From Undaria pinnatifida (Eukaryota; Sar; Phaeophyceae; Laminariales; Alariaceae), in contig JABAKD010000018.1 of the NCBI GenBank assembly GCA_012845835.1, forward strand, positions 1-64,000: 64,000 bases of DNA, written 5' to 3'. The stretch's first letter is position 1. Each line of letters opens with the position of its first letter. The notes under the pieces were generated by a model. It searched no databases, was not told the origin of the DNA, and worked only from the letters and a program-made list of their open reading frames with translations. This document shows, one piece after another, positions 1 to 64,000 of the stretch. Position numbers and translations under genes: made by a program.

Positions 1-644
1 AAATATCACCTCCTGACAGCCAGACCTAAAACCCACTGGTAGACGGCCAACGATCCTCTCCCAAAACACCTCAAACAGCAGCTACACGAACTGCCCCAAC
101 CCCAAAACCACGACACATACGCCACGACCAACCAACCATAACACCCCCTACCCACCCTATTCCTCCACATACCACCTCGAACCATCATACCCAATCGGTG
201 TGGTTCCAAAAAAGGTGACGGTTACACTCGTGGATATCAAGGTATCCAAATCTAATACCGAATCCAACATCGTAGACGGTAACAAAAATACCGCATTTCA
301 CATTTCATACTTACAAAAGTGAAAAATATCACCTCCTCGACAGCCAGACCTAAAACCCCTGGTGACGGCCAACGATCTCTCCCAAAACACCTCAAACAGC
401 AGCTACACGAACTGCCCCAACCCCAAAAACCACGACACATACGCACGACCAACCAATATACACCCACTACCCAACCCTATTCCTCCACATACCACTCGAA
501 CCATCCATACCCAATCGGTGTGGTTCCAAAAAAGTGACGGTTACACCTCGTGGATATCAAGGTATCCAAAATCTAATACCGAATCCAACATCGTAGACGG
601 TAACAAAATACCGCATTTCACATTTCATACTTACAACAAGTGAA
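1..644. repeat. Indel-bearing edge units of the 324-bp satellite
   Basis: The first two units are 323 and 321 bp. They differ from the interior consensus mainly by single-base insertions and deletions, for example a missing C in CCTCCTCGACAG at the very start, a shortened CTGGTGACGG near 360, and an extra A in a CCCCAAAAACC run near 425. Either the array edge has decayed, or the first ~640 bases are an unpolished contig end. Confidence 0.7.
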
Positions 645-3600
645 AAATATCACCTCCTCGACAGCCAGACCTAAAACCCACTGGTAGACGGCCAACGATC
701 CTCTCCCAAAACACCTCAAACAGCAGCTACACGAACTGCCCCAACCCCAAAACCACGACACATACGCACGACCAACCAACATACACCCACTACCCAACCC
801 TATTCCTCCACATACCACCTCGAACCATCCATACCCAATCGGTGTGGTTCCAAAAAAGTGACGGTTACACCTCGTGGATATCAAGGTATCCAAAATCTAA
901 TACCGAATCCAACATCGTAGACGGTAACAAAATACCGCATTTCACATTTCATACTTACAACAAGTGAAAAATATCACCTCCTCGACAGCCAGACCTAAAA
1001 CCCACTGGTAGACGGCCAACGATCCTCTCCCAAAACACCTCAAACAGCAGCTACACGAACTGCCCCAACCCCAAAACCACGACACATACGCACGACCAAC
1101 CAACATACACCCACTACCCAACCCTATTCCTCCACATACCACCTCGAACCATCCATACCCAATCGGTGTGGTTCCAAAAAAGTGACGGTTACACCTCGTG
1201 GATATCAAGGTATCCAAAATCTAATACCGAATCCAACATCGTAGACGGTAACAAAATACCGCATTTCACATTTCATACTTACAACAAGTGAAAAATATCA
1301 CCTCCTCGACAGCCAGACCTAAAACCCACTGGTAGACGGCCAACGATCCTCTCCCAAAACACCTCAAACAGCAGCTACACGAACTGCCCCAACCCCAAAA
1401 CCACGACACATACGCACGACCAACCAACATACACCCACTACCCAACCCTATTCCTCCACATACCACCTCGAACCATCCATACCCAATCGGTGTGGTTCCA
1501 AAAAAGTGACGGTTACACCTCGTGGATATCAAGGTATCCAAAATCTAATACCGAATCCAACATCGTAGACGGTAACAAAATACCGCATTTCACATTTCAT
1601 ACTTACAACAAGTGAAAAATATCACCTCCTCGACAGCCAGACCTAAAACCCACTGGTAGACGGCCAACGATCCTCTCCCAAAACACCTCAAACAGCAGCT
1701 ACACGAACTGCCCCAACCCCAAAACCACGACACATACGCACGACCAACCAACATACACCCACTACCCAACCCTATTCCTCCACATACCACCTCGAACCAT
1801 CCATACCCAATCGGTGTGGTTCCAAAAAAGTGACGGTTACACCTCGTGGATATCAAGGTATCCAAAATCTAATACCGAATCCAACATCGTAGACGGTAAC
1901 AAAATACCGCATTTCACATTTCATACTTACAACAAGTGAAAAATATCACCTCCTCGACAGCCAGACCTAAAACCCACTGGTAGACGGCCAACGATCCTCT
2001 CCCAAAACACCTCAAACAGCAGCTACACGAACTGCCCCAACCCCAAAACCACGACACATACGCACGACCAACCAACATACACCCACTACCCAACCCTATT
2101 CCTCCACATACCACCTCGAACCATCCATACCCAATCGGTGTGGTTCCAAAAAAGTGACGGTTACACCTCGTGGATATCAAGGTATCCAAAATCTAATACC
2201 GAATCCAACATCGTAGACGGTAACAAAATACCGCATTTCACATTTCATACTTACAACAAGTGAAAAATATCACCTCCTCGACAGCCAGACCTAAAACCCA
2301 CTGGTAGACGGCCAACGATCCTCTCCCAAAACACCTCAAACAGCAGCTACACGAACTGCCCCAACCCCAAAACCACGACACATACGCACGACCAACCAAC
2401 ATACACCCACTACCCAACCCTATTCCTCCACATACCACCTCGAACCATCCATACCCAATCGGTGTGGTTCCAAAAAAGTGACGGTTACACCTCGTGGATA
2501 TCAAGGTATCCAAAATCTAATACCGAATCCAACATCGTAGACGGTAACAAAATACCGCATTTCACATTTCATACTTACAACAAGTGAAAAATATCACCTC
2601 CTCGACAGCCAGACCTAAAACCCACTGGTAGACGGCCAACGATCCTCTCCCAAAACACCTCAAACAGCAGCTACACGAACTGCCCCAACCCCAAAACCAC
2701 GACACATACGCACGACCAACCAACATACACCCACTACCCAACCCTATTCCTCCACATACCACCTCGAACCATCCATACCCAATCGGTGTGGTTCCAAAAA
2801 AGTGACGGTTACACCTCGTGGATATCAAGGTATCCAAAATCTAATACCGAATCCAACATCGTAGACGGTAACAAAATACCGCATTTCACATTTCATACTT
2901 ACAACAAGTGAAAAATATCACCTCCTCGACAGCCAGACCTAAAACCCACTGGTAGACGGCCAACGATCCTCTCCCAAAACACCTCAAACAGCAGCTACAC
3001 GAACTGCCCCAACCCCAAAACCACGACACATACGCACGACCAACCAACATACACCCACTACCCAACCCTATTCCTCCACATACCACCTCGAACCATCCAT
3101 ACCCAATCGGTGTGGTTCCAAAAAAGTGACGGTTACACCTCGTGGATATCAAGGTATCCAAAATCTAATACCGAATCCAACATCGTAGACGGTAACAAAA
3201 TACCGCATTTCACATTTCATACTTACAACAAGTGAAAAATATCACCTCCTCGACAGCCAGACCTAAAACCCACTGGTAGACGGCCAACGATCCTCTCCCA
3301 AAACACCTCAAACAGCAGCTACACGAACTGCCCCAACCCCAAAACCACGACACATACGCACGACCAACCAACATACACCCACTACCCAACCCTATTCCTC
3401 CACATACCACCTCGAACCATCCATACCCAATCGGTGTGGTTCCAAAAAAGTGACGGTTACACCTCGTGGATATCAAGGTATCCAAAATCTAATACCGAAT
3501 CCAACATCGTAGACGGTAACAAAATACCGCATTTCACATTTCATACTTACAACAAGTGAAAAATATCACCTCCTCGACAGCCAGACCTAAAACCCACTGG

Positions 3601-6600
3601 TAGACGGCCAACGATCCTCTCCCAAAACACCTCAAACAGCAGCTACACGAACTGCCCCAACCCCAAAACCACGACACATACGCACGACCAACCAACATAC
3701 ACCCACTACCCAACCCTATTCCTCCACATACCACCTCGAACCATCCATACCCAATCGGTGTGGTTCCAAAAAAGTGACGGTTACACCTCGTGGATATCAA
3801 GGTATCCAAAATCTAATACCGAATCCAACATCGTAGACGGTAACAAAATACCGCATTTCACATTTCATACTTACAACAAGTGAAAAATATCACCTCCTCG
3901 ACAGCCAGACCTAAAACCCACTGGTAGACGGCCAACGATCCTCTCCCAAAACACCTCAAACAGCAGCTACACGAACTGCCCCAACCCCAAAACCACGACA
4001 CATACGCACGACCAACCAACATACACCCACTACCCAACCCTATTCCTCCACATACCACCTCGAACCATCCATACCCAATCGGTGTGGTTCCAAAAAAGTG
4101 ACGGTTACACCTCGTGGATATCAAGGTATCCAAAATCTAATACCGAATCCAACATCGTAGACGGTAACAAAATACCGCATTTCACATTTCATACTTACAA
4201 CAAGTGAAAAATATCACCTCCTCGACAGCCAGACCTAAAACCCACTGGTAGACGGCCAACGATCCTCTCCCAAAACACCTCAAACAGCAGCTACACGAAC
4301 TGCCCCAACCCCAAAACCACGACACATACGCACGACCAACCAACATACACCCACTACCCAACCCTATTCCTCCACATACCACCTCGAACCATCCATACCC
4401 AATCGGTGTGGTTCCAAAAAAGTGACGGTTACACCTCGTGGATATCAAGGTATCCAAAATCTAATACCGAATCCAACATCGTAGACGGTAACAAAATACC
4501 GCATTTCACATTTCATACTTACAACAAGTGAAAAATATCACCTCCTCGACAGCCAGACCTAAAACCCACTGGTAGACGGCCAACGATCCTCTCCCAAAAC
4601 ACCTCAAACAGCAGCTACACGAACTGCCCCAACCCCAAAACCACGACACATACGCACGACCAACCAACATACACCCACTACCCAACCCTATTCCTCCACA
4701 TACCACCTCGAACCATCCATACCCAATCGGTGTGGTTCCAAAAAAGTGACGGTTACACCTCGTGGATATCAAGGTATCCAAAATCTAATACCGAATCCAA
4801 CATCGTAGACGGTAACAAAATACCGCATTTCACATTTCATACTTACAACAAGTGAAAAATATCACCTCCTCGACAGCCAGACCTAAAACCCACTGGTAGA
4901 CGGCCAACGATCCTCTCCCAAAACACCTCAAACAGCAGCTACACGAACTGCCCCAACCCCAAAACCACGACACATACGCACGACCAACCAACATACACCC
5001 ACTACCCAACCCTATTCCTCCACATACCACCTCGAACCATCCATACCCAATCGGTGTGGTTCCAAAAAAGTGACGGTTACACCTCGTGGATATCAAGGTA
5101 TCCAAAATCTAATACCGAATCCAACATCGTAGACGGTAACAAAATACCGCATTTCACATTTCATACTTACAACAAGTGAAAAATATCACCTCCTCGACAG
5201 CCAGACCTAAAACCCACTGGTAGACGGCCAACGATCCTCTCCCAAAACACCTCAAACAGCAGCTACACGAACTGCCCCAACCCCAAAACCACGACACATA
5301 CGCACGACCAACCAACATACACCCACTACCCAACCCTATTCCTCCACATACCACCTCGAACCATCCATACCCAATCGGTGTGGTTCCAAAAAAGTGACGG
5401 TTACACCTCGTGGATATCAAGGTATCCAAAATCTAATACCGAATCCAACATCGTAGACGGTAACAAAATACCGCATTTCACATTTCATACTTACAACAAG
5501 TGAAAAATATCACCTCCTCGACAGCCAGACCTAAAACCCACTGGTAGACGGCCAACGATCCTCTCCCAAAACACCTCAAACAGCAGCTACACGAACTGCC
5601 CCAACCCCAAAACCACGACACATACGCACGACCAACCAACATACACCCACTACCCAACCCTATTCCTCCACATACCACCTCGAACCATCCATACCCAATC
5701 GGTGTGGTTCCAAAAAAGTGACGGTTACACCTCGTGGATATCAAGGTATCCAAAATCTAATACCGAATCCAACATCGTAGACGGTAACAAAATACCGCAT
5801 TTCACATTTCATACTTACAACAAGTGAAAAATATCACCTCCTCGACAGCCAGACCTAAAACCCACTGGTAGACGGCCAACGATCCTCTCCCAAAACACCT
5901 CAAACAGCAGCTACACGAACTGCCCCAACCCCAAAACCACGACACATACGCACGACCAACCAACATACACCCACTACCCAACCCTATTCCTCCACATACC
6001 ACCTCGAACCATCCATACCCAATCGGTGTGGTTCCAAAAAAGTGACGGTTACACCTCGTGGATATCAAGGTATCCAAAATCTAATACCGAATCCAACATC
6101 GTAGACGGTAACAAAATACCGCATTTCACATTTCATACTTACAACAAGTGAAAAATATCACCTCCTCGACAGCCAGACCTAAAACCCACTGGTAGACGGC
6201 CAACGATCCTCTCCCAAAACACCTCAAACAGCAGCTACACGAACTGCCCCAACCCCAAAACCACGACACATACGCACGACCAACCAACATACACCCACTA
6301 CCCAACCCTATTCCTCCACATACCACCTCGAACCATCCATACCCAATCGGTGTGGTTCCAAAAAAGTGACGGTTACACCTCGTGGATATCAAGGTATCCA
6401 AAATCTAATACCGAATCCAACATCGTAGACGGTAACAAAATACCGCATTTCACATTTCATACTTACAACAAGTGAAAAATATCACCTCCTCGACAGCCAG
6501 ACCTAAAACCCACTGGTAGACGGCCAACGATCCTCTCCCAAAACACCTCAAACAGCAGCTACACGAACTGCCCCAACCCCAAAACCACGACACATACGCA

Positions 6601-6670
6601 CGACCAACCAACATACACCCACTACCCAACCCTATTCCTCCACATACCACCTCGAACCATCCATACCCAA
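1..6670. repeat. 324-bp satellite tandem array
   Basis: Head-to-tail array. Taking the unit start as the AAATATCACCTCC motif, units begin at 1, 324 and 645 and then every 324 bp to 6477. That gives 20 full units plus a final partial unit that breaks off at 6670. The 18 units from 645 to 6476 read as identical. The + strand is rich in A and C and poor in G and T. Each unit contains a short dyad, TGGATA-TCAAGG-TATCCA. A 91-codon open frame recurs on the minus strand of every unit, but it ends in a stop in each unit, has no recognisable domain, and follows simply from the repeated sequence. I treat the array as noncoding satellite. Confidence 0.97.
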
Positions 6671-8841
6671 GTATAGGGTTTTTGACCAAATCGGTTCTAA
6701 CCTCTACATTTTATGACAATTTCAGTTGTAGCATATTGTGTATGGTCTGTTTTTTTCAGCAGTTTGTATCACCTATGGAGTAGCGCCCTGTTCGGGGGGT
6801 GGCACGTTTTTTTGCCTTGTTACTGTCGCACAAGCTGATTTTGTGTTTGAAGTCGTCTCTACTCATTCTTTCCGAGATTTTCTGTTGCAGACGTTTTTTC
6901 GGCATCTGCTTTTGTCGCGTATTTCACAGGATACACCCGATTCTGCATCAATTCGTCTTTTTCAATTGATTTTGTCTACTTCTGTTTGTCGAGGAAACTC
7001 AAACGGCAACTACCGCACACCATGTCTGTCCGTTCGAGATGCCGTTTTACCCACATTAACCGAGATGAATATTTTTTTACACCAGGTGGCGGTTTTGTTT
7101 CCACCACTTTAGTTTTTTCGATATTTTGTTTATCACCACCCATCGACTTCGGCAGGATAACAGATTTTTGCTTTATCATTCATGGATGAAAGTCCGTTAT
7201 TGGACACTTTCGACTACGGACCCAACTTCTGTGGCCGTGGTTTGCCGTGTGGGACTGTATATATACCTCTTCCAGCCGCTTCACCTCTTTTATTGCAGAA
7301 CAACTTTGTTTTGCATGTTCGTTTCTTAGAGTTTCACGCGGATACCACCGGCAACGGAAGAATAGACCCTTTACATGGCGGGGCGTCGTCCATCTTCTAC
7401 AAGGTTTCGGCCGACACATGCGAATACGCGTGAAAGAATAGGCTGTTGAACAGGCGTCCCGTCCGGATTATCAGCCGCAGGCCCATGTAGGCGAACACAA
7501 CAGAAAATCGAGAGCGATTTCACATTGAGGCTCAGAAAGCACTGACTCATTGTTCAACGACGTGTTTATCTTTCAACACCACGTGCTAATACTATGTTTA
7601 CAAGGGTGTTACGAGAATTGACTTGAGAAATGTCCTATTTATAGTATCGTCAGAAAACATATGGAGTGTCTTCTACGTTTTGTACGGCGTCGACATCACC
7701 GGTCTTGGGTAGTGTTTGGATGCCAATCTAAGACTGACGTTTATTGTGCACGCACACCGATCCAAAACGATATAATGTGAATGTATATTGCTGAGCCTTC
7801 TGTACCGTCTTGTGCACGGTGGAGACACTCGTGTATAACACGTGTCGTCGGTAGCACGACGAGTGAGTGTCAATAGAGAATACGAGCTGTTCTTGGAGTA
7901 TGTGCCGGGGAACCAGCAGTACGTGGTATACGAATGATGCTTCACCCAGCACTAAGGAGCTGGTATGATGTCTCCCTGCGGACAGCACCACAACCGCGAC
8001 GCTTTTCTATATATATATTATTCAACTCCCTTTGTCTCACCACCTCAACTCGTCATGTCCTAATCTCAGCGATTTGCTGAACGAGTCGCGGTAACAGGTC
8101 CCGCCCTTTCAATTGCCCGGTACGTGCCTCAGAATTTGTCTCTCATCATAGATTTCCGCAATCCTACTGCTAGCCAGCTGCTCCTGTTAGGTTTAAGCAA
8201 TTTAAGCCTCTTTGGTAATAGCATCCTTTATCGACTCCAAGCTCTCGGGATCTGCGCTATTTACATCTATCAGTCAATGTTAAGGCAAAGAAATACATTG
8301 CAAGCACGGGTATGCACTCGGGGGTTTACCGTACGATGTGATTGATATAGGGACGAGATTCACCTGTTACTTCCGATAGTAACGACGACAAACACCCAGC
8401 GCTTACTTGCGAAATATATAGGCTTAACCAGTAGATGCTCGCTTGAGCACCTCCGGCCACAAACGTTCGCCCCCCAAAAAGCAATCCACTACCGTGGATG
8501 AGTCATTAGTCCGCCTTTTTGGTGAAACTGTCATATCGATTTACCCGCGTTGGCGGCGGTCTTGTGTGGTAATGATATCTTCAAGTATAGATCATCGGCC
8601 AAATCCGATGCTACTCGTGCCACTATTGTAGCATTCGCCACCAATTTATCCTTGCCGACAGGAGTTACCCCGTCTAACATTGGCAGCGATATTGGTCGAA
8701 CCCGCTTTTACCCAGTGCTTCCTGTTGGCGAAGGGTCATCAACTGAGGAACAAATAAAAAGAGGATACATTTTCAGAAGACGTCTATGTTCACCCAACGT
8801 AAATAGATATACGTAAATATCCCTACATACCCGCGCCAGGC
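6671..8841. other. Unique DNA, no recognised gene
   Basis: Sequence after the satellite break. The region is somewhat T-rich up to about 7200. The longest ATG-initiated frame is 7182-7433 (+), 83 residues, with no motif I recognise. I see no RNA gene and no repeat shared with the dispersed families. A short TA run lies near 8010-8020. Confidence 0.5.
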
Positions 8842-9461
8842 ATGTTCGAAGAAGCCAATGTTCGTACCAGCCCATCATATGTTCCGGTTCACATACACGA
8901 CATGGACGCTTCAACCAGTTTCATGAAAGTTTACACCACTTCCATCGACGCTTATTCTACTTCCGTAAAATGTTCGACCATATTCTTGGACGTTTCCAGC
9001 AGCACTGATATTCTTTATACCTCCATGAAAGATTCCTATTACATCCCACGAAACGTCCAGCGGGAGCAGTGACAATGTTATCAAAGGAATACCTCGTGAA
9101 CGCTTCCAGCAAATTTGTGAAAAACTTATTCGGAAGTAGTTCAGCGCTGGATGGACGAACACCTAATCGACTGGAAACCTCCATGGAAGCCTCAACAGAA
9201 GCCCCCTTAGAGAAAATACACTCAAGAAGCAGATGGGCATCCGTGGCAGCTCCTACACCAGTTCTTGAAGAATCTGTGGTAGCTTGCGTTGAATATTCCG
9301 CGTTCGTTTCCGCAGAAATGTACGTTTCCGTGGAAATGTTCACAGACGAGTCCACGGTGAAAAATTCCGCGGAAATAGTGGAAGCTCCCACTATTTGTAT
9401 GGATGCCTGCATTACTTCTGCGGAGGCTTTCGTTAAATTTCGCCGGAAAAGTATAATTTAG
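8842..9461. repeat. Decayed minisatellite-like stretch with TTCCG dyads
   Basis: Both strands stay open for long distances here. The sequence has loosely recurring motifs every 18-24 bp, such as TCCATGAAA, TCCGTAAAA and TCCGTGGAA. Three near-palindromes lie close together: TTCCGCAGAA (9308-9317), TTCCGTGGAA (9326-9335) and TTCCGCGGAA (9366-9375). The translated frame (9069-9461, +) has low-complexity Ser/Thr/Glu/Ala composition and no domain, and its apparent start is GTG. A degenerate minisatellite is the simplest reading; a fragment of a Ser/Thr-rich coding exon cannot be excluded. Confidence 0.3.
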
Positions 9462-11380
9462 TAGCAGACGCCGACTATATGCTTATATGTGGGGAGAGAG
9501 GGCATTGTCACCCTTTGGCACGAAATGTGTTTTTTTCACTGACACTGTTCTAGTAATATTGCCTCTCAGAATATGAGCGGAACGCTCAGCTCTACGCCCT
9601 TAATAGCAAGGGGTTCCCATCGCTTGGCATTTCTCCTCATCGATGTTCCTACATGGGGTACACAACTACTGTAATCTACCTATTCGGAGTTGAAAACTCC
9701 TGTCATGACTGTCTCGTTCTCGATCGTAGGACGACTTTCGCTTTATTGTAGAACCAGTCCCGGTTTGCTGCGGGTTCTGTTCTAGAACATGAACTTCACG
9801 CCTGCGCGTGTCACAAAACACGTTAAACGGTGCTCGCAGGATTATTCACCACTTGTAGTCCGTTTTTTACCGTTTTTTTCCCTACCACCCGCACCCTGAG
9901 GAAAGCTAGCTCAAGATCCCCCCGAGTCCCCCGAACATTAGGGAAGCTAGCTCAAACTCCGCCTGAGTTAGGAGTTAGACGTTTTAGATCGAATGCTTTG
10001 TTTTTGTTGGCGTTGCTGCTCCTCGAGTTTAAAAGTTCGGCACTTCCCTACTGTTACGAGTGTAGCTGGTTTTGCACTTCAAGCGCATAGAAGCGTAGGG
10101 CGGATTGCGCGCGCAAACGCTTTCGAAGTCATTATTCCGTTGATATTTGGAGCTTTTCATGCTAGGAGCTAAGAAATGTCCACTGAACCCGCCTCGTGGG
10201 ATGACTCCACGGTCATCAGTGTGACCCCGTCCGAATACCTTCTGCAGACAAGGGAGGCTGGAGCAACGACCCGTCGTATAGGTGATCGAAGTATCCGTCA
10301 TACCAATAGGTGTATACTGCGCACAGGATGGCAGTCGTTTGGCATCATACTGCGAGCACACGAAAGTACGGGTACCCTTCCGGGAAGAACTGCCGGCGAG
10401 ACGATAAACTGACAATACCCACTACCAGCATTACGCTACTTGCTCCAGTTGTGTTCTGGGGTACGCACGATGTGCCTACTGATAATCTTCGATATACTGC
10501 GGGCCTAGCGTATATCCCCGCAATAGGAGTACTTGTACATAGTACCCAGATATAATGACACTACGAGCACTTGCTCTAACATCAGTATTTGCTCATATAT
10601 GTTTCCATTACATAAGGAACCCCCCGGTAAGCATTCGTGTGCAGGAAAGACATGAACGCCTTTTTCGACGAAAACATTTCCTCATTCGAAGTTACGAGTA
10701 AACGTCCTCTGTCTCGCCAATCGATTTCAACCGCCTTGTCAGGATATCACCTTGCACAGATGGCCTCATTAAGAAAAGACCCATTCTCTAGTCGCTATAC
10801 CTCCAGTATCTCACCCCCCGACCAGAGTACTTGGCTATACTGCCAAGTATTACTGGGGTCCTCGGTTCAGATGAAATCGTGCATGTGGTCTTGATCGTGT
10901 TGGTCCCTTCATAGGGACGGTGTATGAACAGGGTAATGCGGCCTCCAGACTGTGCGGGGTATACGTCAACCCATTTGCCACCCAAAACGCCCTGCTTTCG
11001 TGCGGGGTCGCCCTCATCGCGGTTTTTCGTAGAGAGGTACCACTTGTTCACCAAGCTACGCTTTTGAGTTACCAGGCTCCTCTTGATCGTAGTTCTCGAT
11101 CGTAGTCGCCGTCGGAAGTAACCAACGAAAGTGCGAAAACTAACAATCGGATGAGCAAAGAAGGGAAATTGCAATATGACTGTAGCACAGCAAAGCCGTC
11201 GCGGGATCAGCGTTCGAAGCGTGATCAGGATGCTTGCAACCATGGCCGCGATAAAACGATAGGTACCAACCTCCTATTTCACAACCGCGCGACAGGGGTG
11301 TTACCACGGTGTTGTATATTTTACTTCCCTTGCGCAGAATGGTGAACAATGCTTTGTGTGTGGATCTGAGCATCGCCAAG
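9462..11380. other. Unique DNA, no recognised gene
   Basis: Only short frames in all six readings, without recognisable domains. A small local duplication, GAAAGCTAGCTCAA / GGAAGCTAGCTCAA, occurs at about 9901-9954, each copy followed by a CCGAGT or CTGAGTT motif. Nothing else is supported. Confidence 0.4.
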
Positions 11381-11622
11381 GATCAAGGCTATGGTAGGGG
11401 GGTATCCCCTTTTCTTTCTACGGGTTCGAGCCGCTGGTCCGACTGACTTTGTACATCAATGAAACCGACTGACTTTGCACATCACTAAAAGTAAACGTTT
11501 TAGATAATTTGTTTGCTCAGCGCAGTAAAAATATCCCATTGCGGGTTCATACCGGTAAACTCAAACAGCAAGAATATCACAAGACTGCGTGGGAACAGGG
11601 GGGTCACTGCCGCCAGTGACCC
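11381..11622 (+). repeat. Dispersed hairpin-ended repeat, family 3, copy a
   Basis: Starts with GATCAAGGCTATGGTAGG followed by a G-run/C-run hairpin. It ends in the inverted repeat GGGTCACTGCCGCCAGTGACCC (11601-11622 region). The internal landmark GACTTTGTACATCA corresponds to GACTCTGTACCTCAC in other copies. It contains a 26-bp local duplication at 11439-11489. Confidence 0.6.
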
Positions 11623-14600
11623 GTATATATTGCGAAACGCGGATCCAGACGAGCCCCCTTTACCTTAGCCGCAATCGGAGCCATATAGGACAGCCATATA
11701 CGACAAGGCTTATTGGTGCACTCAAAGCTGGCGACCACTTCAAACAGAGGTTCGGAACTGCCGAGAACATATACAAAATGTAATCCCTCTCAGCATGACT
11801 TTGTTTGGGCCAAGGTGTTCGTGCTCGTCGTGCCTTCCCTCCCACCTCAGGATCAAACACAATATTTTGCGTCAAGCGCAAATCCGACGGCATGGTAGCG
11901 GCATGGCGACTCGTCACCGACATGTGGAAAGGACCGGGGTACGAGCTCGACAACAGCAGCCTCGACGGGGACACCCGAGGGTACGGCTGTACGGTGCGCC
12001 AGCGTCCAGAGGTAGTGTAGCAAGAAGACCAGCGCGAAAACAGTAATTGAAGAAAAATCAGGATTATGTGCTCGTACATCGTGTTACCGTCGGACCTCGA
12101 ACCAAGGCGAGCGCCTGGGGGTCATTTCTGAGCCCTTTCTCTTCAATCGTGCTCGGCGTCACTCGTGCGAGGAAATGTCATGTCTTTTTTTAGTTCAAGG
12201 CAATCGTGATTCATGAATTTTTCGATACAGAAGAGCAACGGCATTGTTTGAAGGCTGTGCCAAGCAAGCCGCCTGCTATTGTTTTCAGGCGAGGTACAAT
12301 GTCACACCGGTTCGACCGATCAAATCAGGGTGGTGAAAAGGGGGTATGATGCTACAAATACTCTACATTACCATGGCCTTGGTCGTAAATAATATCCTGG
12401 TATTTTATAAACGCCAAGTTCGAACCGGACAGCGCGACGACACCACCAATTGGAGCGCTAGTCTGCGACAACATAATTGGAGAGTATAGAGGAGCCATGA
12501 CCTAAGTTCTCCACGGGACAATGCAAGTTTTTCAAAAGGGCCCAGCTTGAAGAATCGACGAGCAGTTTTTACCGAAGCTACGGCATCAATGCATTGTACT
12601 CCCTAGTACCGAAAGAGTTGATGCTACTCGCGGAAGTCGCCCTTCGCCGGGTTAAAAACAGTATACGAACAATGTAACCGTTTTGACGGCGCAACGTAGC
12701 AAAGAATCCCACGGCAGTTTGCATCGTATATCGAAACCAGAATACCTGAAAAGTAGGCTGTAACCGTTCGCCCGCGGAAGTGAGGCAAAGCCTCTGGATA
12801 AGGAGACCTCTCTCCCGACGGCCTACATGGTCTTGACAATGAGTGAAAACCCTGTCTCCGTCTGGGTCTGTACGCGCGCGGTTCCGCTCTATCCCATGAA
12901 ACCAGGTTATCACTTGAAGTTTCGATATTCGAGACCCTTGTCCTTGCACTCCCACGCGTGGACTCGCACATGGTTTCAGCTGGCCGTGTGCCATCTCCCT
13001 ACTCACGCTTATCAAGCTTGAGCTGATTGATCACGACACGCGCTACCAAGGGGATAGCTCCAGGGGCGTAGGGTGTGCATTCGTCAGACATCACACAACA
13101 AATTGATCAGCTTCAACTTCCGGACGGAGGAAGGGGGGTCGTGGCACATCCGCCCGTACACTCGCACGTATCCATGGCCCACAATCGATTTTGTCGCCGA
13201 CGTTCACTTAAAGGTTCAGCAATTCCGGCGCCTAGACGCGCGCACGGTATATTGATTTTCCCGACACCACAAAACGAATTATCCAACTTCGATCTCCCGA
13301 CAGAGGGGGGCAGGTGTGACGTACCTGGCACAATCCCGTACATTCAACTAGGACGGTACAGATCTGTTCCCCTTGTGTTTGTCCAGAATACCTTCTATAC
13401 AGCTGAATAACATTCCACGCTCCTATGCGGCGACCTGGAGGCCATACTCTAGCTGTGCAATGTTGTCGAAACTACAGCAGCAGTAATGGATACAGAAATT
13501 ACAAGCGCACCCGAACGTTGACCATACAGTCTTGGAGCCTCTTGGGATAGGCCCGCGTGGCGCGGTTAGGGCTACCCAAAGCATGTAGAGAGAGGAAGTT
13601 ATCGCGTGAGTGTTTCGTTGGGCGAAGGCCTCTGGCGACGGCGCTGTTTATGCGGCTCCATTCACCCGACAGCATGGCCTCTCAGGGGAGCATCAAACCA
13701 GAATATCACCTTTAGAGGAACACGGTGGAGATTCCGTGTACTCTTGAAGTCGCCTGATGTTTTTGTTGTGGACTCCGCACGGTAAACGTTCGAATATTTG
13801 TCGATGTGTATAGTAACAGAGAGAGGAACCTCATTCCAACGTTTGTGCTATTTGCCCTAGACGGTGCTGAAATAGCTGGCCCTAACGTATCCTAGGACTG
13901 GTCTTCAACCGATATAATGCTACGCTCGGGTAGTGGGGCAGATTTGGAGTTGAACCTGCTACCGCAGCCGTAAGACTATAGTCTACATACCCTGTACAGC
14001 ACCACGTTCCAACAGTTTAAAACAAAAAAATGTTAGCAACAAAGCATTCAGGCGTTGGTGCAGAAAGTATCAACGCCGAATATATATATATGCTTAGAGG
14101 TATGCAAAGCAAAAATCGATTGAATTCAGGGGTGACGCTTACACATATATTCGTAAACCTTCACCAAAATGAGGGAGCCTGGCGGAAGACCCCCTCTCAC
14201 TCGTAACACAAAGCATAACAGCACACGTCACTGAACACGTATATTCCGAGTTGCCTTCATATTAACAAGCCACGGTCAAGTCCAAAGGAGATGCCACCAT
14301 TATTATTAGGGATGCAATCCTCTATCTGCTGACGCCCCGCACTGATCAAGGAGCCCTGTACTTACGTTACGTGAAACCCCAAAGTGTGGCGGGGTCTGTT
14401 GAGCAGTCCGATTACCTAGCAAGTCTTCCGATCAACTGAGGAGCTACGCTTGTCACAACATTCACGACCGAACCGTGCTGCAATCATCTTACTGGTGGTC
14501 TCAACCCTACCAAACTCACCCATTAGAGCGAAGACGTGTTTTCTGCGAATGAACTCCCCGCCGCAAAACGGTTCGCGCTTCGTTTCATCAGCGATTATAT

Positions 14601-15934
14601 TATTGCCACCTGAGATCAAGGCGTCACGCTTTAGGAGCTTCCAGCCCTTTTTCGGGCCGACCAACGCAACAACTAATGCCAGGACGGTGTACTACGTGAC
14701 GTTCCAAGGAAAACAAAAAATGGTTTAATAAGGCCTGCAATGCAATGTAGTAGCTACGTAATTGTTCTGGGCCGCACCCTGGGTCTCTTGATTACATGAA
14801 ACAAACCCTGAACGCACGCCGCAATAAACATATTTTTTCGCTGTCCGGGGCAAATAACTGCCCCCCATTAGTTCAATCCCTGGTTGCTGCATCGTTTGCG
14901 AGACCCTCAAAGTACTCCCCCTCATCGAAGATCGAGTAGAGGCGAGGTCATACCACTCGATATCGTGCACAACATTCCGCCGTCCACGGATTCGTCGGGG
15001 AGCCCATGTAGTAGTCGCCGCCCCTTCTGCAACGAACGGTAAAAGAATCGACGACAAGCCGTAAGGGAACAGCAGACGCGTTTAGTGAAGAGGGCTTCGA
15101 GCTGTTGTTGTGCTGTACGGTTCACCCAGAACTAGGAGCCAATATGAAGAGTCTGTCCGCCAGAAATATTGACAACTTGGAACACATACCCAAAGCGCTT
15201 TCGCGTTACAACAAAACGAACCATTGTATCGCTTCACCGCCTTAATTGTAGCACATTTGTACCACACGAGGACCAGATCGACGTTAGACCACGCAGCACA
15301 CTTTACGAGGGTTTGCCCTCGGCTACAAGTGATACGTTTGGCACTTTTTCGATGCTCGCTCGAGTGAGTACCTTACACCGTTGGCCATCCGAAACGTCGG
15401 GTGTTTATCGGTAATCTTCCTCGATGTGCACCGACGAAAAAAAAAAAGTGTTTTACGACGGGCCAACCAAACGAGGTTAGGTGTTCAGTCCGTGTCACGT
15501 TAGAGGTAGCACCATTTGGCCAACATATATTTTGAGTGACGCCGCTCGATAGCACCAAATGTAGGGAATGCTAATCTTGGCTCTCCGTCCCACGGTAGGG
15601 GTTTCACGGGTTTTGGATCAAAACGTGTTTGGCCAATTTAGCTCCCCAAGCGAAACACTGCCGGTTAATATCATCTTACAGCAATTATCAGGTTTTATTA
15701 TTGTTGGACTAACAATAGAGGTCATACAAGGTGTTGGTCGGGTTGAGCGGCCGAATACCTTCAAACTCATGTTTTCGGGTGAGATTTTAAGTTCCTCGTG
15801 TGAAGAGCTCACACCTTTTGTGCTGCACCTCTGCGGTGGTATTCTTTTGTTTAGATAACTTTGATAACTACCTTGTCTTCATGCGTAGACCGTGGGTTTA
15901 CGCGCATTCGGTGGCAGTCTTAGTTTCCATAAAT
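11623..15934. other. Unique DNA, no recognised gene
   Basis: Frames of up to about 145 codons occur on both strands (for example 12578-13015, minus), but they overlap other open frames and show no domain. A TA run lies at about 14080-14090. No tRNA, rRNA or known mobile-element protein was recognised. Confidence 0.4.
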
Positions 15935-16150
15935 GATCAAGGCTACGGTAGGGCGGGTGCCCCCTTCTTTCACCCCTTGGATCTGAGACACTCGCACAAT
16001 TGACGCTATACCTCACTGAATAAACACGCTTGTCCATATATTTCGCGAAGGGAAGCTAACCAACCGTTTGCGGATTCAAATCATTCTATAAAAAGTGAGC
16101 GACAAGCTGTGACTGCAGGGAACAGGGTGATCACTCGCGCGGATGGCCCT
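15935..16150 (+). repeat. Dispersed hairpin-ended repeat, family 3, copy b
   Basis: Begins GATCAAGGCTACGGTAGGG followed by a GGTGCCCCC hairpin-like stretch. It ends at GGGAACAGGGTGATCACTCG, and the right arm of the terminal hairpin is degraded (CGCGGATGGCCCT). Same orientation and spacing as copies a, d, e and f. Confidence 0.6.
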
Positions 16151-18232
16151 AGCCACTGCAATAAAGGGCGAAAAAGATACACCCCTACCATAGGCTTGCC
16201 CAATACCCACTTGCGCGGGAGGAGAGGTATTTAGGGACCCACTTATGGAAAGGAGCCTTGGCAACGAAGCGGTACCTATATCGTACGATGGTACGCGTCT
16301 AAGTTTATCCATTAGGCAAAATGAAGTTTCGCTCGGCTGAGATTGCCGTAGGGTTAGAGTTGGGGTCACTCGGTTCCCAGAACGGGGCGAATAACTATAA
16401 TCGACCTGTCAACACTACAATGCCGTAAATTTGACCAATTTGGTAGGTGTTCGTTCCTGCGTGGTCTACAGCCAGTGGAAACATGCGGAAAGACACAGGA
16501 TGAACTCGGAGTCCCGTAAGCGCGCCCATCTCAGCATGTAGTCGTTCCACGCACAGATCTACCTTCGGCAGAGATGTCTGCAGTACATGTTGTCACAAAC
16601 GTTTAAGCCGTGTGCATAAATTGATTATGTCTTCCGAAAGCACGCTGAGATTAAACAAGATAAGATGTACACATATTAGTACGCTCGACTACCATGCCTA
16701 ACGAGCAAACATATTCAGCACACGTGTTTATCATCCGTTCAGACTGGCTACTGCAATGGGGGGGCGAACGGGCCAAAGCACTGCCAGAAAAAAAAACGGA
16801 AAGTGAAACCCAATCACCAGCACCATCCATCAGGCAGTTTACAAACACCGCGGGAAGAAATCAACTATTTTCACCAACCCTTCGGGTTGTCTCTCAGTCG
16901 AGCTGCTGTGGCATGCGTCATACACGTTTGTGTTAACACACCGCGAAAGTGGTACATCCCTACTTTAATTAAGATCCACACCCGGGTGAACACGTTCGGG
17001 TGGACCAGAGAAGGTAAACAGACTCGTCCCGGTCTTTTATCCAGGATAATAACTGTGTTTTTCCTTCCACCCAAACCTGAAATTTTTCCGGGCGAATAAC
17101 GCGCAACTGCAACAAGACATGCAATGCCGTGAAAATGCACGGTAGTCATGCACACACGCGCCCGAGCGCCATGCCTTCGTCGTGCGCAGAGATGCCCCCG
17201 GCTGCTCCCTCCGCGGCTGCAGTAATACTTGGTATATCCGTCCGTAGACCTTGCGGAACCGAAATAAATACTCAATGTACGCGGTGGGAACATCAAACCC
17301 ATTACACGCTGCCCCGATTAAAGACTGTTGTTGGCCTCATCCCATACTCAGACCAGGTATCGGTTCAACCTCTTTAGCACCGAACTTCCGGCATGGGAAC
17401 AAAACTCTTGGTGTTAGACCACAGGAACAAGAAAGTATATGCAATTGGGTTATGGCGGGATAAGACCAAACCTGCAGAGAAGACCGCGCGAAATCAGTGT
17501 ACTGAGGTGGCCTTGAGTAGGGTGTGTACCGCTGGACATCCACCTCAGCACGCGTCGACACCTGTACTGCACTACGGTATGCTCACATGCAGTGGTCCCA
17601 GCAGTACCTGTTGTAGATGTTCGCTGTCCGGGTAGATGAACTCAAACAATTCTATGTTTGACATCGTTCGGGCTTCGCCGTGATCCTGCATTGTTGCACA
17701 TGGAAGCGAGTGCAACATGAGACGGCAGGATCAGTTCTGAAAGTCCCTCTGACCCGTTTAAGATCCGGACAGGGAGCCGGACGCGTCGTTAAATAGCTTG
17801 ATGTGGTGGTAGTAACCTTGGCGCGTGATGTGATACGATATGATAGGGTTACACTGTTTCTATAAACAATTTTCTTATTCATGGGTCTCCTAACCCAAAC
17901 CCGTCGAAGAGTAGCTCTCTTGTTATTATGTGTACTTGTCGTTGAACACCATCATGCCAAAGAGCCTCAGAAATATTTAGAAGCTAACTATCGTATCGTG
18001 GAATGCGTCGTCCCTGGTCAACAAGTTAGAAATGTTCCTCGACCGAGATTACGGCTCGTTAACGTCAAAGTTGTACTCGCTCATTGACGCTTGCTACGAT
18101 ACAGGGGGTACTCTTTCGGACGAAATATTTCTTGCTGCGACAAAACCAAGAGCTACGATCACCTACATGGCTGGACTGTGTGAAACGTTATGGGGCGTTC
18201 TTTACTTGAGACTCTCTACTTCAAGTGAACCA
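16151..18232. other. Unique DNA, no recognised gene
   Basis: No recognised coding region. A 68-residue ATG frame at 17881-18087 (+) starts with a hydrophobic run (ALLLLCVLVV) that resembles a signal peptide but has no homology I can name. An overlapping frame runs through 18032-18235. Confidence 0.35.
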
Positions 18233-18290
18233 TGACTAGGAAGGCGTTCGTTTGCGTAATCCGATCAGCAGTTCTTGGCGCCAGTCCTAA
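18233..18290 (+). repeat. Partial family 2 repeat
   Basis: AACCATGACTAGGAAGGCGTTCG followed by a CGTAATCCGATCAGCAG segment resembles the internal part of family 2 and the partial copy near 34690 (AACCATGACTGATAGGGCAA). No ends are identifiable. Confidence 0.35.
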
Positions 18291-18378
18291 TGTAATACTG
18301 TCGTAAATTTACCCGACTAACCGGGGTAATTCGTCACTTGAGATGGTCAAACAGCCACGAACGTTTGATACAAAATGC

Positions 18379-18625
18379 TTCCCCCCTATACGGGGGGGTG
18401 GCCCCCCGCTTTGGCGTCTTAACTGGACATTCATCAGCCCATGACGCGTCGTACCGTAGAGATACACCTTGTTTGTTAAAAATCCATTGCATACTTTTTC
18501 ATAAACTTTTTCGAACGCACACTGGTGGGGGTGCTTCCAACGCACACTGTCGGGCCCCTGCTAACGCACACTGAAGGGCGTCTCGGGGAAAGGCGTTCGG
18601 GGGGGGCGCGTGCTCCCCCCCCGAC
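18379..18625. repeat. GC-hairpin and minisatellite border of satellite 2
   Basis: 18381-18410 has three alternating C6/G7/C6 runs able to form competing hairpins. AACGCACACTG occurs three times (18514, 18539, 18563) with 24-25 bp spacing. A perfect 10-bp inverted repeat, TCGGGGGGGG (18597-18606) and CCCCCCCCGA (18615-18624), immediately precedes the next tandem repeat. Confidence 0.75.
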
Positions 18626-18628
18626 AAT

Positions 18629-18925
18629 GCTAGTAGCATCCAAGCACCGTTCGGCTGCCCTGCCCACCCAGCGCTTGTGGTGCATTTCAGGACACACACA
18701 ACAACACCAACACACACTACATTTTGGGACACACACAAATATCAACATACACTACACTGCTAGTAGCATCCAAGCACCGTTCGGCTGCCCTGCCAACCCA
18801 GCCCTGCAAACCCAACGCTGGTGGTGCATTTTGGGACACACACACCAACACAACCACACACTACACTGCTAGTGGCATCCAAGAACCGTTCGGCTGCCTG
18901 CCAACCCAGCGCTGGTGGTGCAGGC
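18629..18925. repeat. Short tandem repeat of about 110-130 bp
   Basis: Three copies begin with GCTAGTAGCATCCAAGCACC or its one-base variants, at 18629, 18759 and 18868, each followed by CGTTCGGCTGCC and an ACACACAACACC-rich tail. The third copy is joined to the main satellite at a GCGCTGG microhomology present at both 18909-18915 and 18924-18930. Confidence 0.85.
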
Positions 18926-18930
18926 GCTGG

Positions 18931-21900
18931 AACGTTTGCGCCTCTGCTGTTCGATCCTGCTTGTGCAGGGCATTTATGACAACGAACACAACACAAACCA
19001 CACACACAAAACACACATACCAAAAACATTTTACTTCGTTGTGCCCTGGGCTGCGGGAAAAAAATACCCTCCCAAAAAAACCGCCTCGTCCTTTCAAAAC
19101 CATAAAATTCAAACGGCCCCGCTTCAAATCAAACGGCGTTACGAACTACACCCTGGCACGCAAACATCCTCGCAGCGCACACCGCACGCTCTCTACTTAT
19201 ATCCCTCGTCGGATACACCGCGCTCTTCGGCGTTACGCTGGAACGTTTGCGGCTCTGCTGTTCGATCCTGCCCGTGCGGGGCATTTGGGATGCACACAAC
19301 ACACAACACATACAACACACATTACAAACGTAGTTCACCTCGTTGTGCCCTGGGCTGCGGAAAACAAGTTCCCTCTCAAAACTACCGCCTCGTCCTTACA
19401 AAACCATAAAATTTAAACGGCCGCGTTTCAAATCAAACAGCGCTACGAACTACACCCTGGCTCGCGAACACCTTCGAAGCGCACACTGCACACCCCGTTT
19501 TTCTATCCCTCGTTGGATACACCGCGCTCCTCGGCGTTGCGCTGTAACGTTTGCGTCTCTGCTGTTCGATCCTGCTCGTGCGGGGCATTTGGGACGCACA
19601 CGACACGCACAACACACATAACAAGAACATTTCACTTCGTTGTGCCCTGGGCTGCGGGTGAAAAATTCCCTCCCAAAAATACCGCCTCGTCCTTACAAAA
19701 AAAAAAAAAAATCAAACGGCCGCGTGCTTCAAATCAAACGGCGCTACGAACTACACCCTGGCACGGAAACACCCTCGCAGCGAACACGGCACAATCTCTA
19801 TTTCTATCCCTCGTCGGATACACCGCGCTCCTCGGCGTTACGCTGGAACGTTTGCGGCTCTGCTGTTCGATCCTGCCCGTGCGGGGCATTTGGGATGCAC
19901 ACAACACAAAACACATAACAAACGTAGTTCACTTCGTTGTGCCCTGGGCTGCGGAAAACAAGTCCCCTCTCAAAACTACCGCCTCGTCCTTACAAAACCA
20001 TAAAATTCAAACGGCCGCGCTTCAAATCAAACGGCGCTACGAACTACACATTGGCACGCGAACATCATCGAAGCGCACACTGCACACCCCTTTTTTCTAT
20101 CCCTCGTCGGATACACCGCGCTCCTGGGCGTTGCACTGTAACGTTTGCGTCTCTGCTGTTCGATCCTGCTCGTGCGGGGCATTTGGGACGCACACAACAC
20201 GCACAACACACACAACACACACAACACACATAACAAGAACATTTCACTTCGTTGTGCCCTGGGCTGCGGGAAAAAAATACCCTCCCAAAAATACCGCCTC
20301 GTCCTTACAAAAAAAAAAAAAAAATCAAACGGCCGCGCGCTTCAAATCAAACGGCGCTACAAACTACACTCTGGCACTGAAACACCCTCGCAGCGGACAC
20401 CGCACAACCTCTATTTCTATCCCTCGTCGGATACACCGCGCTCCTCGGCATTACGCTGGAACGTTTGCGCCTCTGCTGTTCGATTCTGCCCGTGCGGGGC
20501 ATTTGGGATGCACACAACACAAAACACATACAACACACATAACAAAAACAGTTCACTTCGTTGTGCCCTGGACTGCGGGAAAAAAAAATTCCCTCTTAAA
20601 ACTACCGCCTCGTCCTTACAAAACCATAAAATTCAAACGGCCGCGCTTCAAATCAAACGGCGCTACGAACTACACCCTGGCACGCGAACAATATCGCAGC
20701 GCGCACTGCACGCCCTCTTTTTCTATCCCTCGTCGGATACACCGCGCTCCTCGGCGTTACGCTGGAACGTTTGCGTCTCTGCTGTTCGATCCTGCCCGTG
20801 CGGGGCATTTGGGATGCACACAACACACAACACATACAACACACATAACAAACGTAGTTCACCTCGTTGTGCCCTGGGCTGCGGAAAACAAGTCCCCTCT
20901 CAAAACTACCGCCTCGTCCTTACAAAGCCATAAAATTTAAACGGCCGCGTTTCAAATCAAACAGCGCTACGAACTACACCCTGGCTCGCGAACACCTTCG
21001 AAGCGCACACTGCACACCCCGTTTTTCTATCCCTCGTTGGATACACCGCGCTCCTCGGCGTTGCGCTGTAACGTTTGCGTCTCTGCTGTTCGATCCTGCT
21101 CGTGCGGGGCATTTGGGACGCACACGACACGCACAACACACATAACAAGAACATTTCACTTCGTTGTGCCCTGGGCTGCGGGTGAAAAATTCCCTCCCAA
21201 AAATACCGCCTCGTCCTTACAAAAAAAAAAAAAAAATCAAACGGCCGCGTGCTTCAAATCAAACGGCGCTACGAACTACACCCTGGCACGGAAACACCCT
21301 CGCAGCGAACACGGCACAATCTCTATTTCTATCCCTCGTCGGATACACCGCGCTCCTCGGCGTTACGCTGGAACGTTTGCGGCTCTGCTGTTCGATCCTG
21401 CCCGTGCGGGGCATTTGGGATGCACACAACACAAAACACATAACAAACGTAGTTCACTTCGTTGTGCCCTGGGCTGCGGAAAACAAGTCCCCTCTCAAAA
21501 CTACCGCCTCGTCCTTACAAAACCATAAAATTCAAACGGCCGCGCTTCAAATCAAACGGCGCTACGAACTACACATTGGCACGCGAACATCATCGAAGCG
21601 CACACTGCACACCCCTTTTTTCTATCCCTCGTCGGATACACCGCGCTCCTGGGCGTTGCACTGTAACGTTTGCGTCTCTGCTGTTCGATCCTGCTCGTGC
21701 GGGGCATTTGGGACGCACACAACACGCACAACACACACAACACACACAACACACATAACAAGAACATTTCACTTCGTTGTGCCCTGGGCTGCGGGAAAAA
21801 AATACCCTCCCAAAAATACCGCCTCGTCCTTACAAAAAAAAAAAAAAAATCAAACGGCCGCGCGCTTCAAATCAAACGGCGCTACAAACTACACTCTGGC

Positions 21901-24900
21901 ACTGAAACACCCTCGCAGCGGACACCGCACAACCTCTATTTCTATCCCTCGTCGGATACACCGCGCTCCTCGGCATTACGCTGGAACGTTTGCGCCTCTG
22001 CTGTTCGATTCTGCCCGTGCGGGGCATTTGGGATGCACACAACACAAAACACATACAACACACATAACAAAAACAGTTCACTTCGTTGTGCCCTGGACTG
22101 CGGGAAAAAAAAATTCCCTCTTAAAACTACCGCCTCGTCCTTACAAAACCATAAAATTCAAACGGCCGCGCTTCAAATCAAACGGCGCTACGAACTACAC
22201 CCTGGCACGCGAACAATATCGCAGCGCGCACTGCACGCCCTCTTTTTCTATCCCTCGTCGGATACACCGCGCTCCTCGGCGTTACGCTGGAACGTTTGCG
22301 TCTCTGCTGTTCGATCCTGCCCGTGCGGGGCATTTGGGATGCACACAACACACAACACATACAACACACATAACAAACGTAGTTCACCTCGTTGTGCCCT
22401 GGGCTGCGGAAAACAAGTCCCCTCTCAAAACTACCGCCTCGTCCTTACAAAGCCATAAAATTTAAACGGCCGCGTTTCAAATCAAACAGCGCTACGAACT
22501 ACACCCTGGCTCGCGAACACCTTCGAAGCGCACACTGCACACCCCGTTTTTCTATCCCTCGTTGGATACACCGCGCTCCTCGGCGTTGCGCTGTAACGTT
22601 TGCGTCTCTGCTGTTCGATCCTGCTCGTGCGGGGCATTTGGGACGCACACGACACGCACAACACACATAACAAGAACATTTCACTTCGTTGTGCCCTGGG
22701 CTGCGGGTGAAAAATTCCCTCCCAAAAATACCGCCTCGTCCTTACAAAAAAAAAAAAAAAATCAAACGGCCGCGTGCTTCAAATCAAACGGCGCTACGAA
22801 CTACACCCTGGCACGGAAACACCCTCGCAGCGAACACGGCACAATCTCTATTTCTATCCCTCGTCGGATACACCGCGCTCCTCGGCGTTACGCTGGAACG
22901 TTTGCGGCTCTGCTGTTCGATCCTGCCCGTGCGGGGCATTTGGGATGCACACAACACAAAACACATAACAAACGTAGTTCACTTCGTTGTGCCCTGGGCT
23001 GCGGAAAACAAGTCCCCTCTCAAAACTACCGCCTCGTCCTTACAAAACCATAAAATTCAAACGGCCGCGCTTCAAATCAAACGGCGCTACGAACTACACA
23101 TTGGCACGTGAACATCATCGAAGCGCACACTGCACACCCCTTTTTTCTATCCCTCGTCGGATACACCGCGCTCCTGGGCGTTGCACTGTAACGTTTGCGT
23201 CTCTGCTGTTCGATCCTGCTCGTGCGGGGCATTTGGGACGCACACAACACGCACAACACACACAACACACACAACACACATAACAAGAACATTTCACTTC
23301 GTTGTGCCCTGGGCTGCGGGAAAAAAATACCCTCCCAAAAATACCGCCTCGTCCTTACAAAAAAAAAAAAAAAATCAAACGGCCGCGCGCTTCAAATCAA
23401 ACGGCGCTACAAACTACACTCTGGCACTGAAACACCCTCGCAGCGGACACCGCACAACCTCTATTTCTATCCCTCGTCGGATACACCGCGCTCCTCGGCA
23501 TTACGCTGGAACGTTTGCGCCTCTGCTGTTCGATTCTGCCCGTGCGGGGCATTTGGGATGCACACAACACAAAACACATACAACACACATAACAAAAACA
23601 GTTCACTTCGTTGTGCCCTGGACTGCGGGAAAAAAAAATTCCCTCTTAAAACTACCGCCTCGTCCTTACAAAACCATAAAATTCAAACGGCCGCGCTTCA
23701 AATCAAACGGCGCTACGAACTACACCCTGGCACGCGAACAATATCGCAGCGCGCACTGCACGCCCTCTTTTTCTATCCCTCGTCGGATACACCGCGCTCC
23801 TCGGCGTTACGCTGGAACGTTTGCGTCTCTGCTGTTCGATCCTGCCCGTGCGGGGCATTTGGGATGCACACAACACACAACACATACAACACACATAACA
23901 AACGTAGTTCACCTCGTTGTGCCCTGGGCTGCGGAAAACAAGTCCCCTCTCAAAACTACCGCCTCGTCCTTACAAAGCCATAAAATTTAAACGGCCGCGT
24001 TTCAAATCAAACAGCGCTACGAACTACACCCTGGCTCGCGAACACCTTCGAAGCGCACACTGCACACCCCGTTTTTCTATCCCTCGTTGGATACACCGCG
24101 CTCCTCGGCGTTGCGCTGTAACGTTTGCGTCTCTGCTGTTCGATCCTGCTCGTGCGGGGCATTTGGGACGCACACGACACGCACAACACACATAACAAGA
24201 ACATTTCACTTCGTTGTGCCCTGGGCTGCGGGTGAAAAATTCCCTCCCAAAAATACCGCCTCGTCCTTACAAAAAAAAAAAAAAATCAAACGGCCGCGTG
24301 CTTCAAATCAAACGGCGCTACGAACTACACCCTGGCACGGAAACACCCTCGCAGCGAACACGGCACAATCTCTATTTCTATCCCTCGTCGGATACACCGC
24401 GCTCCTCGGCGTTACGCTGGAACGTTTGCGGCTCTGCTGTTCGATCCTGCCCGTGCGGGGGATTTGGGATGCACACAACACAAAACACATAACAAACGTA
24501 GTTCACTTCGTTGTGCCCTGGGCTGCGGAAAACAAGTCCCCTCTCAAAACTACCGCCTCGTCCTTACAAAACCATAAAATTCAAACGGCCGCGCTTCAAA
24601 TCAAACAGCGCTACGAACTACACCTTGGCACGCGAACATCATTGAAGCGCACACTGCACACCCCTTTTTTCTATCCCTCGTCGGATACACCGCGCTCCTG
24701 GGCGTTGCACTGTAACGTTTGCGTCTCTGCTGTTCGATCCTGCTCGTGCGGGGCATTTGGGACGCACACAACACGCACAACACACACAACACACACAACA
24801 CACATAACAAGAACATTTCACTTCGTTGTGCCCTGGGCTGCGGGAAAAAAATACCCTCCCAAAAATACCGCCTCGTCCTTACAAAAAAAAAAAAAAATCA

Positions 24901-27900
24901 AACGGCCGCGCGCTTCAAATCAAACGGCGCTACAAACTACACTCTGGCACTGAAACACCCTCGCAGCGGACACCGCACAACCTTTATTTCTATCCCTCGT
25001 CGGATACACCGCGCTCCTCGGCATTACGCTGGAACGTTTGCGCCTCTGCTGTTCGATTCTGCCCGTGCGGGGCATTTGGGATGCACACAACACAAAACAC
25101 ATACAACACACATAACAAAAACAGTTCACTTCGTTGTGCCCTGGACCGCGGGAAAAAAAAATTCCCTCTCAAAACTACCGCCTCGTCCTTACAAAACCAT
25201 AAAATTCAAACGGCCGCGCTTCAAATCAAACGGCGCTACGAACTACACCCTGGCACGCGAACAATATCGCAGCGCGCACTGCACGCCCTCTTTTTCTATC
25301 CCTCGTCGGATACACCGCGCTCCTCGGCGTTACGCTGGAACGTTTGCGTCTCTGCTGTTCGATCCTGCCCGTGCGGGGCATTTGGGATGCACACAACACA
25401 CAACACATACAACACACATAACAAACGTAGTTCACCTCGTTGTGCCCTGGGCTGCGGAAAACAAGTCCCCTCTCAAAACTACCGCCTCGTCCTTACAAAA
25501 CCATAAAATTTAAACGGCCGCGTTTCAAATCAAACAGCGCTACGAACTACACCCTGGCTCGCGAACACCTTCGAAGCGCACACTGCACACCCCGTTTTTC
25601 TATCCCTCGTTGGATACACCGCGCTCCTCGGCGTTGCGCTGTAACGTTTGCGTCTCTGCTGTTCGATCCTGCTCGTGCGGGGCATTTGGGACGCACACGA
25701 CACGCACAACACACATAACAAGAACATTTCACTTCGTTGTGCCCTGGGCTGCGGGTGAAAAATTCCCTCCCAAAAATACCGCCTCGTCCTTACAAAAAAA
25801 AAAAAAAATCAAACGGCCGCGTGCTTCAAATCAAACGGCGCTACGAACTACACCCTGGCACGGAAACACCCTCGCAGCGAACACGGCACAATCTCTATTT
25901 CTATCCCTCGTCGGATACACCGCGCTCCTCGGCGTTACGCTGGAACGTTTGCGGCTCTGCTGTTCGATCCTGCCCGTGCGGGGCATTTGGGATGCACACA
26001 ACACAAAACACATAACAAACGTAGTTCACTTCGTTGTGCCCTGGGCTGCGGAAAACAAGTCCCCTCTCAAAACTACCGCCTCGTCCTTACAAAACCATAA
26101 AATTCAAACGGCCGCGCTTCAAATCAAACAGCGCTACGAACTACACCTTGGCACGCGAACATCATTGAAGCGCACACTGCACACCCCTTTTTTCTATCCC
26201 TCGTCGGATACACCGCGCTCCTGGGCGTTGCACTGTAACGTTTGCGTCTCTGCTGTTCGATCCTGCTCGTGCGGGGCATTTGGGACGCACACAACACGCA
26301 CAACACACACAACACACACAACACACATAACAAGAACATTTCACTTCGTTGTGCCCTGGGCTGCGGGAAAAAAATACCCTCCCAAAAATACCGCCTCGTC
26401 CTTACAAAAAAAAAAAAAAATCAAACGGCCGCGCGCTTCAAATCAAACGGCGCTACAAACTACACTCTGGCACTGAAACACCCTCGCAGCGGACACCGCA
26501 CAACCTTTATTTCTATCCCTCGTCGGATACACCGCGCTCCTCGGCATTACGCTGGAACGTTTGCGCCTCTGCTGTTCGATTCTGCCCGTGCGGGGCATTT
26601 GGGATGCACACAACACAAAACACATACAACACACATAACAAAAACAGTTCACTTCGTTGTGCCCTGGACCGCGGGAAAAAAAAATTCCCTCTCAAAACTA
26701 CCGCCTCGTCCTTACAAAACCATAAAATTCAAACGGCCGCGCTTCAAATCAAACGGCGCTACGAACTACACCCTGGCACGCGAACAATATCGCAGCGCGC
26801 ACTGCACGCCCTCTTTTTCTATCCCTCGACGGATACACCGCGCTCCTCGGCGTTGCGCTGGAACGTTTGCGTCTCTGCTGTTCGATCCTGCCCGTGCGGG
26901 GCATTTGGGATGCACACAACACACAACACATACAACACACATAACAAACGTAGTTCACCTCGTTGTGCCCTGGGCTGCGGAAAACAAGTCCCCTCTCAAA
27001 ACTACCGCCTCGTCCTTACAAAACCATAAAATTTAAACGGCCGCGTTTCAAATCAAACAGCGCTACGAACTACACCCTGGCTCGCGAACACCTTCGAAGC
27101 GCACACTGCACACCCCGTTTTTCTATCCCTCGTTGGATACACCGCGCTCCTCGGCGTTGCGCTGTAACGTTTGCGTCTCTGCTGTTCGATCCTGCTCGTG
27201 CGGGGCATTTGGGACGCACACGACACGCACAACACACATAACAAGAACATTTCACTTCGTTGTGCCCTGGGCTGCGGGTGAAAAATTCCCTCCCAAAAAT
27301 ACCGCCTCGTCCTTACAAAAAAAAAAAAAAATCAAACGGCCGCGTGCTTCAAATCAAACGGCGCTACGAACTACACCCTGGCACGGAAACACCCTCGCAG
27401 CGAACACGGCACAATCTCTATTTCTATCCCTCGTCGGATACACCGCGCTCCTCGGCGTTACGCTGGAACGTTTGCGGCTCTGCTGTTCGATCCTGCCCGT
27501 GCGGGGCATTTGGGATGCACACAACACAAAACACATAACAAACGTAGTTCACTTCGTTGTGCCCTGGGCTGCGGAAAACAAGTCCCCTCTCAAAACTACC
27601 GCCTCGTCCTTACAAAACCATAAAATTCAAACGGCCGCGCTTCAAATCAAACGGCGCTACGAACTACACCCTGGCACGCGAACAATATCGCAGCGCGCAC
27701 TGCACGCCCTCTTTTTCTATCCCTCGTCGGATACACCGCGCTCCTCGGCGTTGCGCTGGAACGTTTGCGTCTCTGCTGTTCGATCCTGCCCGTGCGGGGC
27801 ATTTGGGATGCACACAACACACAACACATACAACACACATAACAAACGTAGTTCACCTCGTTGTGCCCTGGGCTGCGGAAAACAAGTCCCCTCTCAAAAC

Positions 27901-30838
27901 TACCGCCTCGTCCTTACAAAGCCATAAAATTTAAACGGCCGCGTTTCAAATCAAACAGCGCTACGAACTACACCCTGGCTCGCGAACACCTTCGAAGCGC
28001 ACACTGCACACCCCGTTTTTCTATCCCTCGTTGGATACACCGCGCTCCTCGGCGTTGCGCTGTAACGTTTGCGTCTCTGCTGTTCGATCCTGCTCGTGCG
28101 GGGCATTTGGGACGCACACGACACGCACAACACACATAACAAGAACATTTCACTTCGTTGTGCCCTGGGCTGCGGGTGAAAAATTCCCTCCCAAAAATAC
28201 CGCCTCGTCCTTACAAAAAAAAAAAAAAATCAAACGGCCGCGTGCTTCAAATCAAACGGCGCTACGAACTACACCCTGGCACGGAAACACCCTCGCAGCG
28301 AACACGGCACAATCTCTATTTCTATCCCTCGTCGGATACACCGCGCTCCTCGGCGTTACGCTGGAACGTTTGCGGCTCTGCTGTTCGATCCTGCCCGTGC
28401 GGGGGATTTGGGATGCACACAACACAAAACACATAACAAACGTAGTTCACTTCGTTGTGCCCTGGGCTGCGGAAAACAAGTCCCCTCTCAAAACTACCGC
28501 CTCGTCCTTACAAAACCATAAAATTCAAACGGCCGCGCTTCAAATCAAACAGCGCTACGAACTACACCTTGGCACGCGAACATCATTGAAGCGCACACTG
28601 CACACCCCTTTTTTCTATCCCTCGTCGGATACACCGCGCTCCTGGGCGTTGCACTGTAACGTTTGCGTCTCTGCTGTTCGATCCTGCTCGTGCGGGGCAT
28701 TTGGGACGCACACAACACGCACAACACACACAACACACACAACACACATAACAAGAACATTTCACTTCGTTGTGCCCTGGGCTGCGGGAAAAAAATACCC
28801 TCCCAAAAATACCGCCTCGTCCTTACAAAAAAAAAAAAAAATCAAACGGCCGCGCGCTTCAAATCAAACGGCGCTACAAACTACACTCTGGCACTGAAAC
28901 ACCCTCGCAGCGGACACCGCACAACCTTTATTTCTATCCCTCGTCGGATACACCGCGCTCCTCGGCATTACGCTGGAACGTTTGCGCCTCTGCTGTTCGA
29001 TTCTGCCCGTGCGGGGCATTTGGGATGCACACAACACAAAACACATACAACACACATAACAAAAACAGTTCACTTCGTTGTGCCCTGGACCGCGGGAAAA
29101 AAAAATTCCCTCTCAAAACTACCGCCTCGTCCTTACAAAACCATAAAATTCAAACGGCCGCGCTTCAAATCAAACGGCGCTACGAACTACACCCTGGCAC
29201 GCGAACAATATCGCAGCGCGCACTGCACGCCCTCTTTTTCTATCCCTCGACGGATACACCGCGCTCCTCGGCGTTGCGCTGGAACGTTTGCGTCTCTGCT
29301 GTTCGATCCTGCCCGTGCGGGGCATTTGGGATGCACACAACACACAACACATACAACACACATAACAAACGTAGTTCACCTCGTTGTGCCCTGGGCTGCG
29401 GAAAACAAGTCCCCTCTCAAAACTACCGCCTCGTCCTTACAAAACCATAAAATTTAAACGGCCGCGTTTCAAATCAAACAGCGCTACGAACTACACCCTG
29501 GCTCGCGAACACCTTCGAAGCGCACACTGCACACCCCGTTTTTCTATCCCTCGTTGGATACACCGCGCTCCTCGGCGTTGCGCTGTAACGTTTGCGTCTC
29601 TGCTGTTCGATCCTGCTCGTGCGGGGCATTTGGGACGCACACGACACGCACAACACACATAACAAGAACATTTCACTTCGTTGTGCCCTGGGCTGCGGGT
29701 GAAAAATTCCCTCCCAAAATACCGCCTCGTCCTTACAAAAAAAAAAAAAAATCAAACGGCCGCGTGCTTCAAATCAAACGGCGCTACGAACTACACCCTG
29801 GCACGGAAACACCCTCGCAGCGAACACGGCACAATCTCTATTTCTATCCCTCGTCGGATACACCGCGCTCCTCGGCGTTACGCTGGAACGTTTGCGGCTC
29901 TGCTGTTCGATCCTGCCCGTGCGGGGCATTTGGGATGCACACAACACAAAACACATAACAAACGTAGTTCACTTCGTTGTGCCCTGGGCTGCGGAAAACA
30001 AGTCCCCTCTCAAAACTACCGCCTCGTCCTTACAAAACCATAAAATTCAAACGGCCGCGCTTCAAATCAAACGGCGCTACGAACTACACATTGGCACGCG
30101 AACATCATCGAAGCGCACACTGCACACCCCTTTTTTCTATCCCTCGTCGGATACACCGCGCTCCTGGCCGTTGCACTGTAACGTTTGCGTCTCTGCTGTT
30201 CGATCCTGCTCGTGCGGGGCATTTGGGACGCACACAACACGCACAACACACACAACACACACAACACACATAACAAGAACATTTCACTTCGTTGTGCCCT
30301 GGGCTGCGGGAAAAAAATACCCTCCCAAAAATACCGCCTCGTCCTTACAAAAAAAAAAAAAAAATCAAACGGTCGCGCGCTTCAAATCAAACGGCGCTAC
30401 AAACTGCACTTTGGCACTGAAACACCCTCGCAGCGGACACCGCACAACCTTTATTTCTATCCCTCGTCGGATACACCGCGCTCTTCGGCATTACGCTGGA
30501 ACGTTTGCGCCTCTGCTGTTCGATTCTGCCCGTGCGGGGCATTTGGGATGCACACAACACAAAACACATACAACACACATAACAAAAACAGTTCACTTTG
30601 TTGTGCCCTGGACTGCGGGAAAAAAAAATTCCCTCTCAAAACTACCGCCTCGTCCTTACAAAACCATAAAATTCAAACGGCCGCGCTTCAAATCAAACGG
30701 CGCTACGAACTACACCCTGGCACGCGAACAATATCGCAGCGCGCACTGCACGCCCTCTTTTTCTATCCCTCGTCGGATACACCGCGCTCCTCGGCGTTGC
30801 GCTGGAACGTTTGCGTCTCTGCTGTTCGATCCTGCCCG
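18931..30838. repeat. Satellite 2: ~300-bp monomers in five-monomer higher-order repeats
   Basis: Each monomer is marked by AACGTTTGCG followed by CTCTGCTGTTCGAT. I located 40 such starts from 18931 to 30806. Five recognisable monomer types recur in fixed order with lengths of about 301, 293, 320, 306 and 304 bp. They give higher-order units starting at 19546, 21070, 22595, 24120, 25643, 27166, 28064 and 29587. Types differ in the length of an ACACAACACA tract and in whether an A12-A16 run is present. Long open frames cross the array in several readings (up to 475 codons), but monomer lengths are not multiples of three, so no single frame is kept between monomers. I treat the array as noncoding. 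Confidence 0.96.
27166..28063. repeat. Deleted higher-order unit lacking two monomers
   Basis: Monomer starts at 27166, 27467 and 27760 are followed by the next unit at 28064. This copy has monomer types 1, 2 and 5 only. Types 3 and 4 (about 625 bp) are missing and the junction keeps monomer phase, as expected from unequal exchange between monomers. Confidence 0.85.
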
Positions 30839-30957
30839 TGTGGTCTGCCGTGTCTGCGTGCGGTGGCGACTGCGTCCTTCAGTTCGTCTGCTGCATACTT
30901 CCTCTCGCTGGTTCTCTTGTCGCAGCTCATCTCCGCCGCGTGTTGTGGGTGTCTGCT

Positions 30958-31209
30958 ATGAGCCTCTTTGTTCGTTCTATGCTCCTCCTTCTCTGCGGCT
31001 GCGTGTTCTTCGCCCTCTTCAAACCTTACGGCGTACCACCTCCTCGTGCTGCGGCGGAATCTCTACACACCATGCAGCGGAACATCCCTACACCACAGCG
31101 GTATCTTGACGACTGGGGAGACCAACTCTTCGAATACACATTCACAGGGCTCTCTCTGTGTAGTATATACATGTGTAGCGCAGCAGTACTCCTGTCTGCC
31201 TGCGTGTGA
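30958..31209 (+). CDS. Small hydrophobic ORF at the satellite edge, uncertain
   Basis: An 83-residue frame begins at an ATG just beyond the end of satellite 2. Residues 1-20 form a hydrophobic stretch (VRSMLLLLCGCVFFALF), then a Pro/Ala stretch, a short acidic segment (YLDDWGDQLFEY), and a second hydrophobic C-terminal stretch. The frame is also open upstream into the last satellite monomer. The C-terminal third lies in the tandem repeat that follows, which argues against an old conserved gene. I recognise no family. It could be a small two-pass membrane protein or a chance frame. Confidence 0.2.
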   Translation: MSLFVRSMLLLLCGCVFFALFKPYGVPPPRAAAESLHTMQRNIPTPQRYLDDWGDQLFEYTFTGLSLCSIYMCSAAVLLSACV

Positions 31210-31740
31210 AGGATACGCGTACATTTTCGAACCTGCTATACTACCTCACCTTCCGCCAGCACTCCTGCGGTACAAATCCCTTCCATCACATGTGTAATCT
31301 ATGCAGGTGTGTACACGGCACTGTTTATACGCTGCGCACTCAGCATGGTCACAGCAGTGTATGTATGTACAGCGGTGTGCACACAGCTCTCGCTGTGTGT
31401 AGCACATACATGACATATGTGTAGCGCATCAGAACTCCTATGTGTTTGTGTGTGTAGGATGCACGTACGTGTTCGAACCTGCCATATTACCTCACCTTCC
31501 TTCAGCGTTCCTGTGATACAAATCCCTTCCATCATCACATGTGTATGCAGGTGCGTACAGCGGTGTGCACACAGCTCTCGCTGTGTGTAGTCTAGTGCAT
31601 ACATGTGTAGTGCAGCAATACTCCTGTGTGTTTGCGTGTGTAGGATACGCGTACGTGTTCGAACCTGCCATACTATCTCACTTTCCTCCATCATTCGTGC
31701 TGTACAAATGCCTACTATCACCTGTGTATGCATCATCTCC
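31145..31740. repeat. Three-copy tandem repeat of about 185-245 bp
   Basis: Three diverged copies are marked by CTCTCGCTGTGTGTAG-like motifs (31149, 31384, 31573) and by GGATACGCGTAC-like motifs (31211, 31458, 31642), the latter followed by TTCGAACCTGC. The last two copies are closest. The first carries extra sequence, so the spacing is about 247 then 184 bp. Confidence 0.8.
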
Positions 31741-31960
31741 TATGTATGTATGCGTCCCCAGCTACGGCTACGCGTCCAGTAACAAGTGTTCGTGTCTTTC
31801 AGCACGTCACATCCTACACCTTCGTACAACGTAACCCATGCGCACATTGTCATCACACCATGCGGCCCTCCTAGCCAAATTCTTCTGTTCCCTTTACAGG
31901 GGACTAAGTACGAGCATCCTATCGGTGACATTCTCCGCCTCATAGCGAAAGTCGCCGACT

Positions 31961-32145
31961 AAACATTCCGCCACTCCGACGATCGCCAAGTGCCTTCTCG
32001 CGCAGTCAAGTGTGAAAAAACATTCAGCCACTCCCGACGATCGCCAAGTGCCCTCTCGCGCAGTCTAGTGTGACATAACATACCGCCACTCCCGACGATC
32101 GCCAAGTGCCTTCTCGCGCAGCGAGCCACCTGTCAGGTGTGACAA
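31961..32145. repeat. Tandem repeat of about 57 bp, three copies
   Basis: AACATTCCGCCACTCC followed by GACGATCGCCAAGTGCC and CTCGCGCAGTC recurs at about 31962, 32018 and 32076. The third copy ends in a GCGAGCCACCTGTCAG variant. Confidence 0.85.
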
Positions 32146-32150
32146 AGCAC

Positions 32151-33834
32151 TTCTCCACTTACACCAAAAAACACTGACTAAACACGCATTGTTTTCTGCC
32201 GCTTGTCGCTGGACGAGTTCAATTTCCTCACCTAAAAACCGTGATTCGCGGGAGTAAACTGGAGTTGCCATCCGACGCCAAACCTTTGTGCCCCAGGTAC
32301 ACAAAATAAGGATTGTTAACGAAGAAGAAAAAAATGAGTGGAGACCAACAACTTTTACGAGCGAGAGCGAAACTGTTTGTATAAGACCAAGATTGACAGC
32401 AATACGACCAGTTTGGGCCATGAAACCTCCTCGTTCGCAGACAAGAATAGTTTAGGCCAGAAAGTGTTCTCTATCGTAACACACATCCGCTGCTCCGCCA
32501 AAATGCAATCACGATACGCCGTCTTATGACGCGGCGAGCGTATCCAATGAAACCGACGTGTCCGGAAAATGAACCAATCATAGACGAAGGCTATTGACCT
32601 GACTGTTTCCCAAAGTTTAGGAGGCCCGCCGACGGTAACCCCTTGGACAACTGAAAACCTTTCTTGGTGGAAAAAATGTCTTCGAGTTAGAATAGGGAGG
32701 GATTTCAGGGCCCAAAAGGTTGTCAAGTGGTTGGACTCAAACGAGCTGTACACTTCATTTAGACAGGTCCTAACACTGGAGAGTACACATCCCGTTTTAT
32801 ATCCTCTTCCCTTGACAAGCGACGTATGCACAGGAGGTCGGACGGCAAGGGACACTTGTACTCCTTCAGAGTGTGGCTTCTTGACTGGAACTCTCTGCGT
32901 CACCCAAACGGTATTCTGAGCAAACCGAAAATACAACCGGACGACTGACCAATCTGATGGCCTAGGTACACAAAACTTTCCATTACATTTTGCAAAAGAT
33001 TAGATCGTTCCGATTATCGTATGTACATTTCTTTGAGTCAAACCGTGTTATTTCTATCATAACACGCGAGACAAATTTAACTATATGAGCAATCCTATGG
33101 CCTAGGTATGAGTCGCTCTATGGTACCCCCGCCCCGAAGCTTTTCGTCCATCGAAACCGCCGGTTTTCGAAACCTGGTCCAACCCATACCTCTTGAAATT
33201 TGGCGCCCCTTCCCACCTAGATGACATCGTTCGATAGTCGATGGGTCTTCGCAAACAACAGGACGAATAAAGATGCGCATTTATGACATCATTCCCCGTG
33301 TCGAGCAGCTATGCAACCTTCGGTAAACATAAGATAAATATACACATATTGCTTTTAGCGCAAGGGTTGTACAAGCAGTCGTGCATATAGCCAGAAAATG
33401 TTTGGTTAAACAATAGCGCTAACCCCTATCGCCTCAGGGGACCAACTCGTACCACGCGTCCGCACCTTGATTTTGAACGGTAACACATCCTCCGGGTTGT
33501 GTCCGCCGCATATATCTTTCCTGCACGTGGGCATGTCTAGAGTTCGGGTCTCGTACGCCCGACCCGTCACAAACGGTTTCCGTCTCGCCTACGGTTTCGC
33601 CGTGGTCGTAGCCCCACGCCTCGTCGAATGGCCACCTGTACACAAAACATGTCATCAGACAGGGGGAAAGGTGTGGAATTTCGGCTAGAGACACCGGTGG
33701 TGAATGAAACCACAAACGACCCGACTTGGATGTGTGGTATCACTCAGCGGGGGCAGGCGGAAACATCCAGTCATTTGTTACCTTTTTATCGACGTATGCT
33801 ACGACAGAAGTACGGGGTCGTAGCTGTGACGAAT
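32151..33834. other. Mostly unique DNA with family 1 fragments
   Basis: No recognised gene. Fragments of family 1 occur: a right-end-like CTCTATCGTAACACAC at about 32471, and the internal ATGGCCTAGGTACACA-type motif at about 32959 and 33097. The longest frame (32355-32936, minus, 193 codons) has no recognisable domain and runs through these fragments. Confidence 0.35.
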
Positions 33835-34045
33835 GATCAAGGCCACGACAGGAAGACTACCCCGACATTTTCCCTTCCCGACCACATCAGTAACTCCGTA
33901 CCGAAGTGAAAAAATCATCTCTAAGCGACTTGTTCACCTGGCGTGACGGACTATTCATTGGAGCCGACTCATACCGCAAAATTGAAATAACCCTACAGCT
34001 TAAGTGCTCGAAGGAACGGGGGTGTCACTATCGCGAGGGATCCGG
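33835..34045 (+). repeat. Dispersed hairpin-ended repeat, family 3, copy c
   Basis: Begins GATCAAGGCCACGACAGG and ends with GGAACGGGGGTGTCACTATC, with the imperfect right arm GCGAGGGATCC. It is more diverged than the other copies. Confidence 0.45.
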
Positions 34046-34973
34046 GTGTCACTGCGATGAACGGCAAAAGACGCGACCCTCTTGCCGTGGGTTTAGTCAT
34101 GTTCCTCGCTGACAAGATTCTCAAACACTATATTGTCGCAATTTAACTAAGATTATATTTTCGTTTTATGCTTCGGCAGTGAGAGTTTTTTCCGGTAGAA
34201 CTTTCGCTGTTTCCCAAGTCATTTACCAAGTCAGGTCATGGGAGCACCTCAACTGATGAAAAGAGCCACTGAACAGAACAAAAGTGACTAACCTATACCG
34301 TAGCACGCGTGTATTCTCTAACAGTTTGGGTACCAATATTTGGAAAGTTTCCCAACTCTAGTACAGTATAATAAACGTTTGCTACATTCGGCCCAATATG
34401 AATAGCATCACTTTTCTTCTCCAGACCGCCTCTTCATAGTATAGCAAGCTTTGGTACCGTCTGTGAAATGTAACATGCTACGTTATGAGATGCGTGCATT
34501 GTTCTGGTGTGCTCTTCAATTATGAGTAGCGCATGTATCTATCACAGTTCTGATTGCACGGCCCGGGGCAACTAGCAAGGCAACCAGACGAACATTGGCC
34601 TTGGTGTGTAGCAGAACATAAGGTGGCGGTAAGGGTGCAGGAAGACGTTTCTGAGCTTACCAGAACATGAAGAGTTCAACGTGTCAACCGAACCATGACT
34701 GATAGGGCAATCGTTCGAGCAATCCGACCAACACGTCTTCGCGCTACGCAGAACCCCCCAAACAAAAGGACTTGCAAAAGCATTGTCTACCCGGTGGGGC
34801 CTCACGTGAGAAGGTCAACGGTAACATAAAATTTACCATCATCATTAACGGTAGCACAAACAGTTTCCCCGAAATATACAACCATTGGGGTGGGAGGGAC
34901 TCGAACAAGGCAGAAACGAAAGTTTGCATTCATACGATAATATCTAGGAGTGCAGCAGAAATTTCCTCGGCTC
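34046..34973. other. Unique DNA with a partial family 2 copy
   Basis: AACCATGACTGATAGGGCAA at about 34690 resembles family 2. On the minus strand at 34899-34909 the string GTTCGAGTCCC matches a tRNA B-box, but no T-stem, D-arm or acceptor pairing can be built around it. Nothing else is recognised. Confidence 0.35.
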
Positions 34974-35212
34974 CTCACATGAGGAGCTCAATATCTCACG
35001 CCCGAAAATTGACATCGCAAGGCGTTCGTTCGAACAACCCGACTAAGCTTATATGCCTTAGTCCTACCTAATAAACAGTATGTACTCATTTAATCACTTG
35101 GCTAATGACTAACCACTAATTCCTCACTTGGGGAGCTTAATCGGACAGGTGCATTATCATTTAATCCAAGAATAGCAGCCCCTACTGTGAGATGACTCGT
35201 TCCTACGATTAA
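34974..35212 (+). repeat. Dispersed repeat, family 2, copy a
   Basis: Contains ATGAGGAGCTCAATATCTCA, then AAGGCGTTCGTTCGAACAAC, ATTCCTCACTTGGGGAGC and CCCCTACTGTGAGATGACTC in the same order and spacing as the copies at 38.7 and 58.2 kb. Confidence 0.65.
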
Positions 35213-35755
35213 AAATACGATGCCATCGAGATTTTTTTTTTCCAACGATGCACGCTAGGAGAGTTGTGCACCTACGGTTCCCGGAGCTCTTTCAAATGTG
35301 GTGGTCGGTATGCATCACAAGTTACCGGAAGGCGCCGCACAAGGAAACATGCGTTCGGAAACATGAGAAATCCCGTGGACTAGAAATATAACGCAATAAA
35401 AATATGCGGAAGCGCTTGGGAATGTACGAAAAATGTCTGAAAACGCCGCATGTTAATGTTCAGCGGTAGTAGCAAGTTTTTGCGGTGTGTGCTTCCATAC
35501 TGCAGGGACTCTTTTCTGACCACACATCATCGTAGGAACGTCATCCTCTTTTTGCATACAGAAAATTGCTCCAACAAAATTATGTAGTCTATGCCTTTAG
35601 ACCTAGCTAAAGGTATGGGTTCGCCGTTTTGCACCTCCATATCCTCAAAAATTTTTTTTCTTTTTTGTGAGATTAATCCATCCTCAAGTGAGAAGAACTC
35701 AAAAATATCTACGTGCATCTACACCGCACTACTGCTGTGGTACATACAGTAGAAA

Positions 35756-36006
35756 TAGCGTGCTACGATATGAGTCGCAGCTTTTGTCTCAAATATGGCT
35801 TTTGAATGACGGGGCTCCTCAGCCCAACATCTTGTGACAATAAGTCGTATTTTTATGATTCTCGCTGTGTACCTAGGCCATAGGATGTTTTCATAAAGTG
35901 GTTTCGCCCGGTGCCAGTTTCAATTTCGTTGAGTTTGTGCGAGCGTTTAACGCTTCCACATTGAGGAACCTCAGCAAAATAGTGGCACATCTCTACCGTA
36001 GCCCTC
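35756..36006 (-). repeat. Family 1 TIR element, copy f (reverse)
   Basis: Left end AGCGTGCTACGATATGAG and right end CATCTCTACCGTAGCCCTCG are inverted versions of the family ends. The interior is in reverse orientation: GAATGACGGGGCTCCTCAG, then ATTCTCGCTGTGTACCTAGG, then the TTGAGGAACCTCAG end region. Confidence 0.65.
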
Positions 36007-38072
36007 GTTACTACAACCACAACTACAGTGCGCCCCGCATTGTTCAGTAAATTCCCCAGTGTGCGCGAACCGCGTCAGGGCCAAAAAACGAAATCGCTCA
36101 AACAAAACAAGCGCCTATATCATAGTACGAGCCGACTCACTCATGCCCCTGTTCTGCTCCCAGCTTCCTTCGCCAGCCCAGCAAAAGCGCAGCGGTCGGG
36201 TGGATCACCCAGAACAGGGGGTCGTACGGCGCGGAGGACGTGAACATATCTCCCACGTGCCTGCGACAACGACGGCGAGGACGTGAAGAGCGTATGGTGG
36301 AGAACATATTCGCAGGCCGGACAAATCGGGCGGAAAAACTGTGCAGATCGTACTACTGATCACACAGGTCATACATACTCAACAGATCATACATATCCTA
36401 GAGAACATCATCACCGATCTCTTAGAAACCGATCGGCGATCGGTTAGAATATTCCACAGCAAGAGGCCATCAAACTGCGTTGATGACGTAAATATACCAA
36501 GGCTACGGCGTTTGAGGGTGCTTTCTGTCAGAGCGTGGGCTGAAGCCACAACATTATGTTCAAAAGACTAAACGGTAAGCATCCCCTAATGACCTATGAC
36601 GGTGGATACGGCAAAGGGATCCTTCGGGGGCCTGGTGTTAGGGTGGTGGTTGTATTTTGGTTGGGTGCCTCACCCCAGTAGTGCTCCCCTATTCCCTCTG
36701 CGGTCTTGGGTTTCAGTCCTGTTGTTGTTTGTCACATGAAACCGGCATGGAATGATCTGTGAGCTGGGTCAAGGCAATCACCCAACGCCAGTTAGGTTGG
36801 TGAGGTACGTAGCCACACGTGGGAGTGGCCCAAACCCGGTAGAGAGAACCCCCCATCACACCCCCCCCCCCCATGTTTGATGAATAACCAACGTGCTCCA
36901 TCTCGGCATAGTAGAGATGCCAGGGTCTATGACATGCGGCTACGGTCATGCAAAAACTGAATACCCCCGCTTCTCCGACCGATGTTGACCGAGGAAGCTC
37001 CATCGATTCAGGAGCGCCATATACCCCACACAAGAAAACACTGAATCACAGAATATTGTAAGTTCAGCCAAACCAAAACGTAGCGTGGCCATGGCGTGCA
37101 ATTAAAATCAAATGTCCTTCGAAACACGAACGACATTGATATATTGTTTTACATCCCGAGCGCCGCCATTCGAATTAAATGTCAGGCAGTAGGTGTTACC
37201 CTTAACGTAGAACAAGCCTCATGTGTTACGGTGGAGGTGGTGTTTTTGTTGGTTAAAACGTTATCAAATTCGTACCTCCTTTACCCAAAATTGTCGAAGC
37301 TATGCCGTTCCTTTTGTTTACAACACGTTTTTGTTGTGTAGCTACATAAATAGGATATTGTTTATCGGGGATAACTGGAAATTTTCTCCCGGTCGAGCCT
37401 GAGGGTATTGTCTACAGAACTCCCTCGAGTTTTCAGCGTCCAAACAAAACGGCGAAACTTAGCGCGGCATGCAACTCGGATCCAAAGCCAATACCATCGT
37501 AAACGGTACTGCAACGGTACTGGTTAGTTTCTCGGTAGGACACCACCGTGGATCGGAAATGGTTCTGGCCAAAATGATACATTCTCCGTGTAACACGTGT
37601 CGAAGGCGACGTTTTCATATAAATCTGAAACAAATTAAAGCGGTGCATACCCGGGGTCACAGATCGAGTCGAGCGCCTTCTTTCAAAAAGCGTCTTCGAA
37701 GGCCTGCCCGTAGTCTCCAGCGATGTGGAAATGTTCGTCTTCCGTGTCCTATATCTAAACGAGGCGGCCGGTGGGTGCGTAAAAACTGTGACACATTAAA
37801 CAAATCAGATACCGATGATTGGTGATATGTGTGATCAATGTCATTCACGAAAGACAGATGTTAAGTGTATACTGTATTATCTATACGCCCAATAGACCAC
37901 GTTACCTGGTGCGCGAGCCAAATAATTTGCATGTCCAGGCGTATACTTCCACGGTTAGATTTGTAGTGCCACAGATCCTCTTGCACAACACATTATATCG
38001 ACAGATATATGATCTAGAATATATCCTGCATGATCTACATGATGTAGGAAACGATATTTGTGATATATCATG
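36007..38072. other. Unique DNA, no recognised gene
   Basis: A 118-residue ATG frame at 37469-37825 (+) is rich in Arg and Lys in its second half but has no recognisable domain and overlaps an open minus-strand frame. A C-run lies at about 36860-36872. An isolated CCAAGGCTACGGCG at about 36499 resembles the start of family 3. Confidence 0.35.
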
Positions 38073-38166
38073 AAAATGAAAATACACTCCAGCTGTGAGA
38101 TCGAAGGTTTCGTCGAAACTCATCTTTGCAAACTGTGTGTGATACTCCGATCGCGCGTATTATATG
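38073..38166 (-). repeat. Conserved dispersed block, family 4 (reverse)
   Basis: CTCCAGCTGTGAGATCGA and the following GTTTCGTCGAAACTCATC, TTTGCAAACTGTGTGTGATA and CTCCGATCGCGCGTAT match, as reverse complement, the blocks at 53228-53300 and 55333-55480. Confidence 0.7.
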
Positions 38167-38714
38167 ATACGTGTAATATATACACCTCCTTTGAAGTTGA
38201 TTTTGGGCATCAGCGAACTGGGTCCAACGCATGCCCGTAGTGTCTTAGGTGGAGTGAGGAGCGGTTGTCAAAATCAAGTGCGCTGCTCTATAACCTGTTC
38301 CTGACCGTCGGTATACTGAACAGTCTTCGGGCCGCGTCTTCTCTGTGTCAGGTGTGTGAGAAATTTCTTTGTCGTTTTCAAGCAAGCGGGCGCGTTGGCA
38401 TATACTACCTGGCTTGATGTAAAAGAAAGGAACACCACTCAGCGATCATCTACTACACGTTAGGGCATGTTTTCATGAGCACTACGAGCAAGAGCACCAG
38501 ACATGGACGCGACGTCTACAGGACCAAAACATCTTCGGCGACAGTGGGGAGAAAACAGGACGTATAATCGTACACTATATAATAATAATGTGAAAAAAAA
38601 GTACAGACAGGTATGTTAACACTGCGGTAAACCACACGACCAACCTATTGCGCAGGGTATTTCGTGCCTCCATCCGTTTACATGATTACCTGACAAACGC
38701 TACCATACCAAACG

Positions 38715-38937
38715 CAGTAGCTAACCCTAACCCTAAGAGTTAATATTCCTGGAACATGACTTTGAAGGCATTCGTTCGTGCAAACCGACCAAAGGCCTCT
38801 ATGCCCTTGTCCCAAAACAAATAGTACTCGCAAAATTATAGATTAACCGTTAGTTCCTCACTTCAGGGGCTCAACCGCACTTCTATATTATTAGTTAATC
38901 CAACAACTGCAACCCCTACGGCGGGATGACTCTACAG
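38715..38937 (+). repeat. Dispersed repeat, family 2, copy b
   Basis: Shares GAAGGCATTCGTTCGTGCAA, the CAAATAGTACTCG segment, TAGTTCCTCACTTCAGGGGC and the CCCCTACGGCGGGATGACTC right end with the other copies. CTAACCCTAACCCTAA at about 38722-38737 is two and a bit telomere-like hexamers at its left side, too few to call a telomere. Confidence 0.65.
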
Positions 38938-38969
38938 CGCAACGAGACACACTACGTTAGAAGCGTGGC

Positions 38970-39195
38970 GACGAAGGCTGCGGTGGCGGAGATATGCCCA
39001 CATTTTCGGTACCAAGTGTTCACCACTTGCACGGGTGACTCTGTACATCACACGGACAACAAATGCTTCATGGGCGACGTTTAGTGCACCGTAGCATACG
39101 ATTGCAAACTGGGGAACAATATCGCAATACTCCAACGGCATTGAAACTTATACAAGACCGCAAGAAACAGGGGGGGCACTCACGCTAAAGACCTT
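38970..39195 (+). repeat. Dispersed hairpin-ended repeat, family 3, diverged copy
   Basis: CGACGAAGGCTGCGGTGGCG at the left, ACGGGTGACTCTGTACATCA in the middle and AAGAAACAGGGGGGGCACTC at the right correspond to the family 3 landmarks. The terminal hairpin is degraded. Confidence 0.45.
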
Positions 39196-39312
39196 GAGCC
39201 ACCGTGAACGAAGGCCCCGAACCCCCCCCCCCTACTGAACGCTTGGCCTGGCATCGTTGGGTTTTTGAGGTTCTTCATTTAAGGACCTCAACTACTTAAG
39301 GCACGCCCACAT

Positions 39313-39537
39313 GATCAAGTCTACGATAGCGTGGATACGCTCTCGTATACTGCCGGGATTTTGGTCCCTCGACCGTGTGGATCTGTGCCTCACCGCAAGC
39401 TACTCTTCAGGGGATTGGTGTGAAGGAGCCTAGCTAATAATTCCATGACGATGTCGAATCGCAAAACAAAAAAAGCACGAAAGCTGAAGACCGTCATAGA
39501 TCAGGGGCGAATGTCGCTTGCGCGAGTGACCCCGACT
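39313..39537 (+). repeat. Dispersed hairpin-ended repeat, family 3, copy d
   Basis: Begins GATCAAGTCTACGATAGCG. It carries GTGTGGATCTGTGCCTCACC and ends in GAATGTCGCTTGCGCGAGTG followed by ACCCCG, a recognisable version of the family's terminal hairpin. Confidence 0.6.
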
Positions 39538-39929
39538 CACTGAAAAGACGAGCCATAAAAATTGACCCCATTACCGCAGCTTCGGTCGGAAACTGGCATT
39601 GAGAAGTCTGAAAGGTGCCTCCCGATGATCAAATATATACCCTACATTCTCGGACGGGCCGATAATGGAGCGGAGTTCGAAAATAAGGCTATGTATCAGC
39701 TGGAAAACCATCGGGTACAAAAAGACCCGAACCACACCGTACCGGTTCCAGGGCAACTCGGTACGGGTACCTTCCATCATTCACGGCATGCCAGCCAACG
39801 GCATGCTAGTCATGCACAGCTAGATACCCCAAAAAAGAAAAATGCAAACACAAGAATTGCATTCGGACAGCTTCGGGGGGCTAAGGAGTTCCGTTATTCC
39901 AAACCAAAATTAACCAAAACAGGCTACGT

Positions 39930-40676
39930 CTATGGTAGAACTCGTGACGCGGCACCCCATACGCGCAAAGCGAAAAAACTGGAACCTGTACAAACCCGCG
40001 AAAACGCTAGGAACACGACAACGAGCTGGAGAAGCAAAAGCATCCAAGATGTCTGGGCGAAGCCGTCGTCCAGGCGCTCGTACCGGCTGCTACAGAGCGT
40101 AGCTAAAATACCTACCCCTCCGGACGCGGCAGGATGGGGGGCATTGTTCGCCGGGTGTCGACGGAGCCCCCTCTGGTTCGTGGTCCAGAAGGATTGATTT
40201 TCCGGTCGAGGTGAGTCTAGATCCGGAACGGATAAGAGGGTGATCGTGGGGGAATGACGATAAGTCTCGCTGAAGACGTAGTTCGATGGAAAGTCCAAGT
40301 CCAAGTCGACCGGAACTACTGCAGGAATATCGGAGGAGGGAAATGAACGGAGGGGGGTGGATGTAAAGGAAGAAATAGGGACGGGGTGGCAGGCGGAGCG
40401 GCGGCGGAAGACAGCGGGAGAGGAGTGGAAGAGGACGGCGATGAGGGGGTGGTATGCTTGTCGTCGTGTTTGATGAACTGCATCATGACGAGGAGCAGCA
40501 ACGCCGTTCCCAGTGTGGTGCCAATGATAGCTCCAGCGTTTTGCAAACTCGCATTCATCATTATCTGGAAACGGATGAGCTCCAGTCGTGATGCGACCTG
40601 CGGTTGATTGCGGAGAAGAAAAGGCGGGAAGCGTGTTCAGGTATTTGGAAGCTCTCACAACAAGGCTTGGCGCCAA
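39930..40676 (-). CDS. Long open frame over a possible membrane-protein exon
   Basis: The minus strand stays open for 248 codons, which is unusually long for this window. In an overlapping minus-strand frame (40561-40316) an ATG begins MMNASLQNAGAIIG, followed by a clear hydrophobic segment (TALLLLVMMQFI) and then a charged KHDDKH stop-transfer-like end and a Pro/Ser-rich tail. That second frame also extends upstream without a stop for about 22 codons before its ATG. I recognise no family. The locus may be an exon or a decayed, frameshifted gene. The C-rich composition could also have kept the frames open by chance. The long frame's apparent start is TTG, so its true start is unknown. Confidence 0.28.
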   Translation of the reverse strand: MAPSLVVRASKYLNTLPAFSSPQSTAGRITTGAHPFPDNDECEFAKRWSYHWHHTGNGVAAPRHDAVHQTRRQAYHPLIAVLFHSSPAVFRRRSACHPVPISSFTSTPLRSFPSSDIPAVVPVDLDLDFPSNYVFSETYRHSPTITLLSVPDLDSPRPENQSFWTTNQRGLRRHPANNAPHPAASGGVGILATLCSSRYERLDDGFAQTSWMLLLLQLVVVFLAFSRVCTGSSFFALRVWGAASRVLP

Positions 40677-40800
40677 CTATGCCGAGGGTCATAAGCGGAT
40701 ACACCGGAGTACGATATACTAGGATCGGGCATCAGGCCATGCCTGCCTGTATGGGAATTTCCAGAATCATATTGGGGGTCGTATTGGAAAACGTATAATA

Positions 40801-40938
40801 GACCCCGGCTGTGAGATCGAACCTTTCGTGGCAACTGATATATTGCATGCTGTGTGTGATAGATCGATCGCACGTACTGGGAGTGTGTCTTCATTACTGA
40901 TATAGGTCGGCGACTCGCCTTAAAACTACAGTGTAGCT
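40801..40938 (-). repeat. Conserved dispersed block, family 4, long copy (reverse)
   Basis: Reverse-complement match to 55333-55480. It shares CCGGCTGTGAGATCGAACC, the GCTGTGTGTGATAGATCGAT segment, ATATAGGTCGGCGACTCG and CTACAGTGTAGC at the far end. It extends about 60 bp beyond the short copies. Confidence 0.75.
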
Positions 40939-41123
40939 TGTGCCAGGACCAACAGGATGATGGGGTCGTGTTGTACTAAACAAATGGGTGGCCTGCCGAA
41001 AACGATCAGTTTGTGGGACATCAAACACGAATAGGTACGTATAGCAATGACCATCGTTGCATCATTCGCGGCAATTGAAAAAAAAGAGGAAACACAGGAG
41101 GTAGAACATATGAGTGAGTGAGC

Positions 41124-41372
41124 GGCGCGTGCTACGATAGAAGTTTCCCAGTTTGTTTTTTGATGTTCCTCAGTTTAGGGCGTTAAAATCCCTATCAAAA
41201 ACTGTTTTAGATAAAAATACAACTGCTACCGGATGGAAAAACCCATAGGCTAGGTATACAACGAGAATCGAGAACCAAAATGGCCAATTTCCGACGATCT
41301 CGACTCAAGGAGCCCGGTCTCTCAGAAACCATTTCAGGCGAAAAGCGACACCTCCTATCGTAGCACGCGTCG
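41124..41372 (+). repeat. Family 1 TIR element, copy d
   Basis: Left end GGCGCGTGCTACGATAG and right end CTATCGTAGCACGCGTCG are inverted copies of each other. The interior has GATGTTCCTCAGTTTAGGG, CATAGGCTAGGTATACAACG and TTTCCGACGATCTCG in the family order. Confidence 0.8.
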
Positions 41373-42840
41373 GGAATGTGTATCGAGAGAAATCATTCAT
41401 CGACTAGCAGCCAGGGTGAGGCATACACGGGAGGGATACATGATCCATGATGAGGAAAGGAGTACGGCACAGATTGTATACGGCTCGTGTATATGCAATG
41501 TTCCTCATTGGCTCACATCTACCTCACTAAGGGTGTCGATTGCCAAACACCAGGTACGATTAGGAGTACCTTGGCTTGTGGACACAGACAGGACTTGATC
41601 GTTAAGATCGTAGCATACAGGCCAGTCCAGCGATACGCACGGGAGGACGTACCATGGATACTTTCCTGGGTTTGCATCGTTTGCAGGTGGCACAGGATGA
41701 AATCTCGCGGCACTAGTACCGTACTACCATTTTTCGCGGTGCACGCGCTTTTGGTGTTATATACGAGTTCCATATATTTTGTTTGTCGTTTTTTTATCCT
41801 ACGGCGGATGGGGAAAAATAAAGCCTAACTAAGCTCACCACATTTGCACGTATTCTCATCCACGTTGTGAGTCAACTTGTTTCAACTTTATTTGCAATCT
41901 AGCGCTTGCTGGCATACCCGTCCATTCCCGTGGTAGCGACATTTGCAAGCTCCTAACGGCGATCCCCATTACTACTTGAGCAGCGCCAGCTGCGGCTGAA
42001 TACGGATGCGTGAGTATGCCAACCCGACATGAAACCGGAGATAGCCACCGGGAACGTCGTCATTCTGCGTGTAGTGTGGGACTTGCCTCTGATATTTATA
42101 TATATAAAAAACAGCCTTCCGCCGGAATCGGTCCAGTTGCTGTCCACCCTGCTCATTCCGGCGATACTTTATAGGTATTATAACTATACCTATAGACTAC
42201 TATAGCTATAACGTAGGCTATGTTTCACCTGTATTGTAATTACAAACGGGGGAAAACCGCTAGACGCATACAAACAAACAAACAAACAAACACAAAGGCA
42301 AACGGGAAACAAACGATCGTTAGCTAACACCGCTCGTGTATCTACAATTAGTGGCAGCCGGAAGCAATTGGAAAGGGAACATTCTATGTCCAGACTGTTG
42401 ACGTCTGGCGGCACACAGCACGGTTGATTCGTGAGTGGATGGCGAAAAGGATCACACGCTGTTCGCAGGGCACCACCGGGCATGACAAATACCGGTGCAA
42501 AGTTGAGGAAGGTGAAACATGCACCCTTGAGTGAAATAAACGATCAGGCTTGTGCTCGGGCATCGTACTGGTAATGAGTCGGTGATACTGACTCCCAAAA
42601 ACCATCAAACAAATCGATAATAGAACCGGTGCTATCGTGGCAGGATCCAGCGATCAAGCAGCCTGCAGAGAGCGCTACGCAGAAGGATTATTTTTCCACC
42701 CCACAACCAAACACATTTGTGCGTGTGTTTGTTCTACACATTTGGAACTGATATTTCCACCCGTCCAGCCCGATCAGTGCCCGTGCCGGTGCCTCCTCGT
42801 ACTACTACAGCTAGATTACCTCTTTCTGCCATCGCAGGAC
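41373..42840. other. Unique DNA with small dyads
   Basis: No recognised gene. Two small inverted repeats are clear: CGCCGGAAT (42120-42128) with ATTCCGGCG (42155-42163), and TATAGGTAT (42170-42178) with ATACCTATA (42186-42194). An (AAAC)n microsatellite spans about 42270-42293. Confidence 0.5.
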
Positions 42841-43107
42841 AAGGTGCTACTACCTACGGTAGAGGTGAAGTTTTCTTCTTCACGGGCTGTGCCAACCAGA
42901 GGAGCTTTATGCCTCATCCAAAACCCAAAACATTAGTCTACTTGTTCAATGCACAAATTGCAACGTTATCACTGTACTCATAACCTAGGTATTAATGAAA
43001 TATCAGACCCGAAACAAGACTGATATCCCAACGATTCTGCCATAAAAAACCCGGCCATTCAGAAACTGTTTTTGTCGAAAAGGGCAACCTCTATCGTAGG
43101 ACACGTT
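42841..43107 (+). repeat. Family 1 TIR element, copy e
   Basis: Left side GGTGCTACTACCTACGGTAG plus AGGTGAAG and right end CTCTATCGTAGGACACGTT. The interior carries TAACCTAGGTATTAATG, CCAACGATTCTG and CATTCAGAAACTG in family order. The left end is diverged. Confidence 0.5.
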
Positions 43108-45371
43108 ACAAGCTACGAAGCAGAGATGCTATAGTTCGGTACGCATTGTAAATGCTCTGGTACTTTGGCCATGTAACGCCGACCGCATTGGATGTGGGGG
43201 CGCATCACACGCAATCCCAGCTGCAAGGGGGCAAGAAAAGAAGGGTAGGGAAAACAATTTTCATTTCAATCTAATAAAAGGCGATGTACAAGAGTGTAGA
43301 CTAGGGGATATACTTATAATGGGGTAAAAAAACACATATCTTTCGTATCAACGGAGAAATAGAATTGATTAGATGTCGCGTGGGGCGTTTTCCAAGGCAG
43401 CAGACAGCAAAGCTTCTGTGTGTTGCGCTTTCAGTCAATGACATGCTTCCAATGTCAATTTGGCATCCAACACAATTGTTCTCCAGGCGTATACGCCTGA
43501 TAGACTATGTCGGCCGCGCGACGTGAAACGAAAAAACACAACTAACTGTTTGAACATTGCCTTCACGCCATTCATACCAGAAACTCGGCGACGGTGGGTT
43601 CGGACGATCGCAAACGTTCACCACGACGTGCGTCGGATGTGGATACTTCCAAACAGCCGATTTAGTTCGATGATGGTGCCTTTTCTCCGATGATAATGAC
43701 CTAAAATTTTTGTTTTGAACTGAGCTAATAAACTTTTCCATACGCCAAATTTACATTTTCAAAATTTAGAATACAGGTATTATTGCCCACTGCTAGCTAT
43801 CGATCGCGCAACAATGAAAAACGAATCCGAGAGTGACAGACGACCAAGATCCCTAGTATATGTCCTCCTGTCCCTACCACCTGGAGCCACCAAAGCCAAA
43901 TCCTCTTCTTCATCCGTGCACTTTCTCCGAAGAAGCCTCACACGGCAATCCGCTGTCCGATTAAATGATTAGTTTGTAAATACCTGCTGTTATTAATGCT
44001 ATTACAGTAGTATAGTGGGTACCCCAACTTAAGAGAGGGTGAGGTACGAGATTAGTGCAGGTAAGAGAGGACAAATTGGCTTGAACCAAGACATAGAGCT
44101 GCTTGCAACTAGTGTGGACAGCGGTACAGTTAAAATAGGATGCCCGGGCGCCCATTGTATATGCTTGGAAACTGCGCTTTTCATGTAAGCCTTATTATTT
44201 TCGTAGCATGAGGATGTCATGAAGAGTCGATGCTCAGAAGGAGAAAAAAAATCCACCAAGTTGGTTTTTGCCTTTGCACAAATCTGTTAGACCACTACTA
44301 CTGTCTTCATACGCTCGATATAAACCAAAACCCGCCACTACGGTGAAATATAAAAATAAATAATAGTCCGGAGTAATAACATAACCCCCCCCACGTAAAG
44401 AAGACTTACTTACGCACGTAACCACAAGTACCAACAACCCTGACCAAGCCATCCATCGGCAAACCATCCACCATACATATGGTAGAGCAATAGTCTATAG
44501 TGGAAACTACAGATATACGTACATTTATCAAGTAGGTATGATGTTAGATTACTTCAAAATTCTCCACCTGAAGAAAGAATACTAACACCAATAATTGTAA
44601 CGGAGAAAAGCATTTCTTTATAATAATAAAGAATAGGATCCCATCAAGAATTTTGTCCACATGGTATAGCACCCCTACACACAAGGCACAGAAGCGCATC
44701 TATGCAGACGGTTTAGACATAGATCACAGACTACCTGGGCACGGACACGGCACGAGAAGGGCTAAGGATTCGGATGCTTCTTCACAAATAGCACAGGGAG
44801 ATGTGTCCGTGGCGTGGCGGGTCCGAGAAGTGTATTGCCGCCACCTGTCACATCACACCCCGAGAAATGATTCGATCAAATGATTTGAGTCAGATGATTT
44901 CCTAGGTCTCGCTAACAGGTGCCCTGCAGGGACGCCGTTTTCAGGAAAAGCTCTGTGGGTCGTGATTGTACCTCTCTTACATGGAAATTAGTTTCGCAAT
45001 GGCCAACATCCAGCAGTCCTGTACACAGCAGTGCTTCATGTTATGTGTGGAGTCTCATGTATATTCGTGCACGTGTTGCCTTGTATTGCCAATATTGAGT
45101 GTACTCGGCTGTCGCTGGTGGCCGTCATCGCACATCACTACTGCTGTGGCTGTGGTTGGGCGCGCCGGCATGAGCGGAGCGGGGTCTCATAAGCCACAAC
45201 ATAGAGCTCCGAAAAAAGAACTCCGAGCCGAAAGAACAAACAATGCCCCGCCTCGTGACGTGGCGCGAGTTCGCGCCTTCTGCGCGTTCGTGTGTGCGTG
45301 CGGGCTGGTGGTCGAGTAGTCCGGCCATGATCGACTGGCTTGTATGCGAGCCGGGTACATTTCGAGAACTT
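43108..45371. other. Unique DNA, no recognised gene
   Basis: Only short, domain-free frames. AGGCGTATACGCCT (43486-43499) is a 14-bp perfect palindrome. No RNA gene or known repeat was identified. Confidence 0.4.
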
Positions 45372-45537
45372 GTTCAGCCATAATTGGGTGCACCCGATGG
45401 ACATGCGGCTGCTTTCGGATGCGGTGTGGTTTCGACCAATGGTATGTCGTCCTGAGTCGTTGTGGGACTGTGTGTTCTAGGGGTATCCGATACCGGCTAT
45501 CGGTCGATCGGGTGCACCCGATTTCGGCCATTGCTCA
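45372..45537. repeat. Short element with GGGTGCACCCGAT inverted ends
   Basis: GCCATAATTGGGTGCACCCG at about 45377 is mirrored by CGGGTGCACCCGATTTCGGC at about 45507-45530, as reverse complement with a few mismatches. The core TCGGGTGCACCCGA is itself palindromic. The arms enclose about 110 bp. This could be a tiny TIR element or a pair of protein-binding dyads. Confidence 0.45.
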
Positions 45538-47668
45538 TGTTAATACGACATTTTAGCTTCAAAACCATCATCTGAACCGATACTTTTGCATCCGACACAT
45601 CACCTGGACAAGGTCAACAAGTCTCGCCACATTCGCCGTTCAACATGCCTGATGTATTCACCGCTTCTCTTGAATGAGGAAAAACGATTACACTTTTTGT
45701 GTAAGTCTTGCAAACTGATAATGCAAGGAAGCATCGTATTAACCTGCACCTTGCGACTGCCGTTTGAACGGTGCATTTTCATGACTTTAGTAACACGTAC
45801 TCCACTCCGAGAACGTTCGCATACAACAACACCGAAGAAGTATTTTCGTGGTTTCTCGGACGCCTAGACGACATCATCTCTGGTGGTGCCCCTCAAGCAT
45901 TGTTGTGTGGCCAGTTTGACCATGAAGAACCAGAACCAGTAGCGTTATTGGCAAGAGGTCCATAGCCCAAGGGACCATAATAACAATACACTGTTGAAGA
46001 GACAAACTATAGTCTAGAGAACCGACATTAGCGAGTGTATCTGACGAATGAAACCAGAATAATTTGTTTAAGTACGTTTCACGTACCTATAGACTGTGCT
46101 TTTTTTTAGATACTTGTTTGATGTGTCTTTTAACGTCCCTTCCGTCGTCTGTTTCGTGATACACAGAGCCAAAAGCATGGCTCACAAACTGACGTGGATG
46201 ATTTGAGTTTTCTCTTTTTCGTAGAAACCGCATAGCGTGTGTTTATGTATTCGACGCATACTATACACGACAGAGTATTCCAGATATTCTATTGAACGGT
46301 TGAATCACGCTGCTCAACTGCTCACAAGGAGAAACAAGACAACTTTCCCACTGCAAAATAGGAAAAAAAAAAACTTATTGACGAACGAACAAAATGTATA
46401 TACAAAAAAAATCCAAGCCTTTTTTACCCTAGCCAAAATACTCCTTCCATTTGGACGAAAACTTGAAAAGTATACCCGTTCTTCGGACGGCAGCAAAGTA
46501 AGTGGCACAACAGCAGTACAGTATGTAGTAGCACCAGGTGCGAGTGATATCGGTGTGCAGGCACGATTCTTCAAGCTGGTGCCCTAGGGTATAGACTACT
46601 AGTTAGTCTAGAAGTACAGGGTCTGTGGTAACATACTGCCAGGCGGAGAGAAAAAGTGCAGTCCCTCCGAGAGCAACAAGGGTAGCAGCCGATGAAATGA
46701 AAGGTCACATTACAATCATCATGTAATGATGTTTTACGTTCTATACGGGATGCGGAAAGCGAAATATGCACAAGCCAGCAAGTACAGGCCCAACGAAAGG
46801 GGGGGGGGGGGGGGGGGGGGGTGGGGATTAAGTTCGCATTCATAATATTAAACTCGCACACCAATGCCTGTTACTTGTCGTATTCACAGTATATATTTAG
46901 TCAAGCATTCATTGGTGTTACCCGTGGGTCTACCACTCACGTCCCGACAGTTGCCACGAATCTTTGTTTCTCTATTATTATCACCCTGTGGGAAATTTGC
47001 CGCAAGGTCGGAAACAATTTGACAAGCACTCTCGAGTTTTTATATACAAACTTTCTGATCCCCACTTTTTTTCTTCGCGTATTTTTTTTTTCTCGTTCTC
47101 TTCGCAAGCTGAAACTCAAGATCCGGGGATACCGAGCGAGCTTCTTCCCCCTCCACCACTACGGTATGCGCCGTCGGCTTTATCGCGTAAAAAGTGCAGC
47201 CCTTTTTTGCCCCGTAGACTCTCCCATATCAAATTCCTCCTACCGTGGTATTTTTTTTCCCGATTTGATTGTGTTTGCAAATAGCCTCGAGGGTTTAGTG
47301 TTTGCGAATAAACTAAAATGTCCGACCCACGTGGTATTTGAGCTCCAGGGGATTTTTTTCTATTAATAGTGGTAGCAGTAGTAGCATTCGCGGGTGACCA
47401 CTAAAACCCCCCGGGGCGACCAGGTCAATCCACTACTATTATTGTTTATATCCAAATCAATATCAATCCGCTACAAAGGCCTAAAAACACACGTACGTAT
47501 TCAACGTGATTGAAATTGAGGGAATGATGTGTTTCGAGGCTCTGACTCTGTGACAATAGCTGCAGAGGTGGCACCGAAGTGTCTGTAAAGATCACTTGTT
47601 GAAGAAAAAACACGGTTTAAAAAAGGCGCTCATGTGGCCAAAAGAAGAAAAAGAGGGTAAAAAAGTTG
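45538..47668. other. Unique DNA with a G23 run
   Basis: A run of 23 G lies at 46799-46821. The frame after it (181 codons, apparent GTG start) has no recognised domain. Several short T-rich and A-rich runs lie between 46360 and 47110. No gene is supported. Confidence 0.4.
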
Positions 47669-48004
<336 letters not shown>

Positions 48005-51000
48005 TGGGGATACCTTCGCCTAATCGCGGAACTATGCCCAAGCTACGGGGAGGTATACTCTACGGCAGCCCGTCCTTTCTCTGCAACGTTTTGTGTATCG
48101 TCCTTGTAACATGATGAGTAACAACATTATCTGTGACCTGAGTCTATGCTGATACTTATTGGTTCGTATTAAGTATGCCCGCGAAAAAAAAACAAACTCC
48201 GTGTTGTTGTATTTATCCTCATCTCTACGTAGAACCACGATACTCAGTTTACTCAAGGTAGTGACCACGAATCAAATAAAACTAGTGGTCTAGTCTACAG
48301 AGTCCATGTCTCAATAAAACGTAGTTGTTGATGTGTCCGGTGCGTATTTATCGCAGCGCGTGGAAGAGGCGAGTTTGTGTGTTTGGATTGTGGTATCCAA
48401 AAGTCTTGCAAACAGTTTTATTAGGAAGCATTAGGGACCTGATGTGACCTCGATATTACCGCGATATATTGATTATGGTTGCCTTCCGTCCATCGTAGTT
48501 ATCGGCAATTGCCGGTGTACAGGTGAAGTACCCATCCGGTGTTATGCTCGCTGCTCTCCGACAACGTGCAGAGCGTTTTGTTCATCATTCCAATCAATCG
48601 ATGTAGAACCCGTACCCGTGGCCCTTTTTTGGCAGTACGTAACACAAACGTTGACAATACGCCGACTCCCTACAGTCGCATCCAACCTACCGTCACTTCC
48701 AACTAGTCCATCCTATTTTTCTACCTTCCCATTGCAAGCTCAACGCAAGGCGCATCAGATTATCTTTATCTCTACAGCCTCCAGAATGCTATCTACTGCC
48801 GTCATTTTTTGGTCCATGCATCGTTCCGTGAATCAAATTGTCGTGCTTCCTCCACAGAAAAAAACACCGTTAGTTACATCTACTGACAACGGAGGCGACT
48901 AAGCATCATCAGGAGGGGTTTAAGCACACATATTTACGTCTAGACTATACCAATCCCAGCACAGATGACACCCGAGTTCGCACGAACCCCTGCTCGCAGC
49001 TGTTGTACTTTAACACAAGACTATATATCCACTTCTCAGTCAGGGAGTCAATGTTGGACCAGTGTTACTTGATAGATTTGTCCCATACCCAAAACAAAGA
49101 AAATACATGGTTGAAACATACTCACGACGGATATGAAGAGCTAGAACAAGTCGAAGCAGCAGAGACCTACCCCAGCAGCCGGTGCCGCCTCTTAGAAATT
49201 GGCTGACCTTCTCCAACAAATGAAACCGGTCTCTACTATGGCTGCTGACTATGTCTTCCGTGCGGATCTCTCTAAGATTCGTGGAGAACCCTCTCCGAGT
49301 TCCTTGCGCTAGCGGTATCGCTTGAAAATACCCAGACGTGTTGCATAAGATCCTCCGCTGGTTTTAGAAGCAGTCTTGACAGCAGGTAGGTGGCGAAGCT
49401 GCCCTTGCGCTATCTCGATGTTACCCTGACGTCGCACCACACGCCGCTTGTTTGTGAAATTCTTGCGCCGCCTGATATTTGTTGGCGAGGGTATTTACAG
49501 TTCGGGTATACCTGCTACTACTGGAATGGAAGAAAAGGAGACGCCACGCCAACAAAAAACACGCTGTGTGGATGTGGTGCAGCAGCAGTTCCTGCGCTAA
49601 CTTGACGTTGTAAGAACAGAAGAAGCGGCAGCCACAAAATTAGGGTGGGTACGTCCCTAACTGCTATGTGTCGCAGTTGCAGTACCAACAACCGTTGTGC
49701 TGCCCTCTGGATCACTTCCTACCGTTCAAAGTACATGGTGGGGTTTTACGAGTGAACACCGACGCTTAAATTACATTTTGCTCGAGGCCCTTGGTCCTGG
49801 GATGCTTCCTTGCCCCGGTCTACCTGCATTAAAAAACGCGCCGGAACCCCCTGGTTGACCGCAGCACAACCAACAACATAATACAATCGATAATCATATG
49901 GTAGAATGTTTTTCCATCTAACCGTACAGGCAAAAAATTTTGTATTTCGACAACAACAGCAAAATGACCTCATCCCGCAGGGAGACGACGCGAGCACGAG
50001 ACCGATGCCGACCCTGGCATGGTCGGGAGAGACGAGCAAGGTGAGGCACGTCCAGGAAAAACCGCGCCGAAAAGTGTACCTCAGCTCGCGAGATACTTCG
50101 AAGACGTTCAAAACCTGTGGTTTAAATGGGACCCTTCGGCTTCTCTCGTGCAACTGCGACAACTGCCAACATGGTCCTCCATTAATTTACTACGTATTCT
50201 TGAACGAAGATTGTACCATGCCCGAATTTTACAGCCATAGCGAGAACGATACGATACCTTAAACACCGGGAGCTACGATATCGGGACTCTTGACTTTTCC
50301 ACGAAACGCCAGAACTCATCATGTCTTAATACTGATTGAGGGGTCCTGTGCGCCCAATAGTTCTACTCTGTATGATGAGGCAGTAGCGTTCATCTGGGGG
50401 AGGCGCGGGGCACGCAGTTTGGCGCAATAGGCCATTGCTGCATGCCCATGTTTTGAGGGTGGCTGTGACTACTACTGATACCCTCGGAGATATTGTTATC
50501 CTGGAAGTTGCCTTATTTTCGTCGCTGAAATTCAACTGACACGTTGCACAAGAAAAGGCCGTTCTCATCTACCGAGCAGTTTCCTGATAAAACTCATGTT
50601 TTTTTCAACGACAAGAATTGCTCTGCCCCGCATGAGACCTTGGGCCTGGCCTGAACTAGTAGATTTTTTTTTCACGTTTGCATGTAGCAGAAGAAGCAAG
50701 ACCAGGGTACCATGTATGTATTATTGAGATCGGTAGACTATAGAGCTTGCTGTGACGTTATGTACAAGATCCGCTTAGTCATGAAAAAATATATGTCGTG
50801 GGGACGTGCTACGAACGATATTATTGAAAGCAGTCGTAGAACTTTTTTTTAGCGAAAACGTTTTCGAATGACTGCGCTCCTCAAACAAAGACTACTCAAG
50901 TCTCGTAGGAACGCAATTTGTGCGTAAAAATACTACCTACAGTAGACACGTGCAGGCACTGATTAATCCCACGTTATATAGACTACAGGGGTGAAGAATA

Positions 51001-52708
51001 TGTTGTTCTGAGCTCCTCCTCTAAACTGCATGATGAGCAAAAAAAACATGTCGCCCGAAACATGACTTAGCAGGCATTCTTCGTTCGCGCATCCCCGACC
51101 AACAGTTACATGCGCTCTGGTTCAATTTAAACACAACTCTTAAACTACCAAGCTAACGGATAGGTCCACACTTGAGGAGTTTAACCGGGGTCCGCAGAAC
51201 GCTCGGCCGAAAAAGAGAGCAACACCTGGGTGCACCTGTTTTTGCGAAAGACCCCTCACTTTCTTGAGGAGGAGCTGTGTACTCCACCACCAACAACCCG
51301 AGATGGTATCCCTAACAATGCACATGAAACAGCCAATGATCAATGTCATGGCCTCTATCCTACGTATAAAACAAACCAAATGAGCGAAAAACGAAAAAAG
51401 TGAAAAATTCCGGCGATTCTGGGTTAAGAAGCCCTGTGAACTTCAGAAAAATACCAAAAATAATTGTGCAATAAAAGGCTACTTGAACCTATAGGTCTGT
51501 TGTAGCAGGGGTCTACGTGCGGTGGAGGTGAACCATGTATGTCCTTTATGAGGCTAGGCTCCTCAATTTGCTAGCTCTGTGCCTCATGTACAGTAGGATA
51601 TCGCGAGGAACAGATACAGCGGCATATGTATACGCCCAAGCCCCTGTCCAGTGAAGCTGAAGGAACTTATAAAGCTTACCCCCTAGACCCTCCGCGTGAC
51701 AATGATCAGAACGGTCGCCCCGCGCGTCGCATTTCTCTTTCTCTATCGCCGCCGTTCAGCTTTGGATTTAGGTCTTAAAGGTTCACCTCTAATCAACAAC
51801 AGTAGATTTGGGAATGGTTCTTCATGGTCAGCCTTCAACGTGCAGAAGCTCTAATGTAGTAACCTCTCGTGATCAGCCTTCCGGCCTAATTCATACAGGA
51901 AGTAAGTGGTTCTATGACCTGGCCTACCAGTCGTCGTCATCCGACATGGCCCTTGTTGTGCGGACGAACGAAAGACCTTATATTGCGGGGACGGTCGACC
52001 ATTTCTTTCGGTGAAATCATGTTCTGACCTAGGACTGTTGTGTCTATCTAAATGCATTAAGCCGGCAGTTATATTCGAAGACAAACTGATTCACGCATTC
52101 CTACCTGTACCTCAATGTGCATCGCTTCCACAGCAATAGAGCAGGAGTCCCAACTTCGATCAGGCAGCCTGCTGGCGGCCGAAGGGAAGTTCGAATTTCC
52201 TCGCGTGTACGCTGGTCGCCCATTATGAAAGGAGTTCGACGCCTCTCGATGCAGCCGATGAGCCACAAAGCAATTCCAATCAGCGGTACTCGAGCACGCA
52301 AATTGCTATATCTAGGTGGGCATGTATTCGCGGCATGGATGGGTCGACTATTTACTAATTCATGGAATATTTAGCGTGTACACTAAGCGCTTCTTTCAAA
52401 ACACCAACAATTTGCATTTCTTCCTCTCGTGCTCAATTGCGGTGACGTTGCATGACCACATCACCTCGCCTGTTGTATTTGGCAATACATATATATATAT
52501 ATCTTTGTCATAATTAGCGATGTCAGAAAATAATGGTAACTACATGATTGTACCTATCGATTGAAATATTCTATCTTGCGATCCATGTGCACTAACAAAC
52601 TATGAAGCTTTAACACGTTGTTTACCAAACGTGAAGACTGAGTTGCATACTACATCTATAATCAAACCTTCCAGAATAATAAACATTACCATGCAGGTGA
52701 TTTAAAGG
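48005..52708. other. Mostly unique DNA with diverged family 1 and 2 pieces
   Basis: No recognised gene. GGGACGTGCTACGAACGAT at 50801 with reverse-orientation family 1 interior (GAATGACTGCGCTCCTC), and a family 1 interior at about 51345-51430 (TTCCGGCGATTCTGGGTTA), are diverged copies without clear ends. An (AT)n run lies at about 52490-52501. Confidence 0.4.
51060..51200 (+). repeat. Partial family 2 repeat
   Basis: GGCATTCTTCGTTCGCGCAT, CCCCGACCAACAG and CACACTTGAGGAGTTTAACC correspond in order to the middle of family 2. The right end is missing. Confidence 0.5.
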
Positions 52709-53312
52709 GATGTCGTCTTGCCACAACCGTCAGATTCGTTCTGTTTCATGGCTTGTAGTTTCCGCACACATATTGAAATGTACAGTCCCGCCCGCCCCCA
52801 GCCCTCCCCGCGCCCCCCCCCTCCGACCCCTCTTGTTCAAACGCCCCAACAAAAATTAAAAAAATACCAGAGTAGCAAACACTACCAGCCAGCTGATATT
52901 ATCTCATTATCTTTCTAGCCATCCATGCTGTAGCTCCAACCCATTTCCGCCCTCCTCCCTCCCCCCCCCCTCCCCTTTTTGTGTTCCCCCGCCCTGTTCG
53001 TTCAAACGCCCCACTTACAACCGAAATTGGCCAGAGTAATAAAGGCTTCTACGCAATAAATATCACGTCATTACCTTTCTAGCAATCCATGATGTAGCGT
53101 TCATTCATCCCCCTCCCCTCCCCCCCCCCTCCGCCCTCCAACGCCCCCTCCTTCCCCACCACCCGCACGATCGCCTAGACCTAGCACCGTGCGTATAGCA
53201 AGCCCCTACGTATATGATTAATATGCACGATCGGAGTATAACACACAATGCTGCAAATATGAGTTTAACCAAATCTTTGATCTCAAAGCTGGAGTGAATT
53301 TTAATATTATTC
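52709..53312 (+). repeat. Left repeat block flanking the helicase fragment
   Basis: Contains, in order: a unit with ACAACCGTCAGATTCG and GTAGTTTCCGCACACA (52718-52790); two units with CTCATTATCTTTCTAGCCAT-type sequence (about 52850-52930 and 53010-53098) separated by C-rich DNA; CGCCTAGACCTAGCAC (53172); and a family 4 block (53228-53300). The same component types recur in the same orientation at 54.6-55.5 kb. Confidence 0.65.
53228..53300 (+). repeat. Conserved dispersed block, family 4
   Basis: CGATCGGAGTATAACACACA, then CTGCAAATATGAGTTTAACC and GATCTCAAAGCTGGAGTG. Matches 55404-55475 directly and 38073-38166 and 40801-40880 in reverse. Confidence 0.7.
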
Positions 53313-53708
53313 GAGCGAAGCGAGTTTCTAATCTACACCTGGGCCCCGCAATATAGGCTCACATGAAAAGGAAATGTTTTTGTGTGCGTGTCTTCGACTA
53401 AACTTGATTTTTGTTTGAAATCATTTGATTTCAGACTGCAGGTGTAGGCAGACCACCACGGAGCAACAAACCACACACAGCAGACCACACGGGCAAAAAC
53501 AGCAGCACACACCGCTCACACAGCCGGCACACAGCGCTCACACAGCGGGCAGCACACAGACAACGGGCGCAGCGGGCGACAATAGTGGCCAGCGGAGAGC
53601 GGGCATGGAGAGTGTGTGCCCGCTAGGGGTGTGTCCGCTGAGTGTATCTACTGCTGTCGCGTGGTGAGAGTAGGTCGTCATGGAGAGACGTCAGTCGGGG
53701 GCGATTGA

Positions 53709-54347
53709 CCCAAACTCGGTCCGTGCGCCAACGCCAGAAGGGCGACAGCAGACACGGCGGAGGGGCTTGAGAGGGACCTCTACGTAGCTAAGGGAGCCAA
53801 GGTCATGCTCACGAAGAACCTGTACCAACAAGGTGGACTCGTGAACGGCATTCGAGGCCAAATCGTCGAGTTGGTGTTTGCAGACGACGCGCCCCCGCCG
53901 GACCTCCCCCTTTACGTTGTCGTCAAGTTCAGAGGGTACTCAGGGGGGGAATGGTCGTCCCAGGAGATATATATAGGGTGTGTGCCGATTTCTCCCGTAG
54001 ACACTACTTGGCAGGAGGGGGGAACGCAGGTCAGGACGCAACTGCCGTTGAGGCTCTGCTGGGCGATCACTATGCACAAATCACAGGGGCAGACGTGAGG
54101 GAAGACCGTCATAGACTTGGGGCCGAAGGAGGCCTGCACGGGGCTTACTTTCGTCTGTCTTAGTAGGGCTAAAAGACTAGCGGACCTCATGGTAGAGCCA
54201 ATGAGTTTCGACAGGATAGGCAAGCTTGGAAACTCCGACACCATGAAAGCTAGGTTGCGGGAAGAGGTTAGGCTGGTGGACTTAGCACAAAGCACGCGGG
54301 GTAGGTACACAGGCATAGGCGTCTTCAACGCCGTCGCGGCCAACTAA
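53709..54347 (+). pseudogene. PIF1-like DNA helicase, C-terminal fragment with in-frame stop
   Basis: PIF1 helicases are ATP-dependent 5'-to-3' DNA helicases (superfamily 1B). In many eukaryotes they occur as multicopy genes and inside Helitron-type elements. This frame carries the C-terminal landmarks in order: a LYVAKGAKVMLTKNLY segment, GLVNGIRGQIVELVF, CVPISPVDTTW, TQLPLRLCWAITMHKSQGQT (the conserved HKSQG motif), and after a stop VIDLGPKEACTGLTFVCLSR with AKRLADLMVEP. It ends GVFNAVAAN and a stop at 54345. A TGA at 54096-54098 interrupts the frame directly after HKSQGQT, and the same reading frame resumes at once, so this is a nonsense change rather than a frameshift. Another TGA at 53706 closes the 5' side. 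Helicase motifs I and II (the nucleotide-binding half) are absent upstream, where the DNA is CA-rich. It is therefore a truncated, broken copy. It sits between two similar repeat blocks. Confidence 0.85.
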
Positions 54348-54599
54348 AGACCACATCAATTGCAATGCAACAAACGTCACATCGGCTCTATTCCACCTGT
54401 GGTGCCCCTCGCAATCACACGAACCAATGGCCCGTGGACGCACACGTCTGACGACAGTTACATCTATCATCAATCAGCTGTCGCTCGTTTTACCGACAGC
54501 TATTGTATCGTATGTGACATAAACCTCCTGAAAACCATTTTCCCCCCCTCTCTCTTTTTCGCTTTTTATCTCGTATTTTTTCGTCGCTATCTCTTGCTT

Positions 54600-55485
54600 A
54601 ACGCCCCACCTAATGTCCAAATCCGCCAAAGTAATAAACACTTCTACGCCCTGGATATCGCCTCATTATCTTTCTAGAGCCATCCATGCCGCTGCGACAT
54701 TTCCCACCACTCCCGCCACCGACGCCCCCTCCTCCCCCACCACCCGCACCATCGCCTAGACCTAGCACCACGCGTATAGCAAACCCCTACATCTATGCGA
54801 CATAAAGCCCCCCCCCCCCCTCCCCCCCCCCACCCCCCACCCCCCTGCTCCACCCCCCACCCAACTCCCCACCCCCTCGAATACTCCGCCCTCTACTCAC
54901 TGGTTGTACGACGTACAGGATATACATGATAGACTGATGCATTACTTCCAAAACCGTCACATTTATCCCCTAGAAGGATGAATGGTTTCCACGCATAGAT
55001 TGAGTGCCCCCCCCCCCCCCCCCCGCCCCGATGATAAAGTGGTGAACTCTTTCCAAAACCGTCAGATTTATCGCATTGAAGGATTTAGAGTTCCCACGCA
55101 CAAATTGAGCTGCCCCACCGCCCCGCCCCCAACCCCCCCACGCCCCCTTTTGATCAAATCAGGCCCCCACATGTCCTTAAAAACTCCGCCCTCCCCTCGC
55201 CCGTTATTCGACTTACAGGATTCACTTGGTAAACTGATGCATCTCCTTCCGCAGCTGTCAGATTTTGTCCCCCTCTGAAACGGGTTTTATAGTTTCCGCG
55301 CATAGACTGACTAACATCACCCTGTTGACCGTGATAGCTACACTGTAGTTGCAAGGGGAGTCGCCGACCCATATCCTTAATGAGGACACACAACCCGTAA
55401 TACGCGCGATGGGAGTATCACACACAGCTTGCAAAGATGAGTCTTGACAAAATCCTCGATCTCACAGCTGGAGTGTATTTATTTT
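54600..55485 (+). repeat. Right repeat block flanking the helicase fragment
   Basis: Contains a CTCATTATCTTTCTAGAGCC unit (54617-54690), CGCCTAGACCTAGCAC (54753), three units with CCAAAACCGTCA/GATTTATC and TTTCCACGCATAGATTGA-like motifs (about 54948, 55053 and 55249), and a long family 4 block (55333-55480). C-runs lie at 54808-54865 and 55007-55024. Orientation and component types match the left block, though copy numbers differ. Confidence 0.65.
55333..55480 (+). repeat. Conserved dispersed block, family 4, long copy
   Basis: Begins GATAGCTACACTGTAG, continues with GGAGTCGCCGACCCATATCC and CGCGATGGGAGTATCACACA, and ends at GATCTCACAGCTGGAGTG. It is the reverse-complement partner of 40801-40938 along its whole length. 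Confidence 0.75.
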
Positions 55486-56551
55486 CGTAATATATTGCAA
55501 CAGTTGTTTTGTTGTTGTGTTTTCGTGGGCCTCTGCTTCGATAGAGTAAGTAATATGTGGCGCTTTTTGCAAAGGTATATTTTCTCAAGTTATTCAGGGC
55601 ACACGCCTGTTCAATCATGTGGTTGCGACCTCGGGCCCGTGCTGCCTTCTGACACGTACGTGCTATCATACGATTGGTGTATTAATTAGTAGCATAGCGT
55701 ATACCATTTTTTGGGGCGAAATTATGTTATTAGAATATTCTAGACAGCAGGTCAGCTGGGAGTTCAACAAATTTTGGGTGGCGATAAGCATCTCTGCAAG
55801 CCGCGGGGTGAATTTGTGCGGACGGCGTCAACTAACTGTGTGTGATTAACGTTTGTTTTGATATAACAGCGCGGAAAGCAGCTACTTCTATTGCAGCTGG
55901 TACGGGAGCCGCAAAAACGCAATGCACGGGAAGCTGACGAGCGCTGCGGGTACCAGGTAATATTGATTCCAAGGCGCTAATATGGCACCAGGTACAACGG
56001 AAAGCAAGTTGGCTTCTACGGAAGGCGGGTGCGCAGGACATTCTGATGGCAGCAACCAGTATCTATCTGGCCGAGAGGGGGATTGTCCAGTACGGAAAAT
56101 CCCAATATCGTTCTTTGAAAGTACGTGATAAGCTCCATGCCCCACTGAAAAAATGTCGTCTTTTGATCATCATCGTTGTTTACCTGACACATGGCCGGAC
56201 AATCCTGTGAGAATGGGCTACTGCACGTGCAGTAGTAGCTGTATACTACCAGGCACTATACAAAAATGGAAACGCCAGACAACGTGGTTCCATAGACGTT
56301 TGAATCACCGCCATACAGAAAAACGTTTGATTGATTTCTGAAAAAAACTACCTCCTCCACCTTGGCAGGCATCGTTAGAATATTACTACTCCCAAAATGA
56401 ACACACCTCGGGCTGTGACATCGGATTGTCCATCGGGTGGGACGTTCGTTTTTTTTTGTTTCTCAAAGTCGTTTTGCTGGGTTGAAAAAAGCCTCTCAGA
56501 AGTATATTCTGCGCCACGTACAGCAAGCAAGCGTGTGCTTCAACCGGGGAC
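55486..56551. other. Unique DNA, no recognised gene
   Basis: Short frames only, with no recognised domain, RNA gene or dispersed repeat. Confidence 0.35.
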
Positions 56552-56869
56552 GGACGCGTGCTGCGCTAGCCGTGTAGTCTAGCGCATTTCGTCTCAAAAC
56601 GACTTCTGAATGAATGACTGAATGACTGAATGACGGGGGGGCTGCTTGACCCAAAAATCGTCGTAAACAAGCCATTTTTTTGCACGCTTATCGTTTGTAT
56701 GCATGCATAGCCTAGGCCTGCAATAGGATTATTAGTCTAGTCATCCCGTGGCAGTTTGTTTTTGCTCCACAAATCATTTTTCAGGAAGAGGTCTTAACCG
56801 TCTAAATTTTTGAGGAATCTCGGGAAAATAAAAACAACGGTTGGCACGCCTCTATCGTAGAAAGCGTCG
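56552..56869 (-). repeat. Family 1 TIR element, copy g (reverse)
   Basis: Left end GGACGCGTGCTGCGCTAGCC and right end CCTCTATCGTAGAAAGCG. The reverse-orientation interior includes an expansion of an 8-bp TGAATGAC motif (about 56610-56636) and CTGCTTGACCCAAAAATCGT. At about 318 bp it is the longest copy. Confidence 0.65.
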
Positions 56870-57800
56870 TGTGTATACAAGTACGCATGGTGGATCAAGC
56901 GGGGTTCGGAAGGACTGCCCTGTTTTACCTCGGGTCAGGGGTATGCGATGCGCGTATTTATGGCGCACACGAATGAAGTCAAAGCCAAGGCAGAAGTAGA
57001 ACATACCAAATGCAAATGATGAGCTCTAGGTCAGCAGTATATCCTCCACATGTAATGTGTGTTGTTAAGCCAGAGCGTCGTCACGGCTTAGCTTTGTAAC
57101 GTGCGAAGCCGATGCCTGAAACAAACAAAAAAACGAGCCGGGGGACTAGGTCTGCCGGGTGGCCTCGAGTTGGGGTATTATCCTTTCGAGGCTTTGAAGA
57201 CAACAACTGGGCGCGAGCAACCCAAAACACTCCATGTTACAGTATACGAGGTCGGTAGGCCACAGCTAGGTAGCGAGGTTGTGCAACGGGTCAACTGGGG
57301 GTGTTAACTAAAACAAACCTGGACCACGCTGCGACTGCATCTTTGGCATATCCGCTCTCTGACTATCAAGGGGGAGCTCTTCCATTCACCCGATATCATC
57401 GGAAGGTTAAAACTAAGAGTAGTACCATTTTTTCAAGGGTTTTGTTGTGTATACCTAGGCCATGTTTTTGATCAACAGGTTGCAACGGCAGTCTTACTCA
57501 CATTCCGTTTAGAAACTGCGTGAGGTTTTGAGGTCTTGAGGTGTACGGAGCTCTTCAAGTGTGGGGTACTTCAGAAACAAAATGCTGCACGCCTCTGCCG
57601 CAACGCTGTATTACTAATATTAGTAATAGAGTGTTAAGACGCATGCTGAGATAGAGGAGAGGAGTATACCCCGTTGAGGCTGGGACAGATTCTGAACGCC
57701 AGGACTCAGTAAGTAACCCCTTTAAAGCCCAAGGAAACCCTCCCAGAGATACTAATTCCTGAAAAAGTTCCACCAAAAACGAGCTTCCAGTTGTAAAGAT
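56870..57800. other. Unique DNA with a diverged reverse family 1 copy
   Basis: GTTGTGTATACCTAGGCCAT (57449 region) through CTGCACGCCTCTGCCGCAAC (57582 region) looks like a diverged reverse family 1 element without a clear left end. TTACTAATATTAGTAA (57610-57625) is a perfect 16-bp palindrome. No gene is supported. Confidence 0.4.
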
Positions 57801-58067
57801 GGACGCGTGCTACGATAATAGTCTAGAGGTGCACCGCTTTTTTTCTGGGGTTCGTCAATTTTGGGACAGCTTGAGAACTCTCCCCCAAAATTGATGTTGG
57901 AGAAAAATCAAGACTTCTACCGGAGAAAACGTGACATGGCCTAGGTACACAACAAGAACACGCCCCAAAAAATAAATGGCGTATTTTCGACGATTTTGGG
58001 TTAAGGAGCCCCGTCATTCAGAAACTGCTTCGGAAGAAAACTGCTGCATCTACCGTCGCACGCGTCG
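57801..58067 (+). repeat. Family 1 TIR element, copy a
   Basis: Left end GGACGCGTGCTACGATA and right end CATCTACCGTCGCACGCGTC. The interior has GTGCACCGCTTTTTTTCTGG, ATGGCCTAGGTACACAACAA and TTCGACGATTTTGGGTTAAG followed by GAGCCCCGTCATTCAGAAAC. Confidence 0.85.
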
Positions 58068-58202
58068 AGGCATTAACCCCAAATCGTAGGGATTTGACAT
58101 AATACCAGGTACTAGTTTTGAATTGTTCATCGGGAAGGACTCCATATTTTCCCCCCAAACGTTTTGGTGGTGGTGGGAGGGGTATAGAGCTCCTTTACGG
58201 GA

Positions 58203-58500
58203 AGCCGAGCCATCCCGCCGTACGTAGGGGGGCAGCAGATTCTAATAATTGCTGAGCTCCTAGCATGAGGGAGCTAGTTCAATATCTCACCCCCCGAAGA
58301 ATGGCATCGAAGGCATTCGTTCGCGCAACCCGGCCAAGCGTCTGTGGGCACCCTAGTGTAGTCCTGAAACAAATAATACGCGTGAAAATTACCATACTAA
58401 CCGCTAGTCCTCACGTGAGGAGCTTAACCCGCCCGGTATACCTTTTTTGGCTCAAAAAATGCAACCCTTACCTTACCGTGGGATGGCTCAGAGCGCCCCA
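58203..58500 (+). repeat. Dispersed repeat, family 2, copy c, with TIRs
   Basis: The best-preserved copy. The left end has GAGCCATCCCGCCGTACGTA and the right end CCGTGGGATGGCTC, giving imperfect inverted ends of about 15-18 bp. The interior has ATGAGGGAGCTAGTTCAATA, CGAAGGCATTCGTTCGCGCA and CACGTGAGGAGCTTAACC. Confidence 0.7.
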
Positions 58501-58601
58501 TTACAAAAACAAATGGTGAAGCTTGACCGTCGCATGCCTCTTATATGCAGCTTGGGTGGGCTACGATAAGCGCTGTGCACTCTCCCTTGGTGCTAAAATT
58601 C

Positions 58602-58896
58602 CGACGCGTACTACGATAGAGGGGTGCACCAGTTCTTTTTTATCTGGGGTTCCTCAATTCACCAGCTTAAGACATGTCCCTTGAACAAACATTTTTTGAG
58701 AAAATTGAAATTGGTACTAAGTCTTGTACCAGCTGACAAAAAAATCTCATGGCCTACCTACACAACGAGAATCATAAAAAAAACAAAAATGGCCTATTGT
58801 TTATTTTTTTTCCAACGATTTGGGGTCAAGGAGCCCAGTCATTCAGAAACTGTCCATTTCATACCAAAAGTGCTACATCTATCGTAGCTTGCATCA
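58602..58896 (+). repeat. Family 1 TIR element, copy b
   Basis: Left end CCGACGCGTACTACGATAGA and right end CATCTATCGTAGCTTGCATC. The interior has GGGGTGCACCAGTTCTTTTT, ATGGCCTACCTACACAACGA and GGGGTCAAGGAGCCCAGTCA. Confidence 0.85.
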
Positions 58897-59154
58897 GCCG
58901 CACCGCTACAATCATTGAGACCCTCGTGTCCCTACCATGCCGGGACGGATCGCGTCGGTTTTTCCCCGACCAGGCAGGCTTCGTGTGCTCCAACCGCGCA
59001 CGACGTGCCGTGCGAGGTGTTCGGCGAGTCGCATTGGAAATGGTGACTTGAACCCTATACTGAACATCGCATGTGAGGCGGATTTCCGCACCAGGTACCT
59101 TGTGCGCGTGTGCTTTCTCGGCCACGGTTGCGTAGTAGTGTGGCTGTTTAGGGC

Positions 59155-59240
59155 TCGGCGACGCATGCTACGATGGAGCTAGTGATTTTCGTCGATTTGT
59201 TTTCTGACCTTCGGGACTCCTCAAAACTCTTTAACCTTGA
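59155..59240 (+). repeat. Truncated family 1 left end
   Basis: GGCGACGCATGCTACGATGG followed by TTTTCTGACCTTCGGGACTC is a family 1 left end. The central CCTAGGTACAC region and the right end are missing. Confidence 0.5.
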
Positions 59241-59297
59241 ATCGTCAGAATATATATAGTTATTCCTATTTCGCGATAGGACTTGTGTCTATACACC

Positions 59298-59540
59298 GCC
59301 AAGGCTACGGTATGGTATCATTGTGTTGTACCCCCTTTTTCACTGCCAAGGTCGAGTCACTTCGTCACCCGCACGATCGACTCTGTGGCTCACGGAAAAA
59401 AGGCGTTAGGCTATTTGCTTGGCGCGTCATAGCCTACTCGTCTTCCCTTTGTCATTTCCTGTCGCACAAAATAACAAAAAAACACCAAAAACGCCTGAGG
59501 CCCCAAGGGACACGGGGATCACTCGAGCGAGGGACCCCGA
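59298..59540 (+). repeat. Dispersed hairpin-ended repeat, family 3, copy e
   Basis: CCAAGGCTACGGTATGG at the left, GATCGACTCTGTGGCTCACG internally, and the terminal inverted repeat GGGATCACTCGAGCGAGGGA followed by CCCC at 59515-59538. Confidence 0.65.
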
Positions 59541-60403
59541 AACAATCTAAAAAAAAAAATCCCCAAAGGAGAACCCCCCGCCATATATTTTGGTTCATGC
59601 CTAGGGCATGAGTTTATTCGTCCGGTTGCACGTTCAGCTTGTTCCCAATCAGGTTTCGCCTCACAAGGAAAAAATAGAGATACTCGGGCGGGGATCCCCG
59701 TAAAAAAATATTTGCTCCTATACCGCACCGTGGCCCGTGCCTCACGAGAGCGGTTTCACCTTGTTTTCCTCTTCTTGCAGTAATATAAGCCTTTGCTGCG
59801 CATTCTTGGTGTTGCGATATACGTGCCCGCCTAGAAAAGGGTTGCTCCGGTGTGCGTGTCAAATACCACACACAGCAACGTCTGTTTTTTTAGATTGGTT
59901 CAGAGACACTCGCATGAACGGCCTACACTCAAGTCCCCCCTCAGTCTTGGGCCATGCTACGGTACGCAGTGTTTACTTGATCCGACGAACAACCCCATGG
60001 CCTCAGGGGTACTCCGACATACCAGACATATGTTCTGGAAACCCAAGCGGGAATCTGAACTTCACTGAACAGTTCGCCAGCTGAGCCGTCGGTCACTCAG
60101 AAATCGCTTGGTCGGAAGGCGCCCTACCTAATATTCCGTGACACACGTCGATGTCTCACTAACGAGCACAAGGTGCACGGTTGAGCTGACAACCAACCTC
60201 CTGGCCGAGCAACACATTGACTAGGTCTATCTAATGATGGAAAATCAAAAAGCGCAGACGGTTAAGCCGATGAAAAATCTCGTGGCCAAGAAAACGACGA
60301 TTACTACGTCGAATGACGTCAAACCCGGACGATGGTGCATTGTTTCCAGGACGAACACTGCGGTAGCAGGGGGGTAACTTTCGCGCCGCTTTCCGCAGTG
60401 TAT
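59541..60403. other. Unique DNA, no recognised gene
   Basis: Short overlapping frames on both strands without recognisable domains. No RNA gene was identified. Confidence 0.35.
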
Positions 60404-60935
60404 CGGCATCACTCGTGCGATTGAGCCCCCTGTTCCTTCGAGTTCTTCACGTTTCGTGCAGCTATACTTTGCGATATGAATCAGCAATGGAATGGTTGGC
60501 TAGCGTGCGCCAGGCAACTCGCCTAAATGGTTTTCGTCAGTGAGGTACAGAGCCCGGTCACCCCGGTGGCGTATCAAGTTATCCTCGAGCCTGTTATAGG
60601 TACGTTTCGTGAGTTCGAATCCCCCAAAGTGCATGCTCGTATAAATACGTGGGGACTTTTTCTTGTGCACAAATTGACTTGCGGAAAGCGCGAGAGCGTG
60701 AGTTAGCAACACTCGATTGAAAATCGACGAGCAGTGGGGTTGCTGAACCCCATGATGCGCGATAAAAATTGAAGGCAAGAACCGGGGGGAGAAGGGACGA
60801 CACCTGTGACCACGGCTTGTCCAGAAGCTGGAAAGTAAATGTGTGTAAAAAAGAAATCAAAAAAGAAAAAAAAGAATACGAGTCGGTCGTGTGATAGGGA
60901 GTAGGGAACAAGGGGGTACCCCCGCTACCGTAGCG
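60404..60935 (-). repeat. Family 3 repeat, reverse, possibly interrupted
   Basis: Reverse landmarks appear in order: the hairpin-like CATCACTCGTGCGATTGAGC and CCCTGTTCC (60408-60435), GATATGAATCAGCAATGGAA (60473), GTGAGGTACAGAGCCCGGTC (60541), and GGGGGTACCCCCGCTACCGT (60912). The last landmark is about 300 bp farther away than in other copies, so either sequence was inserted at about 60600-60900 or two partial copies lie close together. TGGCGTATCAAG (60568) and GAGTTCGAATCC (60611) resemble pol III A and B boxes, but no cloverleaf forms. Confidence 0.4.
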
Positions 60936-60946
60936 TTTTGTACCTC

Positions 60947-61222
60947 AGACGCGTGGTACCATAGAGGCGCGACCTTCTTTTTCTGGAGTTCCTCACTTCC
61001 GGAGCTTGAGACATGTCCTTCTTGACCCAAAAACTGATTTAGAGAAGACAAGAAAAAAAATGCTGACCCCCGATGAAAAAAAAAACCCGAGGTCTAGGTA
61101 TAGAACGAGAATCATGCAACAACAAAAAATCCAATTTCCGACGATCTTGGGTTAAGGAGCCTCATCGTTCAGATACCATTTCTTGAGACGAAATGTGCTA
61201 CCAACATCTTAGCACGCGTCCG
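60947..61222 (+). repeat. Family 1 TIR element, copy c
   Basis: Left end AGACGCGTGGTACCATAGAG and right end AACATCTTAGCACGCGTCCG. The interior has GGAGTTCCTCACTTCCGGAG, GAGGTCTAGGTATAGAACGA and ATTTCCGACGATCTTGGGTT. Confidence 0.8.
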
Positions 61223-61285
61223 CAGTCAGGAATGTCTCGGAAACCCCCGTGGTAGAGCGTGTCAATGCAAAGAGTAGCCTGGCAC

Positions 61286-61326
61286 GGGGGGGGGGGGAGG
61301 GGGGGGGGGGGGGAAAGGGGGGGGGG
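61286..61326. repeat. G-rich tract (G12-A-G14-A3-G10)
   Basis: Nearly pure guanine on the + strand, with obvious potential for G-quadruplex formation and slippage. The exact length may be unreliable in the assembly. Confidence 0.8.
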
Positions 61327-61530
61327 CATGCTCCTCCTGGAACGTCTTTGTAGACGGTTTGGGAGCACCGAACTACGCACGACCCTTGAAGCTGTTCACA
61401 AAAATACCCCAACCGTGCATTTGTCTCCGCTCGTTCTTTAATGGCCGTCAGGGTCTTCGTAAAACTACCCCAAAAGCTGCCCTTTCGTTTCCATCCAATA
61501 TGTTATCGTTTTATGTTTATTACACGTATA

Positions 61531-61855
61531 CTATTTACAACCCAAAAATGGGATACAATCCAACCATCTAGCGGTCTCGGCATATTTCATTCCCAAACGC
61601 GGAGGAGGTAGCCGCAATCGATCTATTTTCTCGAACGGGTATCTTGCTCCTGCCTGTATAACGTGCGTCGTGCGGCAAAGAAGAACCTTGAGGTCGTCAA
61701 GAGTAAATGCCTGTTTCTCATCCGGCGGAGCCGTGGGACTCAAAAATGTCAGGCAACCGTGATCATCGGTATCTTCCCCCCTGCCCGTCCCAAGCATTCG
61801 CACCACCACTTTCTCGACCTCGAGTTCCACCAGTTCCACCGTCGTTCACAAACGG
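61531..61855 (-). pseudogene. Unit with intact DEKQAFTLDDLKVLLC frame, unknown family
   Basis: The minus-strand frame opens after a TGA near 61850. It reads VELVELEVEKVVV, then an acidic-basic linker, PPDEKQAFTLDDLKVLLC, and continues for about 35 residues (RTTHVIQAGARYPFEK and onward) to a stop near 61531. There is no ATG at the beginning, so it may be an exon or a gene fragment. Within the 16-residue core all differences from the unit at 63.7 kb are synonymous. Confidence 0.4.
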
Positions 61856-63300
61856 CGGAGAGACAACCCAAACAACTTATTGATGGTTTCTAAAGGCTGT
61901 CAACTCCCTAGCTATGTATCGCCCGTGGCGCAGCGAAAAGAAAATGTTGAGATCGTCAAGAGCGAACGACTGCTGCTTGTTCGCTATAGTCGTGAGACTC
62001 GACGACATCGGCAACCCGCCATCGCTATCTTCCTCCCCCTCTACCTCCCGAGCATCATCATCACCACAGTCTCCACCTCGCGTCCCACCAGATCAACCAT
62101 TGTTAGGCCAACGAAGGGGAGACAACCCCAACCAGCTATTACCTTCTAAAGCCTGTGGATTATCTTAGCTAGATCTATAGCCCGCGGCGCAGCAAAGGTG
62201 AAACTTGGCGTCGTTCACAGCGAAGCCCTACTTCCCGTCTGGGAAGACTTGACAACGTTGGCAACCCGTCATCATGATTCTCTTCCCCCTCCCCCTCCCA
62301 AGCATCATCACCACCGCTTCCTCGACCTCAAGTCCCCTCAGTTCGACCATGGTTCACTAACGGAGAGGGGACAACCTCAACTAATTAATGGCTGCCGATA
62401 TCTTAGCTATGTATACCCGTGCCGCAGCAAAGGAAAAGCTTGAGGTAATCAGGAGTGAACGCCTGCTGCTCGTCCGACGGTAACCTTGAGTCTTGACAAC
62501 ATTGGCAACCCGTCATAATCATCCTCTTCCCCCTCCCCCTCCCAAGCATCATCACCACCATTTTTTCGACCTCGAGTCTCCACAGTTCGACCACCGTTTA
62601 CAAATGAATGGAACGCAACCCCAGTCAACTACACGTTTCAAAAGGCTGTCGATATCAAAGCTATCTATACGAGTCCGTGGCACCGCAAAAGAGACCTTTG
62701 CGGTCGTCAAAAGTGAACGCATGTTTCTCGTCAGACGTAGCCGTGAGAGTCGACAACAATCGGCAACCCGCCATCATCGTCCTCTTCCCCCTCCCCCTCC
62801 CAAGCACCACCACCACTTCCCCACCTGAAGTCCCCTAAAATTCACCGCCGCTCTCATAAAAGGGGTTACAAGCCCAATCGATTACAGTTTTGGAAAGGCT
62901 GCCGATATCTCAGCGATCGATAACCCGTTGCGCGGCAAATGGGAATCTTGTGGTAATCCAGAGTCAACGCCCATTTTCTCGTCCGAATTACGAGTCGTAA
63001 CTTTCGACAACCGCCGGTAACCCTTTATCATCCTCCTCTTCCTACCCCCCCCCCCCCCCCCCCCCCCCCCTTCCCGAAAGCATCGCCGTTGCCTCCACAT
63101 CCCATCCCCCCAGCCGCCCCCCAGCCGCATAGTTAATCACAACCGGAAGGAGCGACCTAAACAGAGATTAACCGGATGCTCAAGAAGGCTCGTGTCTTGT
63201 CAGTCGCGCAGCACCGGAGACTGTTTAGGCCATCCAGAGTGACTGCCTTCTTCCTCGCACGACGTAGGATACAAGCCATAAGACTCAACAGCGCCGGCAA
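61560..63300 (-). repeat. Decayed tandem array of ~255-bp coding-like units
   Basis: Seven units are recognisable by a conserved core of about 55 bp at roughly 61673, 61926, 62186, 62421, 62681, 62928 and 63206, with an eighth at 63717. The unit spacing is about 235-280 bp. Read on the minus strand, each core encodes a version of a peptide typified by DEKQAFTLDDLKVLLC. Examples are SDEQQAFTPDYLKLFLCC, SDEKHAFTFDDRKGLFCGA and ANKQQSFALDDLNIFFS; the third unit has a stop inside. Around the core are a CTTGGGAGGGGGAGGGGGAA tract upstream and TATACATAGCTAAGATATCG downstream. The peptide family is not one I recognise. Most units are clearly decayed. Confidence 0.7.
63045..63070. repeat. C26 homopolymer
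   Basis: Twenty-six consecutive C on the + strand within the decayed unit array, replacing the CCCCCTCCCCCTCCC tract seen in neighbouring units. Confidence 0.9.
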
Positions 63301-63402
63301 CCGTCCGCCATGCGATCACCACCGATATCTCGGCCTGGTGTCCCTCCAGTTACCACCAAAATTCCTCCAAACGCAGTGAGGAGGGGCAGAAATGAACAAC
63401 GT

Positions 63403-63645
63403 TTCTAGAGGCTACCGCGGGGGAGGGGGGGGGCACCCCCATTTCCCCTGCCGTTGTTGAGGTTTCCATCCTTCGCACGAGTGACTCTGTACCTCACGGA
63501 CAAGAAGAATGTTTGGAAAACAACAAATCATCGCAGCGTAGGTTACCATGCCGTCGCGGATTCATACCGCCAAAAAATAACAGCACGAAAGGCTAAGCTC
63601 GCCAAGGAACAGGGGATCACTCGCGCGAGTGACCCCGAGCCACCG
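63403..63645 (+). repeat. Dispersed hairpin-ended repeat, family 3, copy f
   Basis: The best-preserved terminal hairpin: GGGATCACTCGCGCGAGTGA followed by CCCC (63613-63636). Upstream landmarks are GAGGCTACCGCGGGGGAGG, ACGAGTGACTCTGTACCTCA and GCGGATTCATACCGCC. The element separates units seven and eight of the coding-like array, which explains their wider spacing (about 511 bp). Confidence 0.7.
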
Positions 63646-63702
63646 GCACCGCAAACGTGACTCCTCCACTGGTGTGCAGCCTTGGTCGGGGTATACGTCT
63701 CT

Positions 63703-64000
63703 CTATCTGTCGCCCGTCGCGCAGCACAGGAGAACCTTAAGGTCGTCCAAAGTGAAGGCTTGTTTCTCGTCCGAACTAGCGGTAAGACTCGACAACGCCG
63801 GCAGCCCGTCATCATCATCCTCTTCCTCCTCCTGCTCCTCCTCCTCCTCCCCAGAAATATCACATCCATCATTGTTTTGGCGTCGCATTCCGTCAGTCCT
63901 ATCAAAATGTCTCGCACCCGTCTGACCCGAACCTCTCCCCACAACCTCCTCCCCCTCCTGCTCCTCCTCGTCGTCGTAGCTATGCACAGCACCATGCCTC
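63703..64000 (-). CDS. Partial acidic protein with DEKQAFTLDDLKVLLC core, unknown family
   Basis: On the minus strand this frame is open from the window edge (64000) down to a stop near 63703, so its true start lies outside the window. It has an acidic stretch (YDDEEEQEGEE), a region with RTDGMRRQNNDGCDISG, a second acidic run (EEEEEQEEEEDDDD), and then SDEKQAFTLDDLKVLLC followed by CATGDR and the stop. It is the eighth and least decayed member of the repeat series to its left, and the only one without an internal break in the visible part. I do not recognise the family. The acidic runs come from a CTC-type microsatellite (63812-63851 on the + strand), which may have expanded in place. An exon that ends near ATG-GGC by splicing is possible. 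Confidence 0.45.
   Translation of the reverse strand, partial: RHGAVHSYDDEEEQEGEEVVGRGSGQTGARHFDRTDGMRRQNNDGCDISGEEEEEQEEEEDDDDGLPALSSLTASSDEKQAFTLDDLKVLLCCATGDR

Follow-up and report, generated by a model that had tools for sequence, protein, structure and literature searches.

At one end of the window analyzed here, the opening 64,000 nucleotides of contig C24 in the host genome, eight units related to one another are arranged head-to-tail on the minus strand between about 61.6 and 63.84 kb, and a single one of them, u1, carries the signature of protein-level constraint over its whole length. We interpret this array, with a probability of roughly 0.57, as the product of an orphan gene whose 3' end was duplicated in tandem, with the extra copies decaying neutrally and u1 remaining under purifying selection. 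The term orphan is used here for a candidate gene for which no relative was found in the host genome, Pfam, PDB or the viral, phage and prokaryote collections searched.

Eight head-to-tail units match the end of an open reading frame

The core anchors of the eight units, u1 to u8, lie at positions 63771, 63259, 62983, 62732, 62474, 62239, 61981 and 61722, with successive steps of 512, 276, 251, 258, 235, 258 and 259 bases. Unit u1 (63706..63838, minus strand) constitutes the end of a minus-strand frame that is open on the contig from 64335 to 63706, extending beyond the window end, and that would encode 179 codons from an in-frame ATG at 64242. The window itself contains the 3' part of this orphan frame, comprising its last 98 codons and the TAG stop (63703..64000, minus strand). 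Within u1, the module is composed of an acidic run followed by GLPALSSLTASS, DEKQAFTLDDLKVLLC and CCATGDR. BLASTN comparison of the open frame (63.7-64.3 kb) against the window and 36 kb beyond it yielded matches to all seven remaining units, with E-values ranging from 1e-23 (u4) to 6e-8 (u2). These matches cover 100-145 columns and fall entirely within the final 147 bases of the frame, a segment that starts at the acidic run and reaches approximately as far as the stop codon. The original prediction of about eight minus-strand copies of a module is hence borne out by both the alignment and the BLASTN matches. Likeness between whole units is approximately 51-72%, and the tree inferred for them is star-like, with weak support (29-65%).

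Five of the eight units (u1, u4, u5, u6 and u7) present TAG in the aligned stop column, and units u2 to u7, all on the minus strand, are decayed copies. The frame of u2 (63203..63302) is broken by insertions, and u3 (62924..63068) and u5 (62416..62542) harbor frameshifts. Unit u4 (62675..62800) contains a frameshift and retains the aligned stop, as does u7 (61919..62041), where the frameshift is located close to the end of the core; u6 (62174..62298) has an 8-bp deletion and an in-frame TAG within the core. In u8 (61666..61790, minus strand), a core of 16 codons differs from that of u1 by synonymous changes only and is flanked by nonsynonymous ones, and the aligned stop has been lost. Together with the neutral substitution ratios reported below, the frame-breaking indels and stops of u2 to u7 agree with the earlier proposal that most units have decayed.

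Constraint across the whole module is confined to u1

We assessed protein-level constraint with a test independent of any chosen stretch, in which every unit was set against the majority of the remaining seven over 39 module codons that begin at the acidic run and extend as far as the stop. In this comparison inserted bases of decayed units were dropped and gapped codons skipped, and u2 and u6 thus contribute fewer codons. Unit u1 presents 10 synonymous and 5 nonsynonymous differences, where the synonymous share expected was 0.26 (P = 0.001). The corresponding synonymous to nonsynonymous counts are 9:17 for u2, 7:16 for u3, 6:11 for u4, 5:12 for u5, 4:14 for u6, 5:18 for u7 and 8:16 for u8, with P-values between 0.21 and 0.76 for these seven units and no synonymous excess in u8 (P = 0.27). 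The smallest P-value among the 40 tests performed on the five other frames was 0.044, and one of the 48 unit-by-frame tests, that of u1 in its own frame, fell below 0.01. Star-tree simulations modeling the noise of the majority (4000 trials each) assigned the u1 result probabilities of 0.00005, 0.00015 and 0.0003 at transition weights 1, 2 and 3, respectively, and a similar share in any of the eight units was attained with a probability of 0.00025-0.0025.

These results establish u1 as the only unit with a protein-level signature across the whole module, and over the 39 codons the other seven, u8 included, fit neutral decay. The suggestion that the repeat derives from protein-coding sequence under selection is accordingly supported for u1 and, over the whole module, not supported for the remaining seven; the synonymous excess proposed as a check across copies appears in one of the eight units in the coding frame.

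The 16-codon core of u1 and u8

Over the 16-codon core, DEKQAFTLDDLKVLLC, u1 and u8 differ in eight codons and nine bases, eight of which are third positions, and every difference is synonymous. The observation of exclusively synonymous core differences on which the original prediction was built is therefore correct, its count of nine differing codons becomes eight codons with nine differing bases, and the amino acid changes that it placed in the flanks of the core are seen in the 39-codon comparison. The 16-codon stretch had been picked after inspection of the data. In a scan permutation that redistributed mismatches over the 28 unit pairs and six frames, at least eight synonymous codon differences without an intervening nonsynonymous one were obtained in 5 of 1000 trials, placing the pattern above chance, yet not overwhelmingly so. 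Simulations on the chosen 16 codons of this pair returned probabilities of 5e-6 and 3e-5 at transition weights 2 and 4, respectively, and no occurrence in 200,000 trials at weight 1.

Set against the majority sequence of the remaining units, the core of u8 contains one nonsynonymous difference, a V/I change at a split column, and the module contains 15 nonsynonymous codons outside the core. A clean run of 16 codons, counting the V/I column as unchanged, arose in 3.4 per 10,000 shuffles. The clean core of u8 is thus poorly explained by simple decay, and it is a local feature rather than a signal of the whole module. The view that the two best copies are both conserved coding units is not sustained for u8, given that its signal is confined to the 16 chosen codons, its aligned stop is lost and its codon score is low.

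Codon usage and predicted product of the open frame

The codon-usage score was trained on 24 kinase exons from the host genome (3253 codons), which were themselves scored leave-one-out. These exons correspond to 24 of 30 loci, after three had been dropped because of stops and three others, on contigs C45 and C50, as suspected contaminants. As controls, we used 49 open frames, each 100 codons or longer, from window positions 31-60 kb. The frame ending in u1 scored 0.131 per codon, above 47 of the 49 control frames, the two that outscore it being of low complexity. This value falls within the range of the kinase exons (0.00-0.37; control frames, -0.57 to 0.64), of which 20 of 24 score higher. 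On synonymous choice alone, the frame reached 0.048, above 45 of the 49 controls and below 20 of the 24 kinase exons. The score is unevenly distributed, with 0.325 in the tail module and 0.069 in the middle of the frame, and over its 630 bases the antisense reading scored 0.069 and the sense reading 0.097; for synonymous choice only, the antisense value (0.072) exceeds that of the sense strand (0.048). For the 102-codon frame containing u8, the score was -0.084 (-0.161 for synonymous choice); every one of the 24 kinase exons scores higher, and approximately 41 (whole score) and 30 (synonymous choice) of the 49 control frames score lower. For a gene in the u1 frame, codon usage hence offers real yet modest evidence, being weakly gene-like.

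AlphaFold modeling of the 98 in-window residues, run with no alignment, produced a mean pLDDT of 60 and a single helix at residues 84-95. This outcome would fit an acidic, probably disordered product of the u1 frame with a short helix at its end.

Relatives are detected at this locus only

Searches were carried out on the host genome assembly (511,146,479 bases in 68 contigs). When the complete assembly was searched in six frames with the 43-aa tail, accepting E-values up to 10, five matches were obtained, all at the locus; this search overlooked u2, u3 and u6, and strongly decayed copies elsewhere could escape it in the same manner. A DNA search with 1231 bp of the array recovered the array and u1, and nothing elsewhere in the host genome. 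The 152-aa upstream part of the frame had no convincing relative in the host genome outside the locus, its sole outside match (E = 0.34) being 29% identical and containing two stops. The protein and DNA searches thus concur in revealing none of the many genome-wide copies by which a coding family was to be recognized, and at the sensitivity used they support the proposed local amplification of the eight units.

In Pfam, no family was matched by the 98-aa, the 102-aa or the full 210-codon frames (up to E-values of 5 and 10), consistent with the earlier inability to assign the peptide to any named domain. PDB sequences contained no relative of a 34-aa query, viral contigs and prokaryote species genomes none of a 98-aa query, and phages none of a 43-aa query, and looking for DEKQAFTLDDLK in the literature turned up no paper. 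Among ten neighboring open frames, none passed the Pfam family cut-off, the one weak match having an E-value of 0.062.

Neighboring repeats

The sequence surrounding the array contains several further repeats. A second array, made of diverged copies of the open frame's 5'-terminal part (the REKKHNMLRVATGSP region) interspersed with long poly-C runs, is located just upstream of the frame at contig C24:64454-65562, and the orphan frame is consequently flanked at both ends by copies of itself. A dispersed repeat approximately 250 bp long lies at contig C24:64696-64952, with a related piece at window positions 61094-61220. It has 2340 first-look candidates genome-wide; of the 40 that were scored, 39 are elsewhere, at 75-78% identity. 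From its size and copy number, we would guess that this repeat is SINE- or MITE-like. The very start of the contig (window 1-6670) is occupied by a 324-bp satellite with 20.6 copies that are 99% alike, and a 304-bp repeat with 39 copies, 83% alike, spans positions 18925-30840. A 9-bp repeat embedded in the latter returns at intervals of mostly 1.52 kb, which points to a higher-order unit made up of five repeats. The window also contains a 334-bp array of the hexamer (GAAGGA)n (47671-48004) and, on the plus strand at 53709-54095, a Pif1-like helicase fragment (PF21530, E = 3.6e-9) that may stem from a mobile element such as a Helitron.

Comparison with known tandem arrays

Tandem partial gene duplications and pseudogene arrays are a known kind of locus, and the array described here behaves as a tandem pseudogene array lying beside its parent gene. 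As in such arrays, one copy in an open frame carries a protein signature and its neighbors present frameshifts or stops and neutral ratios: u1 takes the place of the constrained parent, in a frame of weakly gene-like codon usage, and u2 to u7 that of the disabled, neutrally evolving copies, with u8 having lost its stop but keeping an unusually clean 16-codon core. It departs from them in that approximately the last 44 codons have been copied seven times, at a spacing of mostly 235-276 bp, and in that the parent gene is without a known relative.

Head-to-tail units near a contig start that holds two long tandem arrays are also reminiscent of satellite DNA. Unlike a satellite, the array comprises eight units that are about 51-72% alike and contain the end of an open frame; it is absent from the Tandem Repeats Finder list and lacks the homogeneity and high copy number of satellites.

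Brown-algal ROCO genes are described as carrying tandem LRR exon cassettes (PMC11378527), with one LRR motif per exon, that are shuffled and alternatively spliced. Short coding modules in tandem at one locus are common to those genes and to this array. The units reported here, by contrast, match no Pfam domain and are mostly disabled, inspection by eye revealed no splice acceptor shared among them, and the likeness is only superficial. Pfam searches of the frames up to E-values of 5 and 10 revealed neither LRR nor any other named repeat domain.

Origin of the array

Under the interpretation that we favor, u1 would be the tail of a real, lineage-restricted gene running on the minus strand of the contig from 64.24 to 63.70 kb. 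Its product of about 179 residues would have an acidic, Ser/Asn/Lys-rich and probably disordered body, ending in a short helix (the LDDLKVLLC region) that may serve as a docking motif. Tandem duplication of the gene's 3'-terminal part, beginning with the acidic run and reaching approximately to the stop, together with approximately 120 bp of adjacent non-coding DNA, would have generated seven extra units that were incomplete, without the 5' part of the gene, and that subsequently drifted neutrally, with u1 kept under purifying selection. The array, the restriction of matches to this locus at the sensitivity used, the constraint signature of u1 and the disabling changes in the other units are observed directly; the expression of the gene and the direction of the duplication, as well as the disorder of the product and the docking role of its helix, are inferred. 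The synonymous excess over the whole u1 module, the codon score of the frame, the star-like tree, the restriction of matches to the locus, the shared TAG column and the helix all argue for this scenario, which is weakened by the clean core of u8, the modest codon score and the low confidence of a structure model obtained from a single sequence.

Several alternative explanations were considered. The array could be the non-coding debris of tandem repeats close to the end of a contig, with the u1 frame and the synonymous pattern arising by chance, aided by the choice of stretch. The abundance of satellites at the contig start, a scan-corrected P-value of only 0.005 for the chosen stretch, and a frame that most kinase exons outscore, with a weakly coding middle and about equal antisense and sense scores, are compatible with this idea. 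It remains somewhat unlikely in our assessment: the whole-module test, which does not involve the chosen stretch, picks out u1 in its own frame, and the open frame outscores nearly all of the control frames. A larger distance separates the local array from a coding family or mobile element dispersed through the genome, of which this locus would be one decayed cluster. Nothing beyond the local copies was found to speak for such a family, in searches of limited reach of which the protein one missed three of the eight local units, and neither the 43-aa, the 1231-bp nor the 152-aa query found a convincing relative elsewhere, which makes it very improbable.

A different possibility is that u1 and u8 are both functional, now or until recently, as alternative last exons or short genes bearing the 16-residue motif, with selection confined to the motif and no such restriction on the flanks. 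The eight synonymous and zero nonsynonymous codon differences between their cores, the scan permutation and the improbability of the clean u8 run under shuffling speak for this reading, but the aligned stop column of u8 reads CAG, 16 of the 24 changed codons in its module are nonsynonymous and the codon score of its frame lies under every kinase exon. Moreover, a splice-acceptor AG common to the units upstream of the module was not seen in the alignment, as judged by eye. We hence regard joint function of u1 and u8 as unlikely, and as more doubtful still the specific proposal that DEKQAFTLDDLKVLLC is a new functional peptide, selected in both units, that provides exchangeable C-terminal ends for an orphan acidic disordered protein.

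In the orphan-gene interpretation, the locus constitutes a small natural experiment in which a short peptide is present in one constrained copy next to seven others that decay freely. For proteins without detectable homologs, dN/dS can usually not be measured. Apart from what it may offer in this respect, the locus reflects ordinary genome turnover; if the gene is expressed, its decayed copies would supply a neutral reference for measuring such an orphan.
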